Assembly (NCBI GenBank): GCA_029245345.1
Contig: JAQWPM010000021.1
Location: 372,001 to 436,000 of the forward strand
Direction of reading: 5' to 3'
Length of the DNA: 64,000 nucleotides
Source: Longimicrobiales bacterium
Lineage (GTDB): Bacteria; Gemmatimonadota; Gemmatimonadetes; Longimicrobiales; Gaopeijiaceae
Below, piece by piece: positions 1 to 64,000 of this stretch (the stretch's first letter is position 1; each line of letters begins with the position of its first letter). A program made the translations under genes and the position numbers. Under the pieces are notes generated by a model that did no database searches, had not been told where the DNA came from, and worked only from the letters and a program-made list of their open reading frames with translations.

Positions 1-1300
1 TGATATAGGTGACACCCAGCATTTCGTCGCGTGAGAGGGGCGCACGAAGCGCCAGCCACAGCCCGCTCGGGTGTACGAAATAGTCGAGGCCGGGCTGCAG
101 GTACCTGAACCAACCGGATTCCGTGGTAGTGACGCCATCTCGCTCCGCCGTCACATCCGCCTGGATGAAGCCTTCCACCTGCTGTTGGAAGGCCGGATCG
201 TCCTCGAAGCGGTACAGCTGAATCGGCTCAGTTCCTGGGGATACACCAACCGGCGCGTGGGACGGGTCGAGCGAGAGAACGTCGACGTGCGGATAGTCCT
301 CGATGTCTTCGGGGTCGATGAGGAAGAAGAACTGTCCACGAACGTAGTCCGCGTCGTCCAAGACGAGTGTGTCTTCCTGCACGAACGCACGCTGATCACC
401 CAGACCCGTCAGCTGGAAGACACGCGAATTCAGGTCTCCGCGTTGCTGTGCCCAGACTGCCTGGAACTCCATGGGGCCGAGCTGCCCGTCCGCCTGGAAA
501 CCGAAATTCCCGGCCGGGATACCTTCGGTGAGAAAGCGCGACCGGGGCAGGTTGAACGTCACGTCACCCACTTCTAACCGGCGGAGTATGTCATCTTCCC
601 CGCCTTCGTAGAAGATGTTGATACGGTTGGCAGCGTCGAATTCGCGGCTCTGGTCGAAATCGACATCGACTCGAACCCGGTCGGCGATCGTGCCATCCAT
701 CTGCACGCCGAACCGCGCGTCCGGCGTAAGTTGAGGTATGAGGTTGGGATTACAACTGACCTTGAACTGATTGTCGCATGGCTGGAACCGGGTCCAATCC
801 CCCCCGAGTTCCATCCGACTCGTGACGTTCAACGCCAAGTCGGCATACTCCGTCCGGAAGCGCGGTGAGCCACCCTGTGCCTGCGGATTCGCGAACGCAG
901 CTTCGCGCGGGCTGATGGGCCGCGGCGGTAAGAACGCATCGACTCCGAGCTCCCCAGTCCGGCGGCCTGCTGCTACCCAACGGACCACTTCGGACGAAAG
1001 CGACGCAGAAGCCAGAGTCCCGCCCGGCCATCGAGCACCGAACACCCACGGGCGCTGCCGTGAACCGACGCCGCCGTCGCTGACGGGGAGACGGGTCATA
1101 CCCAACCGCACATGAGGTTCTTCAGCCGTCGCGGTGAGTCCGATGCGCACCGAGACTGGAAGCTCGGAAAGGTCCCTCCTGAGAATGGAATCGCGGGACG
1201 CTTGTCGAACCTGGAGCGTCTCCACAGATGCCCCTCTCGCACCCTCAACCCACAAGGGCGAGAGCGTGGCAGCGATCAGAATCAGTAGGAGTTTCGACAC
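1..1300 (-). CDS. SprA-like outer-membrane protein, C-terminal part cut by window edge
   Basis: Reading the minus strand from a GTG at 1300 gives an open frame that runs off the left edge (about 433 residues visible). An in-frame TGA lies two codons upstream, which fixes the start. The protein opens with a signal peptide (SKLLLILIAATLSPLWVEG). Further in, a stretch reads NIFYEGGEDDILRRLEVGDV, then TFNLPRSRFLTEG and FGFQADGQLGP, which matches the N-terminal pattern of SprA/Sov proteins (EDEI..IEAGNV..PL, then LFG.K..LQFG). SprA forms the giant outer-membrane channel of the type IX secretion system in Bacteroidota. It is divergent from the lptF gene. The match is by motif memory, not by a search; a different large barrel protein is possible. 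Confidence 0.7.
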   Translation of the reverse strand, partial: MSKLLLILIAATLSPLWVEGARGASVETLQVRQASRDSILRRDLSELPVSVRIGLTATAEEPHVRLGMTRLPVSDGGVGSRQRPWVFGARWPGGTLASASLSSEVVRWVAAGRRTGELGVDAFLPPRPISPREAAFANPQAQGGSPRFRTEYADLALNVTSRMELGGDWTRFQPCDNQFKVSCNPNLIPQLTPDARFGVQMDGTIADRVRVDVDFDQSREFDAANRINIFYEGGEDDILRRLEVGDVTFNLPRSRFLTEGIPAGNFGFQADGQLGPMEFQAVWAQQRGDLNSRVFQLTGLGDQRAFVQEDTLVLDDADYVRGQFFFLIDPEDIEDYPHVDVLSLDPSHAPVGVSPGTEPIQLYRFEDDPAFQQQVEGFIQADVTAERDGVTTTESGWFRYLQPGLDYFVHPSGLWLALRAPLSRDEMLGVTYI

Positions 1301-1444
1301 GCGTCAGATCAACCGACGAACAGAGTGACGAAAAAGGGTGTAGGGAGTGACGACAATCAAACGCAGTGCCTTGAGCAGTGCGGTCGCAGCCGGCTAGCTT
1401 CCGGTTCCCTGAAGACCCGAAAAAGGAAAGTCTGTGACGCAAAG

Positions 1445-2902
1445 ATGCGCATGAGTGTAATCACGAGGTACCTGGTAAGGGTCCACATCGGCCCCTTCCT
1501 GTTCGCGCTGTCTGCGCTGACCGCGTTGATCTTCTTGAACGCGGTTGCCCAGCGTGTGGAAGGGCTCGTTGGCAAAGGGCTCCCGTGGACGGTGGTGGTC
1601 GAGTTCCTGGTCCTCTCCTTACCTCATACGATCGCTTTGTCCCTCCCTATCTCCGTGTTGGCCGCGGTGTTGTACGGATTCAGCGAACTCACTTCGGCGA
1701 ATGAGATCACCGCCATATCTGCGAGCGGAGTCCGCCCGTCTCGTGTCATGGTGCCGATGTTGTGCATGGGACTGGTCATGACCGGTGTCATGCTCTTCTT
1801 CAATGACCAAGTCCTCCCTGAGTCGAACCATCGGTTAAAAAACCTCATGGTAGACATCGGTCGCAAGAGCCCGACCTTAGAATGGCGCGAGCAAGTCGTG
1901 AATGAAATCAGGGCCGACGCCGGTCTCAACACGTACTTCCTCACCGCTGACCGTATCGATGCGGTCACCAACACGCTCGAAGAAGTCACGATTTTCGACG
2001 CCAACAACCCTATTCGCCGCCGGACGACCTATGCGGCCCGCGGGGAGATGGCCTTCAACGAAGCCAAGACGGACCTCTATCTCACGCTCTACGATGGCGT
2101 CGTGCACGAGGTACAGAGCGATCGGATTGGAGGCTTTCAGCAGCTCTACTTTGAAAAGCAGATCGTGCCGTTGCGAGGCGTCGGCAACGAACTCGCCCGA
2201 CGCCTAGGTGGCACTGACCGTGGAGATCGGGAGATGGGCTTCGCGATGTTGTTGGAGAACGCCGCTGAACGCGAAGCCGAACTCGATTCGGTTCATGCAG
2301 AGATGCGCGACAAGTCGATGCAGGCGCTTCGGCTGGCCCTCGGGCTCGAGTCCGCCGAGGACTCGGCAGTTATCAACACGGTTCGAACCCAACAAGCGCG
2401 AGGCCAGATCGCTGTCATAGGGAATGGGGCTTCCCTACTTGCCCAAGATCCTGTGACTCAAGACGTCGTAATCACGGCCCGCACCCGAGCCTCACGCGGT
2501 GAAGCCCTCCGTCAAACGGCAGGCCGGTACAGGGTCGAAATTCATAAAAAGGCAGCCATCGCGGTGGCATGTTTGATCTTCACCCTCTTGGCGCCTCCGC
2601 TGGCGATCCGCTTCCCGACGGGCGGGATCGGCATGGTAGTGGCCGCATCGAGTGGAATCACGGCGATCTATTGGGCGGGTCTAATCGGCGGAGAGACGCT
2701 CGCCGACCGGGGTGTGGCAGGTCCCGCGGTAACGATGTGGCTCACGAACTTCGTCTTCCTGATCGTAGGCCTCTATTTAGTCGCGCGAATGAGTCGGGCT
2801 GGCGGTTCACTACGTAGTGGAGCATTCGAGGCGATGACCGAACGAATGCGTGCGAGGCTCCCCGGCCGACGTGATGTCTCCACCGCGGACGTGCCAGGAT
2901 GA
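1445..2902 (+). CDS. lptF: LptF/LptG-family lipopolysaccharide export permease (first of pair)
   Basis: YjgP/YjgQ-family permease. Such proteins form the inner-membrane part of the LptB2FG transporter that extracts LPS and passes it to the periplasmic bridge. Three hydrophobic segments lie near the N-terminus (IGPFLFALSALTALIFLNAV, a second around VVVEFLVLSLP, a third around VPMLCMGLVMTGVMLFF), then a periplasmic domain, then more helices near the end (AIAVACLIFTLLAPPLAIRF onward), the family layout. An in-frame ATG exists at 1325, but the ATG at 1445 sits about 12 nt after an AAGGAAAG sequence and directly precedes the conserved RYLVRVHIGPF start, so I chose it (485 aa). The stop overlaps the next start by 4 nt (ATGA). 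A weak promoter-like pair (TTGAGC at 1371, TAGCTT at 1395) lies upstream. Assignment as LptF rather than LptG is by gene order. Confidence 0.88.
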   Translation: MRMSVITRYLVRVHIGPFLFALSALTALIFLNAVAQRVEGLVGKGLPWTVVVEFLVLSLPHTIALSLPISVLAAVLYGFSELTSANEITAISASGVRPSRVMVPMLCMGLVMTGVMLFFNDQVLPESNHRLKNLMVDIGRKSPTLEWREQVVNEIRADAGLNTYFLTADRIDAVTNTLEEVTIFDANNPIRRRTTYAARGEMAFNEAKTDLYLTLYDGVVHEVQSDRIGGFQQLYFEKQIVPLRGVGNELARRLGGTDRGDREMGFAMLLENAAEREAELDSVHAEMRDKSMQALRLALGLESAEDSAVINTVRTQQARGQIAVIGNGASLLAQDPVTQDVVITARTRASRGEALRQTAGRYRVEIHKKAAIAVACLIFTLLAPPLAIRFPTGGIGMVVAASSGITAIYWAGLIGGETLADRGVAGPAVTMWLTNFVFLIVGLYLVARMSRAGGSLRSGAFEAMTERMRARLPGRRDVSTADVPG

Positions 2903-3969
2903 TCCGAATCCTCGACCGCCTGGTGGTCGGAACGTTCTTCAAGACGTTCTTCCTGTGCCTATCGGCATCTCCCGTTCTGTTCGTGATTGGCGATATCACA
3001 GAGAATCTCGACGACTACATCGATCGTGGGCTCACCGGCATGGAAGTGAGCCTGGCCTACATGTATCAGATGCCGCTCTTCATCCGCTGGTCATTTCCGA
3101 TCGCGACGCTGCTCGCCACGGTCTTTACCATCCACGGGATGACCATGCACCGAGAGCTCGTGGCTGCCAAAGCGGGCGGAATCTCGTTCCACCGTGTCGT
3201 CGCCCCACTCGTGATCATCGGTGTTCTCCTGACGGGTGTCGCCTTGTTCATTACGGAGATCGAGCCTCGCGGAAACCGCATAGCAGCTCAGATCCTCCGC
3301 CGTGAGTCCCCGGGTCGTACGTTCCGGTCTGACTTCGTTTATAAGTCCGAGAGCGGACTCACCTGGCAGGTCGGGCGACTCACCGCGAACGATGGTCGCA
3401 TGAATACCGTGGTGATCGAACGGCCTCCCTCGGAGGGCCGGGCAGGTCTTCATGTCCTGGCCGAAGCAGCTCGGTGGGACTCCATCGATGGCTGGACACT
3501 CGAACGAGGTTACCTCCGGACCCTAGCCCCCGACTCGACTGAGGCGTCGGTTGAGTTCGAGAAGCTCCGCATGGCCGGTATCGTGGAAAGGCCAGAAGAA
3601 CTCCTGGAGGCACCGCGCGAACCGGACGAAATGACGTACGCAGAAATCGACCACTTTGCAGACATCATCCAACGCACCGGGGGCAACGCCAAGGAACTTC
3701 TGGTGAAAAAGGAGCAGAAGATCTCTTTGGCTGTGGCGACTCTTGTCGTGATTTTGTTCGGTGGCCCTCTGGCGACGAGCAGCAACCGTGGCGGTGCAGC
3801 CTACGGCATTGGGGTCTCACTCGGGACCGTCATCCTGTACCTCATGATGTTCAAGATCTCCGGAGCACTCGGCGAAGCCGGGGCAGTCTCGGCGACGACC
3901 GCCGCGTGGCTACCCAACGTGCTCTTCCTCGGTGGCGCCACGGTACTGCTCCTCCGGGTGCGGACCTAA
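2899..3969 (+). CDS. lptG: LptG-type lipopolysaccharide export permease (second of pair)
   Basis: Second YjgP/YjgQ-family permease, 356 aa, the usual length for LptG. It starts on the ATG that overlaps the lptF stop (ATGA), so the two are translationally coupled and should form the LptFG heterodimer. It starts ILDRLVVGTFFKTFFLCLSA, typical of the family, with helices near residues 15-35, 55-80 and 95-120, a periplasmic domain around 125-260, and three C-terminal helices from about 270 (ISLAVATLVVILFGGPLATS). The glycine-rich region GGPLATSSNRGGAAYGIGVS is the conserved fifth-helix area. The presence of lptFG shows an LPS-bearing outer membrane. It converges with the DapF-like gene with a 28-bp gap. 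Confidence 0.9.
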   Translation: MIRILDRLVVGTFFKTFFLCLSASPVLFVIGDITENLDDYIDRGLTGMEVSLAYMYQMPLFIRWSFPIATLLATVFTIHGMTMHRELVAAKAGGISFHRVVAPLVIIGVLLTGVALFITEIEPRGNRIAAQILRRESPGRTFRSDFVYKSESGLTWQVGRLTANDGRMNTVVIERPPSEGRAGLHVLAEAARWDSIDGWTLERGYLRTLAPDSTEASVEFEKLRMAGIVERPEELLEAPREPDEMTYAEIDHFADIIQRTGGNAKELLVKKEQKISLAVATLVVILFGGPLATSSNRGGAAYGIGVSLGTVILYLMMFKISGALGEAGAVSATTAAWLPNVLFLGGATVLLLRVRT

Positions 3970-3997
3970 GAGTTCTCGCGCCGCTCTTTAGCGCAGC

Positions 3998-4870
3998 TTA
4001 TTCGCTCTCTTCGCGCACCAAGACTCCGTCCATCACCGCTTCGACGGGACCGCGCAGCACGACATCGAGGCCTTCCGAGACCGTGACCTGCAGGATGCCC
4101 CCAGGCATTTCCACGTCAATCGTACCCGGCTGTACTCTTCCCTCGACGACACTCGCGACCGCCACCGCGCATGAACTGGTACCCGAAGCACTGGTCCGCC
4201 CGACTCCCCGTTCCCAGATCAAAGCTTTGACCCGAGCCAGCCCGTCCGGATGCGCGAGCTGCATGTTTGCGCCGTGAGTCAGAGCAGGATGTGCCGCAAA
4301 GAAGGGGCCCAACTCGGCGAGCATCTCTTCTGACAATTCTGGAGAGAAGACAACCAGGTGCGGATTCCCGACAGAAACGGGAACGACGCGAAAAGAGGTC
4401 CCATTCGGCCCCAGCATCGACCCATCTGAGTCGATAGCCGACGCATCGAGGCCGACAGCCGCGGGGCCCACCCGGGCCAATCCCATCGCGACCGAAACGT
4501 CGTACGTACCATCCTGCTCACCGTGTACCGTCATGGACACCGTATCCCCGGCGACCTCTACATCGAACGGCTCGGAGCCGACCCGTCCCATCCGCAGGAG
4601 GTAGGAGGCCAGAATACGCAGGCCGTTGCCGCTGCGCTCGAACTCTCCACCATCCGGATTAAACATCCGGAGCGAGGGGCGCCCGGCGCCCGACAGAAGC
4701 ACCACAATGCCGTCGGAGCCCACTCCGCTGAACCGGTCGCACACCGCCCTGATGGCTGCCGGCGTGGCCGTCCAGTCGTCGCCTTCCTCGAAGACCAAAT
4801 AGTCGTTGCTAAGCCCATGTGCTTTGTAGAAACCGCGAGACAAGCGCGGACGAGTCAGCCAACGCGTCAT
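3998..4870 (-). CDS. DapF-family protein lacking both catalytic cysteines
   Basis: Diaminopimelate epimerase fold, 290 aa from the ATG at 4870 (a longer in-frame extension to 5026 exists but runs into the metH promoter). Family landmarks are present: FYKAHGLSNDYLVF at the start, GVGSDGIVVL, FNPDGGEFERSGNGLR, SVGNPHLVVF and WERGVGRTSASGTSSCA. In true DapF the two proton-transferring residues are cysteines in C-GNG-R and ACGTG. Here the first is Ser80 (RSGNGLR) and the second is Ser229 (TSASGTS). Serine cannot easily replace the thiol base, so this protein is unlikely to be a normal L,L-DAP epimerase. It may be another isomerase or dehydratase of the fold; proline-racemase relatives with Cys replaced are dehydratases. 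Divergent from metH. Confidence 0.75.
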   Translation of the reverse strand: MTRWLTRPRLSRGFYKAHGLSNDYLVFEEGDDWTATPAAIRAVCDRFSGVGSDGIVVLLSGAGRPSLRMFNPDGGEFERSGNGLRILASYLLRMGRVGSEPFDVEVAGDTVSMTVHGEQDGTYDVSVAMGLARVGPAAVGLDASAIDSDGSMLGPNGTSFRVVPVSVGNPHLVVFSPELSEEMLAELGPFFAAHPALTHGANMQLAHPDGLARVKALIWERGVGRTSASGTSSCAVAVASVVEGRVQPGTIDVEMPGGILQVTVSEGLDVVLRGPVEAVMDGVLVREESE

Positions 4871-4946
4871 GACATTTCCGGATTCGGGATTCTGTGGTTC
4901 CTGGCCACCCCGGCACCGGGTGATCGGGGAGATCGTACGGAGCAAG

Positions 4947-4975
4947 TTGGCACACACCCCGCACGCATGTACACT
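4947..4975 (+). promoter_or_regulatory. sigma-70-type promoter of the metH leader
   Basis: TTGGCA (4947-4952) and TACACT (4970-4975) are separated by exactly 17 nt, close to the TTGACA/TATAAT consensus. The predicted start, around 4982, lies just before the SAM-II aptamer at 4990. Inferred from sequence only. Confidence 0.6.
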
Positions 4976-4989
4976 TGGGTACAACAGAA

Positions 4990-5049
4990 TCGGGCGATTT
5001 GAGGTGTATTGCGGCCCGCCGGGCAACCGGCTAACGAGCTAAAAGACCC
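4990..5049 (+). promoter_or_regulatory. SAM-II riboswitch upstream of metH
   Basis: A compact aptamer matching SAM-II. Stem P1 is CGGGC (4991-4995) with GCCCG (5014-5018). Its loop reads GATTT, then GTATTGC (5006-5012), the invariant SAM-II loop words. The 3' part AGCTAAAA (5037-5044) matches the conserved AGCUAAA. The pseudoknot can form between GGT (5003-5005) and ACC (5046-5048); in the well-studied marine SAM-II RNA these positions are CC with GG, so the pairing is kept while the bases differ. An extra GCCGG-GCAA-CCGGC hairpin fills the connecting loop. SAM-II binds S-adenosylmethionine and shuts off methionine genes. Its position before metH fits the function. Confidence 0.82.
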
Positions 5050-5051
5050 AC

Positions 5052-5089
5052 GCCCTATCGCGCATCAAATCGCGAGGGGCCTTTTTTTT
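5052..5089 (+). terminator. Intrinsic terminator in the metH leader (attenuator)
   Basis: Stem GCCCT (5052-5056) with GGGGC (5076-5080), an A bulge at 5057, then TCGCG (5058-5062) with CGCGA (5071-5075), an 8-nt loop, and a run of eight T (5082-5089). It ends 10 nt before the metH start, so it must act as a conditional terminator. The 5' strand of aptamer stem P1, GGGCG (4992-4996), can instead pair with CGCCC (5051-5055), a ready-made antiterminator that excludes both P1 and this hairpin. Confidence 0.85.
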
Positions 5090-5099
5090 AGGGGATACG

Positions 5100-8000
5100 G
5101 TGGCAGCAACGAAGAGCGGACTCACTCGGGCCGACCGGGGCGTCCTGATCAGGGAACACCTGACCAAACGCATTCTTGTGATCGACGGTGCCATGGGCAC
5201 CATGATCCAGCGGCACAAGTTCGAGGAAGAGGATTTCCGTGGTGAGCGCTTCGCTGACAGCGAAAGACTGCTCATGGGAGCGAACGACCTCCTCTGTCTC
5301 TCTCGCCCGGATGTAATTCGCGATATCCACGCGGAATACCTCGCGGCCGGAGCTGATCTCGTCGAAACCAACACGTTCAGCGCCAACCGGATCTCTCTTG
5401 AGGACTATGGGCTCCCAGAGATCGCGTTCGAGCTGAATCGGGATGCGGCTCGGCTGGCGAGAGAGGCTGCTGATACGGCAGAGGCTGCGGAACCTGGGCG
5501 ACCCCGCTGGGTCGCGGGCGCACTCGGGCCGACGAACCGGACGGCGTCCATTTCGCCCGATGTGGGCGACCCAGGTGCTCGGAACGTCACCTTCGACGAA
5601 CTCGTCACCGCTTATGTAGAACAAGCGCTCGGGCTCATCGACGGGGGCGCCGACCTCCTTCTGGTCGAGACCGCATTCGACACACTGAACGCCAAGGCCG
5701 CCCTCTTCGCGGTCTCGAAGGCTCTAGAGGAAACAGGCCTCGACATCCCGGTCATGATGTCTGGGACAATCACAGACCAGAGCGGTCGCACCTTGTCGGG
5801 GCAGACGCCTGAAGCATTCTACAATTCGGTCTCCCACGGAGTACATCCGGGCGCAGGGCGTCCGACTGGCCTTCTCAGCGTGGGTCTCAACTGCGCCCTC
5901 GGAATCGATCAGTTACGCCCGTACCTCAAGGAGCTGTCCGAGGTCGCCACGGTTCCAGTGAGTTGTTACCCGAATGCTGGCCTCCCCAACGAATTCGGGG
6001 AGTACGACGACACGCCGGAGCATATGGCGGACATGACCCGGCAGTTCGCCGAAGCGGGCTTCCTGAACATCGTCGGTGGCTGCTGCGGTACGACACCCGA
6101 TCATATCCGAGCAATCGCGAAGGCCGTGGCGGACGTCACGCCACGCGCCTTGCCTGATGTACCGGTCCGTACACGCCTCGCCGGTCTGGAGCCGCTGACA
6201 ATCGGGCCAGACTCTCTGTTCGTGAACGTCGGCGAGCGCACGAACGTGACCGGGTCCCGCCGCTTCGCTCGCCTCATCCAGGATGACGACTACGACACTG
6301 CCGTGGAGGTGGCCCGGCAGCAGGTTCGAGGTGGCGCCCAGGTCATCGACGTGAACATGGACGAGGGCTTGCTCGACTCTGTCGCTGCGATGCCGCGATT
6401 CCTCAACTTGCTCGCATCGGAACCGGAAATAGCTCGCATCCCGGTGATGGTCGACTCGTCCAACTGGGATGTGATCGAGGCCGGCCTCAAGACGCTTCAG
6501 GGCAAAGGCATCGTCAATTCTATCTCGCTGAAGGACGGCGAGCAGGAGTTTCGAGAGAGGGCTCGACTGGTTCGACGGTACGGTGCCGCGGCGGTGGTGA
6601 TGGCATTCGACGAAGACGGTCAGGCGGACACGGTGCAGCGTAAGATCGATATCTGCTCACGGGCCTATTCGGTCCTGCTCGAGGAAGGCTTCGCACCGGA
6701 GGACATCATCTTCGATCCGAACGTCTTCGCTGTCGCAACGGGAATCGAAGAGCATGAGCGATACGCGATCGCCTTCATCGAGGCCGTGCGAGGCGTCAAA
6801 GCGGCTTGCCCGCACTCGCTCACCTCGGGCGGCATCAGCAACGTTTCGTTCTCGTTTCGTGGCTCACCCGAAGTGCGGGAAGCCATGCATACAGCGTTCC
6901 TTTATCACGCGATCGCGGCCGGGCTCGACATGGGCATCGTGAATGCCGGCGCACTGCCTGTATACGACGACATCCCCAAGGATCTAATCGTTCCTGTTGA
7001 AGACGTTCTCTTCGCTCGGAACCCCGAAGCCACGGATGCTCTCACGCAGATCGCGGGAGAACGCACTGGCACCACGGAGCGTCGCGTACATGAGGACTTG
7101 TCGTGGAGGGATCTCGACATAACGGCTCGGCTTCAGCACGCCCTCGTACAGGGTATCGACGAATACGTCGAGATCGACGCAGAAGAGGCGCGTGTGTCTC
7201 TCCCTCGAGCGCTCGATGTCATCGAGGGACCGCTCATGGACGGCATGAACGAAGTCGGCGACCGATTCGGCAGTGGACGCATGTTCTTGCCACAGGTCGT
7301 GAAGAGCGCACGCGTCATGAAGAAGGCCGTCGCCCACCTGGTCCCGTACCTCGAAGCAGAGAAGACGAGCACTGAGGACAAAGGCCGGATTCTCATGGCC
7401 ACTGTGAAAGGTGACGTCCATGACATCGGCAAGAACATCGTCGGGGTCGTCCTGCAGTGTAACGGTTATGTAGTCATCGATTTGGGCGTGATGGTGCCGG
7501 GAGAGAAGATCCTCGACCGCGCCCGGGAAGAGAGAGTGGATATCATCGGTCTATCGGGGCTCATCACCCCCTCACTCGACCAGATGGTAAGCGTGGCGAA
7601 AGAGATGCAACGGACCGGCTTTGAAGTGCCGTTGCTGATCGGTGGCGCCACAACGTCGAAGGTCCACACCGCGGTGAAAATCGAAGAGTGTTATGCTGGA
7701 CCCACGGTACACGTGCTCGACGCTTCCAGGGCCGTTGGGGTCGTGTCGACGCTCCTTGATGACAAACGCCGAGCGCCGTTCATCGCTAATCTCGCCGTGG
7801 AATACGAAGCTGTGCGCAAACGCCGAGCCGAACGGTCCGCAAGAACACCCCTTACACCGATCGCCGCCGCACGAAGACGCGCACGCTCCTTCGATTGGGC
7901 TTCGTCTCCCCCGCAGCGCCCGAAACAGCTTGGCGTTCATCAGCTGGACCTCAGCGTAGAGGAACTCCGACCCTACATCGACTGGACGCCCTTCTTCCAG

Positions 8001-8831
8001 GCGTGGGAACTCGCGGGCAAGCACCCGGCGATCCTGAACGACGCGGTCGTCGGCGCGCAGGCTAAAAGCCTCTTGTCAGATGCCGAGGAGATGCTGGATC
8101 GGATGGCTTCAGACGATCGAATCACCCCGAAGGCCGTCGTCGGTCTCTTCCCAGCGAATAGCACTGGGGACGACATCGACATCTTCACCGACGAGACGCG
8201 AGACGAAACGCGCACGACGTGCCATCACGTCCGGCAGCAGTTCGCCAAGCAGGACCGTGCCGCGTCTTGTCTAGCTGATTTCGTGGCTCCGGTCGGCACA
8301 CCGGACTGGATCGGTGGCTTCGTCGTCACTGCCGGACTCGGCGTCCATGAACTCGTGGCCGAAGCGGAGAGCGAACACGACGACTACACCGCCATCCTCG
8401 TAAAATCGGTGGCCGACCGACTCGCGGAGGCCGCCGCGGAAGTGATGCACGAGAGGGTGCGATGCGAAATTTGGGCCTATGCACCAAGCGAGTCCCACTC
8501 GAACGACAATCTGATCGCGGAAGCCTACCAGGGGATACGACCCGCCCCCGGCTACCCGGCGTGCCCAGACCACACTGAAAAGCGAACGCTGTTCGAGCTA
8601 TTGGATGCAGAGGAAGCCCTCGGCGTGACACTCACCGAGAGTTTTGCCATGGCACCGGCTGCGTCGGTTTCGGGCTGGTATCTCGCCCATCCGGAAGCCC
8701 ATTACTTCGGGATCGGACGCATGGGGCGTGATCAGGTTGAGGATTACGCGACCCGGAAGGGCTGGACCATCGAAAAAGTTGAGAAATGGCTCTCCCCCAA
8801 CCTCGGGTACGATCCGGAGCGTGACTCATGA
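5100..8831 (+). CDS. metH: Cobalamin-dependent methionine synthase
   Basis: Full-length four-module MetH (1243 aa; E. coli enzyme 1227). It transfers a methyl group from methyltetrahydrofolate via cobalamin to homocysteine in the cytosol. Modules in order: homocysteine-binding barrel (about 20-335) with zinc cysteines in GLNCALG (near 265) and [10 protein letters not shown] (near 326-327); pterin-binding barrel (about 360-620) beginning [14 protein letters not shown]; cobalamin-binding module (about 650-890) with the base-off motif DVHDIGKN (near 771, His ligand) and [11 protein letters not shown]; and the reactivation domain (about 920-1235) with [12 protein letters not shown] near 1145. The GTG at 5100 follows AGGGGA, which lies directly behind the leader terminator. 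It overlaps the next gene by 4 nt. Regulation by the SAM-II leader is expected. Confidence 0.97.
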
Positions 8832-10675
8832 AGGAGCTCATCCTAGACGGGCGCGTCCACGTTTTTGACGGAGCCATGGGAACGTTGCTCTACAATCGCG
8901 GCGTGTTCGTGAACATCTGCTACGACGAGCTCAACGTCGGGCGCCCGGACATCGTGAGGGAGATTCACGAGGAGTACGTGGCCGCCGGCGCCGAGGTACT
9001 CGAGACGAATACGTTCGGGGCCAATCCGGTGAAGCTCTCTTCCTACGGACTGGCAGAGCGCACTGAAGAAATCAACGAAGCGGCGGGGCACCTAGCGAAA
9101 CAGGCCGCGGGTAGCTTCGCGAAGGTCGCCGGAGCGATCGGACCCTTGGGAATCCGAATCGAGCCATGGGGACCTACTGCTCGCGAAGAAGCCGTCGATT
9201 TCTTCAAGCGGCAGGTCGCTGGTCTTGTCTCGGGTGGAGTGGATGGCTTCGTCCTCGAGACGTTCTCCGACCTCACGGAGATCGGGTGCGCGGTCGCTGC
9301 CGTGCGAGAGCTGTCGGATCTGCCGATCGTGGCACAAATGACGGTCGGGAGAGGCGGGAAAACCGCATATGGGAACGACCCTGTACAAATCGCTCAGGAA
9401 CTCGCCCAGCACGGCGCGGACGTGATCGGACTCAATTGCTCGGTAGGGCCCGCAGTGATGCTGGACGCGATCGAGGAGATGGCTGAGGCTACGAACCTGC
9501 CCCTGATCGCTCAGCCGAACGCAGGGCTGCCCCGCACCGTGCGCGACCGAAAAATCTACCTGGCCAGTCCAGAGTACATGGCCCAATACGCCCGCCGAAT
9601 GATCGACGCGGGCGCGCGTTTCGTTGGCGGGTGCTGCGGCACCACTCCGGAACATGTGAAGCAGGTACGAAATGCGGTCACAGCAGCCCAGCCCCGACAC
9701 GCGACGATCACCCCGTCAGTAAATGTCCACCGTGGCGAGGTGGCCCGCGAACCGGTGCCGCTCGAAGCCCGATCTGCTTGGGGTCGAAAGCTCGCTCGTG
9801 GTGAGACGGTGGTCTCCGTCGAGATCCTGCCTCCGCGCGGATGGGGAAAGAGCGCGGTAGTCGAGCCAGCCCGAGCGCTCAAGGTGGCGGGGGTGGACAC
9901 CCTCGCACTGGTGGACAATCCCAGATCGCTCAGCCGCATGGGCGCTATCTCGGCCGCACAGATCGTGGAGCGCGAGGTGGGCATCGAGGCGCTGGTCCAC
10001 TACACGTGCCGTGATCGAAACATGCTGGGAATGATCTCAGATTTGCTCGGAGCCGCCGCTGCCGGAGTGCGTAACGTACTCGTGGTGAGTGGAGACCCGC
10101 CGCTTCAGGGCCCCTACCCCGACTCGACCGCAGTCTTCGATATCGACTCGATCGGACTGACCAACGTGGTGAACGGACTCAACCGGGGGATCGACCCCGG
10201 CGGCAACTCGATTGGGGCGCCCACGGAGTTCGTGCAGGGTGTGGCCGCGAATCCCGGAGCTGTAGATCTCGACCGCGAAATCGAGCGATTTGGGTACAAG
10301 GTGGAGGCGGGTGCGGACTTTGCCGTTACCCAGCCGGTCTTTGATCCCGATGCGTTGGAACGCTTCATGGAACGCGCGGCAGACCACGCGATCCCACTCG
10401 TTGCGGGCATCTGGCCTTTCTTGAACCTGCGGAACGCCGAGTTCTTGGCCTACGAGGTGCCTGGCGTGGTCGTTCCCGAGTCGGTGGTGGAGCGCATGCG
10501 CGCCGCTCAAGAGAAGGGAGACGAGGCGGCGTTGGAGGAGGGTGTATCCATCGCGGTCGAGATGATCGAGGCAGTGAAGCCGCTGGTGCGAGGATTCCAC
10601 CTCAACGCACCGAGCCGACGCGTGGATATCGCCCTCCGCGTGCTTAGGCAGGCCGGCGTAAGCTCTACGGCCTAG
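8828..10675 (+). CDS. Bifunctional homocysteine S-methyltransferase / methylenetetrahydrofolate reductase
   Basis: Two-domain protein of 615 aa, similar in build to YitJ. Residues about 1-300 form a homocysteine methyltransferase barrel ([23 protein letters not shown], zinc-binding [10 protein letters not shown] near 267). Residues about 325-605 are a MetF-type 5,10-methylenetetrahydrofolate reductase, opening [12 protein letters not shown] with the active-site glutamate and containing VSGDPP and the family's TQPVFDP motif. MetF makes the methyl-THF that MetH consumes. The ATG overlaps the metH stop (ATGA), so the two are coupled and share the SAM-II control. The first domain could be an alternative, B12-independent route to methionine using another methyl donor; which donor cannot be read from sequence. 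Confidence 0.92.
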
Positions 10676-10678
10676 GAA

Positions 10679-11545
10679 CTAAACGTGTCCTAGGATCCGC
10701 CGGAGCCGACGCCCTGCTCCGCGATTTCCGAGATTGCTGACGTAGACCTTCTCTGCCCCCACCGCGCGAAGCTCACGAATCGAGCGTGCACAGATCTCCT
10801 CGGCAGTAAGCCCCGACGCGAAATCACTCCTCAGCCCCTCAGCGGGCACGGGAAAGAAGTCACCTAAGGCCGCCAAGGTGCCCGGGTTTGCACTCCGATA
10901 GAAAAAGACGCCGTACACCATGGCCACATCAGGGACTTCACGGTTGGCCTCTTCGACAAAACGCGCGATCCGATCCGTCGAGTGGTGGGACACGACCTGA
11001 GTCAGCGCGAAGTCCACGTGGGCGTCTGGGGCACTGAGGAATCCCACTTGCTCCGAGGCACTACGATGTGGATTCGCCCACCCACCGAGTACGAGTCCCG
11101 GGAGACGCTGCTGCAGCCTCTCCCTCAGGTCTCGACCATGCGGTACACACCTCGGGGGCCCAACCGAAGGATCTCCCCCTAAGACCGTCAGGGCATCGAA
11201 GCCTTCCGACGCCGCTCGAGATGCGAACATCTCGCAGTATTCGAGCGAATGCTTCGCGGTCAGGATCGGGACGATGCGCCGCAGGTCCACATCCTCGTCC
11301 ACGTTTGCTCCCACGTGAGCGAGATTCTCCTCTTCGGCGGATCCCACGGCATTGTCCGTGAGGAAGACGAAGAGTTCATCGCGGGTCAACGATCCGAGCG
11401 AGTGATGGAGGTCGATCCAGGCGCCCATTCCGTCCTGGGCCCCCAGATCCGAACGGGGCGGTCTGAGTTCAACCGTGACCAGCGGTCCAGGCTGAGCCAG
11501 CCGATCCAACAGGAGGGCGCTACGGCCCACCGCAGCGGCGCTCAT
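10679..11545 (-). CDS. Divergent methylenetetrahydrofolate reductase-like protein
   Basis: 288 aa, the length of single-domain MetF. It opens VTVELRPPRSDLG, aligning with the SVEILPPRG start of the reductase domain encoded just across the convergent junction. It also has VLGGDPSVGPPR (compare VSGDPP), FALTQVVSHH in place of TQPVFDP, and a C-terminal VSNLGNRGAGRRLRRIL. Identity to its neighbour looks low. It probably keeps the TIM-barrel and flavin site, but loss of the TQP motif makes the substrate uncertain. It overlaps the upstream pepP stop by 4 nt, so it is co-expressed with a peptidase rather than with metH. The 3' end meets the end of the fused reductase gene with 3 nt between. Confidence 0.65.
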   Translation of the reverse strand: MSAAAVGRSALLLDRLAQPGPLVTVELRPPRSDLGAQDGMGAWIDLHHSLGSLTRDELFVFLTDNAVGSAEEENLAHVGANVDEDVDLRRIVPILTAKHSLEYCEMFASRAASEGFDALTVLGGDPSVGPPRCVPHGRDLRERLQQRLPGLVLGGWANPHRSASEQVGFLSAPDAHVDFALTQVVSHHSTDRIARFVEEANREVPDVAMVYGVFFYRSANPGTLAALGDFFPVPAEGLRSDFASGLTAEEICARSIRELRAVGAEKVYVSNLGNRGAGRRLRRILGHV

Positions 11546-12879
11546 TCTTCACCAGCCAGCATGGCTTCCATGTCCTCAGCGGCGGTCGGCAGCCCGGCAG
11601 TCAGGACCTCGTTCCCGTCCGCGGTGATCAACACGTCGTCCTCTATACGGACACCAATCCCGGAGTAGCGGGCGGCCCCGCCTTTCGACAGTTCCGGGCG
11701 GAAATAGAGGCCCGGCTCTACCGTGAAGACCATGCCGGGCTCCAACACCCTTGAAGCACCCCCTCTCGTATAGTCGCCCGGATCATGCAAATCGAGACCC
11801 AACCAGTGCGACGTCTGATGGGGAAAGAAGGCCTTGTGGACACCTTGTTCGATCAGGTCATCCCGGTCGCCAGACAGGACGCCCAGAGTCACCAGGCCGT
11901 CCACAATCACCACCGTGGCCGCGGCATGGACGTCCGCGATGGTCGCACCGGGCTGCGCGACGCTGATGGCGGCAGTCCGAGCACCCTCGACGACGTCATA
12001 TACGGCCCGCTGCTCTTCGGAAAAATGTCCTGACGCCGGATAGGTCCGAGTGATGTCTCCGTTGTACAGCCCGACCTCCGCGCCGGCGTCCAAAAGGACC
12101 AGCGCACCCTCCTGCACGGTGTCCTCGTTGTCGACGTAGTGGAGCACGCAGGCGTTCGTCCCAGAACCGACGATCGTGGCAAAGCCAGGTGCCGCCGCCC
12201 CTTCACGACGGAAGGCACCCTCGACGGCCGCTTCAACGGTCCGCTCGGGGACACCTCCCCCCAACGAACGTGCGCCAGCTCTTTGTCCGGCGATGCTAAT
12301 CGCGACGGCCTTTCGCAACGCCTCGATTTCCTGCTCGTCCTTGATGAGACGCATATCGTCCAGAACTTCACCCGGATCGACCAACGCCCTCGGGCCGCCA
12401 CCGGTCCGCGGCCCGCGCGCTCGCGCGCGTTCCAGCGCTGCCGACACAAACGTCCCCACGCCGTCCCCATGTCTGGTTCTGTAGAAAATCCGGTCACCAC
12501 CGTCGAGAAGGCTCGCGAGCCGCTGGGCCAATTCCTTCACCGAGTGGCAGTCATCTGGTGAGAAGGCACTTAAGGCGCGGTCCACGCCCATCCTCGGACC
12601 GGCCCAAAACTCCGCATCGGGATCCCTCGGCCGGACGAAGAGTGTGAAACGCGGCTCTTCACCACCCACAAGCACGGCCACGGCCTCGGGCTCGGTCACA
12701 CCGGTGAGGTAGAAAAGCTCACTGTCCGGACGGTATCGGTACTCCGTGTCCCTGGACCGGAACCGAGTCGGCGCAGCCGGGAGTACCATCACGCCTCCAC
12801 CAAGCTGTGCAAACAGCTTCTCACGGCGGCGTTCGAAGGGGCTCGGGGGTCCCACCTGGCTCTCAGTTACTCCGTCCAT
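11542..12879 (-). CDS. pepP: Xaa-Pro aminopeptidase (M24B, PepP type)
   Basis: 445 aa, as expected for aminopeptidase P, a dinuclear manganese enzyme that removes an N-terminal residue preceding proline. The N-terminal non-catalytic domain has FYLTGVTEPEAVAVL. The catalytic pita-bread domain starts about residue 180 (MRLIKDEQEIEALRKA). Metal ligands are visible: Asp in LLDAGAE, Asp in NGDITRTYP, His in HQTSHWLGLDLHD, Glu in FTVEPGLY and Glu in [11 protein letters not shown]. No signal peptide is seen, so it is cytosolic. It is followed by the MTHFR-like gene with a 4-nt overlap. It is divergent from the exported protein at 12961 with an 81-bp gap. Confidence 0.93.
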   Translation of the reverse strand: MDGVTESQVGPPSPFERRREKLFAQLGGGVMVLPAAPTRFRSRDTEYRYRPDSELFYLTGVTEPEAVAVLVGGEEPRFTLFVRPRDPDAEFWAGPRMGVDRALSAFSPDDCHSVKELAQRLASLLDGGDRIFYRTRHGDGVGTFVSAALERARARGPRTGGGPRALVDPGEVLDDMRLIKDEQEIEALRKAVAISIAGQRAGARSLGGGVPERTVEAAVEGAFRREGAAAPGFATIVGSGTNACVLHYVDNEDTVQEGALVLLDAGAEVGLYNGDITRTYPASGHFSEEQRAVYDVVEGARTAAISVAQPGATIADVHAAATVVIVDGLVTLGVLSGDRDDLIEQGVHKAFFPHQTSHWLGLDLHDPGDYTRGGASRVLEPGMVFTVEPGLYFRPELSKGGAARYSGIGVRIEDDVLITADGNEVLTAGLPTAAEDMEAMLAGEE

Positions 12880-12949
12880 AGCGCCAAGTTAGCGACCCAG
12901 GACCACCGTCGGCACCCCGACAGGAGTAGTAAGGCTCGGCGCCCCGCTT

Positions 12950-12955
12950 TATGAT
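12950..12955 (+). promoter_or_regulatory. -10 box TATGAT close to the GTG at 12961
   Basis: TATGAT ends 6 nt before the GTG start codon, so transcription would begin at or within 1-2 nt of the codon and give a leaderless message. No convincing -35 box lies 17 nt upstream, and no Shine-Dalgarno precedes the start. Inference only. Confidence 0.3.
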
Positions 12956-12960
12956 GCACC

Positions 12961-14670
12961 GTGCGCATTTTCCTTTGGATACTCGTCTTCTTAGGCGTCG
13001 GCTTCGCGTCTGCCGAAGCCCAGGTGGTACGCGGCCTCGTCACAGAAGACGAGACCGAGGCCCCGCTTGTGGGCGCCATGGTCATCCTATTCGAAGCGGA
13101 CGGCGAGCCGGTTGATCGGTTCCTGACCGACCATGCTGGCGAATTCGTCATCGATACGGATCACCCGGGCCAATACTATCTGCGGGTGGATAGGATCGGG
13201 TACGCGAGCCTCACGACCGAGCCGTTCGACGTTCCAGTGAACGGCACATTCCAGAAGGTGTCGGTCCCCATCCGTGCGATTCAGCTCCGCGGATTGGATG
13301 TATCAGGCGCACGCCGATGCGAGGTCAGGCCCGAGGAGGGCCAGGTGACGGCCAGAGTCTGGGAGGAAGCGCGCAAGGCGCTCGCTGCCGCAGCGTGGAC
13401 ACAGGCCACGGGTGTATATCGCTACACCCTGCTCCATTACACACGAGAGATGGACCGGGACGCCGAGCGAATCCTGGACGAATCTCGACAATTTCTGAAA
13501 GGGTCCAGCAAGGCCCCCTTCGAGTCGGTCCCGGTTGCAGAACTCATCGAAAAGGGATTCGTCCAGGAAGTACCTGATTCCGGCACGATCTACCATGCCC
13601 CGGACGCCAACGTCTTTCTCTCGGATGAATTCCTCGACACACACTGCCTCGGCCTCCGCCGCGGCAGCGGAGGGCTCCTTGGACTCACGTTCGCTCCAAT
13701 CGAGAGCAGAGAACTCCCAGACGTCGAAGGTGTGCTGTGGCTCAAGGAAGATACCGGCCAACTCGAGAGGCTCCGCTTTTCTTACGTAAACCTCACTACG
13801 ACGGGAGACGTCGGAGAACCGGGCGGAGAAGTGCTCTTCACGCGGCTTCCGAACGGCACCTGGATCGTCCGGGATTGGTGGATCCGAATGCCACTCCTAG
13901 AAGTCACCCGGCGAAGGGGACTTCGGCGGACCGGCTACCGAGACGAAGGCGGCGTGGCCTGGCGTGTCACCGACCGATCTGGTGAGATCGTCCTCGAGGC
14001 CGCCACGGCAACGATTTTCGGGACGGTCTTGGACTCGATCCACTTCGCTCCGCCACCGACTGCAGTAACTGTGCTCATAGACGGTGCCGGGGACGAGGTA
14101 CCGACCGAGGCAGACGGCGCCTTCCTTCTACCTGACCTCCCTGAAGGACTCTATAGCCTGCAGGTCCGGCACCCACTCTTGGACTCCCTCGGCATCGCCG
14201 CACCAGCCCACTCGGTCCAGAGTGAGTTGGGCGAGATGGTGCACATGACTCTTAGGGTGCCCACGCTCGCCGACGCGCTCACCGCGCAGTGCGGCGGGGC
14301 TCCTAGGCCACAGGCCAGCGCTCCCATCTTGGGGCGGGTAGTCACCGAAGCTGGCCGCCCGATGGCCGAAGCGTCAGTAGAGATGCTGTGGGTGGAAACC
14401 TCAACTTTCACGCCTCCGTCAATCTCGGTACCCGAGGACCGCCTGAGGCGATCAAGAGCAGAGTGGAGACCCCGCTCTGAGGATGGCTACACCGTCGTGA
14501 AGACCGAAACGGACGGACGCGGTATCTTCGTCTTGTGCGACGTACCCTATCAGTCCCGCCTGCGACTCGATGTTCAGACCGCAGACGGTCGTACCGCTTC
14601 GCGCAGACCCGTGGTACGGTCCGGCGCGGTCGTGACTATTGTCATCGTAGAATTTGAGGAAGGGAGATAG
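12961..14670 (+). CDS. Exported protein with carboxypeptidase-regulatory-like domains
   Basis: 569 aa with a clear signal peptide (FLWILVFLGVGFASAEA, cleavage after AQ). Residues about 20-115 form a CarboxypepD_reg-type beta sandwich (VVRGLVTEDETEAPLVGAMV, then GEFVIDTDHPGQYYLRVDRI). A second such sandwich begins around 350 (GTVLDSIHF), and a third is likely around 460-565 (ILGRVVTEAGRPMAEASVEM). The middle part has no family I recognise. Such proteins often sit next to TonB-dependent receptors, as here, where the receptor starts 2 nt after the stop and its SD lies inside this gene. It probably works in the periplasm or at the outer membrane with that receptor. No enzymatic motif is visible. 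Confidence 0.8.
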   Translation: MRIFLWILVFLGVGFASAEAQVVRGLVTEDETEAPLVGAMVILFEADGEPVDRFLTDHAGEFVIDTDHPGQYYLRVDRIGYASLTTEPFDVPVNGTFQKVSVPIRAIQLRGLDVSGARRCEVRPEEGQVTARVWEEARKALAAAAWTQATGVYRYTLLHYTREMDRDAERILDESRQFLKGSSKAPFESVPVAELIEKGFVQEVPDSGTIYHAPDANVFLSDEFLDTHCLGLRRGSGGLLGLTFAPIESRELPDVEGVLWLKEDTGQLERLRFSYVNLTTTGDVGEPGGEVLFTRLPNGTWIVRDWWIRMPLLEVTRRRGLRRTGYRDEGGVAWRVTDRSGEIVLEAATATIFGTVLDSIHFAPPPTAVTVLIDGAGDEVPTEADGAFLLPDLPEGLYSLQVRHPLLDSLGIAAPAHSVQSELGEMVHMTLRVPTLADALTAQCGGAPRPQASAPILGRVVTEAGRPMAEASVEMLWVETSTFTPPSISVPEDRLRRSRAEWRPRSEDGYTVVKTETDGRGIFVLCDVPYQSRLRLDVQTADGRTASRRPVVRSGAVVTIVIVEFEEGR

Positions 14671-14672
14671 AC

Positions 14673-16751
14673 GTGACGCAAGCCCAGAAGATCTTTGTCG
14701 CCTTCGGAATGGTGAGCCTTCTCGCCCCCTCCGGAGTCGCGGGGCAAGAGCCCGACTCGGTAGTGGTCATCGAGCCAGTGCTCGTGAGGGTATTGAAGAC
14801 CTCGATGGCGTCCGACCTACCGTACTCCGTTTCCGTCGCGGCCGGTCGGGAACTCACGAGAGCCTCCTCCGGCGCCTTCCTCGAAGAAGCAGTGCGGGCG
14901 ATCCCCGGCATCCAGATTCAGAACCGCTTCAACATGGCTGTAGGCGAGCGCATTTCGATTCGTGGACATGGGCCGAGGGCGCAATTCGGTATCCGCGGCA
15001 TCAGAGTTCTGGTGGACGGCATTCCCGCCACGCTCCCTGACGGGCAATCGACCATCGACCATCTGGACCTGGCTGGTCTGGGAAGAGTCGAAGTGCTTCG
15101 CGGCCCCTCGGCCGCCCTCTACGGAAACGCGGCAGGCGGCGTCCTGCACTTTCGGACGTTGGACCCCTCGGGAATGCCTGCTGAAGCCTCTGCACGCGCC
15201 GTAGGTGGCTCGAATGGACTGCTGAGCCTCCAGAGCAACGTCAGCGGTACTACCGGAGCAATGGGATACCGGGTCGGTGTGTCGCGGCTCACCTACGACG
15301 GCTATCGCCTGAACACGGTGGCCAATGACGGCAGTGTGTACGGCGGTGGCACGCGCACCGTCGCCAATGGGTCGGTGTCCTTGCCTTTGGGTGGTGGCAC
15401 ACTCCGCATCGTCGCCAACGGTGTCGACCTGGACGCCGACAATCCGGGGTCGCTGTCGCAGACGCGCTTGGACCAAGGAGCCCGTGAGGCTCACAGATTC
15501 AACGTGATCAGTGGGACCGGAAAGGAGGTCCGCCAAGGTCAGACGGGTATTTCTTGGATCGGAGACGTTGGGGAGTGGGATGCAGAAATCGCGACGTGGG
15601 GGATCCGCCGTGAGTTGGTGAATCCGATTCCGGGGCGTGTCGTGGATGTCAATCGAAATGCAGGAGGTGCCCGCGCGATCTTCAACCGGGGCGTGGATTT
15701 CGCTGAAGGCACTTTAGCGATCGGTGGTGGCGTCGAAGGCGAACTGCAGCGCGACCGGCGTTTCAACTTCGACAATGACGGTGGCTCGAAGGGTGATTTG
15801 TCACTCTGGCAGATCGAGCGGGTCTCGAACGGCGCCGCTTTCGTACAGGGTCGCGTCGACATGCGGGCTGGCGTCACATTCCTGGCCGGGGTGCGCTATG
15901 ACCGGACGCGCTTCAAGAACGAAGACAAGTTCGTCACCATCGACGACCCCGATGAGTCGGGAGCACGGGTCATGGACGCCCTCAGTCCATCCGCAGGATT
16001 TGTCATCGACGCCGGGGACGATTTTGAAGTGTTCGCCTCGGTAGCGTCCTCGTTCGAAACGCCCACCACGACCGAGCTGGTCAACCAAGTCTCCGGGGCC
16101 GGGGGGTTCAATCCCGCGCTCGAACCGCAGAAGGGATTCACCGTTGAAGGTGGGCTTCGCGGTCGGCTGAGCGCGGACGCGACCCTAGAGGTCACGCTGT
16201 TTCAGACCAAACTCGAGGGAGAGTTGGTTCCTTTTGAAGTTCCGTCCGATCCCGGCCGGACCTACTTCCAAAATGCAGGGCAGTCCCTCCATCGTGGATG
16301 GGAGGTCGCAGCCGATACTCGACTGAGCACGTCAGTCGCCCTGCGCGTCGCCTACACCCGCGTGAACGCCTCGTTCGAAGAATTCCGTACGGACGACAAA
16401 GACTACTCTGGGAATCGGGTGCCGGGTCTTGCACCGCGACGTCTCGACGCGCTTCTCCAGGCCGACATCGGCGCTGGATTCTTCGAGGCACGAGGTCTTT
16501 GGCAGGACGAAGTGCCGGTGGACAACGGCGGTGCGTTCGCCTCTCCATCACACTTCCTCATGGAAGGGCGTGTGGGACTGGATCAGTTCGATGCTGGTGG
16601 GCTGCTCGTGACACCTTTTGTGGCCGTGTCGAACGTATTCGACGTGACCTACAACAGTTCTGTCGTCGTGAACGCCTTCGGGGCCCGCTACTTCGAACCG
16701 GGACCCGGTCGCACGTTCAGTCTCGGGATGGGAGTGACCTTCGGGCGCTGA
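14673..16751 (+). CDS. TonB-dependent outer-membrane receptor
   Basis: 692 aa. Signal peptide at 1-25, then a plug domain about 45-165: VSVAAGRELTRASSGAF, IPGIQIQNRFN, ISIRGHGPRAQFGIRGIRVL, LVDGIPATLPDGQ and VEVLRGPSAALYGNAAGGV are the standard plug sequences. The rest is a beta barrel of alternating residues ending SLGMGVTFGR, with aromatic and polar residues near the C-terminus. Receptors of this class use TonB energy to import ferric chelates, cobalamin or other ligands; the ligand cannot be told from sequence. GTG start at 14673 with AAGGGAG upstream, inside the end of the preceding gene. The 3' end overlaps the convergent phosphodiester glycosidase gene by 35 nt. Confidence 0.93.
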   Translation: MTQAQKIFVAFGMVSLLAPSGVAGQEPDSVVVIEPVLVRVLKTSMASDLPYSVSVAAGRELTRASSGAFLEEAVRAIPGIQIQNRFNMAVGERISIRGHGPRAQFGIRGIRVLVDGIPATLPDGQSTIDHLDLAGLGRVEVLRGPSAALYGNAAGGVLHFRTLDPSGMPAEASARAVGGSNGLLSLQSNVSGTTGAMGYRVGVSRLTYDGYRLNTVANDGSVYGGGTRTVANGSVSLPLGGGTLRIVANGVDLDADNPGSLSQTRLDQGAREAHRFNVISGTGKEVRQGQTGISWIGDVGEWDAEIATWGIRRELVNPIPGRVVDVNRNAGGARAIFNRGVDFAEGTLAIGGGVEGELQRDRRFNFDNDGGSKGDLSLWQIERVSNGAAFVQGRVDMRAGVTFLAGVRYDRTRFKNEDKFVTIDDPDESGARVMDALSPSAGFVIDAGDDFEVFASVASSFETPTTTELVNQVSGAGGFNPALEPQKGFTVEGGLRGRLSADATLEVTLFQTKLEGELVPFEVPSDPGRTYFQNAGQSLHRGWEVAADTRLSTSVALRVAYTRVNASFEEFRTDDKDYSGNRVPGLAPRRLDALLQADIGAGFFEARGLWQDEVPVDNGGAFASPSHFLMEGRVGLDQFDAGGLLVTPFVAVSNVFDVTYNSSVVVNAFGARYFEPGPGRTFSLGMGVTFGR

Positions 16752-17667
16752 CGACGCACGCGGCAGGCTCGCGTCGAAGCACCAAAGCGTTCACGACTGA
16801 TCGCTCCCCGGTTTCGTCTGAGGGGGTACTCACGGCATGGTCGCGAAGGACCATGACGGAAGACCCACCACCGTCCAGGTTCAGGGCCTCATCGGCTCCA
16901 AGCGCACCCAACAGGGCGGTGAGTTCCACAAGGGTCATCCCGCTCGAGCGGGATGGCTGTCGCCCGTCCACGACGACCAACCACAGTCGACCTGTCTCCG
17001 TCGAGTATCCGACCGCCGTCCTCGGATGACGCGTTGCCGCACTGATTCCCAATTCCTCGCGAGGGACACCCTCGCTGAGCAGAATGGGGAATCCTCCGAC
17101 AGCCTCCGTGCGGCCGTCTCCCCCTTCTCGTGGTACCGGCCAGCCCACCTCCAGGATATCTCTGGACACGTTGGCTGACCCGATCCATGGAGCCTCATTC
17201 CACCGCCATCCAATAGCAGGGCGGGACCGCGCGGAGACAACGACACCCTCGACGACCTCAGAGCCCACAGTCCGGCCTTCGGGCGTAAAGAAATCCGCGT
17301 TCACGGCTGCCAAGATCGGTGGAACCGAACGTCCAACCATCGAGGTCACTGTCTCAAATCCGGCTCGTCCTGCCTCCCGGACCTCCGGGCGCAGAACATC
17401 CAACACCAAGTCACAGCGCGTCGACAGCGCCGCCTCCACGATGTGGATCGCCCACGGGCCTTCTGCGGACCAGAGATAGCGATAGACCACCCCTGGACCC
17501 AAGCGAATCGTCCGCACAGTGTCCGGCCTCACCAAGTCCACCACTGCCACAGCAAGAGCACGAGAGAGGGTGGGAGGCTCGTCGGGAGGAGTACACGCCA
17601 CCGCGGCCCCTACCAACAACGCAACCAAGGCTCTCAGGGCGTAGACCCGCCTCGTGACCCGGCCCAT
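16717..17667 (-). CDS. Exported phosphodiester glycosidase family protein (NAGPA domain)
   Basis: 316 aa from the ATG at 17667. The same frame is open further upstream but would overlap the divergent gene. The start is a probable signal peptide or lipoprotein signal (ALRALVALLVGAAVACTPP, with VAC as a lipobox). The remainder matches the PF09992 domain of phosphodiester glycosidases such as mammalian NAGPA: ILAAVNADFFTPEG, RTAVGYSTETGRLWLVVVDG and the diagnostic LNLDGGGSSVMV. These enzymes cleave GlcNAc-phosphodiesters; bacterial members often act on cell-wall teichoic or exopolymer linkages, but the substrate here is unknown. Only 12 nt separate this start from that of the divergent gene, so their promoters must lie inside each other's coding sequence. 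Confidence 0.82.
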   Translation of the reverse strand: MGRVTRRVYALRALVALLVGAAVACTPPDEPPTLSRALAVAVVDLVRPDTVRTIRLGPGVVYRYLWSAEGPWAIHIVEAALSTRCDLVLDVLRPEVREAGRAGFETVTSMVGRSVPPILAAVNADFFTPEGRTVGSEVVEGVVVSARSRPAIGWRWNEAPWIGSANVSRDILEVGWPVPREGGDGRTEAVGGFPILLSEGVPREELGISAATRHPRTAVGYSTETGRLWLVVVDGRQPSRSSGMTLVELTALLGALGADEALNLDGGGSSVMVLRDHAVSTPSDETGERSVVNALVLRREPAACVVSARRSLPSRD

Positions 17668-17679
17668 ATTCCGGCTCTC

Positions 17680-18204
17680 ATGAACCGACTCCGCTTCTTC
17701 TTTTTCTTCGCCGCATCGCTCGCCGCCAGCATCGCTGTGGCGGCGATCATCGCACTCCCCTCCTCCGCCCAAGCGCAATCGCCGGACACCGACGGCATGC
17801 GCTTCGGAGTGGTCTTGGGCGGTGTGAGCACCGTCGGCGTATCCCTCGAGTTCTTCGACGGAAACCGGAGCATCGATGTCACCGTGGGGACGTGGTCGTT
17901 CCGCGACGCGAGCATCGCAGTGGTCGCCAAGCGATACATGGGAGGCGGCGCAGTACGACCCTTCGTGGCCGCCGGCCTCTGGGTGGTCGCCGCGAAACCC
18001 GCTGGTGAGCGACTCGGGACCGCGATCGTGCTGCAGGCACCGGTCGGAGTCGACGCCAGAATCGGGGACGACCATCACCTCGGTGCGACGATCAATCTCA
18101 ATCGCGCACTCTCGGTGCGGCGCACCGATCCCGAGAACGACTACCCGATCAACAAGAGGCTCATCCCCCTCCCAGGGGTCTACTACCGCTTCGAACGGCA
18201 GTAG
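17680..18204 (+). CDS. Small exported outer-membrane-like protein of unknown function
   Basis: 174 aa from the ATG at 17680, the first start followed by a signal peptide (NRLRFFFFFAASLAASIAV, cleavage near AQAQS). The frame is open back to 17443, but that part covers the divergent gene. The mature part is rich in short alternating strands (RFGVVLGGVSTVGVSLEFF, VRPFVAAGLWVVAAKP, GVYYRFERQ) and ends with an aromatic-charged tail, as small outer-membrane beta barrels do. I recognise no family. No Shine-Dalgarno is visible; a CATATT sequence 9 nt upstream could be a -10 box of a nearly leaderless message. Confidence 0.6.
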   Translation: MNRLRFFFFFAASLAASIAVAAIIALPSSAQAQSPDTDGMRFGVVLGGVSTVGVSLEFFDGNRSIDVTVGTWSFRDASIAVVAKRYMGGGAVRPFVAAGLWVVAAKPAGERLGTAIVLQAPVGVDARIGDDHHLGATINLNRALSVRRTDPENDYPINKRLIPLPGVYYRFERQ

Positions 18205-18233
18205 CGAGTCGGGCGGTTCTCGCAGCACGCGAC

Positions 18234-18488
18234 CTACCATTCGTCGGGTTCGTCCCAGGACTCTGACCAAAATTTCTGCTCCTCTTCGTCGATATCACCG
18301 AGATCGAGCGGTTCGTCCTCGCTCGTGGTAACAGTCCCCGACCGCAGAATTTCTTCCACCGCGGCATCGTCGATCACGGGTAGAGTCCCACTGATACGAT
18401 CACGCAATTTCGTCCTCAAGCTCACCCCGGCCGCGAAGGCCAATACTGTAAGTCCAGCCCAAAAGCCGAACCAAAAGAGTGAGACCAT
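18234..18488 (-). CDS. Small single-pass membrane protein with acidic tail
   Basis: 84 aa. One transmembrane helix at the N-terminus (VSLFWFGFWAGLTVLAFAAG), a short basic stretch (LRTKLRDRI), then an acidic C-terminal tail (LDLGDIDEEEQKFWSESWDE) that would face the cytosol. It lies 30 nt downstream of thrC on the same strand and is probably co-transcribed. Family not recognised. Codon use is like its neighbours', and the membrane-plus-tail layout argues for a real gene. Confidence 0.6.
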   Translation of the reverse strand: MVSLFWFGFWAGLTVLAFAAGVSLRTKLRDRISGTLPVIDDAAVEEILRSGTVTTSEDEPLDLGDIDEEEQKFWSESWDEPDEW

Positions 18489-18518
18489 TAGAGGACACGT
18501 ATCAGAAGAAGTATCGAA

Positions 18519-19709
18519 TCAGTCGATGGGCTGGTTCCCGACGTACTTGAGGCCGCTGCCTGTGTTGAAGAGAACGACCTCATCATCTGCAGAGATCAGG
18601 CCCTTCTCCATCAGCATGGGGACGGCCGCTGCAGTCGCGCCACCCTCAGGCGCCGCAAAGATACCGGTGTCCTTGCCCAGGAAAGTGACCCACTCAGCCA
18701 TGAGGTGATCAGGAACAGCGACGGCACCACCGCCGCTCTCCCTCAGCGCGCGCAGAATCAAGAAATCTCCCACAGCTCCCGGAACGCGCAGGCCGGAGGC
18801 GTACGTCGCGGCACCTTCCCAGGTCTCCGCGTGCTCCGCACCTGATTCCCAAGCCCGGACCATAGGCGCGCAGCCCGCGGCCTGGACCGTGAACATCTTG
18901 GGACGCTCGGAACCGATCCACCCCATCTGTTCCATCTCGTCGAACGCCTTCCACATCCCAATGAGGCCAGTCCCACCGCCAGTGGGATAGATGATCGAAT
19001 CAGGGAGACGGCGGCCGAGTTGTTCAAACAACTCGTACCCCATCGTCTTCTTTCCCTCGACGCGATATGGCTCTTTGAGGGTGGACAGGTCGAACCAGCC
19101 GTGCTCTTCGGCACCCTGCTTCACGATCTTCCCGCAATCACTGATCAGGCCATCGATCATCTGGAGATCGGCTCCGAAGGCCCTCATCTCTTCCAGGATC
19201 GGTGTCGGGGTATCGTTCGGCACGACAACGTGCACCGGCAATCCAGCTGCGGCGCCATATGCCGCGGCGGCGCTTCCAGCATTTCCTGCGGAGGGCAGCG
19301 CAAGCTCTTCGGCGCCGAGTTCGAGGGCGCGGGATACCGCCAGGCACAAACCGCGGTCTTTGAACGAACCGGTCGGGTTCAGGCCTTCGTTCTTCACCCA
19401 GAGCTTCTGCACCCCCAAGCGATCAGCGGTTCGCGGCGCATCGGTGAGCGGCGTCCAGCCCTCACCCAGCTTCACCTGTGCCGATCGGTCTCGTACAGGG
19501 AGGACTTCCTCGTAACGCCAGAGATCAGCGTCCCGGCACGCCACGGCGTCCGGGGTAAAACGGTCCTTGATAGCGTCCAAATCATAGCGCGCAAAGAGCG
19601 GCTTCCCCACCGTCGAAAGTCCAATGAGCTGCTCACTTTCGACCTGCTCTCCAGTACCCATGCACTCGAGGTGGGTCGCGCCGGGCAACTGATTCGAATC
19701 CGCCATCAT
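18519..19709 (-). CDS. thrC: Threonine synthase
   Basis: 396 aa fold-type II PLP enzyme that converts O-phosphohomoserine to threonine. The PLP lysine is Lys117 in NPTGSFKDRG. The phosphate-binding loop IYPTGGGTGLIGMW and the SAGNAGSAAAAYGAAAG substrate loop are present. ThrC of this class usually begins with a short zinc knuckle carrying four cysteines before GKPLFARYDL; here only one cysteine remains (HLECMGTGEQ), so that knuckle is degenerate, while the catalytic core is intact. The start overlaps the upstream ABC permease/protease stop by 4 nt, so it is translated as part of that operon, an odd partnership. A small membrane protein follows. Confidence 0.92.
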   Translation of the reverse strand: MMADSNQLPGATHLECMGTGEQVESEQLIGLSTVGKPLFARYDLDAIKDRFTPDAVACRDADLWRYEEVLPVRDRSAQVKLGEGWTPLTDAPRTADRLGVQKLWVKNEGLNPTGSFKDRGLCLAVSRALELGAEELALPSAGNAGSAAAAYGAAAGLPVHVVVPNDTPTPILEEMRAFGADLQMIDGLISDCGKIVKQGAEEHGWFDLSTLKEPYRVEGKKTMGYELFEQLGRRLPDSIIYPTGGGTGLIGMWKAFDEMEQMGWIGSERPKMFTVQAAGCAPMVRAWESGAEHAETWEGAATYASGLRVPGAVGDFLILRALRESGGGAVAVPDHLMAEWVTFLGKDTGIFAAPEGGATAAAVPMLMEKGLISADDEVVLFNTGSGLKYVGNQPID

Positions 19710-21718
19710 CTCTCACTTTGGTTGGTAGAGGTGTTCAGCACACGAACACCGGAATAGAGTGCGATCGCCGCTAGCGGGATCAGCCAGAGCGGTGGGGGAG
19801 CCTCGGGGTCCGAAAACACCTCACGCAAGCTGGGTGACGACGCCAAAACGACGATCGAGCCGTTGTTGAGCGCGTGCATCAGCATCCCGATCCAGATCGA
19901 CCCGGAGCGCCACACGGCCCACGCGATCACGATACCTAAGGAAGCAGTCGGTAGGAACCGGATCGCAGTCTCGAACGAAAGATGAAACGCCCCGAATACG
20001 CCACCGTTGAGGAGAATAAAGCGCCAGGGCTCCAGTTTCTTGGTCGCCCCGAGCAGCACCCCACGAAATACCACCTCTTCGCAGATCGCCGGCGTCACAG
20101 CCAGAACCAGGAGCAACCACAGGAGACGACCTGTGGTCTCCGCGGTGACGAGTTCTTCAAGACCCTCCAAAATTTCCCACGGAATGGGCAAGACAAAACT
20201 CTGCAGCCACCCGATCACCCAGGCCATCGGGGTGGCGCCGGCAATGAGAAGGAGCGCCCCCAGCAGGGCTCGCCGAGAAGGGCCATGAAGTGACAACGTC
20301 TCTCGCACACTGAACCCCGCGACCCGTACAAAGAGCAATGCTGGCACAAGCAGCAGAAGCCACTCGGCGGCCAGGAGTCCCGGTTCTCCAAACCGGTATT
20401 GCAGCTGAAAGCCGCCGTAGAAATAGAGAAGTGCCACAAACGCGACGAAGCCAAGGCCCTGTTCAGGACTTGGGACGCCGCTCCCATTGGATCGTTCGCG
20501 GAGCTTCTCAACCCAACCTCTCTTCGAGTCCACGTCGGCATCGTCTACGCTGCCGAACAACACGCGCTCGTTCCCAAAGGCCCGTGCAGCGAACAGCAGC
20601 CCGCCTGCCGCGTAGAGTCCAGTAGAGCCCAGCACAAGCGCACCCGTGACGAAGGTTGCGTCGCCCGTCATCAAGTCTCGAAAGAAGAACGACACGCCCG
20701 CGACAGGTACCAGAGCCATGAACGGTCCCAACTCCATACCTGAAAAAACAGGGAGCATGGCCGGGATCAGGACGAGCATGTATACCGGGGTCAGCACGTT
20801 CTGGGCTTCCTTGAACGAGGACGACCGCACTGCGATACCGAGGAACAGCGCACCAAAGAAGACCGCGAGGGGCACCAATGTCAGAAAGATCACGACAATC
20901 GACCCGAATGGGATCGACACCTCCAACCCGCTCACTCCCGTAAACTGCAGAATGCCGGTCTGAAACGTGAGAATCATGCTCCCGAGGTTGAGCCCTGCCG
21001 CCACCACCCCGATGAGGGCTACCGTGACGAACTTCCCAATGACCACGGCTGAAGAAGGTACGGGCGCGGTCAGCAGTGTTTCCAGTGTGCCGCGCTCCTT
21101 CTCTCCGGCGGCCAGATCGATGGCCGGATAGAAGGCTCCGAGTAGCGTGAACACGACCAGTAGCAGGGGGAGGATTCGGCCTAGCGTGGAGCCTCCGACT
21201 TCCGCAGGACGCGCAATGGAGGAATCGGATACAGACACCGGATGAGCCAAGGACAGCGGTAACTCAGCATCCTGCAGGCGCTCGGCCAAAAGAGAGTCTC
21301 CCCACTCTGCAACCACGCCAGCAAGTTGACTCCGACCCCTCCGTGATCGATCGGACGCGGCATCAAATACCAAGGTCACATCTCGAGTGCCATCGGCCCT
21401 CGGCACGGGTCCGATGAGCGCGACAGCAGTGACAGAATCACTGTGGATGGCCTCCTCTGGCGGGCCGTCGACGTCCACAACGCTGAGTCCTTCGGCCGCA
21501 TCGAGCATTCGCAACAATTGCGGAGGGGCATTTCCGACCACCGCCACCGCCGCACCATCAGATTCGAGGTTACGCATGCCGAACAAGAGCACCTGTTCGC
21601 TGACGATGAGTAGCACTGGATAGAGCAACACCGGGACCACAATCATCATGGTCATGGTGCGGCGATCTCGGAACGTCTCGCGCAGTTCCTTCTTGCAGAC
21701 AATCCACCACGGGCTCAT
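19706..21718 (-). CDS. ABC-2 type sodium-exporter-like permease fused to CPBP intramembrane protease
   Basis: 670 aa fusion. Residues about 1-385 are a NatB-like ABC-2 permease: an N-terminal helix (MTMMIVVPVLLYPVLLIVSE), a long extracytoplasmic part, then five helices from about 185 (GRILPLLLVVFTLLGAFYPA), with the KERGTLETLLTAPV coupling motif. Residues about 415-650 are a CPBP (CAAX-protease/Abi) domain with the signature EEVVFRGVLLGATKK (two glutamates), FGAFHLSFE (metal His) and a final MLMHALNN. Such intramembrane proteases cleave prenylated or membrane-embedded substrates. The ATPase partner lies immediately upstream with a 4-nt overlap and thrC downstream with another. The fusion suggests that the exporter and protease handle the same membrane peptide. 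I believe similar fusions occur elsewhere, but the substrate is unknown. Confidence 0.88.
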   Translation of the reverse strand: MSPWWIVCKKELRETFRDRRTMTMMIVVPVLLYPVLLIVSEQVLLFGMRNLESDGAAVAVVGNAPPQLLRMLDAAEGLSVVDVDGPPEEAIHSDSVTAVALIGPVPRADGTRDVTLVFDAASDRSRRGRSQLAGVVAEWGDSLLAERLQDAELPLSLAHPVSVSDSSIARPAEVGGSTLGRILPLLLVVFTLLGAFYPAIDLAAGEKERGTLETLLTAPVPSSAVVIGKFVTVALIGVVAAGLNLGSMILTFQTGILQFTGVSGLEVSIPFGSIVVIFLTLVPLAVFFGALFLGIAVRSSSFKEAQNVLTPVYMLVLIPAMLPVFSGMELGPFMALVPVAGVSFFFRDLMTGDATFVTGALVLGSTGLYAAGGLLFAARAFGNERVLFGSVDDADVDSKRGWVEKLRERSNGSGVPSPEQGLGFVAFVALLYFYGGFQLQYRFGEPGLLAAEWLLLLVPALLFVRVAGFSVRETLSLHGPSRRALLGALLLIAGATPMAWVIGWLQSFVLPIPWEILEGLEELVTAETTGRLLWLLLVLAVTPAICEEVVFRGVLLGATKKLEPWRFILLNGGVFGAFHLSFETAIRFLPTASLGIVIAWAVWRSGSIWIGMLMHALNNGSIVVLASSPSLREVFSDPEAPPPLWLIPLAAIALYSGVRVLNTSTNQSER

Positions 21719-22440
21719 GACGGAGCCTCCCTGACCAGTTCTAGGAAGGCGAGCGAGAGACTGGCGGCTCCGGTCTGTGCCACGAGATCCGCTGGCCGGC
21801 CCTCGGCCACGAGTCGGCCCTGCCGCAACACGCCGACGCGGTCCGCGAGCAACTCGACTTCGTCCATTTGATGCGTCGAGAAGAGAACCGCCTTTCCACG
21901 CTCGCGTTCTCGAGTGATGAAGTCGTAGATCATCTCACCGCTCAAGACGTCGAGCCCCAGCGTTGGCTCATCTAGAATCAAAGCCATGGGATCGTGTACG
22001 AGCGCACGTGCCAAAGACACACGCTGCCTTTGACCGGTGGAGAGGCGTCCACAGAGCCGATCCTCGAAGTCCCCGATCCCGAACAAGTCGACCAGTTCAT
22101 CGACGCGTCGACCGAGCGCGTCCCGGCCCATCCCGTGGAGACGCCCGAAATACTCAACCATCTCGCGCGCGGTCAGACGCTCATAGAGTCCCATGGACGC
22201 TGCAAGGAAAGCCATCTGCCTGCGAGCCTCGATCGGATCTTGGACCACATCAAAGCCAAACACGGAGGCCGAACCACTGTTTGGACCCAACAGCGTGGCG
22301 AGGCAGCGCAGCGCCGTGGTCTTCCCCGCCCCATTTGGTCCGAGGAGGGCATACACCTCCCCGGGGGCGACCTGGCAAGTCAGTCCGTCGACCGCCGTGA
22401 GGGGGCCGTAGCACTTCGTGAGCGCGTCCACTCGAATCAT
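21715..22440 (-). CDS. ABC transporter ATP-binding protein (NatA-like)
   Basis: 241 aa from the ATG at 22440; an upstream in-frame extension would overlap the divergent ECF gene region. Walker A is LLGPNGAGKTT, the signature is LSTGQRQRVSLARAL, Walker B is ALILDEPTLGLD, and the H-loop is LFSTHQMDE. The order and the DEPTLGLD form are typical of ABC-2 exporters. It energises the permease/protease fusion, whose start overlaps its stop by 4 nt. It is divergent from the ECF sigma gene at 22522 across 81 bp, a shared control region. Confidence 0.92.
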   Translation of the reverse strand: MIRVDALTKCYGPLTAVDGLTCQVAPGEVYALLGPNGAGKTTALRCLATLLGPNSGSASVFGFDVVQDPIEARRQMAFLAASMGLYERLTAREMVEYFGRLHGMGRDALGRRVDELVDLFGIGDFEDRLCGRLSTGQRQRVSLARALVHDPMALILDEPTLGLDVLSGEMIYDFITRERERGKAVLFSTHQMDEVELLADRVGVLRQGRLVAEGRPADLVAQTGAASLSLAFLELVREAPS

Positions 22441-22521
22441 GGCAGAGATACTGGACGGCACATACAAGATCGACAACCGTAGAAGCAACCCCGAAGCGAC
22501 GTCGCCACATCGAAGGAGCAC

Positions 22522-23103
22522 ATGGAAAACATCTCTGCGGGAATGTCAGAGCGCCGGCTGATCATGCTGGCCGCCGATGGTGAAGCCCGCGCGATCCGGA
22601 CCTTATACGACCGGTACGCGCCGCGGGTCTATGCCGTGGTGCGCCGAATCGCCGGCGACGACGATCTCGCTCAAGATTATGCGCAGGAGGCCTGGATCCG
22701 AGCGATCCGCGCTCTGCCGACGTTTAGGGGAGACGCTCGCTTTTCAACGTGGCTGCACAGAATCGCCGTGAACTCGGCGCTGCAGGCGCTCAGGAAATCT
22801 GAGACACGACGGAAACGGGAAGCACCGATCCCCGACCAAGTGCCCGTGGCTCCCCGGGGCGGCGACGCACTTTTGCAGAAGCATCTGGAGAGAGCACTGG
22901 ATGTGCTGCCAGAAGGAATGCGGCGCGTCCTCATTCTCCACGATGTGGAGGGATATACACATGAAGAGATCGGAGACACCCTCGGGGTGACCTCCGGGAC
23001 ATCGAAGTCACAACTGTTCAAGGCACGGGCGAAAATGCGTGATCTACTTTCGAGCTTGAGCGGTGCATCGCAGGAACACGGAGCAGAAGCATGGAGCATC
23101 TAA
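22522..23103 (+). CDS. ECF-family RNA polymerase sigma factor
   Basis: 193 aa with sigma region 2 (RTLYDRYAPRVYAVVRRIAG, DDLAQDYAQEAWIRAIRALP, FSTWLHRIAVNSAL) and region 4 (VLPEGMRRVLILHDVEGYTH, then EEIGDTLGVTSGTSKSQLFK). GAAGGAG lies 4 nt before the ATG. The stop is 13 nt inside the anti-sigma gene, so the pair is translated together, as is usual for an ECF factor held by its own anti-sigma. It should redirect polymerase to an envelope-stress or nutrient regulon. No clear -35 GGAAC type box was seen upstream. Confidence 0.93.
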   Translation: MENISAGMSERRLIMLAADGEARAIRTLYDRYAPRVYAVVRRIAGDDDLAQDYAQEAWIRAIRALPTFRGDARFSTWLHRIAVNSALQALRKSETRRKREAPIPDQVPVAPRGGDALLQKHLERALDVLPEGMRRVLILHDVEGYTHEEIGDTLGVTSGTSKSQLFKARAKMRDLLSSLSGASQEHGAEAWSI

Positions 23104-23765
23104 CTGCCGAGACATTGGCCGGACTGGTAAATGAAGTCGCCCAGCCGGAGGAAGCAGCCCACCTAGCCGAGTGCCAAGTGTGCCGCGCCAAACTCGATGA
23201 CTATCGGGAACAAACTGAAGCGCTCGGCAACCTTCCCGAGATCGTGCCTCCGCACGGCGATTGGGGCGTCCTCGAGGCACGATTGCGCTCAGAGGGTCTC
23301 GTTAAGACACCTGGGGCATTCGAGAAACTCGGCCTCGCTCAGACGCCCGCGTGGATGAAGGTCGCCGCTGCGGTGATGCTCTACTTGGGAGGCACAGGCA
23401 CCGGCGTAGTCCTGGCGCATAACGACAAGCCCCAGGCCTTGGGTGAAATGGCGATGATGTCAGACCCCACGATGTTCGCCAACTCGGCGACTGTGGACGA
23501 CGCAGCGTCAGCGGTTCGAATCGCGGAGCAGTACTACGTCAGCGCATTGGCGCGGTACCGCGAACTCATGTTGACGGAATCAGGCGGACAGCCTGGTGTC
23601 GACCAGATGAGTAAATACGCAGCCTTGGAGCATCTCGCAGCCGCGAGCCAAGCAGCACTGCGACAGGCGCCAGGAGACCCTTACTTCAATGGCCTCCTTG
23701 CGTCGGTCCTCGGAGAGCGGGAGGCGACCGCGAGAATGGTCTCCCGTAAGGACAACTGGTTCTAA
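23091..23765 (+). CDS. Membrane-anchored zinc-finger anti-sigma factor
   Basis: 224 aa. The N-terminal ZAS-type motif His-x3-Cys-x2-Cys is visible as HLAECQVCRAKL (about residues 23-34), the zinc domain that clamps ECF factors. A single transmembrane helix follows (VAAAVMLYLGGTGTGVVLA, about 92-110), and the rest, about 110 residues, lies outside the membrane as the sensory part with an alpha-helical look. It overlaps the sigma gene and is followed after 2 nt by an exported PDZ protein, which may take part in regulated proteolysis or sensing. Confidence 0.85.
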   Translation: MEHLTAETLAGLVNEVAQPEEAAHLAECQVCRAKLDDYREQTEALGNLPEIVPPHGDWGVLEARLRSEGLVKTPGAFEKLGLAQTPAWMKVAAAVMLYLGGTGTGVVLAHNDKPQALGEMAMMSDPTMFANSATVDDAASAVRIAEQYYVSALARYRELMLTESGGQPGVDQMSKYAALEHLAAASQAALRQAPGDPYFNGLLASVLGEREATARMVSRKDNWF

Positions 23766-23767
23766 CC

Positions 23768-25048
23768 ATGATCCGCACCCTTTTGAGACTCGGCGCGCTC
23801 GCGCTGCTGGCGGCTCCCTTCCCCGTCCTGGCACAAGGCGTGTCGTCTTCGCGGGGGTGGATCGGCATTTCCTTCGTGGTCGAGGCCGAAGGCACTCCCA
23901 GTGGGATACGAACCATCGTGCGTATCGACTCCGTAAACAATGGAAGCCCAGCTCAAGCCGCAGGACTCCGCGCTGGTGATCATCTGGTGAAGGTCAACCA
24001 CATCGCGGGACCCGATTCTCTGATGAACTTGGTCGAATACCTTCACTTGGATCCTGGCGACCCAGTGTCGTTGGTCGTTGTCCGCGACGGCCGCCAACGG
24101 GAGCTGATGCTGTATGCCGCGGATCGCGGCGGGCGGGCGGGCGCGGCGCGTACCTTCACCTTGAGTTTCCCCCCGGATTCGATGGTCGAGACGATGTCTC
24201 GCGCCATGGACTCGCTGCGTATCCGCTTGGTAGAGGCGAATGGCGATGTGCGCGTCATCAAGCGGGGCGGCACGAGCAACATCCGCTCGGTCGGGCCTGC
24301 CACACAGGTCCGAGTCGAAGCTCAATTGGCGGACGCCGCGCCACGCACGGAGCGACTTCGTTCGATCGATGAGTTCGCGAACGAGTGGATCGGCAGAGAA
24401 GTACAAGCTCCGTTTGGATTCGGCCTATTCAGAAGTGAGGCGAACGACTCGCTGGAAGGGGAGATGCATGATCTCAATCGCCTCTACCGAGAGTTGCGGG
24501 CCCGAGAAGGTGAGCGGCTCCGGCAGATCATGGGCGCTCAAGGAGGCATGCTCCGAGTTGTGGACCAAAACGATCCCGTTCTCAGGGACGTGCGGGTGAC
24601 GCTGGGTGAGCTGGCTAACGAAGGCCGTCGGCTGCGGAAGGCGATGGACAACGCCGCTCGCCAGAACGGGAACGCGGTCTACGTCCGTTCAGCTCCGAGG
24701 GTGACGGGGTTCATACCCGACGGCACAGAGCCCCCGCAGGGAGCATTCAGTCCGCTGGCTCCTTACCTACTGGGTGAGAACCGGGCGGCAGGCGCGGAGA
24801 TGATGGATATCAACTCCGACTTGGCAGAAGCGCTCCAGGTGGAAAGTGGCGTCCTGGTCCTCGAAGTACCTGACGGGACGCCGGCCGGTCTCGCAGGCAT
24901 CAAGGCCGGAGACGTGATCATCCGGATCGACCAGGTCTTGGTGCGCTCTGTGGACGACCTCCGCGTTGGGCTTTCCAGGGCGAGCGCTGAAACACCGGTG
25001 ACGCTGATTCGCCGCGGTACAAGCCGGCAAGTTCTTCTGCGCCGCTGA
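23768..25048 (+). CDS. Exported protein with two PDZ domains
   Basis: 426 aa. Signal peptide IRTLLRLGALALLAAPFPVL with cleavage at AQG. PDZ 1 spans about 30-115 (GWIGISFVV, SPAQAAGLRAGDHLVKVNHI). PDZ 2 is C-terminal, about 350-425 (VLVLEVPDGTPAGLAGIKAG, DVIIRIDQVLVRSVDDL). Between them is a mostly helical charged segment (LNRLYRELRAREGERLRQIM). There is no serine-protease catalytic domain, so this is not a DegP enzyme. Following directly behind an ECF sigma/anti-sigma pair, it may bind misfolded outer-membrane protein tails and relay stress, a role inferred from context. It ends back to back with the convergent MacB permease gene. Confidence 0.85.
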   Translation: MIRTLLRLGALALLAAPFPVLAQGVSSSRGWIGISFVVEAEGTPSGIRTIVRIDSVNNGSPAQAAGLRAGDHLVKVNHIAGPDSLMNLVEYLHLDPGDPVSLVVVRDGRQRELMLYAADRGGRAGAARTFTLSFPPDSMVETMSRAMDSLRIRLVEANGDVRVIKRGGTSNIRSVGPATQVRVEAQLADAAPRTERLRSIDEFANEWIGREVQAPFGFGLFRSEANDSLEGEMHDLNRLYRELRAREGERLRQIMGAQGGMLRVVDQNDPVLRDVRVTLGELANEGRRLRKAMDNAARQNGNAVYVRSAPRVTGFIPDGTEPPQGAFSPLAPYLLGENRAAGAEMMDINSDLAEALQVESGVLVLEVPDGTPAGLAGIKAGDVIIRIDQVLVRSVDDLRVGLSRASAETPVTLIRRGTSRQVLLRR

Positions 25049-26263
25049 CTACTCGTAGCGCAAAGCGTCGATCGGATCCAGAATCGCAGCTCGCCGCGCC
25101 GGCCACATGCCGAAAAACAGGCCAATCGCCGCGCTGAACCCGATGGCCACAGCGACGGCCTCAGGCGCGACAACGGTTTCCCACTCAGCCACACGAGTCA
25201 TGACCTCAGCGGCCCCGTAGCCAACGGCAACTCCGATGAGCCCGCCCATTACACACAGGAAGAGCGCTTCAACGAGGAACTGCGTCATAATGGCGCGGCG
25301 TGTCGCCCCCAGAGCCTTTCGGACGCCGATCTCGCGCGTCCTCTCGGTCACGGATACGAGCATGATGTTCATAATGCCGATGCCGCCCACCAGGAGGCTG
25401 ACACCCGCAATGCCGGCGAGCAGCAACCCGAACGTCTCGTTCGTTTCGTTGAACGTCGCCAGTAAGTCTGCCGAGTTACGGATGTTGAAGTCGGCGTCGG
25501 CTCCTGGCCGGATACGGTGCTCCCGGCGCATCACGCGATCGATCTCGCCAAAGGCCTGATCGAGCTGTTCCGTCGTCTCTGTGGAGGCGTAAATCGCATT
25601 TAAGCGGTCCCGCCCCCCCATGACCCGGTATTGAGCCGTGGACTGCGGAATAAAGATTTGATCATCCGGACGGAAGAAGGCCGCATCACCCTTTTCCGTT
25701 AGCACCCCGACGACCTCGAAGGGAATCCCCCTGACTTGAATGGTCTGCCCGATCATGACTTCAGCCGGTGTCTCACCCAACTGGTTCGGGACGTTGAATC
25801 CGAGCACGGCGACTCTGCGACGCCCGTTGACCTCGCCTTGGTTGAAGAAACGTCCCGCAGAGAGCTCCATATCGTAGATATCGAAGTACTCAGGCCAGGC
25901 GCCCGTCACCGTGTTGTTCGCGTTCCAGCGCAGATAGGTGATCTGCATGCGCGAACCTAGCTCCGGGGAGACCGTTAATAGGCCCCGAGTCGCATCGCGG
26001 AGCGCCTCCGCGTCCTCGATGCGCATGTTCGCGTCACCACGTGACACCCCGAAGGAGAACTGCTGACCCGGCCGAATCGTGAGCACCGTGGTGCCCATGC
26101 GGTTGATCTGCTCTTCGACGCGTTGCTGGGCGCCCTCACCGAGCGCGACCATCGTGATTACCGCAGCAACACCGATCACGATGCCCAGCGTGGTGAGAAT
26201 GGACCGCAGGATGTTCGCCCGTACGGCGCCCATTGCTACCAGGATGATCTCGAAGATTAGCAT
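25049..26263 (-). CDS. MacB-type ABC transporter permease
   Basis: 404 aa from the ATG at 26263, which lies 7 nt after the stop of the MacA-like gene. First helix plus motif: AMGAVRANILRSILTTLGIV, then IGVAAVITMVALGEGAQQRV. A periplasmic MacB_PCD domain spans about 45-250. The C-terminal FtsX domain holds three helices, with the conserved loop TERTREIGVRKALGATRRAI between the first two. MacB works as a mechanotransmission pump: ATP use in the cytosol drives substrate from the periplasm through MacA and TolC. Here ATPase and permease are separate genes, unlike E. coli MacB. Confidence 0.92.
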   Translation of the reverse strand: MLIFEIILVAMGAVRANILRSILTTLGIVIGVAAVITMVALGEGAQQRVEEQINRMGTTVLTIRPGQQFSFGVSRGDANMRIEDAEALRDATRGLLTVSPELGSRMQITYLRWNANNTVTGAWPEYFDIYDMELSAGRFFNQGEVNGRRRVAVLGFNVPNQLGETPAEVMIGQTIQVRGIPFEVVGVLTEKGDAAFFRPDDQIFIPQSTAQYRVMGGRDRLNAIYASTETTEQLDQAFGEIDRVMRREHRIRPGADADFNIRNSADLLATFNETNETFGLLLAGIAGVSLLVGGIGIMNIMLVSVTERTREIGVRKALGATRRAIMTQFLVEALFLCVMGGLIGVAVGYGAAEVMTRVAEWETVVAPEAVAVAIGFSAAIGLFFGMWPARRAAILDPIDALRYE

Positions 26264-26270
26264 GATGCCT

Positions 26271-27800
26271 TTATCGACCCCGACCGCCGCCAAACGGCGA
26301 GCCGCCACCCATACGCTCACGCATTCGGTTGAGGAACTCGGTCTGCTGAGCCATGAGCTGAGCCGCACCGACCACCACGAGCGTCTCGCCCTCTTCAACA
26401 CCACTCACGATCTGGGTCCTGTCCCAGTCGTTTAGACCAATCTGGACGAGGCGAGGCTCGGGGATGCTGTCTGCACTTAAGATGAACACCACCGCCGGAA
26501 GAGACTGGCGTGGTGGTGCCCCGCCATCAGCCGTCGAAGCTCCACCTCGGCCACCCCGGCCGCCGAAGCCTCCGCTGCCTGCGAGTGATGCCATGACGGC
26601 ACGCATAGAGTCCTGGGTGATCTCACCCGCGTCGACCTTGGCGCGTAGGTTCTGTAGCTGCGCCATGACCCCCTCCTGGGCTCCACCTTCCGCGCCGGCA
26701 GTAGCAGCCGCATTCGCCGCCGGAGCCGCCACCTCACGAGGCGCGCTCGCCGGCGCCGCGTCTCCGCCGCGCTGACCACCACCACGCGCGCCACCGAAGC
26801 GACCACGGCCCGCGCTCATGAACTGGGTCAAATCCAACTCTTCGAGATCGAGTCCGAGCGCCATCGCGGCCGGGCCCACATCCGTCGTTTGTACGATGGC
26901 GTTGTTGGGCACGAGGACAACGTTGCGCGCTTCATCCACAAAGACTTCGACCTCCGCGTTCATCCCGGGCTTCAGCAAGCCCGCGCGGTTGTCGAGGCTC
27001 ACGATCACGGGGAACATGGTGACGTTCTGCACGACCTCGGCCTGGGGCTCAATCTTATCCACGAGCCCACGGAAGGTGCGGTCCGGAAAAGCCTCGACGT
27101 TCACGTTGGCCTCCATTCCTGGCTTGAGGGCGCCCATGTCGGTCTCATCGACGAGCGTCCGGACCTGCATTTCAGCGAGGTTCGCCATAATGAAGAGCGT
27201 CGTGCCGCCGGACACATTCCCAGAAGCGGACTGAATCACGGCGCCTTCTTCGACGTTCTTCTGGAGGATCGTGCCCGCCATGGGCGCACGGATTCGGACG
27301 TCGTTCAGCTGCAACTCCGCCAAGACGAAGTTCGTCTGCGCTCTGACCAGGCTGGCCTGAGAGTTCGCGAACTCGAGCCTGGCGCTCTCATGCTCTTGAG
27401 GCGTGATCACCTGAGCCGCGAGGAGTTGATCCGACCGTTCGAGCTGTGCCTGACCGATCTCCATTCTGGCTTCTGCTACCGCCAGGTCCGCCTCCATTTG
27501 GTCGAATCGATTCTGCACGTCGCGAGGATCTACGTCCGCCAACAGCGCCCCCGGTTCGACCACATCACCGATATCGACCATGAGTCGTTGAATCTCGCCA
27601 GAAGCCTTCGACTTCACCTCGACTTCACGAACGGGTTCCACCGTACCCGTTGCCTCAGCGCTGATGATGAGGTCACCGACCGTCACCTCCTCCAACTGGA
27701 GCGCGCTGCGCGTGTCCTCGGCCGCTTCCCCTTCCGTGCAGGAAGACACCCCGACGGCCACGAGGGCTGCGAGAGCCAGTCGGCTCAATTTCTGCTTCAT
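26271..27800 (-). CDS. MacA-like periplasmic adaptor lipoprotein with Gly/Arg-rich insert
   Basis: 509 aa, longer than the usual 370-400. Lipoprotein signal [13 protein letters not shown] with the lipidated Cys in VSSC. Standard adaptor elements follow: [20 protein letters not shown] and the biotinyl-lipoyl half-motif, a coiled-coil hairpin (about 90-165), the second lipoyl half ([20 protein letters not shown]), a beta barrel and a membrane-proximal domain. Between barrel and end lies an extra 130-residue block rich in Gly, Arg and Ala ([15 protein letters not shown] near 330-345; [11 protein letters not shown] near 410-420; C-terminal FGGGRGR). The insert is not part of known MacA and looks disordered. 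It is flanked by overlapping operon genes on both sides. Confidence 0.9.
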
Positions 27801-28504
27801 ACCAGGGTCTCCGCGGGCTCATTCATGAAGTCCTGCTCCACGAACCCATCTTTTAGGTGTACCTGCCGCTTCGCGTGCTCTGCGATGTCGTGCTCGTGTG
27901 TTACGATGACGATCGTCTGACCGGCTTTATTAAGCTCCCCGAGCTGCCGCATGATGTCCGCACTCGTGACCGAGTCGAGGTTTCCAGTCGGTTCGTCCGC
28001 GAGTAGTAGCGCCGGGTTGTTCACCAGCGCACGCGCAACCGCCACTCGCTGACGCTGACCACCAGACATCTCAGGCGGACGGTGATCCATCCGATCACCC
28101 AACCCGACCAGCTCCAGCTTTTCTACGGCACGGCGGCGGCGCTCTTTGGCCCCCACACCCGCGTAGATCAGAGGCAGCTCGACGTTGTGAAGCGCCGTCG
28201 CACGAGGGAGCAGGTTGAACGTCTGGAAGACAAAACCGATTTCACGGTTCCGTACCCTCGCTAGCTGATCATCAGTCAGGTCGCTGACTTTCTGCCCGTT
28301 CAGCCAATAGTCGCCTGTGGTAGGTGTGTCGAGACATCCGATCATGTTCATGAACGTCGACTTGCCACTGCCCGAAGGGCCCATAATAGCTACGAATTCA
28401 CCCTTTTCGATCGTGAGGTCAACGCTCCGACAGGCCTTCACGGTTTCGGCACCGAGGACGTAGTGCTTCGTCAGGCCCTCGGTCTTGATGATCAATTCGC
28501 TCAC
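27797..28504 (-). CDS. MacB/LolD-type ABC ATPase
   Basis: 235 aa stand-alone ATPase of the MacB/LolD family. Walker [19 protein letters not shown]-loop [16 protein letters not shown], signature [19 protein letters not shown], Walker [14 protein letters not shown]-loop [10 protein letters not shown]. It opens [20 protein letters not shown], typical of the family. It overlaps the TolC gene upstream and the MacA gene downstream by 4 nt each, so all are made from one message. Confidence 0.94.
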
Positions 28505-29811
28505 ATCTCCCTCCCCAGTATGGCCGACAGTGCTGCCCTGGCCAGCAAGTAGTCATATCGTGACGTCACGACGTCGATGTTCGCCTGATCCGCAGCTGTC
28601 TGACTGATGATCATGTCGAAACTCGTCGCCGCCCCCACTTCGAAACGGGCCCGTACGACCCGCAGATCTTCCGCCGCGACCGCAGCCGCTTCCAAAGCGA
28701 TCTGAATGGCGGCCTCAGCCGTGCGTAGGTCCTGCAGCGCAGCATCAGCCTCTTGGCGCGCAGCAAGACGCGCGTCCTCCTCTTGCAGCGAGGCCACGCG
28801 CAACGAGAACTGAGCTCGATCGACCGTCGACTCCCTCTGGAAGCCGTTCCAGATCGGGTACGACATGTTCAGCCCGAGACTCCAGCTCGTGGACCCTCCC
28901 GTGAGCGATCGAATCTGATTATTCCAGTTGTACCCAGTGGACATCGAGATGGTCGGCAGGTACGCGCTTTTTGAGACCGTCACCTCGCTTGCCGCCGCCC
29001 GGCGAAAATAGTCCGCTGCGACAACGGCGGGCGACGCCGCCTCGGCGAGCTGCATGATCTCTTCCTCGGTCATCCCCAACGGCGTGGGATCGAGACCGTC
29101 CGGTCGGACAGGCTGAACCGGCGCCGCCTCACCGACTTGGCGACCCAGAGCAAAACGCGACGCTCTGAGCGCCGTCTCACCTTGCAAAACCGCTTGTCGC
29201 GCATTCACGAGGTCCAGCCGAGCACGCAGCGAATCAGATATCGTCGCTCGTCCCACCTGTGCGCGTGCTCTGACGATGTCCAAGTTCTGCTGAGCCTGCT
29301 CGACGCGTTGATTCGACACATCGAGGAGGTCTGCCTGCCGCAGCGCGGTGAAGAAGAGATTCTTCGTCTGGAGTGTCACGGCATAAAGCTGCGCCTCACG
29401 CCTGGCGACCGCGGCTTCCATGTTGGCGTCGGTCTGGTCCAGCTCAAGGAAACGTGAGCCTCCTCGGAACAGGTCCACCCGAGCCGACAAACCCGCACTG
29501 TACGAATCAGAGCTCCCGGGGATGATCTGACCGGTGTTCGGGTCCAGCACGTTTGCGCTACGAAGAGAGCCCGACGTGTTCCCAGACAGGGTCGGGATAA
29601 ATGCAGCCCATGCCGACCTGCGGGCTAAAGCCGCATTGTCTACCGACTGGTCCTGCTGGAGCATCTGTGGGCTGCGAGCGAGCGCCTTGTCCACAGCCTC
29701 GTCGAGGGTGACCCCCTGTTGGGCGGACGCCGGCAGGGGCGCGAGGGCTACGACACCTTCGAGCACACAGATACAGAAGCAGGCCCTAATGACCTGCGAA
29801 ATGTCTTTCAT
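28501..29811 (-). CDS. TolC-family outer-membrane efflux protein
   Basis: 436 aa with a signal peptide ([20 protein letters not shown], then QQ). Two related OEP repeats are visible, each starting with a strand-helix pattern: [18 protein letters not shown] near 33 and [20 protein letters not shown] near 240. Long amphipathic helices with many Ala, Gln and Arg follow, including [20 protein letters not shown]. TolC-family trimers form the exit duct for tripartite pumps. It lies between the CpxP-like gene (6 nt upstream) and the ATPase gene (4-nt overlap), so the operon encodes a complete pump. Confidence 0.92.
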
Positions 29812-29817
29812 TGGGTG

Positions 29818-30243
29818 TTAATCTCGGTCGTTTTTCCGCTCGGAGCGCTTGCGATCCCGCTCCTCGAAAAGTTCTTGATATTGAGCGGCCTGCTCGGGCG
29901 AAAAGACACCCATGATGGTCTCACGTGTGTCACTTACGAGCGCCTGGTACCGGGGATTGTAGGCGCCGCGGAATTCATCGTGCAGCTCATCCATCTGTGC
30001 ACGATACTCCAGAACGATCGAATCAATCAGAGCACTCTGCTCGGCATCGGGTCCGACCTGTTCATACATCGGAGTACGCCGGCGTGGCGTCTCCTCTTCT
30101 GGTCGCTCCGCCGCCACGACCGAGCTGTCCGTTGGCGACGCAGACAGTGTGCCGTCCACCGCTACGCCGAGCATGATGCCAGCGCCAAATACGACCACGA
30201 GTACCGCCGCTGTCATCAACCGAGTGCGAGATCCATGTTCCAT
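29818..30243 (-). CDS. Small periplasmic Spy/CpxP-like protein, membrane anchored
   Basis: 141 aa. N-terminal helix AAVLVVVFGAGIMLGVAVDG, a short proline/acidic linker, then a helical domain (LIDSIVLEYRAQMDELHDEF, then ETIMGVFSPEQAAQYQELFE) resembling periplasmic heavy-metal-resistance or Spy/CpxP proteins, where LSPEQ-type turns join helices. These proteins chaperone or sense misfolded envelope proteins. Start and upstream stop share one base (TAATG). It may be the stress sensor for the ECF regulator of this operon; that role is inferred. Confidence 0.72.
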   Translation of the reverse strand: MEHGSRTRLMTAAVLVVVFGAGIMLGVAVDGTLSASPTDSSVVAAERPEEETPRRRTPMYEQVGPDAEQSALIDSIVLEYRAQMDELHDEFRGAYNPRYQALVSDTRETIMGVFSPEQAAQYQELFEERDRKRSERKNDRD

Positions 30244-30656
30244 TAGAAGATCTCCGAAGCAAATGCCACCGCGGACTCAGTATCGTCCTCACCCAGCGTA
30301 ACCGGGATGGTCTCACCCTCTACGTCGCTGGTCAGCAGCTCCTCAACGCTCACAACCTGTTGGCGGTCGTTGGCAGGGGCCCTCACCAGCATGAACCCTG
30401 CGATGGCTGCCGCGGCGACCGCTGTGGGAACCAGAGTCCGCGCCCAAGATGACATGACGTCTCCCATGGTGAGTTCCGCCATCAAGCGTCGCCGGGCCAA
30501 CTCACCCGCTGAACTCGTGACAACCCATTCGCGGAAACGCATCCAGTAGTTCGGATCCGGCTGGGCTGGGTCCAAGACCGCGAGGGCAGTCGCCAGCTCG
30601 ATATCACGACCAATGGCTTCCGTCTTGTCCGACATCTCGTCTATTCTCTCGCTCAT
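30243..30656 (-). CDS. Probable anti-sigma factor, single-pass membrane protein
   Basis: 137 aa from the ATG at 30656, which overlaps the ECF sigma stop (ATGA). The N-terminal 80 residues are cytosolic and helical (WMRFREWVVTSSAGELARRR). A transmembrane helix follows (TLVPTAVAAAAIAGFMLVRA), then a short acidic periplasmic tail. The size and place are those of an anti-sigma factor, but no His-x3-Cys-x2-Cys zinc motif is present, so it would be a zinc-free type. Function is inferred from position and layout only. Confidence 0.65.
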   Translation of the reverse strand: MSERIDEMSDKTEAIGRDIELATALAVLDPAQPDPNYWMRFREWVVTSSAGELARRRLMAELTMGDVMSSWARTLVPTAVAAAAIAGFMLVRAPANDRQQVVSVEELLTSDVEGETIPVTLGEDDTESAVAFASEIF

Positions 30657-31237
30657 TGAACTTTCCTCTCTGACTCGGCCGCACCGGGCATCGTTCCCAA
30701 TGCATTCCTCAACGCTTTTCTCGCGAAATGGAGGTGCGATCTGACAGTGCCCGACGGCAACTCCAACCTCTCCGCGATCTCGCGGTGTTTCCAACCTTCC
30801 ACATCGTGCAACATCACAATCTGCTGCTGTACCTCAGGGAGAGCCGCGAGGGCTGCTTTCAGCATATCCCTCAACTCAATCGTCTCGGCAATCCGATCCG
30901 GTGTTGGCACCTTGGATCGGATCCCCGGTGGTAGTTGATCGGTCTCCCTCAACGACTCCCGACGCACCAGGTTGCGTGCGCGGTTTCGAACGATGGTCAT
31001 CAACCACCCTGCGAAGCGCTCAGGCTTCCTGCACTCGTCTAGTCTTTTCAACGCAACCATGAACGCTTCTTGGGCCGCGTCTTCAGCATCCTCATGTCGC
31101 CCGGTGACACTCAGCGCGACCGCGTAGGCCGCTCTCTGATATCGTTCCACGAGAAGCGAGAAGGCGAGTTCTTCGCCTTTCCGCGCCCTGTGGACGAGTT
31201 CGCCGTCACCCGGCGCTTCGGTTGCTGTTAATGACAC
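30653..31237 (-). CDS. ECF-family RNA polymerase sigma factor heading an efflux operon
   Basis: 194 aa. Region 2: FSLLVERYQRAAYAVALSVT, EDAEDAAQEAFMVALKRLDE and FAGWLMTIVRNRARNLVRRE. Region 4: ALPEVQQQIVMLHDVEGWKH and REIAERLELPSGTVRSHLHF. GTG start at 31237. It is the first gene of a seven-gene run with overlaps or gaps of at most 7 nt (sigma, membrane regulator, CpxP-like, TolC, ATPase, MacA, MacB permease). Auto-regulation of the run by this factor is likely, although I could not pick out its promoter in the 164 bp upstream. Confidence 0.93.
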   Translation of the reverse strand: MSLTATEAPGDGELVHRARKGEELAFSLLVERYQRAAYAVALSVTGRHEDAEDAAQEAFMVALKRLDECRKPERFAGWLMTIVRNRARNLVRRESLRETDQLPPGIRSKVPTPDRIAETIELRDMLKAALAALPEVQQQIVMLHDVEGWKHREIAERLELPSGTVRSHLHFARKALRNALGTMPGAAESERKVQ

Positions 31238-31401
31238 TGAAGGTTCACAACGTGTTGAGGGGGTCCAACTGGCAAGCCTGAAATCTAAGAGAGCGAACCC
31301 CCTGCGGCACCTTGAATGGCTCCACCTAGACCCATACGGATTCCGCCCGATATTGATTCGTTAGATCAGAAAGCCGTGAGTATGGAGATTCGTTCCTAGA
31401 A
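31238..31401. other. Intergenic region upstream of the ECF-efflux operon
   Basis: 164 bp between the sigma gene start and the stop of the gene at 31402, all on the minus strand. It must hold the operon promoter. I see a small palindrome (TCCTAGTTCTAGGA, 31396-31409) reaching into the preceding stop, but no convincing terminator or consensus promoter. Confidence 0.4.
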
Positions 31402-31863
31402 CTAGGAGCCCCGCCGCGGGTTCTTCCCCGCTCGAGCACGCCCATCGGAGAAAAATTTCCGAGGCCGCTTATCCGACAGCGGCGGACGACTCTCCGAAAA
31501 CGCCGACAGAAGACGGTCCTCCGAGAAGTCTGACAAGTGCTGCCCCACGACCATAGCCTCGCGCTCCTGAACCGCCTCGACGCCCTCCACCTTCGCGGAC
31601 GAAAACAAAAGCAGTATCAACGGTGCCGCGCCGACCGCCGCCCCACCGGAACGACCCGTAGCACGTACCGTCCATTCGATACCCTCAACAATGAGAGACA
31701 ATTCCGCTACATCCGACTCAGGTGGCCGCTCATGCGCATCCTGAGCGGCCTGTCGTACGGGCATCGGCTTGCCCCGGTCGCCTCCTCCCTTGTCGGCCGT
31801 GTGCGGCGGCGCCGGCCGAGCTGACTTGGCCGGGGGTAGAGACGTCGGGCCCTTGTCACTCAT
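31402..31863 (-). CDS. Hypothetical protein coupled to a PTPS-family gene
   Basis: 153 aa. The first 50 residues are rich in Pro, Ala, Lys and Gly and look disordered. Residues about 53-125 form a compact domain (LSLIVEGIEWTVRATGRSG, PLILLLFSSAKVEGVEAV, REAMVVGQHLSDFSEDRLLS) with strand-then-helix character; the hydrophobic stretch is too short and strand-like for a membrane helix. The C-terminus is basic. The start overlaps the stop of the PTPS-like gene by 4 nt, so the two are co-translated and may act together. Family not recognised. Confidence 0.6.
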   Translation of the reverse strand: MSDKGPTSLPPAKSARPAPPHTADKGGGDRGKPMPVRQAAQDAHERPPESDVAELSLIVEGIEWTVRATGRSGGAAVGAAPLILLLFSSAKVEGVEAVQEREAMVVGQHLSDFSEDRLLSAFSESRPPLSDKRPRKFFSDGRARAGKNPRRGS

Positions 31864-32282
31864 GGGGACTCTTCCGCGGGGTACTGTGACCCGACCGTTG
31901 GGCTCTCAAAAAGAGCGACCCGGACGAGTCGGGCGGGTGGAGAGATCCGGGACTCCAGGTGCATGTACGCCCATCGGGCAAGCGACTCAGTCGTCGGCAC
32001 CAACGAGCCTGAAGCAACTTCTGGGATCAAGACATTGAGATCGCCACCATCCCAGCCCTCTGTCATATCACCGACGATTCGGTCCACCGCCGACAGGTCG
32101 ACGGAGAATCCGGTATCCGGATCGATGGGACCTACGGTATGAACTTCGAGCATCCAGTCATGTTCGTGGATGTCCATTTGGGCGCCAAATACCGATCGGT
32201 TCCGTTCAGTCGACCAATCTGCACGCCCGTACCGATGACTCGCGGAAAAGTGCCAGCGTCGAATGAACCGTGCATCGGACAT
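31860..32282 (-). CDS. 6-pyruvoyl-tetrahydropterin synthase/QueD-family protein without the catalytic cysteine
   Basis: 140 aa T-fold protein. Zinc ligands are in place: His16 in HFSASH, and His39 and His41 in DIHEHDW (family HGHNY). The C-terminal PTTESLARWAYMHLE and VALFESPTVGSQY carry the conserved pterin-binding glutamate region. Normal QueD and PTPS have a cysteine in the FGKC segment after the first zinc ligand; here the segment reads RNRSVFGAQMD, with Ala34-Gln35 instead. The fold and metal site look sound, but the usual acid-base thiol is missing, so the reaction (queuosine precursor, biopterin or folate side branch) cannot be assigned. Co-translated with the hypothetical protein downstream. 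Confidence 0.75.
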   Translation of the reverse strand: MSDARFIRRWHFSASHRYGRADWSTERNRSVFGAQMDIHEHDWMLEVHTVGPIDPDTGFSVDLSAVDRIVGDMTEGWDGGDLNVLIPEVASGSLVPTTESLARWAYMHLESRISPPARLVRVALFESPTVGSQYPAEESP

Positions 32283-32357
32283 AAACTGTGATCGACTCCC
32301 AGGTTGCCGGGGGCCCCTCTACGGCCCCGTATGATATGGAACACTAACTCTTGATTT

Positions 32358-32386
32358 GCCCCGGCCGAATGGTTCCGGGGGCTTTT
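32358..32386 (+). terminator. GC hairpin with short T run in front of a small gene
   Basis: GCCCCGG (32358-32364) pairs with CCGGGGGC (32375-32382, one G bulged), loop of 10 nt, followed by TTTT. It ends 11 nt before the ATG at 32398 with no plus-strand gene upstream, so if real it is a leader attenuator or a structured 5' UTR rather than an ordinary end-of-gene terminator. The T run is short. Confidence 0.35.
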
Positions 32387-32397
32387 GTCGGAGCACC

Positions 32398-32607
32398 ATG
32401 TCCAATTCCGCCCCACCGACGCAGGCCAAGCACGAGTACACCCAGCTGTTACGCCTGCATGAACCCCTTCTGACTCAGATGCAGGCAGCGCGCGAGGAGC
32501 CATCGGCTCTCGGGACCGTCGAAGAAACGATCCGGGCGCTGAAGCTCTCCGAATCTGAGATTAAAAGGAGCAGTGCTCCACGAACCGGCGAGCGAATTCG
32601 AAGTTGA
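32398..32607 (+). CDS. Small hypothetical protein
   Basis: 69 aa from the ATG at 32398, lying after a GC hairpin. Mostly helical and charged (EYTQLLRLHEPLLTQMQAAR, ETIRALKLSESEIKR). No family recognised and no strong SD. The last 35 nt overlap the next small ORF, whose SD sits inside this one. Codon use fits the region, but evidence for expression is only the tandem arrangement. Confidence 0.4.
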   Translation: MSNSAPPTQAKHEYTQLLRLHEPLLTQMQAAREEPSALGTVEETIRALKLSESEIKRSSAPRTGERIRS

Positions 32608-32782
32608 AGGCGTATCCAAAATGCCGGCGTACCTTCAGCGCTTTCTCGGGGAACGCGCGGCTCAGCCTGGCTTCTCGTATGACGTGATGCAGGCCGCAGA
32701 GCGCGGGTGGGTGGCCCTCTACCCCTCACGGGACCGTAGGAGGATACGGCCAAGTTCTACGGCAGACCGTGCGCCTGGCTAG
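32573..32782 (+). CDS. Small hypothetical protein, possibly frameshifted near its end
   Basis: 69 aa from a GTG at 32573 with a strong AAAAGGAG 3 nt upstream. The sequence SEFEVEGVSKMPAYLQRFLG, then QPGFSYDVMQAAERGWVALY, looks like a compact soluble domain. The C-terminal RRRIRPSSTADRAPG looks random, whereas the neighbouring frame over the same bases reads AKFYGRPCAWLEDED, a far more protein-like end. A single-base change around the AGGAGGA at 32738-32744 would join them, so the true gene may end near 32830 and carry a frameshift or assembly error. Function unknown. Confidence 0.45.
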   Translation: MLHEPASEFEVEGVSKMPAYLQRFLGERAAQPGFSYDVMQAAERGWVALYPSRDRRRIRPSSTADRAPG

Positions 32783-32800
32783 AGGACGAGGACTCGAACC

Positions 32801-33382
32801 CTAGGCCCCGATCTGAGTCGGAGCGTCCGTTTCCTTCTGCGAAACGGCCACCAGCGTGTCCTCCCCGTAGAAGAGCTGGATGTATTTGGACTGACTCTGG
32901 GTAACACGCCGAACGACCCAAACGAGTTGAACGTAGTTCGGCTCTCTCGGGACCGTCAGCAGTGAGAGCCCGGCCTCTCTAGGAAGGTGACTCCCCTTCC
33001 GGTTATTACACGGCGAGCAACTGGTGACCACGTTGTCCCATGTGTTCCCTCCGCCGCGCGACTGGGGGAGGATGTGGTCTCGCGTCAGGAACTGCCGGCC
33101 CCTTAACTCGTGCCGATGTCTCCCGCAGTACTGACAGGTGTAGTCGTCCCGAGCGAACAAAAAGGTGTTCGTGACCTGCCGGCGGAAGCGATGCGGCACG
33201 TGCACGTAGCGCACCAGACGGATCACGGTCGGAAACGGCACGACCCGCCGTTCGGAGCGGAACACCCGGCTCCCGTCCTCTTCGAGGACCTCCGCCTTCC
33301 CATCGAGCACGAGCCGCACTGCACGGCGCGGTGGCACGATCGTCAGCGGCTCGAACGATGCGTTGAGCGCTAGGCAATCCAC
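32801..33382 (-). CDS. HNH endonuclease family protein
   Basis: 193 aa from the GTG at 33382, chosen because AGGAGGGG lies just upstream and because HNH proteins of this class begin close to LALNASFEPLTIV. The HNH core has two zinc-knuckle CxxC pairs (CQYCGRH and CSPCNN) and the motif LTRDHILPQSRGGGNTWDNV with the metal-binding and catalytic histidine in DH. Such house-keeping-like HNH proteins are widespread single genes outside mobile elements; their biological role is unclear. Neighbours (PriA, downstream small ORFs on the other strand) give no defence context. Confidence 0.88.
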   Translation of the reverse strand: MDCLALNASFEPLTIVPPRRAVRLVLDGKAEVLEEDGSRVFRSERRVVPFPTVIRLVRYVHVPHRFRRQVTNTFLFARDDYTCQYCGRHRHELRGRQFLTRDHILPQSRGGGNTWDNVVTSCSPCNNRKGSHLPREAGLSLLTVPREPNYVQLVWVVRRVTQSQSKYIQLFYGEDTLVAVSQKETDAPTQIGA

Positions 33383-33495
33383 AGCCCCTCCTACTCCTTT
33401 CAGGATCACACTTCTGCGAAGGTACGACCCGAGGGGTCGCACTCGCAAACGCACCACACACTAGATCTCGTGGGCCACAAACCGACGTATCGGGA

Positions 33496-35964
33496 CTACA
33501 GGAGCGCTACCGGGTCTCGATCTAAGGTGAGGCGGACATCTCCTGAGGGCAGCTTGAATCCGTCCATGATCACCTGCGCCGTACGGCCCAAAGCCTTGGG
33601 CGAAGACGCACGCAACAGGAAATGCCAACGCCACCGATTGTGGAGACGCTCGATGGGCGCGGGCGCCGGACCGACCAATTCGACGGTTTCTCGACCTGCC
33701 CTGGCCTCGGCGGTCAGCCACCGCCTGACATAGTGCGCGCCTTGTTCAGCGGTCGTTGCTGCCAGCTGCTGATCCGGACTGCTGACGACAACGTTGACCA
33801 GGCGCACGTGGGGCGGGTATTCGGGGCGGGCGCGCTCCCCGAGTTCGCGCTCCGCGAAGCTCTCGAAATCGTGGGTCACTGCAGCCCTGATCGCATAGTG
33901 GTCGGGCAGAGACGTCTGGATGATGACCGAGCCACCGAGGACTCCGCGCCCTGCCCTCCCCGCGACCTGACTGAGCAGTTGGAAGGTCCGCTCGCTAGCA
34001 CGAAAGTCGGGGAGGTGCATCCCGACATCTGCATTGATAACCCCGACTAGAGTCACTCGAGGAAAATCGAGACCCTTCGCGATCATCTGAGTACCGAGGA
34101 GTACGTCCACCTCCCCCCGTTCGACACGTTCAAGGATGCGCTGATGTGCCCACTTCCCCGACGTCGTGTCTACGTCCATGCGAGCGATACGCGCGTCGGG
34201 GAATGTCTCCGCGGTGACACGCTCCACCTGCTCGGTCCCGAGGCCGCGGAAAGACAGATCCTGTGACCCGCAGCTAGGGCACCGGGACGGCGCCGAAGCT
34301 TCGAAACGGCAGTGATGACAAACGATTCGTTTCGTCACCCTGTGGTACGTCAGAGAAATGGAGCAGTTCTCGCACTGCTCCACGTCACCACACTCGCGAC
34401 ATTGGACAAAAGACGAATACCCTCGCCGATTGAGGAGCAAGATGATCTGCTCGCCCTTCTTCAATCGATCATCGATCGCAGCTACAAGCTCTTCAGAGAG
34501 CACGCCTGCCCCACGCCCTGGGCGCGGCGCCGGCCCCTGAGACGTGTCCTTTCCTTTGCGCAGATCGAGCACTTCGACCCGAGGAAGACGCCCGCCGCCA
34601 ACCCTTTCTGGCAGGTGCAAGTGGTTGAACTTCCCTGAACGAGCGTTATGCCAACTCTCGAGTGACGGGGTGGCGCTCCCGAGTACACACACCGCCCCCA
34701 CGGCCTTCGCCCGTACGACCGCGAGATCACGTGCCAGGTAGCGCGGGGCCTCTGATTGTTTGTAGCTCCCATCGTGTTCTTCATCGACCACGATGGCGCC
34801 GAGGTTCGCGAGCGGAGCGAACAAGGCAGATCGAGCGCCCACCGCGATCCGCCTCTGGCCGCTCCGAAGCTGACGCCAAGCGTCGTAGCGTTCACCGTCG
34901 GAGAGTCCCGAATGCAGCACGGCCACTTCGTCCCCGAAGTGTGCACGGAAGCGCGACACCGTTTGTGGCGTGAGCGCGATCTCCGGTACGAGAACGATCG
35001 CGGACTTCCCCCGTGCCAAAGCCTCTCGAAGCAATTCGATGTACACGAGAGTTTTTCCGGACCCGGTGATGCCCTGCAGTAGGAAGGGCGCAGGTTCCGG
35101 TTCATCGAGTCCAGCGACCATCGCGTTCAACGCAGCACGCTGATCCGCGGTCGGTGTCAGTTGCGGCGGTGTCTGAATGGGAGCGTCCGCAAAGGGGTCT
35201 CTGAATTCCTCTTCATCGAACAACCCGACGAGTGCCTTTGCTTCCAGACCAGACACGACCCCGCGACTGAAGCCTTCCGTGGTGGTGAGGTGCCCTAGGT
35301 CTGCACCTCCGCCGGACAACTCGAGGAGTTCGTACAACTCCCTTTGCCGCGACGCTCTCCCGAACACATCCTCACGGGCAGCAAGCGTCTCCAGTCGCTT
35401 AACGATGCGAACCACGCGACGCGTCTTTAGGCTCGGGGCTGGAGGTGGCACGGTTTCGTGACGAATAACACCCCGGGCTTCTAGAGACCGCACCTCGGGC
35501 CAAATCGAGCCCATCCCAAGTCGCTTTCGGAGCGTCCGCACCCGCTGCGGCTCACCCTTTCCCGACAGGGCATCGACCAGCCGCCTCTCTCGCGGTTTCA
35601 GGTCGATAGTTGAATCGCCTTCGAGTGTCAGATAGTCACGCGACACATCGGAAAGGACTGCGGGCAAGGCCGCACGAATCGTGATGCCAAGTGGGGCGAC
35701 GTAGTACCTCGCCATCCACCGGCACAGGTCGAGCAACTCGCTCGGCACGCTCGGCTCGTTCTCCAACACCGCCAGGAGCGGACGGACGGTCTTAACCTCT
35801 GAGCTCCCGGGCCCCACGACCCACCCAATTCGCTCTTCTTGTCGGAACGGGGCAAGGACGCGGGTACCTACAGCCGGCATACTTCCAGAGTCGACCCGAT
35901 ACGTGAACGTGTGACGGATGGGCAGCGGGAGGGCTACCTCGACCCGAACCTCATTTAGGTTCAA
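33496..35964 (-). CDS. priA: Primosomal replication-restart helicase PriA
   Basis: 822 aa. PriA reloads the replicative helicase at stalled forks. N-terminal 3'-binding domain (FTYRVDSGSMPAVGTRVLAP, KTVRPLLAVLENEPSVPSEL); helicase core with Walker A LQGITGSGKTLVYIELL, Walker B VVDEEHDGSYKQ, GSATPSLES, and motif VI VAGRAGRG. Eight zinc cysteines lie in the usual cluster (CRECGDVEQCENC, then CHHCRFEASAPSRCPSCG). Full length for the family. The start overlaps the stop of the M24 peptidase upstream by 4 nt. Confidence 0.96.
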   Translation of the reverse strand: MNLNEVRVEVALPLPIRHTFTYRVDSGSMPAVGTRVLAPFRQEERIGWVVGPGSSEVKTVRPLLAVLENEPSVPSELLDLCRWMARYYVAPLGITIRAALPAVLSDVSRDYLTLEGDSTIDLKPRERRLVDALSGKGEPQRVRTLRKRLGMGSIWPEVRSLEARGVIRHETVPPPAPSLKTRRVVRIVKRLETLAAREDVFGRASRQRELYELLELSGGGADLGHLTTTEGFSRGVVSGLEAKALVGLFDEEEFRDPFADAPIQTPPQLTPTADQRAALNAMVAGLDEPEPAPFLLQGITGSGKTLVYIELLREALARGKSAIVLVPEIALTPQTVSRFRAHFGDEVAVLHSGLSDGERYDAWRQLRSGQRRIAVGARSALFAPLANLGAIVVDEEHDGSYKQSEAPRYLARDLAVVRAKAVGAVCVLGSATPSLESWHNARSGKFNHLHLPERVGGGRLPRVEVLDLRKGKDTSQGPAPRPGRGAGVLSEELVAAIDDRLKKGEQIILLLNRRGYSSFVQCRECGDVEQCENCSISLTYHRVTKRIVCHHCRFEASAPSRCPSCGSQDLSFRGLGTEQVERVTAETFPDARIARMDVDTTSGKWAHQRILERVERGEVDVLLGTQMIAKGLDFPRVTLVGVINADVGMHLPDFRASERTFQLLSQVAGRAGRGVLGGSVIIQTSLPDHYAIRAAVTHDFESFAERELGERARPEYPPHVRLVNVVVSSPDQQLAATTAEQGAHYVRRWLTAEARAGRETVELVGPAPAPIERLHNRWRWHFLLRASSPKALGRTAQVIMDGFKLPSGDVRLTLDRDPVALL

Positions 35965-37157
35965 TCCCCTTCCAGCAGCAGGAAGATCTCATCCTGGATC
36001 TGGCTGGGCGTCACTTCAGGCCCGTTTACGCTCCAATGAACGTTGATCTCACTGCGCACACCGATATCGTCCCACAGGTAGATTCCGGGCTCAATGGAAA
36101 AGCCGACTCCAGGTACGAGTAGGCGGTCATCGCGGGACTCGAGGTTGTCCAGGTTCGGACCACTTCCGTGCAAATCGATATCCATCGAGTGCCCGGTGCG
36201 GTGTACAAAATACTCCCCGTATCCTCGCTCCTTGATGACGTTGCGGGACACGTCGTCCACCTCAAAGCCGCGCACGTCCTCTCCGGCGTCGAACCGCTCC
36301 TGCAGGAAGGTCACCGCCGCATCGCGCGCGTCTCGCACGGCTTCCCAGATCTCCTGGGTTCGTGCATCCACTGAGCTCCCCATGAAGCCCATCCACGTCT
36401 GGTCCGCGTAGACCGCACCCTCGAAGGCACCCCACAAGTCGATGAGCAGCAGGTCTCCCCGGTTGATGGCCTCACCGTCTCCTATCGGCGCGTAGTGGGA
36501 GTCGGCCGCCCGCGGACCAATCGCCACGATCGTGCCTGGCTTCACTACGAGGCCCGCTTCACGCAGTTCGCTGCGGATCCACTCTGAGAGTGAACCTTCG
36601 TTCGTCGGCGCACCTGCTTTGATCGCCTCAGCAGCGCGCTCGAAGGCGCGTCGGGCGACATCGGCAACGATCTCTCCGGCCTCTCGGTGCTTCTCTCGCT
36701 GCGTGGCAGTCCAAACGGAATGGAACCGCGAGACCAGATCGCCAGAACTGCTGGCTTCGATCCCCTGCTCCAGGATCAGGCCTGCGATCCCAGCCGGCAC
36801 GTAGTCGAGCGTGGGCACCGCAGCCCCGGGGGACACCTCCATGGCCACACGTTCACAGTCGTGTAGCATCTCACCGAGCTGTTCCTCCATGTCCTTCCAG
36901 CCCGAGTACTTCCTGAACGCGAACGGCCAATGACGCCAGGACGAAGCCTCGATCGCGTGAATCATCGCAACGGGTTCCCCCTCGGCAGGAATGAGGATGA
37001 ATCCCCGCCGGGTCGTCTTACCAAGACCAAGGAGCTGCACTGCGATGGGGTTGATCCCATGGAATTCGTAAAGGAGCCAACCATCGAGATCGGACGCCCG
37101 GAGCGCCTCCTGAACTCGTTCCACTCCCTCGGGACTGCACAACATTGCGGTACTCAC
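35961..37157 (-). CDS. Cytosolic M24-family metallopeptidase (Xaa-Pro peptidase-like)
   Basis: 398 aa without signal peptide. N-terminal creatinase-like domain (LLYEFHGINPIAVQLLGLGK). Catalytic domain from about 175 with all five metal ligands visible: Asp in LLLIDLWG, Asp in VYADQTWMGF, His in HRTGHSMDIDLHG, Glu in FSIEPGIYLW and Glu in GVRSEINVHW. The final motif departs from the common VRIEDD pattern, suggesting a distinct M24B subgroup with a di- or tripeptide substrate. Linked to priA by a 4-nt overlap. It is the second of three M24 genes in the window and differs from both others. Confidence 0.87.
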   Translation of the reverse strand: MSTAMLCSPEGVERVQEALRASDLDGWLLYEFHGINPIAVQLLGLGKTTRRGFILIPAEGEPVAMIHAIEASSWRHWPFAFRKYSGWKDMEEQLGEMLHDCERVAMEVSPGAAVPTLDYVPAGIAGLILEQGIEASSSGDLVSRFHSVWTATQREKHREAGEIVADVARRAFERAAEAIKAGAPTNEGSLSEWIRSELREAGLVVKPGTIVAIGPRAADSHYAPIGDGEAINRGDLLLIDLWGAFEGAVYADQTWMGFMGSSVDARTQEIWEAVRDARDAAVTFLQERFDAGEDVRGFEVDDVSRNVIKERGYGEYFVHRTGHSMDIDLHGSGPNLDNLESRDDRLLVPGVGFSIEPGIYLWDDIGVRSEINVHWSVNGPEVTPSQIQDEIFLLLEGD

Positions 37158-37202
37158 GTGGCTGTCTCTTTCGTTCGTGTGAAGAGCGCTATCGCACTCG
37201 AA

Positions 37203-38234
37203 TTATTCCTGAGTTTCGTCACCGAACAACGGAAGACCCGCCGTCTCGGTGGCATCCCCTTCCTCGACTTCAGCGCCAGCGTTGTCTGGTTCTTGCCCGG
37301 CTCCCGTGGTGATCACCGGGTCCGGCTCGCTCACCTCTCGCGCTGCGTCCCCAGCCGGATCGGCCTCGCCCACAGCTGCACCCTTCCGACCCTTCAGAAG
37401 GTCCAATCCGAGGATTCGCTCTCGCGTGAGGAGTTGGTGGACTTCTCTTTCACGCGACAGAACGGCACACACACCTTGCCAGCCCCAGCGGGACCAAGCC
37501 CTGTGAAGAATACCGATCTTCTCGGGCACCGAAAACAGCTCGGCGAAGTCGAGGAATGGTTTGACCACAGTCGGCCGAAACGCCGTCTCTTCGTCCGACC
37601 AGTCCTCGACATGGAGGTCGATCACGTCAGCTTCACGTAGGAGTTTCTTCCACTCCACAACCATCAGCGGGCGAGCCCCGAGATGGCCGGCGAGCACGAC
37701 CCTCCGCCCCTCGTCGACAGGTGCCTTCCAGACCAATTGGACCAGGACCACGAAGCCCCCCGGCTTGGTAACGCGCATCAGTTCCTGCACGGCCGCCGCC
37801 GGATCGCAGTGATTCGACAACCCAATTTCACCGACAGTCACGTCGAAGATCTCATCCCGATACGGCAGGGCGTCGGACCTCCCCGCTTGGAACTGGAGCC
37901 GCCCAGTGAGATTCGCGTCCCGCGCCCGACCCTCGGCGAAATCGATCATGGTCGGGTCAACGTCGACACCCGACCCGTGAACGCCGAATTCCGTCACGAA
38001 GTAGTCCAGTGAGATGCCCTTCCCGCACGCGACATCAAGCACCTCATCGTCCTGTGACATCTCAGTCAGCAAGGCGATTTGGTGATAGAGGTCAACGCCA
38101 CCCGGTGGAAACAGGAGGCGGGGGCTCAACCGGACGAGGTCGAGCATAGAGGGTGCGGTTGGGGTGTACTCACCCGTTCCGGCTTCAGTTGGAGGCATGG
38201 GGAGGAAAACTATGCCGCGGCGCAGGCGGGGCAA
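37203..38234 (-). CDS. Class I SAM-dependent methyltransferase
   Basis: 343 aa if the TTG at 38234 is used; an ATG at 38198 and another at the MLDLVRLSPR segment are alternatives, and no start has a clear SD. The Rossmann methyltransferase core runs about 55-190: VLDVACGKGISLDYF (motif I), GVDVDPTMIDFAEGR (motif II acidic end), FDVTVGEIGLSNHCDP and MRVTKPGGFVVLVQLVW. The last 70 residues are acidic and Pro/Ala/Glu rich, probably disordered. Substrate unknown; the C-terminal half shows no recognised domain. It starts 12 nt after the HDAC-like gene stop. Confidence 0.8.
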   Translation of the reverse strand: MPRLRRGIVFLPMPPTEAGTGEYTPTAPSMLDLVRLSPRLLFPPGGVDLYHQIALLTEMSQDDEVLDVACGKGISLDYFVTEFGVHGSGVDVDPTMIDFAEGRARDANLTGRLQFQAGRSDALPYRDEIFDVTVGEIGLSNHCDPAAAVQELMRVTKPGGFVVLVQLVWKAPVDEGRRVVLAGHLGARPLMVVEWKKLLREADVIDLHVEDWSDEETAFRPTVVKPFLDFAELFSVPEKIGILHRAWSRWGWQGVCAVLSREREVHQLLTRERILGLDLLKGRKGAAVGEADPAGDAAREVSEPDPVITTGAGQEPDNAGAEVEEGDATETAGLPLFGDETQE

Positions 38235-38246
38235 CGCGTGGGAACC

Positions 38247-39227
38247 CTAAATCCCCGATGCCTCCAAACCCGCCAATGCCCGAATCACACCAAGGGTTCC
38301 GATGCCGAGTCGGCTGGGGTCATATCCGCCTTCCAACAGCGCAACGATCCGCCCCCCGCACGCTCGGTCGGCATGGTCCATGATGTGGCGCGTCATGGCG
38401 AAGAGGTCGGTCGGCTCGAGAAGCATGTCACCAAGCGGATCACCCGCCATGCAATCGAACCCGGCTGAGACGAGAATAAAATCGGGATGAAAGGCGCCAA
38501 CTACGCTGTCGACCGCATCTTCGAAGGCGGCTCGATGGGCCTCAGCGCTGGTACCTGCCGGTAATGGGACGTTGAGAGTGTATCCGAGACCTGGCCCCTC
38601 CCCACGCTCGTCCGCCGCTCCCGACCCCGGATAATGAGGCCACTGATGCGCCGAGACGAAAAACACGGTCGGGTCATCATAGAACGTGTCCTGAGTGCCA
38701 TTCCCGTGATGGACGTCCCAGTCGAGGATCAATACACGCTCGGCTCGCCCCGTCGCCTGCAACCACCGCGCGGTCACAGCAACGTTGTTGAAAAGACAGA
38801 AGCCCATGGCCTGATCAGGCGTTGCGTGATGTCCCGGTGGCCGCGTCGCCACAAACGCATTCGCTAACCTCCCGGCAGACACAGCCTCAGCTGCAGCGAT
38901 CGCGGTCCCCGCGCTTCCTAACGCGGCCTCCCATGAAGCAGACGAGACCTTCGTATCCGGATCGATCGCGATGACCTGCTCGGTTTCCTCGGCCATCTCA
39001 CATGCGTGACGCACCTGTTCGACCTGCGCCTCAGTGTGCACCCGGAGAACGTCCTCGACGGTCGCGTCTCTAGCAGGTTGCTGCTCTACCCGTCCATGAA
39101 GGGTGAGCATGTCCTTTCCCACGGTGGATGCTAAAGCCCGGAGACGACCTTGGTGCTCGGGATGGGCCCACCCGGTATCGTGCAGAGGCGACGACGGATG
39201 GAGGTAGAAGCCAGTAGGTGCGCGCAT
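38247..39227 (-). CDS. Histone-deacetylase-family (AcuC/HdaH-like) amidohydrolase
   Basis: 326 aa from the ATG at 39227 with GGCGGA 6 nt upstream. Zinc-dependent deacetylase fold: ATRPPGHHATPDQAMGFCLF carries the active-site His pair; ILDWDVHHGNGTQDTFY carries the zinc-binding Asp and His; LVSAGFDCMAGDPLGDM carries the second Asp; and LEGGYDPSRL is the final signature. Bacterial members remove acetyl groups from acetylpolyamines or from acetylated proteins such as acetyl-CoA synthetase; which applies here is not known. It lies 17 nt behind carB and before the methyltransferase, all on one strand. Confidence 0.92.
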   Translation of the reverse strand: MRAPTGFYLHPSSPLHDTGWAHPEHQGRLRALASTVGKDMLTLHGRVEQQPARDATVEDVLRVHTEAQVEQVRHACEMAEETEQVIAIDPDTKVSSASWEAALGSAGTAIAAAEAVSAGRLANAFVATRPPGHHATPDQAMGFCLFNNVAVTARWLQATGRAERVLILDWDVHHGNGTQDTFYDDPTVFFVSAHQWPHYPGSGAADERGEGPGLGYTLNVPLPAGTSAEAHRAAFEDAVDSVVGAFHPDFILVSAGFDCMAGDPLGDMLLEPTDLFAMTRHIMDHADRACGGRIVALLEGGYDPSRLGIGTLGVIRALAGLEASGI

Positions 39228-39244
39228 CGATTTTCCGCCGGGCG

Positions 39245-42487
<3,243 letters not shown>

Positions 42488-42529
42488 GTGGTCGCGGTCG
42501 TTGCGGGCCGCGGCATGTGGGGATGTTGG

Positions 42530-42646
42530 TTACTCACCACCGCTCTTTCCAGACTCCTTTCGGATCGCGGTAAGGAGCACCATGGCGAAGCCACCCCAAA
42601 CGAAGGCCATCACGAGAATCATCGTGATCCAGCTGGCTCCGGTCAT
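42530..42646 (-). CDS. 38-residue membrane peptide resembling NSS/symporter small subunits (MetS-like)
   Basis: ATG at 42646 to TAA at 42530. The peptide begins MTGASWITMILVMAFVWGGF, continues through one transmembrane helix, and ends in the charged tail RKESGKSGGE. The layout (MTxxxW, one helix with WGG in the middle, a basic tail) is that of the tiny accessory subunits of NSS sodium symporters and similar carriers, such as MetS of the methionine transporter MetPS. A good ribosome-binding site (GGGGGAG, 6-7 nt before the ATG) supports translation. It lies 42 nt before carB on the same strand, while a full NSS transporter gene is about 6 kb away at 48638. Family match is by pattern, not search. 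Confidence 0.68.
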   Translation of the reverse strand: MTGASWITMILVMAFVWGGFAMVLLTAIRKESGKSGGE

Positions 42647-42790
42647 CGGTCGCTCCCCCGCCCACAGGCGGCCTCGGAGTTCGTATCGTTACGAGTTTTC
42701 AGTCGACCGCAGCAGCAGAGAGGCGGGTCTCAAACGGCACGGTCCGCGTAAACTCGCTAGGCGTGCGGAGGCGGGCAAGCCGACCCCATG

Positions 42791-43186
42791 TCACTTCTCC
42801 ACCCGGCCCTCGATGCCAGTGAGCAGCAACGTCTCGTTGTCGGTGCTGGAAGCGAAAAGAACTGTGACAATCGGTGGATCCGCCGCACGATCGTCTACGG
42901 TCACGCCGAATTGGATGGAACCTCCCGATGGGTCGACCAAGACCACTCGGTAGCGCCCCTGCACTTCCGATACTGCAGCCCCAAACGCCCGTGTATCTCC
43001 CTGCCCGACAAAGCCCTGAATACCCACGCCGGTGACCTCCAGCACGACCGCACCGAGGTTCACGGGGCCGTCCACGATTCCATCCATCGTACCTGGGCCT
43101 GACGGCCCTCCGTCGCAGCCGACCTGAGGCACGAGCATCAGCGACCCACATACGGCCAGTCGCAGAGTCCGAACCCAGCGCCTCAT
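42791..43186 (-). CDS. Small lipoprotein co-translated with the M6 protease
   Basis: 131 aa from the ATG at 43186, which overlaps the protease stop (ATGA). Lipoprotein signal VRTLRLAVCGSLMLVPQVGC, followed by a Gly/Pro spacer and a beta-rich domain (VNLGAVVLEVTGVGIQGFVG, YRVVLVDPSGGSIQFGVTVD). No enzymatic motif. A surface lipoprotein linked to an exported protease could be a partner or an unrelated envelope protein; the sequence does not say. Family not recognised. Confidence 0.75.
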   Translation of the reverse strand: MRRWVRTLRLAVCGSLMLVPQVGCDGGPSGPGTMDGIVDGPVNLGAVVLEVTGVGIQGFVGQGDTRAFGAAVSEVQGRYRVVLVDPSGGSIQFGVTVDDRAADPPIVTVLFASSTDNETLLLTGIEGRVEK

Positions 43187-45693
43187 CGTCCGCCCTCCCT
43201 GACACTGGGCTTCGTCAGCACGACGATCGTCCCAACACCGAGAATACCGCGTTGGCGTGCAGTGAAAGGTAGGGTCGGGTTCGCCAAAACCCATGCGCGA
43301 AGATCACCGAGGTCGTACCCCCCACTCTGGTTGCCCTGCCGGTCGAGGAAGCTGACCTGAAGGGCATTGAGGGGAGCACCGACCCCCAGGAAGAACGACG
43401 CAAGCTGATCCACAGGGATCCCAGGGCCAGCGACGTCGAGCACGAGCTGCCCCGTGGCCTGAAGGCCTCTCGCATCCGTCGCCCGCACCGTGATTGGGAA
43501 GGCGCCCAGGTCGAGTGCCGCCCCTGTGATGTGTCCGAATGGGTCCATGGCCACCCCTTCCGGGAGGACGCCCTCTGTGACCACCCACACGACGGGAGCC
43601 GTCCCGTCTACAGCTTCAAGCCTGAGGTCCAGCGTCGTAGCAGCCGGAAACGACACCGGAGTGGTCGGGACGGCATACGTGAGCTCGAATCGTGCCCCGC
43701 CGGACACCGGCGCGGCCATCCCGACCGTGGCAGGATTGGGCTGGCCTGCTAGCGCCCCCGTCCATTCGAGAAAGCCAAAGCCAGTGGTGGCGACAGCTTC
43801 GACACTCACGGTTTCGCCCTCTTCGAACCAAAGGTCTTCCGAAGCCGGCTGTGTCTGGAAGAGCCCAGGCTCGACGCCTTCCACCCCACCCAAGAGTCCA
43901 AGGTCCAGTTGGGCCTGGCGGCCGGCATACCGCGCCACGTACTCGGCGTCCTGGAGCGGGGTTTCGATCATACGGTCTGCCTTGGCAGTCGCGTCGTCAT
44001 CCCAGCCCACGAAGGGACGTCGGATCCCTTGTGACAATTCCTCTCCAGGCACAGCCTGGAAACGGTGCTTCACGAACGGGGCTGAGGTAAACACGTGGGA
44101 TGAAGAAGCCACCGGTGACCCATCGACGGTAAACACACTCGACCCCGGATCACTACCGTCCGCACGCATCGACACTTGAGAGAAGCGCGTCAGGAGGCGG
44201 AAGCTCACGTCGTCCCCAGAAGTCGTGATGTCGACAAGAGTCAGCCCCGTGGGCGTTCCAGCCAGCGACGTCGCCGCCGGCCGTGAGCCCGCATGGAAGA
44301 CTCTGTTCTCTTGAGTGTTGCCGATCCACGGGAAGGGATCGTCGTCGTCGCCACGGCCACTACCGGGCTTGCCCAAGTCGTCGCGGCCGTCGGCCTGACG
44401 CAACCACACACCACGGTGCGAAAAGGCGTTGACTTGGTTACCACCCCACTTCTGCGCGACCCAATCGGGGTCGATGTGCCAGACCAACAGGCCCTCCCCG
44501 AAGAGATTCTCGTCGTACCCAAGTCGCTGTCGGTTCTCGAGCAGAAAATACTCACCTGAATCGTCACCAGCGTCGACGCGATAGACCTGCCCACCGGTTT
44601 CGACCGGGTTGAGTGTGACGGTACCAATGTCGGTACCGGCCGGAGCGGTCACGATGTCCACCCAGCCCAAAATTGACTTGCTCCACGCGCCCATGTGACA
44701 GGGGCTCTCGGGACTATTGCCATCACAACCCCACGAGCCGGAGGACATGAGGTCCCAGTTCCCGGCACCCGCGTGTTTGCCATCGATCGATCCGTTTGTG
44801 TCATAGAGATCGGGTAGGCCAAACGCGTGCCCCAACTCGTGGGAGAAGACCCCGATCTCGCTTAGGTCGACCTCGTTGCAGGCAAAGAGAGGCTGAATCA
44901 GATAGTCGTCGATCGTGATGAATCCTCCGCTCGCAGCGGGGACGGTTGTGGCGAAGGCTTGCCCTGCCGCGAAACGGAGGCTCCACCGGTGTGACCAAAT
45001 CCGATCGTCCTTGTCTAAGCCTCCGCATTCGGCCCCTGCCGTCGGGTGGATTACGGCCAATGCGTCGACGAAACCGTCGTCATCCCCCGAGTTGGGCATC
45101 CCGTCCGGGCCATCGTTGTCGTAGAGGCCCCAATCCACGTCCTTGAGCCGAATGACAAGCTGGAGGATGAAGGCTCCGGTCGTGCCCGACGACAAACCAC
45201 TGTTCCCCCCAGTTGCCTGAGCCCGAGTGAACGACGCTTTGGTCCAGTCCTGGACATCACCTTCGAGAGTGATCCGTCCGCCGGAGATCTCTGAATAGAA
45301 ATCTGTGATCGTGCCGGGGTTCGCCCCAAAATACGCGGCCTGCACTTCGGTGATGCTGTGGGCCAAGTCGGCGCCCTCAGGTGAGTCTGCGAAGAGCCCC
45401 GTAATCACCGGGATTCGATAGGTCCCTGTCACAGGTCCTTCGCGAGGGCCGAGAATGCGGAGTGGGCCTGGCCCTGTGTTCCCGACGGCCGCCATCTGAG
45501 CACGCATCCGCGCCGGACGTCCATGGGCGAAGCGGAAGGCCTCGGGGTCCCCTGCGAGTGCCTGGTAGTATGCCGCAGGCGGCTCTGTCCCGTAGCGATC
45601 TCCCAACATCTCGACGTCCTGCGCAACCGAAGCAGCCGGACCAAAAACGAGAGCTACGACGACGAGGAGGCGTGGGCGCATGTCGATTCTCAT
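43183..45693 (-). CDS. Secreted M6-family (immune inhibitor A-like) metalloprotease
   Basis: 836 aa from the ATG at 45693 (further in-frame starts at 45720 and 45681). Signal peptide RPRLLVVVALVFGPAASVAQ. The catalytic zinc motif is FSHELGHAFGLPDLYDTNGS near 280, with the downstream NWDLMSSGSWG methionine turn; together these are diagnostic of M6 peptidases. A second, mostly beta region (about 450-820) holds a jelly-roll-like domain (AEYVARYAGRQAQLDLGLLG) and a cadherin/Ig-like putative repeat (GHITGAALDLGAFPITVRAT). M6 enzymes digest extracellular proteins. Its stop overlaps the following lipoprotein start. Confidence 0.9.
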   Translation of the reverse strand: MRIDMRPRLLVVVALVFGPAASVAQDVEMLGDRYGTEPPAAYYQALAGDPEAFRFAHGRPARMRAQMAAVGNTGPGPLRILGPREGPVTGTYRIPVITGLFADSPEGADLAHSITEVQAAYFGANPGTITDFYSEISGGRITLEGDVQDWTKASFTRAQATGGNSGLSSGTTGAFILQLVIRLKDVDWGLYDNDGPDGMPNSGDDDGFVDALAVIHPTAGAECGGLDKDDRIWSHRWSLRFAAGQAFATTVPAASGGFITIDDYLIQPLFACNEVDLSEIGVFSHELGHAFGLPDLYDTNGSIDGKHAGAGNWDLMSSGSWGCDGNSPESPCHMGAWSKSILGWVDIVTAPAGTDIGTVTLNPVETGGQVYRVDAGDDSGEYFLLENRQRLGYDENLFGEGLLVWHIDPDWVAQKWGGNQVNAFSHRGVWLRQADGRDDLGKPGSGRGDDDDPFPWIGNTQENRVFHAGSRPAATSLAGTPTGLTLVDITTSGDDVSFRLLTRFSQVSMRADGSDPGSSVFTVDGSPVASSSHVFTSAPFVKHRFQAVPGEELSQGIRRPFVGWDDDATAKADRMIETPLQDAEYVARYAGRQAQLDLGLLGGVEGVEPGLFQTQPASEDLWFEEGETVSVEAVATTGFGFLEWTGALAGQPNPATVGMAAPVSGGARFELTYAVPTTPVSFPAATTLDLRLEAVDGTAPVVWVVTEGVLPEGVAMDPFGHITGAALDLGAFPITVRATDARGLQATGQLVLDVAGPGIPVDQLASFFLGVGAPLNALQVSFLDRQGNQSGGYDLGDLRAWVLANPTLPFTARQRGILGVGTIVVLTKPSVREGGR

Positions 45694-45752
45694 GGGGAGC
45701 GAGGACAGCCTATCGTACACGACGCGCAGGAACGCGATCCGCGCACACTGCC

Positions 45753-46319
45753 CTAGGATCGGTCCTCCGCTCGAATTCCGAGCTGCTCACCAGCGCCTCG
45801 CAAAGCATCGATGATGTTCTGCACATGCTCGTTCCGCTCGAGTCCTATGAGTTCCATTCCGTGATGAACTTCCTCGCGGCTCACACCCGCCGCGAAGGTC
45901 TTGTCTTTCAATTTCTTCACCACGGACTTGGGCTTGAGGTCGTCAATCCCGTTGGGGCGCACCAGACAGCAGGCATACACGAGGCCCGAGAGTTCATCGC
46001 ACGCCATGAGTACCTTGTCGAGCTCACTCGTCGGCTCCACTCCGGTGAAGCTCGCCCGGTGAGCGAGAATCGCCTGGAGCACTTCGTCCGGGTATCCCGC
46101 CGCACGGAGGTGATCTACCGCAGTGATGGGATGGTTCTCCGGATACTTCTCCCAATCGAGATCGTGCAAAAGTCCGGCAAGGCCCCACACGTCCGGGTCG
46201 GCACCACGGAGTCCGGCGTAGTGCCGTACCGCCGCCTCGACGGCGTACATGTGTTTCCGGAGCCCTTTATTTTCGACCCACTCTTCCAGCAGGCTGACTG
46301 CTTCGTCTCTCGTTGGCAT
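45753..46319 (-). CDS. HD-domain (HDIG-type) hydrolase
   Basis: 188 aa from the ATG at 46319. HD phosphohydrolase signature residues: HMYAVEAAVRHYA (first His), GLLHDLDWEKYPENHP (HD pair) and VLQAILAHRA (His), followed by the KVLMACDELSGLVYACCLVR helix containing the conserved late Asp. Small HD proteins of this type act on nucleotides; the substrate is unknown. It lies 59 nt before the M6 protease start and 98 nt after the endonuclease III stop, on the same strand as both. Confidence 0.85.
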   Translation of the reverse strand: MPTRDEAVSLLEEWVENKGLRKHMYAVEAAVRHYAGLRGADPDVWGLAGLLHDLDWEKYPENHPITAVDHLRAAGYPDEVLQAILAHRASFTGVEPTSELDKVLMACDELSGLVYACCLVRPNGIDDLKPKSVVKKLKDKTFAAGVSREEVHHGMELIGLERNEHVQNIIDALRGAGEQLGIRAEDRS

Positions 46320-46417
46320 GTGCCGGGTCCTTCCTCGCACGGGTGTAGTGGTCCAGCGACCGCGAAGCTGGGCCTGCTTTGGTGGAGGGGCAAGAACGTG
46401 CCCGCGTCGAGTCGTTT

Positions 46418-47068
46418 CTACACCCGAGACGACGGGCAGAAGTGGGCAATGACGCACGCCTCGCACCGCGGCTTCTTCGCGTCACACGTACGGCGCCCGT
46501 GCCAGATAAAAAGGTGCGCCAGTAGTGTCCAACGCTCGCTCGGAAAGACTCCCATCAGATCAATTTCAATCTTCTCTGGGGTCTTTTCTTTCGTGAGCCT
46601 GAGCAGTGTCGACAGTCGTTTGATGTGAGTGTCGACCACGACGCCCTCGTCGATGCCGAAGGCGTTGCCGAGCACCACATTGGCCGTCTTCCGACCGACA
46701 CCGGGCAATGCATGGAGCTCCGCGATCGTCTTTGGGACTTCTCCGTCGTGCTCCGCCATCACGCCACGGGCGAACCCAATGATGTTCTTCGCCTTGTTCC
46801 GGAAGAAGCCTGTGGTGTGCACGATCTCCTCGACGTCGGTCTGCTGCGCATTGGCCAACGACTCGGCATCCGGATACCGCGCAAACAAGACCGGAGTGAC
46901 CATGTTCACGCGCACGTCAGTTGTCTGCGCAGACAGGATGGTAGCAACGGCTAACTGAAAGGGGTCTGCGAACGTCAGCTCGCAGTGTGCATCCGGATAT
47001 TCTGAGGCCAAGAGATCAAACACCTCTCCCGCCCGCTCGACCCTCGCCTTCTTGGACTCTCTAGCCAT
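46418..47068 (-). CDS. nth: Endonuclease III (DNA glycosylase/AP lyase)
   Basis: 216 aa from the ATG at 47068. Base-excision repair enzyme for oxidised pyrimidines. Helix-hairpin-helix with catalytic lysine: HALPGVGRKTANVVLGNAFG; catalytic Asp in VVVDTHIKRLS; C-terminal [4Fe-4S] ligands Cys-x6-Cys-x2-Cys-x5-Cys in CDAKKPRCEACVIAHFC. Also LSAQTTDVRVNMVTPVLF near the start. Its first bases overlap the stop of the upstream hypothetical gene by 8 nt. Confidence 0.96.
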   Translation of the reverse strand: MARESKKARVERAGEVFDLLASEYPDAHCELTFADPFQLAVATILSAQTTDVRVNMVTPVLFARYPDAESLANAQQTDVEEIVHTTGFFRNKAKNIIGFARGVMAEHDGEVPKTIAELHALPGVGRKTANVVLGNAFGIDEGVVVDTHIKRLSTLLRLTKEKTPEKIEIDLMGVFPSERWTLLAHLFIWHGRRTCDAKKPRCEACVIAHFCPSSRV

Positions 47069-47846
47069 CGAGCACGACTCTGGAAAAGGGCAAGACGGAA
47101 GGCGGCGGATCCTGACCGTCTTGTGCCGGCCCCTCACCCGGGACTGCCGCCCCTGGAGCAGAGTCGAGATAGGCGAAGAAGCGGGCCAGTAGCTTTAGGA
47201 CCTCACCAGCGGCCTCAACCGCATACAGACCATCGATGTCGGCACCGGGCAGCGCACTCGAGAAGTCAGTGCCTTCCCCTCGAGCGTCCGTGTTCAGCCA
47301 GGCTCCAGCCTCCGCGATCGGGGCTTCAGGCACCGGGATGGTTCCGAAACCGGGCCGGCCGGGCATCACACCCGTGGCCGCAAGTACGTACAAAGTCCCT
47401 GACCGAGAGGCCTTCCAAAAAAAACCGTCAATGGACTCCGGAGCTTCATCCGGACCGCCAGCGACCCAAAAGAGATGCTGCGGCAGTTGGAGGTAACCCG
47501 ACGAGGTCGGAGGCGTCGCCTCTCCAGACGGACTCCCTTCCACCAGATACCGAGCGGTTGCAGCATCCAGCACGTAGACGGGACACCCCTCGTCTCGGAA
47601 AAAGGCGGCATGGTAGACCAACGCACCGTACTGGTGAATCGACTCGGGGGGGGCGTCCGGTTCCTGTAGTCGCGCAATAAATTGCCCGACGGATCCCATC
47701 GTAATGAACACGCTCGGGTTAGCCGGATCACTCCCGCGCCCGCTCGCTTCCTCTGTGATATCAGCGATGAGCTGGTCGACCGCGTCGAAGTCTGGAAAAG
47801 CCAACTCGAACGGGGTAAGGCGCGCATAGGCGTCATGGAGAGACAT
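47061..47846 (-). CDS. Hypothetical protein coupled to nth
   Basis: 261 aa from the ATG at 47846; the open frame upstream of it is rich in Cys and Arg and looks non-coding. No signal peptide. Sequence SVFITMGSVGQFIARLQEPD, CPVYVLDAATARYLV and DGFFWKASRSGTLYVLAATG suggests a soluble alpha/beta protein; the final 40 residues are Pro/Gly rich. No family recognised and no catalytic motif seen. An 8-nt overlap with nth implies co-translation. Confidence 0.65.
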   Translation of the reverse strand: MSLHDAYARLTPFELAFPDFDAVDQLIADITEEASGRGSDPANPSVFITMGSVGQFIARLQEPDAPPESIHQYGALVYHAAFFRDEGCPVYVLDAATARYLVEGSPSGEATPPTSSGYLQLPQHLFWVAGGPDEAPESIDGFFWKASRSGTLYVLAATGVMPGRPGFGTIPVPEAPIAEAGAWLNTDARGEGTDFSSALPGADIDGLYAVEAAGEVLKLLARFFAYLDSAPGAAVPGEGPAQDGQDPPPSVLPFSRVVLDG

Positions 47847-47901
47847 GGGGCGAGAAGCTAGGCTGAAGGTTCGGGTAGTGGAACCGCTTCCACGAACCGC
47901 C

Positions 47902-48630
47902 CTAGGTCCGACTGCGCCGTGCGATCGCTTTTGACTCAAGCACCACCGGGCGGTAGGTGGCGAGCATCCGTCGAGCCTCGTCCCACCAGCTCCGCTTCCG
48001 CACCAGCACAACCTCGATCGAGACGGTTCCACGGGCGACACCCTCGACCCATACGAAATGCACGTCCCCTAGTTCCGTCGGGCGATCGATTACAAAAAGC
48101 CTGTCGTTCCATAGGAATTCGATATCCGTCGAGCCTTCAAATTCGGCCTGAGTCCAAAGTTGCTCAAGATAGAAGCTCGATTCGACGCGATAGGCTCCCT
48201 GCGCAACCTGCTCACCGCTCTGGAAGTACCAGGGATCGAACTCCTGCCCTTCGTCGCGCCTGAAGGTCTGTTCAGCAGCATAGTCCACAGCATCGAGCGC
48301 CTCATCACCCGCCAACGACTCGAGATGGTGGCGCAGCTCGTGGGTGAGTGTCTCCCAGATCTCATCCTTCCAGTTGAACGCATCGTTCAGTCTGGATAAA
48401 CGCTCGAAGGATCCCCAATACAGGGCGATCACAGAACGGGTGGTGTCCGGACTCCCGTAGTCCGAGACGTGCTCCTCGGTGAGGCACTCACCCATCGTAA
48501 AGACATCCGGGTGTTCCGGATGTGGAATGGCCTCTCTGCTCACGACGAGCCCGTCGATCCCCTCTTTGAAAGGCTCAGGAATTTCGTGGTATGCGGCCCG
48601 CGCTGTCTTCTCGAAATCCTCGAACCGCAT
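47902..48630 (-). CDS. Zincin-like putative metallopeptidase
   Basis: 242 aa. The motif ETLTHELRHHLESLAGDEAL (about 95-114) is a metallopeptidase HExxH variant (HELRH) with a further His next to it, resembling the short MMP1/TTHA0227-type zincins. The first 90 residues form the mini-zincin (FKEGIDGLVVSREAIPHPEH, with a VFTMGECLTE turn). The C-terminal 110 residues are a separate beta-rich domain (GVARGTVSIEVVLVRKRSWW). No signal peptide, so cytosolic. It follows the NSS transporter gene by 7 nt. Substrate unknown. Confidence 0.75.
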   Translation of the reverse strand: MRFEDFEKTARAAYHEIPEPFKEGIDGLVVSREAIPHPEHPDVFTMGECLTEEHVSDYGSPDTTRSVIALYWGSFERLSRLNDAFNWKDEIWETLTHELRHHLESLAGDEALDAVDYAAEQTFRRDEGQEFDPWYFQSGEQVAQGAYRVESSFYLEQLWTQAEFEGSTDIEFLWNDRLFVIDRPTELGDVHFVWVEGVARGTVSIEVVLVRKRSWWDEARRMLATYRPVVLESKAIARRSRT

Positions 48631-48637
48631 CGTTGTG

Positions 48638-50095
48638 CTACTCCGTCTGATCGACCCCGTTCTCCATGACCTTGGCTGCCAGCCAGTTATTGGCCAGGAG
48701 CAAGATCACGATCACGATCGCGAACTGGATTAGCACGGATCCGACGTTGTAAGCACTGAATAAGGTCCAGGTCTCATTGAAATCATCGGTCCGGGCGCCC
48801 CAAAGCCACCATCCGGCAAGGACTACCGCCTCTACCGCAACGAGACGCATCGCCCAGTCCCACCAAGCTCCAATGTGGATGTCCGAGCCTTCATGATTGA
48901 TGAACGTCTCCCGCCACTTCGTGACTCCGTAGCGCAACACCGCGAAGGCGAAGAAGAAGCCCGCCACCATAAGGGCCACGCCCCAGACCCAATCCTGATT
49001 CTGGAAGATCTCAATTTTCAACGCACTTGGAATCCCGAAGAGAACACCCGAAATGCCAACGATCGAAATGGCGCGCCCGCGGGTGAGCCCGAGGTCCATC
49101 AACACGCGACTGGCGAGCTCGATCATCGCCACGAGGCTCGTCCACGCTGCGAAGACCAGCGCCAAGAAGAACAAAGCCTGGAAGAAGCGGCCACCAGGGA
49201 TCTGGGCGAAGAGCTGCGGCACCCAAATGAAGGTCAGGCCCTCATTGCCGGCACCCACGATCTCATTCGCCGCATCGGGCATCACTGAAAAGACCGTGCA
49301 TAACACCATGATTCCGGCGAGCAGCGACATCGCATTGTTGCCGAACCCGATTACAAAAGCGTTGAGGGCGGTGTCCTCGTTCGCTCTCATGTATACGGCA
49401 TACGTGAGCACCAACCCCCAGCCAGCTCCCGTGTCCCAGGCATTCTGTGTCAGTGCCTGGACCCAGATCTCATAGTTACCCAGCGCGGCCCAGTCCGGAG
49501 TGAAAAGGAAGGCTAAGCCGGCACCGGCTCCCGGAAGGGTGACCGCACGGATCGTGAGTACGAACACCAGGAAGATGAGACTCGGAATCAGAACTTTCGC
49601 AGCAGTCTCGATACCTCGTACGCCTCGCGATACGACGAACACTCCCAACGCCATCGCCACCACATGCGTAAGCAGGGCTCCAGGGGTCGAATGAAATCCG
49701 TCCCAAAAAGCACTCGGTGTAGCTCCTGGTACGTCCCCCGTTAGCGTGCCGACGAAGAAGCGAATCGTCCAACCCATCACGACGCTGTAGTAGAACATGA
49801 TGGCCGTCGCCACAAAGGCGACCCACGCGCCCATCCACGCAAACTTCGGTCCGAGCGTCTCCACGAATGCGCCGATCGCCCCCTGCCGAGTCCCCTTTCC
49901 CATCGCGAACTCGAGGATCAACAGCGGCACGGACCACGCAAGCAGAAACACGACCCACGCGACCAGAAACGAACCACCGCCATTGCTCGCTGCGATGCGC
50001 GGGAAACGCCAAATGTTGCCAGTGCCCACGGCCATGCCGAGCATGGCGAGCAGCATGCCCCATCTGGAACTGAATACTTCAGACTTGGACGTCAC
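48638..50095 (-). CDS. NSS-family sodium-dependent amino-acid transporter
   Basis: 485 aa LeuT-fold sodium symporter with about 11-12 transmembrane helices. TM1 carries the sodium/substrate unwound site GMAVGTGNIWRFPRIAASNG; TM2-3 include WSVPLLILEFAMGKGTRQGA; TM6-8 include YEIWVQALTQNAWDTGAGWG and FFLALVFAAWTSLVAMIELA. GTG start at 50095 with GAGGAG 8 nt upstream. It probably imports an amino acid, in line with the proteolytic gene set. In the family, MetP-like transporters need a tiny partner; the candidate partner in this window is at 42530. A perfect palindrome lies inside its predicted promoter. Confidence 0.93.
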   Translation of the reverse strand: MTSKSEVFSSRWGMLLAMLGMAVGTGNIWRFPRIAASNGGGSFLVAWVVFLLAWSVPLLILEFAMGKGTRQGAIGAFVETLGPKFAWMGAWVAFVATAIMFYYSVVMGWTIRFFVGTLTGDVPGATPSAFWDGFHSTPGALLTHVVAMALGVFVVSRGVRGIETAAKVLIPSLIFLVFVLTIRAVTLPGAGAGLAFLFTPDWAALGNYEIWVQALTQNAWDTGAGWGLVLTYAVYMRANEDTALNAFVIGFGNNAMSLLAGIMVLCTVFSVMPDAANEIVGAGNEGLTFIWVPQLFAQIPGGRFFQALFFLALVFAAWTSLVAMIELASRVLMDLGLTRGRAISIVGISGVLFGIPSALKIEIFQNQDWVWGVALMVAGFFFAFAVLRYGVTKWRETFINHEGSDIHIGAWWDWAMRLVAVEAVVLAGWWLWGARTDDFNETWTLFSAYNVGSVLIQFAIVIVILLLANNWLAAKVMENGVDQTE

Positions 50096-50155
50096 TGATG
50101 GCTCTCCTCAGGCAGATCGAAGCGTGGCCGCCAAGCCGAAGCTGCGACGGCGACG

Positions 50156-50178
50156 ATTATACCCGCCGGATCCGGCGG
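50156..50178 (-). promoter_or_regulatory. -10 box TATAAT beside a 16-bp perfect palindrome upstream of the NSS gene
   Basis: On the minus strand TATAAT (50161-50156) is a consensus -10 box, and 5' of it lies CCGCCGGATCCGGCGG (50163-50178), a perfect 8+8 palindrome occupying most of the expected spacer. The -35 position reads only TGGCAG-like. A palindrome between the boxes is a typical repressor site; without a T run it is not a terminator. Transcription would start about 55 nt before the GTG. Confidence 0.5.
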
Positions 50179-50212
50179 CTGCCACCGGGGGCCGGCAAAG
50201 CTGAGCGACCTA

Positions 50213-50653
50213 CTACTCGAAGATGTACGCGATCGCCTGCGCTGCCTGTTCCAGCGTCTCGACGGTCATCGTCGCGAGTGCATCGAGTTCCTTTAGAGCG
50301 TGCACGTGCTCTTCCGCACGCACGAGAACGAGCGGGAGCCCCGAGGCGAGGGCAAAGCCCGCGTCCGAGGCGGTATTCCACTGCTTATATTTCGGCCCGA
50401 AGTATGCGACCACGAGGTCCGCCCGCTGCATCAAGACCCGAGTACGCAACGTGTTGGCCTGAGCGCCCATGAGGTCGCGATAGCGCGCGTCGGGCTGTTT
50501 GCCGAGAATCGCTTCACCGACGTCATCTGAGCGGTCGTGATTCTCCTGCGGGCCCACGAGTTCCGCGTCGACTCCCGCGCTCTGTAATTGGCGTCGGAGC
50601 TCCATCCTCCATTCGGAGTGGATCTCCCCAGCCGCATAGATCACCACGTCCAC
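50213..50653 (-). CDS. ytoQ: YtoQ-family protein
   Basis: 146 aa, family length. Recognisable YtoQ sequence: VVIYAAGEIHSEWRMELRRQ, then LVGPQENHDRSDDVGEAILG and ADLVVAYFGPKYKQWNTASD, with SDAGFALASGLPLVLVR. The fold is like nucleoside 2-deoxyribosyltransferases, but the role is not established. GTG start at 50653 shares its G with the TAG stop of the glycyl-tRNA synthetase gene, so the two are coupled. The pairing with glyQS is unusual to me. Confidence 0.85.
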   Translation of the reverse strand: MDVVIYAAGEIHSEWRMELRRQLQSAGVDAELVGPQENHDRSDDVGEAILGKQPDARYRDLMGAQANTLRTRVLMQRADLVVAYFGPKYKQWNTASDAGFALASGLPLVLVRAEEHVHALKELDALATMTVETLEQAAQAIAYIFE

Positions 50654-51969
50654 TAGACCAATCTCTCCCGGATCCAGCCCACGATCTGGTCGGCTGACAC
50701 GCGGACCTGCTCGAGCGTGTCGCGATCTCTAATCGTGACGGTCCCGTCCTCGAGCCCATCGCCATCCACAGTGATGCACCATGGAGTACCGATCTCGTCC
50801 TGCCTGCGGTAGCGCCTTCCAATCGCGCCAGACTGGTCGTAGAACGACGGGATGGCTGCCCCTCGTAGATCGGCCATGATTTTATGGGCCATCTCAGGCA
50901 TCCCGTCTTTCTTCACCAACGGAAAGACCGCTGTCTTGATCGGTGCCATTTTGGGGTGCAGCGCCAACATGACGCGTGTGTCTCCTCCTATCTCTTCCTC
51001 GCGGTACGCGTCCGCCAAGAGCACGAGCACCGTGCGGTCGACTCCCATCGAGGTCTCGATGACATACGGAATGAACCGCTCGTTGGTTGGCGCGTCGATG
51101 TACTCGAGTCGCTTCCCTGAGTGCTCTTGGTGGCGAGCGAGGTCGAAGTCCGTCCGATTGTGAATTCCCTCGAACTCCTTCCAGCCGAAGGGAAATTCGT
51201 ACTCGATGTCGTACGCGTTCTTCGCGTAGTGGGCGAGTTCGTCAGGCCCATGCTGATGGAAGCGGAGCTTCTCCTCGCGAATGCCAAGGCTCTTATGCCA
51301 TTGCATGCGCACATCCATCCACTCCTCGAAGGCCGCATCGTCCTCACCCGGCTTCACGAAGAACTGCATCTCGGCCTGTTCGAATTCGCGCGTGCGGAAA
51401 ATGAAATTCCCGGGCGTGATCTCGTTCCGGAACGCCTTCCCAATTTGAGCGATCCCGAATGGGACTTTCTGCCGCGCGGTCCCTTGGATGTTCAGGAAGT
51501 TCACGAAGATCCCCTGGGCTGTCTCAGGACGGATGTACACCGTCGCGCTCGAGTCCTCCACGGGGCCCATGAAGGTCTTGAACATGAGGTTGAACATCCG
51601 AGGCTCGCCGAACACGTCCTTTGTACCACACGTTGGGCACTGCCCCCCCTCGACCTCTGGCATGTCGGCTCGAAAGCGTCGGTGGCAGTTGGAGCACTCG
51701 ACGAGAGGGTCCGTAAAGCCGTCCACATGACCCGATGCTTCCCACACCTTGGGATGCATGAGGATGGCTGCATCGATCCCCTCAATATCGTCGCGCTGGT
51801 GGACCATCGAAGACCACCAAAGGTCCTTCACGTTGCGCTTCAGCTCGACGCCTAGCGAGCCATAGTCCCACACCGAACCGGTTCCTCCATAGATTTCGGA
51901 GGATTGGAACACAAAGCCCCGCCGCTTGGCGAGTGAGACGAGCTTGTCCATCAGGTCGGCGGCAGCCAT
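50653..51969 (-). CDS. glyQS: Glycine--tRNA ligase, dimeric type
   Basis: 438 aa class II synthetase of the alpha2 type (not the GlyQ/GlyS alpha-beta form). N-terminal SLAKRRGFVFQSSEIYGGTG and GSVWDYGSLGVELKRNVKD; a CxxC pair zinc-like insert (CSNCHRRFRADMP, CPTCGTKDV); motif 2 region IAQIGKAFRNEITPGNFIFR with FRTREFEQAEMQFF; motif 3 in METSMGVDRTVLVLLADAYR (read here as IETSMGVDR); C-terminal anticodon-binding domain from about 330 (LALHPKMAPIKTAVFPLVKK). ATG at 51969. Divergent from nfuA across 156 bp. The start of ytoQ overlaps its stop by one base. Confidence 0.96.
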   Translation of the reverse strand: MAAADLMDKLVSLAKRRGFVFQSSEIYGGTGSVWDYGSLGVELKRNVKDLWWSSMVHQRDDIEGIDAAILMHPKVWEASGHVDGFTDPLVECSNCHRRFRADMPEVEGGQCPTCGTKDVFGEPRMFNLMFKTFMGPVEDSSATVYIRPETAQGIFVNFLNIQGTARQKVPFGIAQIGKAFRNEITPGNFIFRTREFEQAEMQFFVKPGEDDAAFEEWMDVRMQWHKSLGIREEKLRFHQHGPDELAHYAKNAYDIEYEFPFGWKEFEGIHNRTDFDLARHQEHSGKRLEYIDAPTNERFIPYVIETSMGVDRTVLVLLADAYREEEIGGDTRVMLALHPKMAPIKTAVFPLVKKDGMPEMAHKIMADLRGAAIPSFYDQSGAIGRRYRRQDEIGTPWCITVDGDGLEDGTVTIRDRDTLEQVRVSADQIVGWIRERLV

Positions 51970-52125
51970 GAATTGTCTGTATTTTCAGGGGTTTTCACGA
52001 GAGAACATCGAGGCGCCAAAGGTACCCGCGGCCCTTGGGCCGATCAACGGTGCGACGCGGTAGAACCCCTGGGAGCCCCCTGGGGTAATGAACTGAACTA
52101 CAACCCAGACCTACGACTCAATCGC

Positions 52126-52719
52126 ATGATCACGTTCACAGACCAGGCCCGTGAGGCTGTTCTTTCTTATCTCGGCGACGGCGAAGGCGAGATAGAAGCC
52201 CTGCGCATCTCCATGCGCGTCACGAATCCCCTCACCGAACCCACGTTCGAGCTGACCCTCGTCGCAATGAACGAGCGCACAGACGACGAACGCACAGTCG
52301 ATGCCGAGGGCTTCTCCGTCTTGATCAAAGAGGCCGACATGGAGCGCCTAGAGGGCGCGACAGTCGATTTCGTCGATCGGGTCAACGAGAGCGGTTTCCA
52401 GGTGCGGACCGCAGCCGGGGCGGGCACGAAGCCGGACGCACCCAAGGGTGCACCGTCGGGGCCCATCGCAGATCGCGTGCGCGAGGTTCTGGACGCCCAG
52501 GTCAACCCGGCCATTGCGTCTCACGGCGGTATGATCTCCCTCGTCGATGTCGACAAGACGGACGTCTTCGTCGAGATGAGCGGAGGCTGCCAAGGCTGCG
52601 CTCTCTCCCGTATGACGCTGCGCCAGGGAGTTGAACGAATGCTCCGTGAAGCCGTGCCGGAACTCACGGCTGTCCACGACGTCACGGACCACTCGTCGGG
52701 AGAAAACCCCTACCTCTAA
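52126..52719 (+). CDS. nfuA: NfuA/NifU-type iron-sulfur cluster carrier
   Basis: 197 aa from the ATG at 52126; the same frame is open back to 51973, but the upstream part reads as non-coding. N-terminal degenerate A-type (HesB-like) domain (about 1-95: ITFTDQAREAVLSYLGDGEG). C-terminal NifU domain (about 105-190: VREVLDAQVNPAIASHGGMI, VDVDKTDVFVEMSGGCQGCA) with the CxxC pair near 155-158 that holds the 4Fe-4S cluster. It delivers clusters to client proteins such as endonuclease III or MiaB-like enzymes. A GC hairpin (52066-52087) lies in the leader. No clear SD. Confidence 0.88.
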   Translation: MITFTDQAREAVLSYLGDGEGEIEALRISMRVTNPLTEPTFELTLVAMNERTDDERTVDAEGFSVLIKEADMERLEGATVDFVDRVNESGFQVRTAAGAGTKPDAPKGAPSGPIADRVREVLDAQVNPAIASHGGMISLVDVDKTDVFVEMSGGCQGCALSRMTLRQGVERMLREAVPELTAVHDVTDHSSGENPYL

Positions 52720-52927
52720 TCATCTCTCCTCATAAGCTCCTCCCGATTGCCGCGGTCCTCGGGGTGGGCCTCTGGAGGAGAAGAGCGTTACGTCCCCCTT
52801 GGGTCGTGTTGTGAACACGAATTCCATTCCAGGGTTCCCCGTGAGGGGCATACGAAAGAGGGCAGTCGCAGCAGATCCGCGGCTACCCTCCATTTTTGTC
52901 CACTTGGCCCCGTCTACCTGGACCGGC
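52720..52927. other. Gap between convergent nfuA and the acidic membrane protein
   Basis: 208 bp. I see no open frame with gene-like codon use on either strand. A short inverted repeat CGTGTT-GTG-AACACG (around 52806-52820) and a CTCCTCC/GGAGGAG pair (52738 and 52774) are present, but neither has a T run. Nothing more that I can support. Confidence 0.4.
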
Positions 52928-54742
52928 CTACTGGATCCCTGCGCTCCGTATCCGGTCGAACAGGACCGCGAACAACCGCTCCCGGGTCACACGACCAAGC
53001 GCACCGAGGTCCGCGAGCGCGCGCGTGATCTCCGCAATGCGGTTGAGCATGTCCTCTTCGAGAGCCTTGGTCGCTGGCACCGCCTCGAGGACCGGATCGG
53101 CTGAGAACCCAGCTGATGCGGGTGCCCACTGGATATCCGCCTCGTTGTCCATGAGGAAGAGATGGAGATCCAACGAAGCATTCACCAGATCGTCCATCAA
53201 GCTATAGGCCTCGAACCGACCGTCTCGCGCGGCGGCAAACCCCGAGTCGGCCCTCTCTGCCATCAGAGCAGACGTTTCGGCGTCCAGCCCGGCTCCCGAG
53301 AGCTGATCCTGGTATTTCGCATTGAAGAGATCCGTATCCGACGAGCGCACTTCATCCACGAAGCGTTCAATTCCGAGCCAGAATTCTTCGATGTCTGGGA
53401 ACTGACTCGCGTTCGAGAGATAGTTTCCGCCTAGCCATTCGGAGCGCGGCTCGGGCGGTATATCCAAGGCCTCCGACCGACCGGTCAAGTCTGTCACCAT
53501 GTCGGCGAGGGCGCTCTCGGCGAGATCGCGCATTTGTGGCAACAACTCAGCGGGAATATCCGGCATCACGACGGCTCTCAACGTGACTCTTTGGTCGTCC
53601 GATGCCCCCTCCCCGCCGCTCATCGCGGACCATGCGAAGAACCCTCCACCGCCCACAATCACGACACCAACAACACCCAAGATCGCGCCCACCGGTGCCT
53701 TCCGGCGTCGCTTGGGAGGAGAAGGCCTCGAACGCGGTTCACGCCGGGCCTTGGGCAAATCATCGTCATCGTCCTTACCCAGTGGCGCCGCCGCCGGACT
53801 GCTCGCAGCCGGTGCCTCAGGCGCTTCGAACGCGATGGAGCCGTCGTCGTCTCCGCTTCCGGGGCCATCCTGTTCCATCCAGGTCGGAGGAGCGTCCGGA
53901 GTGAACTCTGACATTGGAGTCTCGAGTTCGAGCCCGCCGCCAACATCGCCACCACTGGCGAAGTCCATGGGCGACTCGATGTCTATCGAATCAGCGGGCT
54001 CCGACAGGGCATCGAAGTCCATGGTGCCAGCTTCGTCCTCATCTTCTTCGTCGTCAGTCAGATCTAGCCCGCCGGAGAAATCTCCAAAATCGAAGGCATC
54101 ATCTTCGGCTGCATCCGCGACGGACTCAGTCTCTTCTGGAGCGGGAGCGTCTACGAGGTCGAGTTCCACATCACCGAAGGACATGTAGTCCGATTCTGCG
54201 GGCGCTTCCGTAGGTGGTCCGACAGGAGCCGCATCCGCGAGTGTCAGGTCGAGCCCTCCACTAACGAAGGCGTCCTCTCCACCAGCTTCGGGCGTTTCTG
54301 CTTCAACGGCTTTCGGCTCAGACAGCTCTGGATCTTCAAATCCGAGCCCGTCGACCCGATCGAACAAAGGCGCTTCTTCGTCAGGCGCCGTATCCGGAGC
54401 GGCCGACGCCATGATCTCTGGTTCCGGTTCCGCAACAGGTTCCGGCTCCTCTGTCATCGGTGCTTCGACCGGGGGGATCTCTACCTCAGGTGCTTCAGCG
54501 GCCGGCGCCTCAAACGCGGGCGGAGGCGGCGCCATTGGAGGCGGAACGAATCCGTCGTCCTCTGCGTGCCGGGAGAGCGTGTGGAAGATCTCGTGCGTGC
54601 GTGCCGGCCCCCAACGATCTGCTTGTGCATCATACAGATCCGTGTCTTCGCTGATCGCGCCCAATTCTATACGAAGCGCGAGCCCGTCAACACTCGGAAT
54701 GGCGACCTCATTACCCTGAGAGTCGATGTAGGCGAAACGCAT
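52928..54742 (-). CDS. Large acidic single-pass membrane protein with N-terminal GYF-2-like domain
   Basis: 604 aa. Residues about 1-60 (FAYIDSQGNEVAIPSVDGLA, LGAISEDTDLYDAQADRWGP, THEIFHTL) look like a GYF_2-type peptide-binding module. Residues about 65-330 are a low-complexity Pro/Ala/Glu/Asp stretch with repeated short motifs (LDLT, DFGDFSGGLDL), certainly disordered. One transmembrane helix lies at about 350-372 (VGAILGVVGVVIVGGGGFFA) after a basic cluster (RREPRSRPSPPKRRRKAPV). The last 220 residues are helical and extracytoplasmic. Proteins of this build occur in Deltaproteobacteria-like groups, some in gliding or polarity systems, but no function can be assigned. It ends convergently with nfuA. 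Confidence 0.75.
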   Translation of the reverse strand: MRFAYIDSQGNEVAIPSVDGLALRIELGAISEDTDLYDAQADRWGPARTHEIFHTLSRHAEDDGFVPPPMAPPPPAFEAPAAEAPEVEIPPVEAPMTEEPEPVAEPEPEIMASAAPDTAPDEEAPLFDRVDGLGFEDPELSEPKAVEAETPEAGGEDAFVSGGLDLTLADAAPVGPPTEAPAESDYMSFGDVELDLVDAPAPEETESVADAAEDDAFDFGDFSGGLDLTDDEEDEDEAGTMDFDALSEPADSIDIESPMDFASGGDVGGGLELETPMSEFTPDAPPTWMEQDGPGSGDDDGSIAFEAPEAPAASSPAAAPLGKDDDDDLPKARREPRSRPSPPKRRRKAPVGAILGVVGVVIVGGGGFFAWSAMSGGEGASDDQRVTLRAVVMPDIPAELLPQMRDLAESALADMVTDLTGRSEALDIPPEPRSEWLGGNYLSNASQFPDIEEFWLGIERFVDEVRSSDTDLFNAKYQDQLSGAGLDAETSALMAERADSGFAAARDGRFEAYSLMDDLVNASLDLHLFLMDNEADIQWAPASAGFSADPVLEAVPATKALEEDMLNRIAEITRALADLGALGRVTRERLFAVLFDRIRSAGIQ

Positions 54743-54860
54743 CGCTTATCCGCTGATATACCAGTACGGTGCCCCACGCGAATACGCAGGGCCGAGACCA
54801 CAAACCAAGTTTAAAGCCAAGAGAAGCGCGCGGCGAGGGGGACTGTTCTGGTTCAAGAAA

Positions 54861-54898
54861 AGAAGCCCGCCGGCCCCAAAATGGGCCGGAGGGCTTCT
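54861..54898 (-). terminator. Intrinsic terminator of the amidohydrolase operon
   Basis: AGAAGCCC (54861-54868) pairs with GGGCTTCT (54891-54898), with one G-A mismatch and then CCGGCCC with GGGCCGG (54870-54876 with 54883-54889), loop CAAAAT. Fifteen base pairs. On the minus strand it is followed by TTTCTTG, a U-rich tail. It lies 25 bp past the amidohydrolase stop and is nearly symmetrical. Confidence 0.85.
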
Positions 54899-54922
54899 CC
54901 ACTAACCCTTCGAGACAGCTCG

Positions 54923-56224
54923 CTACGAGATCACTCGCCGACTGGGCCGACTGCGATATCGGTCGTACAGTGATCTGTGCTTGTTGTCCGTGCTCACCGA
55001 GCGACCCAAGATGAACAAGTCGGTGACCTGCGTCTGAATTTCAAGCGGATTCCCATCGGTCACGATGACATTGGCCAGCTTTCCTGGCTCGATCGTCCCG
55101 ATGCGATCATCGAGTCCAAGCATCTCTGCCGCGTTCTTCGTGATCGCGTCGAGCGCCGCTTCGGCCGGAAGGCCATACGGAACCGCTTGAGCCGCCTCGT
55201 AAGGCAACGTCCGCGAGTCGGCAGAATTGAAGGTCGCGAAAGCGATCTTCACTCCGGCTGCGTGGAGCTTACCCGGATTCGCGTAGGCTTCGTCGTACGA
55301 AGCATCCGAACCGGACGGCATACTCTGAGTACCTGAGAGAATCATGTTTACGTCGTTCTCGGCCAGCCAATCGGCAATCTTCCAGCCGCCGGTCCCACCT
55401 GTGATGACGTAGTCGATCTCTTGTCGCTGAGCCCAGAGTACCGCGTTGCGGATGTTGCGCTCGCCGTTCGCCGACAGCAGAACGGGAATCTCACGATTCA
55501 CTACCCTGACCATCGCTTCGAGCTTGAGGTCGCGGCGAACGTCAACACCACCCGCTACGGCCTGGTAATACTGCCGGCCCGCATCCATCCATTCGTCGAG
55601 CTGGGTAACCGCAGCTTCGTAGCGTTCTTCCTGCTGGGTCCAGCTTCCTCCACCGCCACCACCTCGGCGGCCGCGGCCACCGCCACCACCCAGGGTCGGG
55701 TAGTTGATGACCATGGCTGCGCCCGGATCGATCCACATCTCCTCGACAGTCCAGCCGTCGAGTCCGATGAGTGAAGCCTGACCGGCGATCGCGCCACTTC
55801 CGCCCTGAGGGGCGGCCATGGAGATCGTAATCCCGTTGGCTCTAGCAACCGGAATGTGCTCGGTCGCCGGATGGATCGCGGTCGCCGCTTGCAGGTGTGG
55901 ATTGAAGTTGCCCTGCTCACGCGCATCGTTTGTGACATCGACCGCACCGACCTCGGTCAAACCGAGTCCGGAGATCGCGTCGAACAAGCCCGGGTACACG
56001 TGCTTGCCAACGGCGTCGACGATCTCGGCACCTGCAGGCACTTGGACATCTGCGCCCACGGCCAGAATCCGTCCGTCCCGAATTACGACCGTACCCACAA
56101 AGGCGTCACCTGCGCCCGTGTGGACCGTACCCCCCTGAATTGCATACGTCTGCGCGGAGGCAGGAACAGCGAGCCCGAAGGCCAACGTCAGTGCGCTAAA
56201 AGCGCCAAAGATTCTGCGGTTCAT
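54923..56224 (-). CDS. Exported amidohydrolase-like protein without the HxH metal motif
   Basis: 433 aa with signal peptide (FGAFSALTLAFGLAVPASAQ). Amidohydrolase frame is clear: GGTVHTGAGDAFVGTVVIRD, then DAVGKHVYPGLFDAISGLGL near 70-85, the place where active members have PGLIDAHTH; here neither histidine is present. The later ligand motifs (single His, HxD) are also not seen; instead there is a Gly-Arg-rich loop (GGGGRGRRGGGGGGS, about 176-192). The C-terminal IGTIEPGKLANVIVTDGNPL is conserved. It is likely a pseudoenzyme or has a different role. It overlaps the upstream amidohydrolase gene by 4 nt, so the two are co-translated. Confidence 0.87.
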   Translation of the reverse strand: MNRRIFGAFSALTLAFGLAVPASAQTYAIQGGTVHTGAGDAFVGTVVIRDGRILAVGADVQVPAGAEIVDAVGKHVYPGLFDAISGLGLTEVGAVDVTNDAREQGNFNPHLQAATAIHPATEHIPVARANGITISMAAPQGGSGAIAGQASLIGLDGWTVEEMWIDPGAAMVINYPTLGGGGGRGRRGGGGGGSWTQQEERYEAAVTQLDEWMDAGRQYYQAVAGGVDVRRDLKLEAMVRVVNREIPVLLSANGERNIRNAVLWAQRQEIDYVITGGTGGWKIADWLAENDVNMILSGTQSMPSGSDASYDEAYANPGKLHAAGVKIAFATFNSADSRTLPYEAAQAVPYGLPAEAALDAITKNAAEMLGLDDRIGTIEPGKLANVIVTDGNPLEIQTQVTDLFILGRSVSTDNKHRSLYDRYRSRPSRRVIS

Positions 56225-59019
56225 CGGTTCACCTCCTGGCCGTTGAGCCCGGGCGACGCGATGCGATCCGTCGAGGATCGGCCATTGGCCGATCCGTTCC
56301 CGTGCTTCTCCATGAGCGCTGCCTTTTCCGCCTCGATCGCTTCGCGGCGCTCACGATCGAGTTCGATATCGAAGTAGAGATTCCCATCCACATAAGTCTG
56401 TACGGCCTTACTCATATTGCTGAGCGGGTAGCCGTCCCAAATGGTGATGTCGGCATCCTTACCTTCATCGATCGACCCCGTCTGGGCGTCGATTCCAAGT
56501 TGGATCGCTGGGTTGAGCGTTACGAGTCGTAGCGCTGCTTCCTCCTCCATGTCACCCCACTTCATGGCCTTGGCAGCCTCCTGGTTCAAGTGACGAACTT
56601 CCTCACCTGAGTCGGAGTTGATCGACACGAGCACGCCACGCTCACTCATGAGCGCAGCATTGTACGGAATCGCGTCATAGGCCTCGACCTTGTACGCCCA
56701 CCAGTCAGAGAACGTTGAAGCCATGGCTCCGTGTGCGGCGATCTCGTCCGCAACTTTGTAGCCTTCCAGCACATGCTGGAACGTCCGGATCGTGAAGCCA
56801 AACTCATCAGCAAGTCGGATGAGCTGAAGGATTTCGTCCGCACGGTAGGAGTGGGAGTGCACCCAGCGGTCGCCCTTCAGGATCTGCATGAGGGACTCGA
56901 GCTTGAGGTCTCGGCGCGGAGCGATGCCTCTGCTCCCCCCGGCCTCATAGGTGTCCCAGTCCTCCATATACTCCTGCGCATCCAGAAAGGCCTGCCGGAT
57001 CACGTCCTGCACGCCCATACGCGTGGACGGGTAGCGATCCGGATTCCGATCACGCTTGGTGTTCTCACCGAGCGCAAATTTGATACCCAGGTGGGCGCCA
57101 TCGATCATAAGATCGTCGGCGTCCGCTCCCCAGCGCAGCTTAATGACAGCGTTACCACCACCAATGGGGTTGGCTGAACCGTGCAAGATGTTGATGGACG
57201 TCACGCCACCGGCGAGCGCCAGATACATCCCGCTGTCCTCCGGACGAATTACGTCAGAGATCGTCACCATTGAAGACACACTGACGGAGCCTTCGTTGAT
57301 GCTGGTGGCCGCCATGTGTGAGTGGGCGTCGATGATGCCCGGCGTTACGAACTTGCCTGTGGCATCGACCACGGTCGCTCCGCTTGGCGCGCTCAGACCC
57401 GTGCCGACCTCTGCGATCTTCCCGTTGCGAATGATGATGTCACCATTCTCGATCGTTCCGCGAGACGCCGTCATGATCGTGGCGTCACTAATGAACGTCA
57501 CCGCGTCCTCACGGTATGCCCCACGGTCTGCAGACATCTGAATCGGTGCGGTATTGATGTCGACTGCGTTGCCACCACCCCCACGTCCGCCGCGACCACC
57601 CGGGCCACCGCGTCCGCCGCGTCCTCCGGGACCCGCAGCAGCCGGTCCGGTCGCGGTGGTCTCCGTACCATCGAACATCTCGCCATCTACGAAGATGGCT
57701 TCGATCTCCATGCCTTCATCGAACAGACCGCCGTCCGTCAGGACGAGGTTCGCGATCTTGCCCTGCTCGACCGAACCAAGACGGTCGTCGACTCCAAGGA
57801 TCTCGGCCGGCGAAAGCGTGAAGGCTCGGACTGCGTCGGACTCCGACAGTCCCTGCGCCACGGCGCGACGTGCTGAAGTAATCATCTCCGCGGGGCCGTC
57901 GAGGCCACCAGAGTAGAACGCGAACTTCACGCCAGCTGCAGCAAGTGCTGCCGGCGTCGTAGGTGCCCTGTCATAAAGACGGAGCTGGTCGAGCGAGGGA
58001 ACTGCTTCGGGATCCCCGTTTGCGGCCGGAGCCGGCCAATCGAGGTTCACGAGGGCGGAGATACCTTCCGCGGCCAATAGATCAGCTGCGGCGAAGCCAC
58101 CCTGCACGCCGTAGATGACGGGTTTCACACCCATCTCGGCGGTGGTGGCGATCGCCCGACCGATGTCAGACCGTGAGTTGGCCGGGAAGAAGACGGGCCA
58201 TCCTTCACTGAACTGTTGGCGAATCGGCTCGAGTGCCAAGTCCCACTCTGGGCGCTCCTTCCCAAGCGGGGACGCGTCATAGTCCGCCCAGATCTCCTGG
58301 TAGTGAGACCCGTCGTAGTACAGCTGCTTGAGATAGGCGAGAACACCCATCGAGCTGCCCGGATATCCGGTGAAGGAGCGATCAAGCAGATTCACCCTCA
58401 TCCCAACTGGAGTCTGGACAACCAACTCACGGGCACGCTGGTACGAACCGAGATTAAGCACCGCGGCTTGCCCGGTCACGAGACCCGACGGCAGCGTGCT
58501 GAGCACACTCGTGAAACCCGCGCTCCTCCAGCTATGGAAACGATCGTCTTCCGGATCGAGGTCGTCCGCTGCGGTCATCCAACTGGACGTGCCCGGGCGG
58601 TCCTCAGGACCCCAAGAGTGGTTCGACTCGTCGATCGGACCGCCACGGCCTCCGAAGAAGCCACCCTGCGGCGCGGCGACCTCACCGTGTCCGAGTGTGG
58701 TGAACGCGTCGAAGAGGCCGGGATACACCGTCTTCCCTTCACCGTCGATCACCCATGCACCGGCCGGAACGGAAACGTTCGCCCCCACCGCGCTGATGAT
58801 GCCGTTCTCGACGACGACGGTGCCGTTGTCGATGGTCTGGCCTGATACAGTCACGATCCGTGCGTTCTGGATCGCATAGAGCCGGACATTGTCGGGGCGG
58901 GTAGGCCTCGGCTGTGCGTTGGCGGCCTGTGGAGCGGCGACGAGCGCCACCAACAAGCTGAGAAGCGCACGCGCACCCCATAGCTTCCCGGTGCCGGGTA
59001 GCTGGAGCCGTGGTCTCAT
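56221..59019 (-). CDS. Exported tandem amidohydrolase: metal-site-less first domain, intact second domain
   Basis: 932 aa from the ATG at 59019 (GGAGGT 8 nt upstream; the frame upstream is not gene-like). Signal peptide ALLSLLVALVAAPQAANAQ. First amidohydrolase domain about 45-455: its metal position reads KTVYPGLFDAFTTLGHGE, lacking HxH, and later ligands are missing. Then a Gly-Arg-rich linker (about 462-482, [17 protein letters not shown]). Second domain about 490-915: GIIDAHSHMAATSINEG carries the HxH pair near 565, with SHSYRADEILQLIRLA and TVSINSDSGEE-type later ligands (the sequence reads VLVSINSDSGEEV). Only the second domain looks metal-binding. Possible use: cleavage of cyclic amides or N-acylated peptides in the periplasm. 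It overlaps the next gene by 4 nt. Confidence 0.88.
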   Translation of the reverse strand: MRPRLQLPGTGKLWGARALLSLLVALVAAPQAANAQPRPTRPDNVRLYAIQNARIVTVSGQTIDNGTVVVENGIISAVGANVSVPAGAWVIDGEGKTVYPGLFDAFTTLGHGEVAAPQGGFFGGRGGPIDESNHSWGPEDRPGTSSWMTAADDLDPEDDRFHSWRSAGFTSVLSTLPSGLVTGQAAVLNLGSYQRARELVVQTPVGMRVNLLDRSFTGYPGSSMGVLAYLKQLYYDGSHYQEIWADYDASPLGKERPEWDLALEPIRQQFSEGWPVFFPANSRSDIGRAIATTAEMGVKPVIYGVQGGFAAADLLAAEGISALVNLDWPAPAANGDPEAVPSLDQLRLYDRAPTTPAALAAAGVKFAFYSGGLDGPAEMITSARRAVAQGLSESDAVRAFTLSPAEILGVDDRLGSVEQGKIANLVLTDGGLFDEGMEIEAIFVDGEMFDGTETTATGPAAAGPGGRGGRGGPGGRGGRGGGGNAVDINTAPIQMSADRGAYREDAVTFISDATIMTASRGTIENGDIIIRNGKIAEVGTGLSAPSGATVVDATGKFVTPGIIDAHSHMAATSINEGSVSVSSMVTISDVIRPEDSGMYLALAGGVTSINILHGSANPIGGGNAVIKLRWGADADDLMIDGAHLGIKFALGENTKRDRNPDRYPSTRMGVQDVIRQAFLDAQEYMEDWDTYEAGGSRGIAPRRDLKLESLMQILKGDRWVHSHSYRADEILQLIRLADEFGFTIRTFQHVLEGYKVADEIAAHGAMASTFSDWWAYKVEAYDAIPYNAALMSERGVLVSINSDSGEEVRHLNQEAAKAMKWGDMEEEAALRLVTLNPAIQLGIDAQTGSIDEGKDADITIWDGYPLSNMSKAVQTYVDGNLYFDIELDRERREAIEAEKAALMEKHGNGSANGRSSTDRIASPGLNGQEVNR

Positions 59020-59190
59020 ACTGGGGACCTCCGTTGAAAGAAACCGTCCGCTACCACATCCGGTGCGGAAAACACTCAATTCAGGGGGACCGAAGAGTAG
59101 GCTTGACACCCTGACCCGGCTAGCAGCCGTAACCACCTGGACAACCGAAGCTCCAGGAGTGCTTAGTAGATGCACCGAAGGGGATACGAA

Positions 59191-59880
59191 CTAGAGGCCC
59201 AGCTCGTCCGCGAAGGAGGTCAGATCCCTCACTTCATGGTCGGGCACAGCGTCCGACGGCGACGTTGCGCCGCCGCCGCCTCTCCGGTTTACCCACACAC
59301 ACGTGAGGCCAAGCTCACGAGCCGGGGCAACGTCGTGGTACCGGCTCTGCGCTACGTGGAGAACTTTCTCCTTCGGGAGGTCGAGCCGCCTCCATACTTC
59401 ATGGAAGTGCGAATGGGCGGGCTTGTAGCTGCGCACCTGCTGCGCTGTAACGACGGCGCTGAAGTCGATACCGAGTTGGACCGCTGAACCGGCGAACAGG
59501 TCGTCGTCGACATTGGATGCGATCGCGAGGCGGTACCTCTTGGAGAGTCGCTGAAGAGCATCGACGGTATCTGAGAAAGGGGGCCACACGCCGACCGACC
59601 CGGAGAACCGGGTGACCTGCTGGTCCGTGAGCTCGAACCCGTACGACTTCCCGAAGCCGAGTGCTACGTCGACGAGTATCGAACGATACGAACGGTATGC
59701 CCCCGCCTCGGCCTCACCTTCCAGGCGCGCGAACTCCACCAAGAGGTCGTCGCCTGAAGGCATCGGGACACCATGGGCCGCGATAATGGGGCGCAGCTCG
59801 CCGAGAATTCCAGACTCCCAGTCAATTAGCGTCCCATAGCAATCGAAGGTCAACGCCTCGAAACCAGAAAAATCGACCAC
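59191..59880 (-). CDS. HAD-superfamily haloacid dehalogenase type II-like hydrolase
   Basis: 229 aa. Nucleophile Asp in ALTFDCYGTLIDWESGI (second Asp is Tyr-Gly, as in haloacid dehalogenases: DCYGTL). Motif II Ser/Asn in LAIASNVDDDLF; motif III Lys in YKPAHSHFHEVWRRL; motif IV in VAQSRYHDVAPARELGLT with the HDVAPA form. It is related to 2-haloacid dehalogenases and phosphoglycolate-like phosphatases; the DCYGTL form favours the former, but such calls are often wrong. GTG start at 59880. The neighbour downstream is the promoter region of the amidohydrolase genes. Confidence 0.86.
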   Translation of the reverse strand: MVDFSGFEALTFDCYGTLIDWESGILGELRPIIAAHGVPMPSGDDLLVEFARLEGEAEAGAYRSYRSILVDVALGFGKSYGFELTDQQVTRFSGSVGVWPPFSDTVDALQRLSKRYRLAIASNVDDDLFAGSAVQLGIDFSAVVTAQQVRSYKPAHSHFHEVWRRLDLPKEKVLHVAQSRYHDVAPARELGLTCVWVNRRGGGGATSPSDAVPDHEVRDLTSFADELGL

Positions 59881-59925
59881 TACGGATCACCCTTGATCTG
59901 ACATTCTCTTCTCAAAGTCTGAGTA

Positions 59926-61248
59926 TTACTTGATCAACAGTATTCGACGATTCACGGGATACAGCCATTCTACGCCTCGGCTTGTGACGACCGCATCGTC
60001 CTCGAGCGGAATGCGGACTTTCGCCCCACCCCAGTCGGGATTGGAAGTGAAGGCGAACAGTTCAATGGAAATGAGGGTGCCGGGTCGTAACTCGTAGGTC
60101 ATGCGTGTGGGATTGAAGAAGGCCAGGGATGGGCCAAGTCCGTGTCCCCAGTTCCCGACTGAGTGCGGCCCTACGACAACATCCGTCACCAACGGGTCAT
60201 CGCTCGGCTGATTGAATTCTGCCCGGTTGAAGCCCCCTGCCTGCATCGCGTCCCACATGACTTCCAGAGCATCTCCTGCTGTCCGCGCTGGTTTGATCGT
60301 GGCCTTCATGATGTCCCGAGCCGCCAAGGCCTGATCGAAGGCGTGTTGAAGCGCAGATGGAGCCTCAATTTCACCCTCCCTCAGCACGTAGCCTACGCGC
60401 TTCATATCCGTATAGAAATCGAGAAAACCGACCCCCCAATCGATCATGAGAAGATCGCCGCGTTGAATGATTCGGTCTGAAGACGTTGCGACGATGCCCT
60501 CCGGACCCGTGATATACACCGACGGCATATCGAACGAAGAACCCAAGCCCCGAGTGAGCTGCTGGTCGGACATCCACCAGGCGACGTCTTCCAGCGTGGT
60601 CACGCCAGGCGTGATCACTTCGTTGGAGAACGCACGCTCGGCGATCTCACGGCTCATCTCACCGGCCTCCGCAAATGCCGCGATCTCTATCGCAGTACGT
60701 GTCGAGCGAAAGTCTGAAACGAACCGTTCCGCCGACACCAGGCGACCGCCGTAGGTCGGACCGAGCACCTCCTTGAGGTGCAGGAACGACGTGTGTGATA
60801 ACCCATCCGCACCACCAATCGACTCGGCCATATTTACACCGATTCGCGCCGGGTCACGCTCCGCGACGAAGTCGCCGAGGGAGGCTGCGGAGCCGAAGTG
60901 GTCGTAGACACCGCACTCCTCGAGCCGGTATCCGCCCACACCCAGCGCGGCTCGCTCTGTCCGCTCGCCCCGATCCGTAAAGACATAGTAGGCCCAGCCC
61001 CCCACGTATCCCCGGCCGAGCGCCTCCCACATCGGGTCCAAGAGCCCCTCTCTCATGACCACGATCCACATGTCGAGATCGTTGTCCTGCATCGCCCCGG
61101 GGAGCACTACATCAAATTTCTCCGCGCGAATCTGGCACATTCGCTCCCAACGGCGACGGGCCTCCTGGGCCTGGGCATCTCCCGGGAACATGCCCGCTGT
61201 CACCACGAGCGCGCACGCTGCGACGAGACCCACTCTCCTCCTCATCAT
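59926..61248 (-). CDS. Exported M24-family aminopeptidase
   Basis: 440 aa with signal peptide (VGLVAACALVVTAGMFPGDA, then QAQ). An N-terminal domain (about 45-190: AMQDNDLDMWIVVMREGLLD) precedes the pita-bread catalytic domain (about 200-435). Ligands visible: Asp in LLMIDWGVGFLDFYTDMK (two Asp motifs), His in VGPHSVGNWGHGLG, Glu in ISIELFAF and Glu in VRIPLEDDAVVT. So the dinuclear site appears complete. As an exported member, it probably trims Pro-containing peptides from the periplasm. Its start overlaps the upstream M14 stop by 4 nt. Confidence 0.88.
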   Translation of the reverse strand: MMRRRVGLVAACALVVTAGMFPGDAQAQEARRRWERMCQIRAEKFDVVLPGAMQDNDLDMWIVVMREGLLDPMWEALGRGYVGGWAYYVFTDRGERTERAALGVGGYRLEECGVYDHFGSAASLGDFVAERDPARIGVNMAESIGGADGLSHTSFLHLKEVLGPTYGGRLVSAERFVSDFRSTRTAIEIAAFAEAGEMSREIAERAFSNEVITPGVTTLEDVAWWMSDQQLTRGLGSSFDMPSVYITGPEGIVATSSDRIIQRGDLLMIDWGVGFLDFYTDMKRVGYVLREGEIEAPSALQHAFDQALAARDIMKATIKPARTAGDALEVMWDAMQAGGFNRAEFNQPSDDPLVTDVVVGPHSVGNWGHGLGPSLAFFNPTRMTYELRPGTLISIELFAFTSNPDWGGAKVRIPLEDDAVVTSRGVEWLYPVNRRILLIK

Positions 61249-62993
61249 CGGACAATCACCCAGTCTGTGCGTACCGTGCCGCCCTTGTCGGAAGACGCGG
61301 TCACCCTCACTGCCTGCTCACCCCCGGTCCCGCGTACAACCCACGACACCGTGTGGGACCCTTCCGTCGTCCGTTCGAGGAATGGGTTGGACCCGGCAAG
61401 GTGGGGGATCACCGTCCTCTCGTGGCCTTCGATGATATCAAGACCAGGGTGTGTGAGCGTTACGGATGGCGCACGAACGACCTGACGATCGACGGTGCCA
61501 TCGGGTCGCTCACGACCTTCGACGCCCCGGTCTGTAAGACTGGTGGGCAAGAAGCCGGTGTTCGTCACTGTTACCTCGATCCGGAACGTGCCGTTCCCGG
61601 CCGCAGTCACACTCGGACTACCTACCTCAATGAGCGGGCTCAGCTCCGCCAGATAGATCGCCCAGGGCATCTGCTTCGCCGTCTCCGCCTCTAGGAATTC
61701 GGGGGGCGGGTTCTGTCCCCAGAACTTGGAATGCCATCCGCCAATCTCAACAGCGCCGAGCTGTGGATGATCGAAAGCAACCCAATCCGAGAAGTAGCGC
61801 CCGTCCAACTCTTCGTCGTTGAAGCGGTGTTGTTCGGATTGGCTGATCACTTCATCGCCGTCGTAGTCGATCGCCCATTCCTCAGGCCCCGGCGAAAATT
61901 CGGGCACCCAACCGATGATTCCGTGGTCCCAATACCCCCAAGATATCAGCGTCCCGTAGCGATGCTCCGTCGGATGCGTGGCACTGGGAACGACCGGACG
62001 ACCCGTGGTTCGGGTGTATTCCTCACCGAGATGCTCGATGAGCGACAGGTCGATCTTGGGAAATAGAGAAGGGGCCGAAGCCGAGGGAAGCCGATAGACG
62101 AACCCCCCTGAAGTATGGCCGTGGAAGATCCCCGTGATGTTTCGGTTTGCGTTGATGAACTCCACAGCGGCGCGCGTCTCCGGCTCAGAAAGCGGGAAGT
62201 CACCCGCGCCTGGTTGTAGGTGCCAGCGCTCCCAGTTCCGAGGGAAGTTGCGATTCATATCGATGCCGCCGATACCGTCCTCGCCGAACGCACCATCCCC
62301 ATCGTTGTCGATGCCCTCTCCGAGCGTCGAGTAGCGTCGACCGCTCAGTTGGCCTTCAACATCCCTGACGAGAATCCGATCGTCAGACGGATCTAGGACC
62401 CAATCACCTTCGTCGTCGGGAATCCGGATCCGGGTGATCCAGCCATCACCGTCCAAGTCCTCGCCTGGATCCTCGTCCGCGGTGCCGTCCTCGTCGTCAT
62501 CAACAGGTCGTGTGGTGCTCCGCAGTGACTGATCGTCGATGAGAGCGATGTCCGAACCGTCCGGATTGAACTTGGGTCGGACATAAAATGCACGCGTATC
62601 GAGAAGCGCCGTGATGCGATCATCATCGCCGTACCCGTTCAAGAGGTACCCAATCAGATACGTCGCGACCGCCGACCCGGTCAGTTCCGCTGCATGGATG
62701 CCACCGTCGACATAGAGTGCCGGCTTCCGACTCGCCGGCCCGGTCGCCTTGTTCGTGATCTCCAACAGCATGAGCGGCTGACCCCGGAAGCTCTCTCCGA
62801 CCGGATACAACTCGGTTAGTTCCGGATAAAGCGCGTGGAACTCCCGGAGCATTTGGTTCGTCTCTGCGGCAGTGTAAAATCGATTCCAGTCCACGTCGCC
62901 GTCCGGAGATACCAAGCTCACGGCCTGAGCACCTCCGCCCTCGGGGAGCGCCAGAAGAAGAACGGCCAGTGTGCCGACGAGAGAACGAATCAT
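61245..62993 (-). CDS. Exported M14-family zinc carboxypeptidase
   Basis: 582 aa with signal peptide (LVGTLAVLLLALPEGGGAQA). Zinc and catalytic elements: GGIHAAELTGSAV (His and Glu ligands, HAAE form), GIDMNRNFPRNWERWHLQPG (substrate-binding Asn-Arg), IFHGHTSGGFVYRL (third His ligand), and a late VEIGGWHSKF-type glutamate region. An acidic insert DDDEDGTADEDPGEDLDGDG (about 155-175) has calcium-binding-like Asp repeats. The last 110 residues form a beta domain. AGGAGG lies 4-5 nt before the ATG at 62993. Together with the M24 enzyme it gives exo-peptidases for both chain ends. Confidence 0.92.
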   Translation of the reverse strand: MIRSLVGTLAVLLLALPEGGGAQAVSLVSPDGDVDWNRFYTAAETNQMLREFHALYPELTELYPVGESFRGQPLMLLEITNKATGPASRKPALYVDGGIHAAELTGSAVATYLIGYLLNGYGDDDRITALLDTRAFYVRPKFNPDGSDIALIDDQSLRSTTRPVDDDEDGTADEDPGEDLDGDGWITRIRIPDDEGDWVLDPSDDRILVRDVEGQLSGRRYSTLGEGIDNDGDGAFGEDGIGGIDMNRNFPRNWERWHLQPGAGDFPLSEPETRAAVEFINANRNITGIFHGHTSGGFVYRLPSASAPSLFPKIDLSLIEHLGEEYTRTTGRPVVPSATHPTEHRYGTLISWGYWDHGIIGWVPEFSPGPEEWAIDYDGDEVISQSEQHRFNDEELDGRYFSDWVAFDHPQLGAVEIGGWHSKFWGQNPPPEFLEAETAKQMPWAIYLAELSPLIEVGSPSVTAAGNGTFRIEVTVTNTGFLPTSLTDRGVEGRERPDGTVDRQVVRAPSVTLTHPGLDIIEGHERTVIPHLAGSNPFLERTTEGSHTVSWVVRGTGGEQAVRVTASSDKGGTVRTDWVIVR

Positions 62994-63054
62994 GTTGCCT
63001 CCTGCATATGTGGATCGCGGCTGCCAATGTGCCAGCCGATCCCAGGAGGCGAAA

Positions 63055-63414
63055 CTACTTCGCGGCCATTTCCGAGTTCTGGCGGAGGGAGGCGATAGCG
63101 CACCCTTGAGGGTACCCCTCAGGAACGAAGAACGACATCTGGCCCTTCAGCTTGTCGCCGCAGACGCCGTAGTCTCGCCCATCTCCGGCGTGCTCGCGCT
63201 CTTGCTCGTGCGCCGCGGATACCCCGCACGTGGCTCGCGAGGACTCGGCGTCGCGCTGGAGGCATGAAGCTATTTGTTGGCCTACTCCGCGATCGTTGTC
63301 CTCCTGCGGCCCGACCCAGGAACAATTCACACCCTCTTCGAGGGTCACCTGACGTTCATTGAGCGACTCGTCAGACAGCTGGCCGAATCTGAACACGAAG
63401 CGTCCGCGGACCAC
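63055..63414 (-). CDS. Doubtful ORF upstream of the M14 gene
   Basis: 119 aa from a GTG at 63414, bounded upstream by an in-frame TGA. Third-position G+C in the last third is high, as in real genes here (GQMSFFVPEGYPQGCAIASL near the end), but the rest is hydrophilic and of no family I know, and no SD is visible. The plus strand here is also open for short stretches. It could be a remnant of a degraded gene or spurious. It is the only coding suggestion on the minus strand in 63000-63420. Confidence 0.25.
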   Translation of the reverse strand: MVRGRFVFRFGQLSDESLNERQVTLEEGVNCSWVGPQEDNDRGVGQQIASCLQRDAESSRATCGVSAAHEQEREHAGDGRDYGVCGDKLKGQMSFFVPEGYPQGCAIASLRQNSEMAAK

Positions 63415-63498
63415 GTAGGGACACTTCTGTCACATTCCGTCATGGTGGATCGTTCGATACCTGAGACCCCGCAGCGTCCGACCGGGTAGGACACTTGA

Positions 63499-64000
63499 GG
63501 ACCGAGTCGCACAGCGAGTGACACAGGCCACGCCGGCGCTGAGCGGATCGATCAGTCCGGCGGCACCGGGGACATCCGACTCGGGCTCTTCCGATCCAGC
63601 GCCCGGGACGAACTGTCGGTCACCGTAGTTCACAATCGCATCTCGATGACGCACGACGTGCACTACGTCGACTTCACGTGGGACGACGACCCCATCCAGC
63701 GTCCAGTCGCACGGGCGCGCATCGAGTCAAACCAAGACCAGACTCGGACGTGGGGAGCACAGGTCGCCTGGGCTCGAAACCTCACCGCGCCCGGCTGGCG
63801 TGTCGGAACCACGGCAACAGTGAATCGAAAGTCCCACCCGAAGATCCCCAACTACAGCATTCAGAATATCCCACGAGATCCCGGACTCACTTGGGCTTAC
63901 GAGGCGGGCCTGGGGCTCGCACGTACCAAGGGTGGTACGACCTTCGGTTTCGACGTTGTGGTCCAACCGATCTGGAGCGAGACGTGGCAAGAAGCAGACA
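63499..64000 (+). CDS. Probable beta-barrel outer-membrane protein, start missing, cut at window edge
   Basis: Open from after a TGA at 63496 to the window end, 167 codons. From about 63541 it has the alternating pattern of a barrel: ERIDQSGGTGDIRLGLFRSS, ELSVTVVHNRISMTHDVHYV, TWGAQVAWARNLTAPGWRVG, TTFGFDVVVQPIWSETWQEA. The only ATG is internal (near 63646). Upstream in the same frame two stops (TAG 63487, TGA 63496) cut off any start, and no good RBS is present. So either the start is an uncommon codon, or the upstream part is frameshifted or lost. Family unknown. Confidence 0.4.

What the first reader, a model, noticed from the sequence alone, without database searches (positions are those of the whole stretch)
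3998..4870. DapF-family protein with both catalytic cysteines changed to serine
The catalytic pair of DapF is Cys/Cys at the start of GNG and GTG loops. Here both are serine (Ser80 in RSGNGLR, Ser229 in TSASGTS), while the surrounding fold signatures are intact. A two-base racemase mechanism needs thiols of matched acidity, so another chemistry or a different substrate is implied. In the related proline-racemase family a Cys-to-Ser/Thr change gives a dehydratase. The gene stands next to metH and the lpt genes, not in a lysine operon.
Basis: partly seen in the sequence, partly recalled or inferred. Interest (0 to 1): 0.55.

Follow-up and report, generated by a model that had tools for sequence, protein, structure and literature searches.

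The report
DapF epimerase with two catalytic serines
This gene belongs to a large, little-noticed group of bacterial enzymes that probably make a cell-wall building block with two serines where textbook versions need two cysteines.

Summary
In detail: the ORF (minus strand, 4870..3998) scores as DapF (TIGR00652 175.7 bits, cut-off 114.65) with Ser80 and Ser229 in place of both catalytic cysteines. It is not a local oddity. All 51 DapFs read from the window's family and 5 of 5 from sister families are Ser/Ser; 41 read from the rest of the phylum are Cys/Cys. Named Ser/Ser relatives carry 17 phylum labels. Across 136 rows (131 distinct) Ser80, Ser229 and Gln204 never vary and Ser232 varies once; all 47 Cys/Cys rows have Gly at 232. 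No mixed pair was seen. Residues known to hold diaminopimelate are kept. In 20 of 26 named Ser/Ser genomes it is the only DapF. Five of these (a sixth is borderline) have DapB, DapL, LysA and MurE but no Ddh, one of them a single 2.35 Mb chromosome record. In 7 of 7 Bacteroidota loci it lies near dapL and/or lysA. The best reading is a real diaminopimelate epimerase with a Ser/Ser pair, not a new reaction. Weak points: no assay found, Cys-to-Ser mutants of a related enzyme keep under 0.1% activity, and the window's own sub-clade lacks recognisable DapA and DapB.

The parts
3998..4870 (-). dapF-like gene, 290 aa, Ser/Ser type
   Evidence: translation; TIGR00652 175.7 bits over cut-off 114.65; PF01678 128.5 bits; AlphaFold2 model pLDDT 93.6, best match DapF 8qzy Z 33.5, rmsd 2.2 over 271 residues
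4631..4633 (-). Ser80 codon (AGC), at the place of the first catalytic Cys; just before helix 81-93 in the model
   Evidence: Ser in 136 of 136 Ser/Ser-clade rows, Cys in 47 of 47 comparison rows
4184..4186 (-). Ser229 codon (TCG), at the place of the second catalytic Cys; just before helix 230-242 in the model
   Evidence: Ser in 136 of 136, Cys in 47 of 47
4175..4177 (-). Ser232 codon (AGT); Gly in the Cys/Cys rows, the i+3 partner of the second catalytic residue
   Evidence: Ser in 135 of 136, Gly in 47 of 47 comparison rows
4259..4261 (-). Gln204 codon (CAG), another clade-diagnostic substitution
   Evidence: Gln in 136 of 136, in 0 of 47 comparison rows
4637..4660 (-). segment with Asn71 (distal diaminopimelate contact) and Glu78 (partner of the contact Arg)
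   Evidence: both invariant in 136 rows; residue roles from PMC12039745, matched by the alignment
4208..4213 (-). Glu220-Arg221, the pair that binds the distal amino and carboxyl groups in canonical DapF
   Evidence: E in 136 of 136, R in 135 of 136; roles from PMC12039745
1325..3969 (+). lptF and lptG, convergent with dapF (context, not part of the function)
   Evidence: PF03739 250.7 and 217.1 bits; lptG convergent with dapF in 54 of 86 sequences examined, the window included
5100..8831 (+). metH (context)
   Evidence: Pfam Met_synt_B12, S-methyl_trans, Pterin_bind, B12-binding

Best explanation
It is a diaminopimelate epimerase that has swapped its Cys/Cys acid-base pair for Ser/Ser. Ser80 and Ser229 sit at the N-termini of two helices on opposite faces of the alpha-carbon; one takes the alpha-proton and the other gives a proton to the opposite face, turning L,L- into meso-diaminopimelate for the cell wall and lysine. 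Shown here: the residues, the fold, the kept substrate-binding residues, the fixed co-substitutions Ser232 and Gln204, sole-copy status, and gene neighbours in some relatives. Inferred: that it turns over L,L-diaminopimelate, and that Ser232 (i+3 to Ser229) helps orient or polarise Ser229, as proposed for the Ser/Asn i+3 motif in serine-bearing proline racemase superfamily enzymes.
For: Family score and fold. Of seven substrate-site residues compared, Asn71, Glu78, Asn202 and Glu220 are invariant in 136 of 136 rows; Asn22 in 135 (one gap), Asn169 and Arg221 in 135. Only DapF in 20 of 26 named Ser/Ser genomes and in the window's genome. Ddh over cut-off in 1 of 28 Ser/Ser-only genomes. LysA over cut-off in 21 of those 28. 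MurE over cut-off in 28 of 28 genomes searched, 26 of them Ser/Ser-only, with a DNPR motif found in 24 of 28; the window genome's MurE is over the cut-off of a diaminopimelate-ligase equivalog (468.7 vs 373). Genomes G197, G200, G201, G202 and G203 carry DapB, DapL and LysA over curated cut-offs with only Ser/Ser DapF and no Ddh over cut-off; G203 (OX638327.1) is one chromosome record. G190 is a sixth, borderline for LysA (298.3, 297.3, cut-off 297.9). dapL and/or lysA lie in all 7 Bacteroidota loci and dapL in one Chloroflexota locus (DapL over the TIGR03542 cut-off, 606-624 bits, in the four scanned, and over NF006756 in the Chloroflexota one). Precedent: a Ser/Cys 4-hydroxyproline epimerase is active (PMC4113996, passages).
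Against: No Ser/Ser DapF assay turned up in my searches. A serine hydroxyl is a far weaker acid than a thiol, and Cys-to-Ser mutants of PddB keep under 0.1% activity, with similar loss cited there for M. tuberculosis DapF (PMC8225329, passages) and a great loss in HisR (PMC11602996, passages). The window's own sub-clade shows no DapB and no DapA over cut-off, so this organism's source of L,L-diaminopimelate is unclear. LysA is below cut-off or absent in 7 of 28 Ser/Ser-only genomes, and DapL is at curated level in only 9 of 24 checked. Three Pseudomonas, one Planctomycete and one Myxococcota-labelled genome carry a Cys/Cys copy as well, where the Ser/Ser copy may do something else. In 71 of 79 Ser/Ser loci no clear dapL or lysA lies nearby (one of the 71, L141, has a 41% identical aminotransferase).
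Confidence: 0.65

Rival explanations
1. The Ser/Ser clade has a different reaction or substrate (for example a dehydratase or epimerase of another diamino acid), and an unrelated enzyme makes meso-diaminopimelate in these genomes.
For: Serine is a poor base; Ser/Thr in the proline racemase superfamily gives a dehydratase (PMC4113996, passages). Gln204 and Ser232 changes are fixed or nearly so. Some genomes keep a Cys/Cys copy too. The window's sub-clade keeps the gene although DapA and DapB are not found.
Against: Diaminopimelate-binding residues are kept; dapL/lysA in all 7 Bacteroidota loci; sole DapF in five genomes with DapL, LysA and MurE and no Ddh.
Confidence: 0.2
2. A different thiol does the work: Cys44 (invariant) or Cys234 supplies the base.
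For: Cys44 is Cys in 136 of 136 Ser/Ser rows and Cys234 in 131.
Against: Cys44 is also present in 36 of 47 Cys/Cys rows, so it is not a replacement; Cys234 is lost in 5 rows. In the model Cys44 ends helix 37-44 and Cys234 lies inside helix 230-242, not at the helix starts.
Confidence: 0.06
3. A dead or regulatory paralogue that only binds diaminopimelate.
For: Both known catalytic residues are changed.
Against: Serines, not random residues, are fixed at both sites in 136 of 136 rows with pairwise identity down to 30%, and it is the only copy in 20 of 26 named genomes.
Confidence: 0.05

Closest known systems
Canonical DapF (TIGR00652; Anabaena, E. coli, H. influenzae enzymes)
   Same: Whole-length homology, fold (Z 33.5 to 8qzy), substrate-contact residues, often a single copy, lysine/cell-wall pathway company in several relatives.
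   Different: Both catalytic cysteines are serine; Gly to Ser at i+3 of the second one; Gln at 204; the Cys that follows the GN(A/G)x(R/L) stretch in all 47 Cys/Cys rows is Ile/Val.
4-hydroxyproline 2-epimerase with Ser/Cys pair (proline racemase superfamily, PMC4113996)
   Same: Same two-domain fold class (an A. vitis hydroxyproline epimerase, 4lb0, Z 23.0; probably the Ser/Cys one, not checked); a natural serine acts as one base in a two-base epimerase.
   Different: About 14% identity to 4lb0, only one serine, proline-type substrate.
trans-3-hydroxy-L-proline dehydratase with Ser/Thr pair (PMC4113996)
   Same: Cysteine replaced at both places in the same fold class.
   Different: Elimination reaction; the second residue is Thr and non-catalytic; no shared sequence family hit.
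CntK / HisR histidine racemases and PddB (DapF-like, Cys/Cys)
   Same: DapF-like fold; C-to-S mutants of HisR and PddB are the yardstick for the cost of serine.
   Different: They keep the cysteines and changed substrate; the present clade seems to do the reverse.

Membership tests
DapF (diaminopimelate epimerase, EC 5.1.1.7) | Scores over the curated family cut-off | tested here: met
   TIGR00652 175.7 bits vs 114.65
DapF (diaminopimelate epimerase, EC 5.1.1.7) | Two-domain DapF fold | tested here: met
   AlphaFold2 pLDDT 93.6; 8qzy Z 33.5, rmsd 2.2, 271 aligned
DapF (diaminopimelate epimerase, EC 5.1.1.7) | Catalytic Cys/Cys pair | tested here: not met
   Ser80 and Ser229; so it is filed as a variant, not as a canonical member
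DapF (diaminopimelate epimerase, EC 5.1.1.7) | Residues that hold the distal amino acid part of diaminopimelate | tested here: met
   Asn71, Asn202, Glu220 in 136 of 136; Asn169, Arg221 in 135, all present in the window protein; roles from PMC12039745
DapF (diaminopimelate epimerase, EC 5.1.1.7) | Genome needs L,L- to meso-diaminopimelate conversion and has no other known route | tested here: inconclusive
   Holds for five Ser/Ser-only genomes with DapB, DapL, LysA and no Ddh (DapA not tested there); in the window's own genome MurE and LysA are present but DapA and DapB were not found
DapF (diaminopimelate epimerase, EC 5.1.1.7) | Measured epimerase activity | not testable with these tools
   needs purified protein
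Proline racemase superfamily | Sequence family match | tested here: not met
   only PF01678 reported at E 0.001; fold similarity only
PhzF-like isomerases | Sequence family match | tested here: not met
   only PF01678 reported at E 0.001; PhzF structures Z about 24

The most novel reading that the evidence does not exclude
A cofactor-independent amino-acid epimerase that works with two serine hydroxyls in place of two thiols. In this reading Ser232 tunes Ser229, and the enzyme serves as the only diaminopimelate epimerase in bacteria of many phyla. Such an enzyme could not be switched off by active-site disulfide formation and should resist thiol-directed DapF inhibitors.
Probability: 0.55. Interest if true: 0.75.

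Novelty: new variant of a known kind. Interest (0 to 1): 0.62.

Why it matters
The accepted mechanism rests on a thiol-thiolate pair that takes a proton of pKa about 29 (PMC12039745, passages). A widespread natural Ser/Ser version would show that helix dipoles and active-site closure can do this with hydroxyls, and would give a matched system to test how enzymes activate weak bases. Practically, the curated model accepts these proteins as DapF by score alone, and the aziridine inhibitors of DapF bind the cysteines, so such organisms might be misannotated or insensitive. C. glutamicum DapF is switched off by a disulfide between the catalytic cysteines (PMC5296763, passages); a Ser/Ser type cannot be.

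Tried and rejected
Second, cysteine-bearing DapF in the window's genome: none found. Ddh as a bypass: over cut-off in one of 28 Ser/Ser-only genomes; the weak hit in the window's genome is an oxidoreductase-like ORF beside a kdsB-like ORF, as I read the sequences by eye (names recalled, no family search). Link to LPS export: lptF/lptG lie next door, but dapF converges on lptG in 54 of 86 sequences examined and runs the other way in 3 (the set holds some genes twice, loci with short flanks and other families), so I do not expect a shared transcript at the window. A DapA-like/LysA-like gene pair in the window's genome (G000 contig C2) was looked at and seems to sit in a transporter and dehydrogenase cluster (read by eye), so it was not counted as lysine synthesis. 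Plasmid-borne relatives: the 20 listed of 100 plasmid records are all under 34% identity; the other 80 were not viewed. A solved Ser/Ser structure: 17 distinct sequences matched; I viewed the residues of six, none Ser/Ser; entries named C73S, C217S, C72S, C67S or C209S are engineered mutants. Literature: seven searches of the open PubMed Central library, partly with capped listings, showed no paper that by title and start of abstract is about a natural Ser/Ser DapF; subscription papers are mostly not held. Cell-wall chemistry of Longimicrobium-type bacteria: one unrelated paper, and an earlier search gave nothing useful.

Limits. The named set was found partly with a SGNGLR pattern, so Ser80 there is partly selected; Ser229, Ser232 and Gln204 were not in the patterns. 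The tree is a quick one without bootstraps; it leaves out 19 named loci as near copies and has only 17 Cys/Cys rows, 16 from this phylum; five Cys/Cys second copies were meant to enter it but a script pattern missed them (they are). The DNPR count is a text pattern that found nothing fitting in 4 of 28 genomes (G185, G197, G199, G208). In one search five sequences occur twice (136 rows, 131 distinct). In the same class only 36 of 98 genomes with a hit were read.

Full report
Observation. The ORF lies on the minus strand, ATG at 4870, stop at 3998-4000, 290 aa. It matches DapF over the curated cut-off and Pfam DAP_epimerase. Aligned to solved DapFs, the two catalytic cysteine positions are Ser80 and Ser229.

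How far it reaches. A DapF search of 58 genomes of the window's family (its own included) found hits in 56; in three of them the hit is in two pieces of one frame, and no genome shows two separate genes. I read 51 of those 56 (own genome plus loci L003-L052): all 51 are Ser/Ser. In the same order, 5 of 5 with a hit in the sample (two other families) are Ser/Ser (L058, L060, L063-L065). In the rest of the class I read 36 of 98 genomes with a hit, and in another class 5 of 5; all 41 are Cys/Cys. So, as far as sampled, the change is fixed in one order of the phylum (Gemmatimonadota, by the record titles of named relatives).

Beyond the phylum. A scan of named genomes with an alignment of Ser/Ser proteins (A1) returned 80 loci; 79 are Ser/Ser and one Cys/Cys. 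The tree prints 17 phylum labels for Ser/Ser rows, among them Nitrospirota, Bacteroidota, Aquificota, Planctomycetota, Latescibacterota, Rokuibacteriota, Methylomirabilota and Pseudomonadota; most are MAG records and some labels may be wrong. With the catalytic columns left out, the 80 Ser/Ser rows form one side of a branch (SH-aLRT 100) against 17 Cys/Cys rows. That shows a clade relative to these rows, not relative to all DapFs. The Cys/Cys proteins of the same class are more distant from the Ser/Ser ones (27% mean identity) than those of the other class are (33%), so the Ser/Ser gene may have come in by transfer; I did not test this.

Sequence constraint. Over 136 Ser/Ser rows (131 distinct) and 47 Cys/Cys rows: Ser80 and Ser229 in 136 of 136 and in none of the 47; Gln204 in 136 and 0; Ser232 in 135 and 0 (Gly in all 47). 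Position 86, Cys in all 47, is Ile or Val in all 136. No mixed Ser/Cys pair occurs in these rows. Codons at site 80 are AGY in 109 and TCN in 27; moving between these codon sets needs two base changes, so repeated retention of Ser speaks for selection. Pairwise identity goes down to 30%.

Substrate site. In Anabaena DapF the distal half of diaminopimelate is held by Asn66, Asn164, Asn197, Glu215 and Arg216, with a Glu that pairs with the Arg, and Asn13 near the proximal amine (PMC12039745, passages). The counterparts here, by the alignment, are Asn71, Asn169, Asn202, Glu220, Arg221, Glu78 and Asn22, kept in 135 or 136 of 136 rows. This argues for the same substrate. The same paper reports that the second catalytic sulfur is within hydrogen-bond distance of the backbone amide of Gly227, the i+3 residue; that is position 232, which is Ser in this clade. 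In serine-bearing proline racemase superfamily enzymes the catalytic Ser is positioned by an Asn three residues on (PMC4113996, passages). The likeness of the two i+3 arrangements is my inference.

Genome logic. Of 27 genomes reached from named loci, 26 have Ser/Ser DapF; in 20 of these it is the only DapF. Of the six with two copies, five have a Cys/Cys second copy and one (G196) has two Ser/Ser copies. Over 28 Ser/Ser-only genomes (19 named, 9 from the window's order): Ddh over cut-off in 1 (G192); LysA over cut-off in 21 and detectable in 26. Of 24 tested for DapL, five pass TIGR03540, and in four more the protein near dapF passes TIGR03542. MurE passes in 28 of 28 genomes tested (26 Ser/Ser-only) and DapB in 21 of 26 Ser/Ser-only. 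Five genomes (G197, G200-G203) hold DapB, DapL and LysA over curated cut-offs, no Ddh over cut-off, and no DapF but the Ser/Ser one. G190 is a sixth, but its LysA scores 298.3 in one search and 297.3 in another against a cut-off of 297.9. G203 (OX638327.1) is a single chromosome record of 2,346,994 bases, so a missing contig is an unlikely excuse. DapL makes L,L-diaminopimelate (established knowledge), so an epimerase is needed.

Neighbours. In Tangfeifania diversioriginum (G190) and a Bacteroidia genome (G205) the order is lysA, Ser/Ser dapF, then dapL on the other strand; G189 and G192 have dapF beside dapL. In all 7 Bacteroidota loci of the named set dapL and/or lysA lies within the locus, and in the Chloroflexota locus L161 dapL; in the other 71 of 79 Ser/Ser loci I found no clear case. 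At the window the neighbours are lptF, lptG, metH and an S-methyltransferase/MTHFR fusion; lptG converges with dapF in 54 of 86 sequences examined, and dapF is turned round in place in 3.

The window's own organism. Its MurE passes a diaminopimelate-ligase equivalog and LysA is strong (483 bits), but no DapB was found in it and five relatives (PF05173 in all six; TIGR00036 also in four), and DapA is below cut-off in the same six. Other family members have DapB and DapA, in G014 with dapD beside them (NF008808 280 vs 204, though below the TIGR00965 cut-off). Either this sub-clade takes up diaminopimelate or the enzymes have diverged. The inference of function is thus stronger for the clade than for this one gene.

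Judgement. What it works like: a diaminopimelate epimerase (0.65). Membership: it meets the family score, fold and substrate-site features but fails the Cys/Cys feature, so it is a variant, not a canonical DapF. Against: no assay found, and the large cost of Cys-to-Ser in known enzymes (PMC8225329; PMC11602996).

Noticed in passing
window genome G000 and relatives G013, G020, G024, G041, G049: No DapB by PF05173 and no DapA over cut-off, although LysA and MurE are over cut-off in the four checked (G000, G013, G020, G049); a close relative, G014, has dapB, dapA and dapD side by side. Looks like loss of the start of the pathway in one sub-clade.
   Followed up: partly
L025, L027, L103 (DapF region): dapF is inverted in place between lptG and metH compared with the window and most other loci.
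   Followed up: partly
L124, L171 (Dadabacteria, Hydrogenedens): Ser/Ser dapF lies near genes that look, from their first residues read by eye, like futalosine-pathway (menaquinone) genes; no family search was made.
   Followed up: no
L139, L151, L181 (Pseudomonas): Three Pseudomonas genomes carry a Ser/Ser copy beside a normal Cys/Cys DapF; its role there is open.
   Followed up: partly
L110, L114: Contigs labelled Gammaproteobacteria encode DapFs much like those of the window's family (L110 falls inside it in the tree), so the MAG labels may be wrong.
   Followed up: no
8828-10672: Fusion of a homocysteine S-methyltransferase domain with a methylenetetrahydrofolate reductase domain, directly after metH.
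   Followed up: no
L284, L289 (Trueperaceae genome G196): Two Ser/Ser DapF genes in one genome.
   Followed up: no
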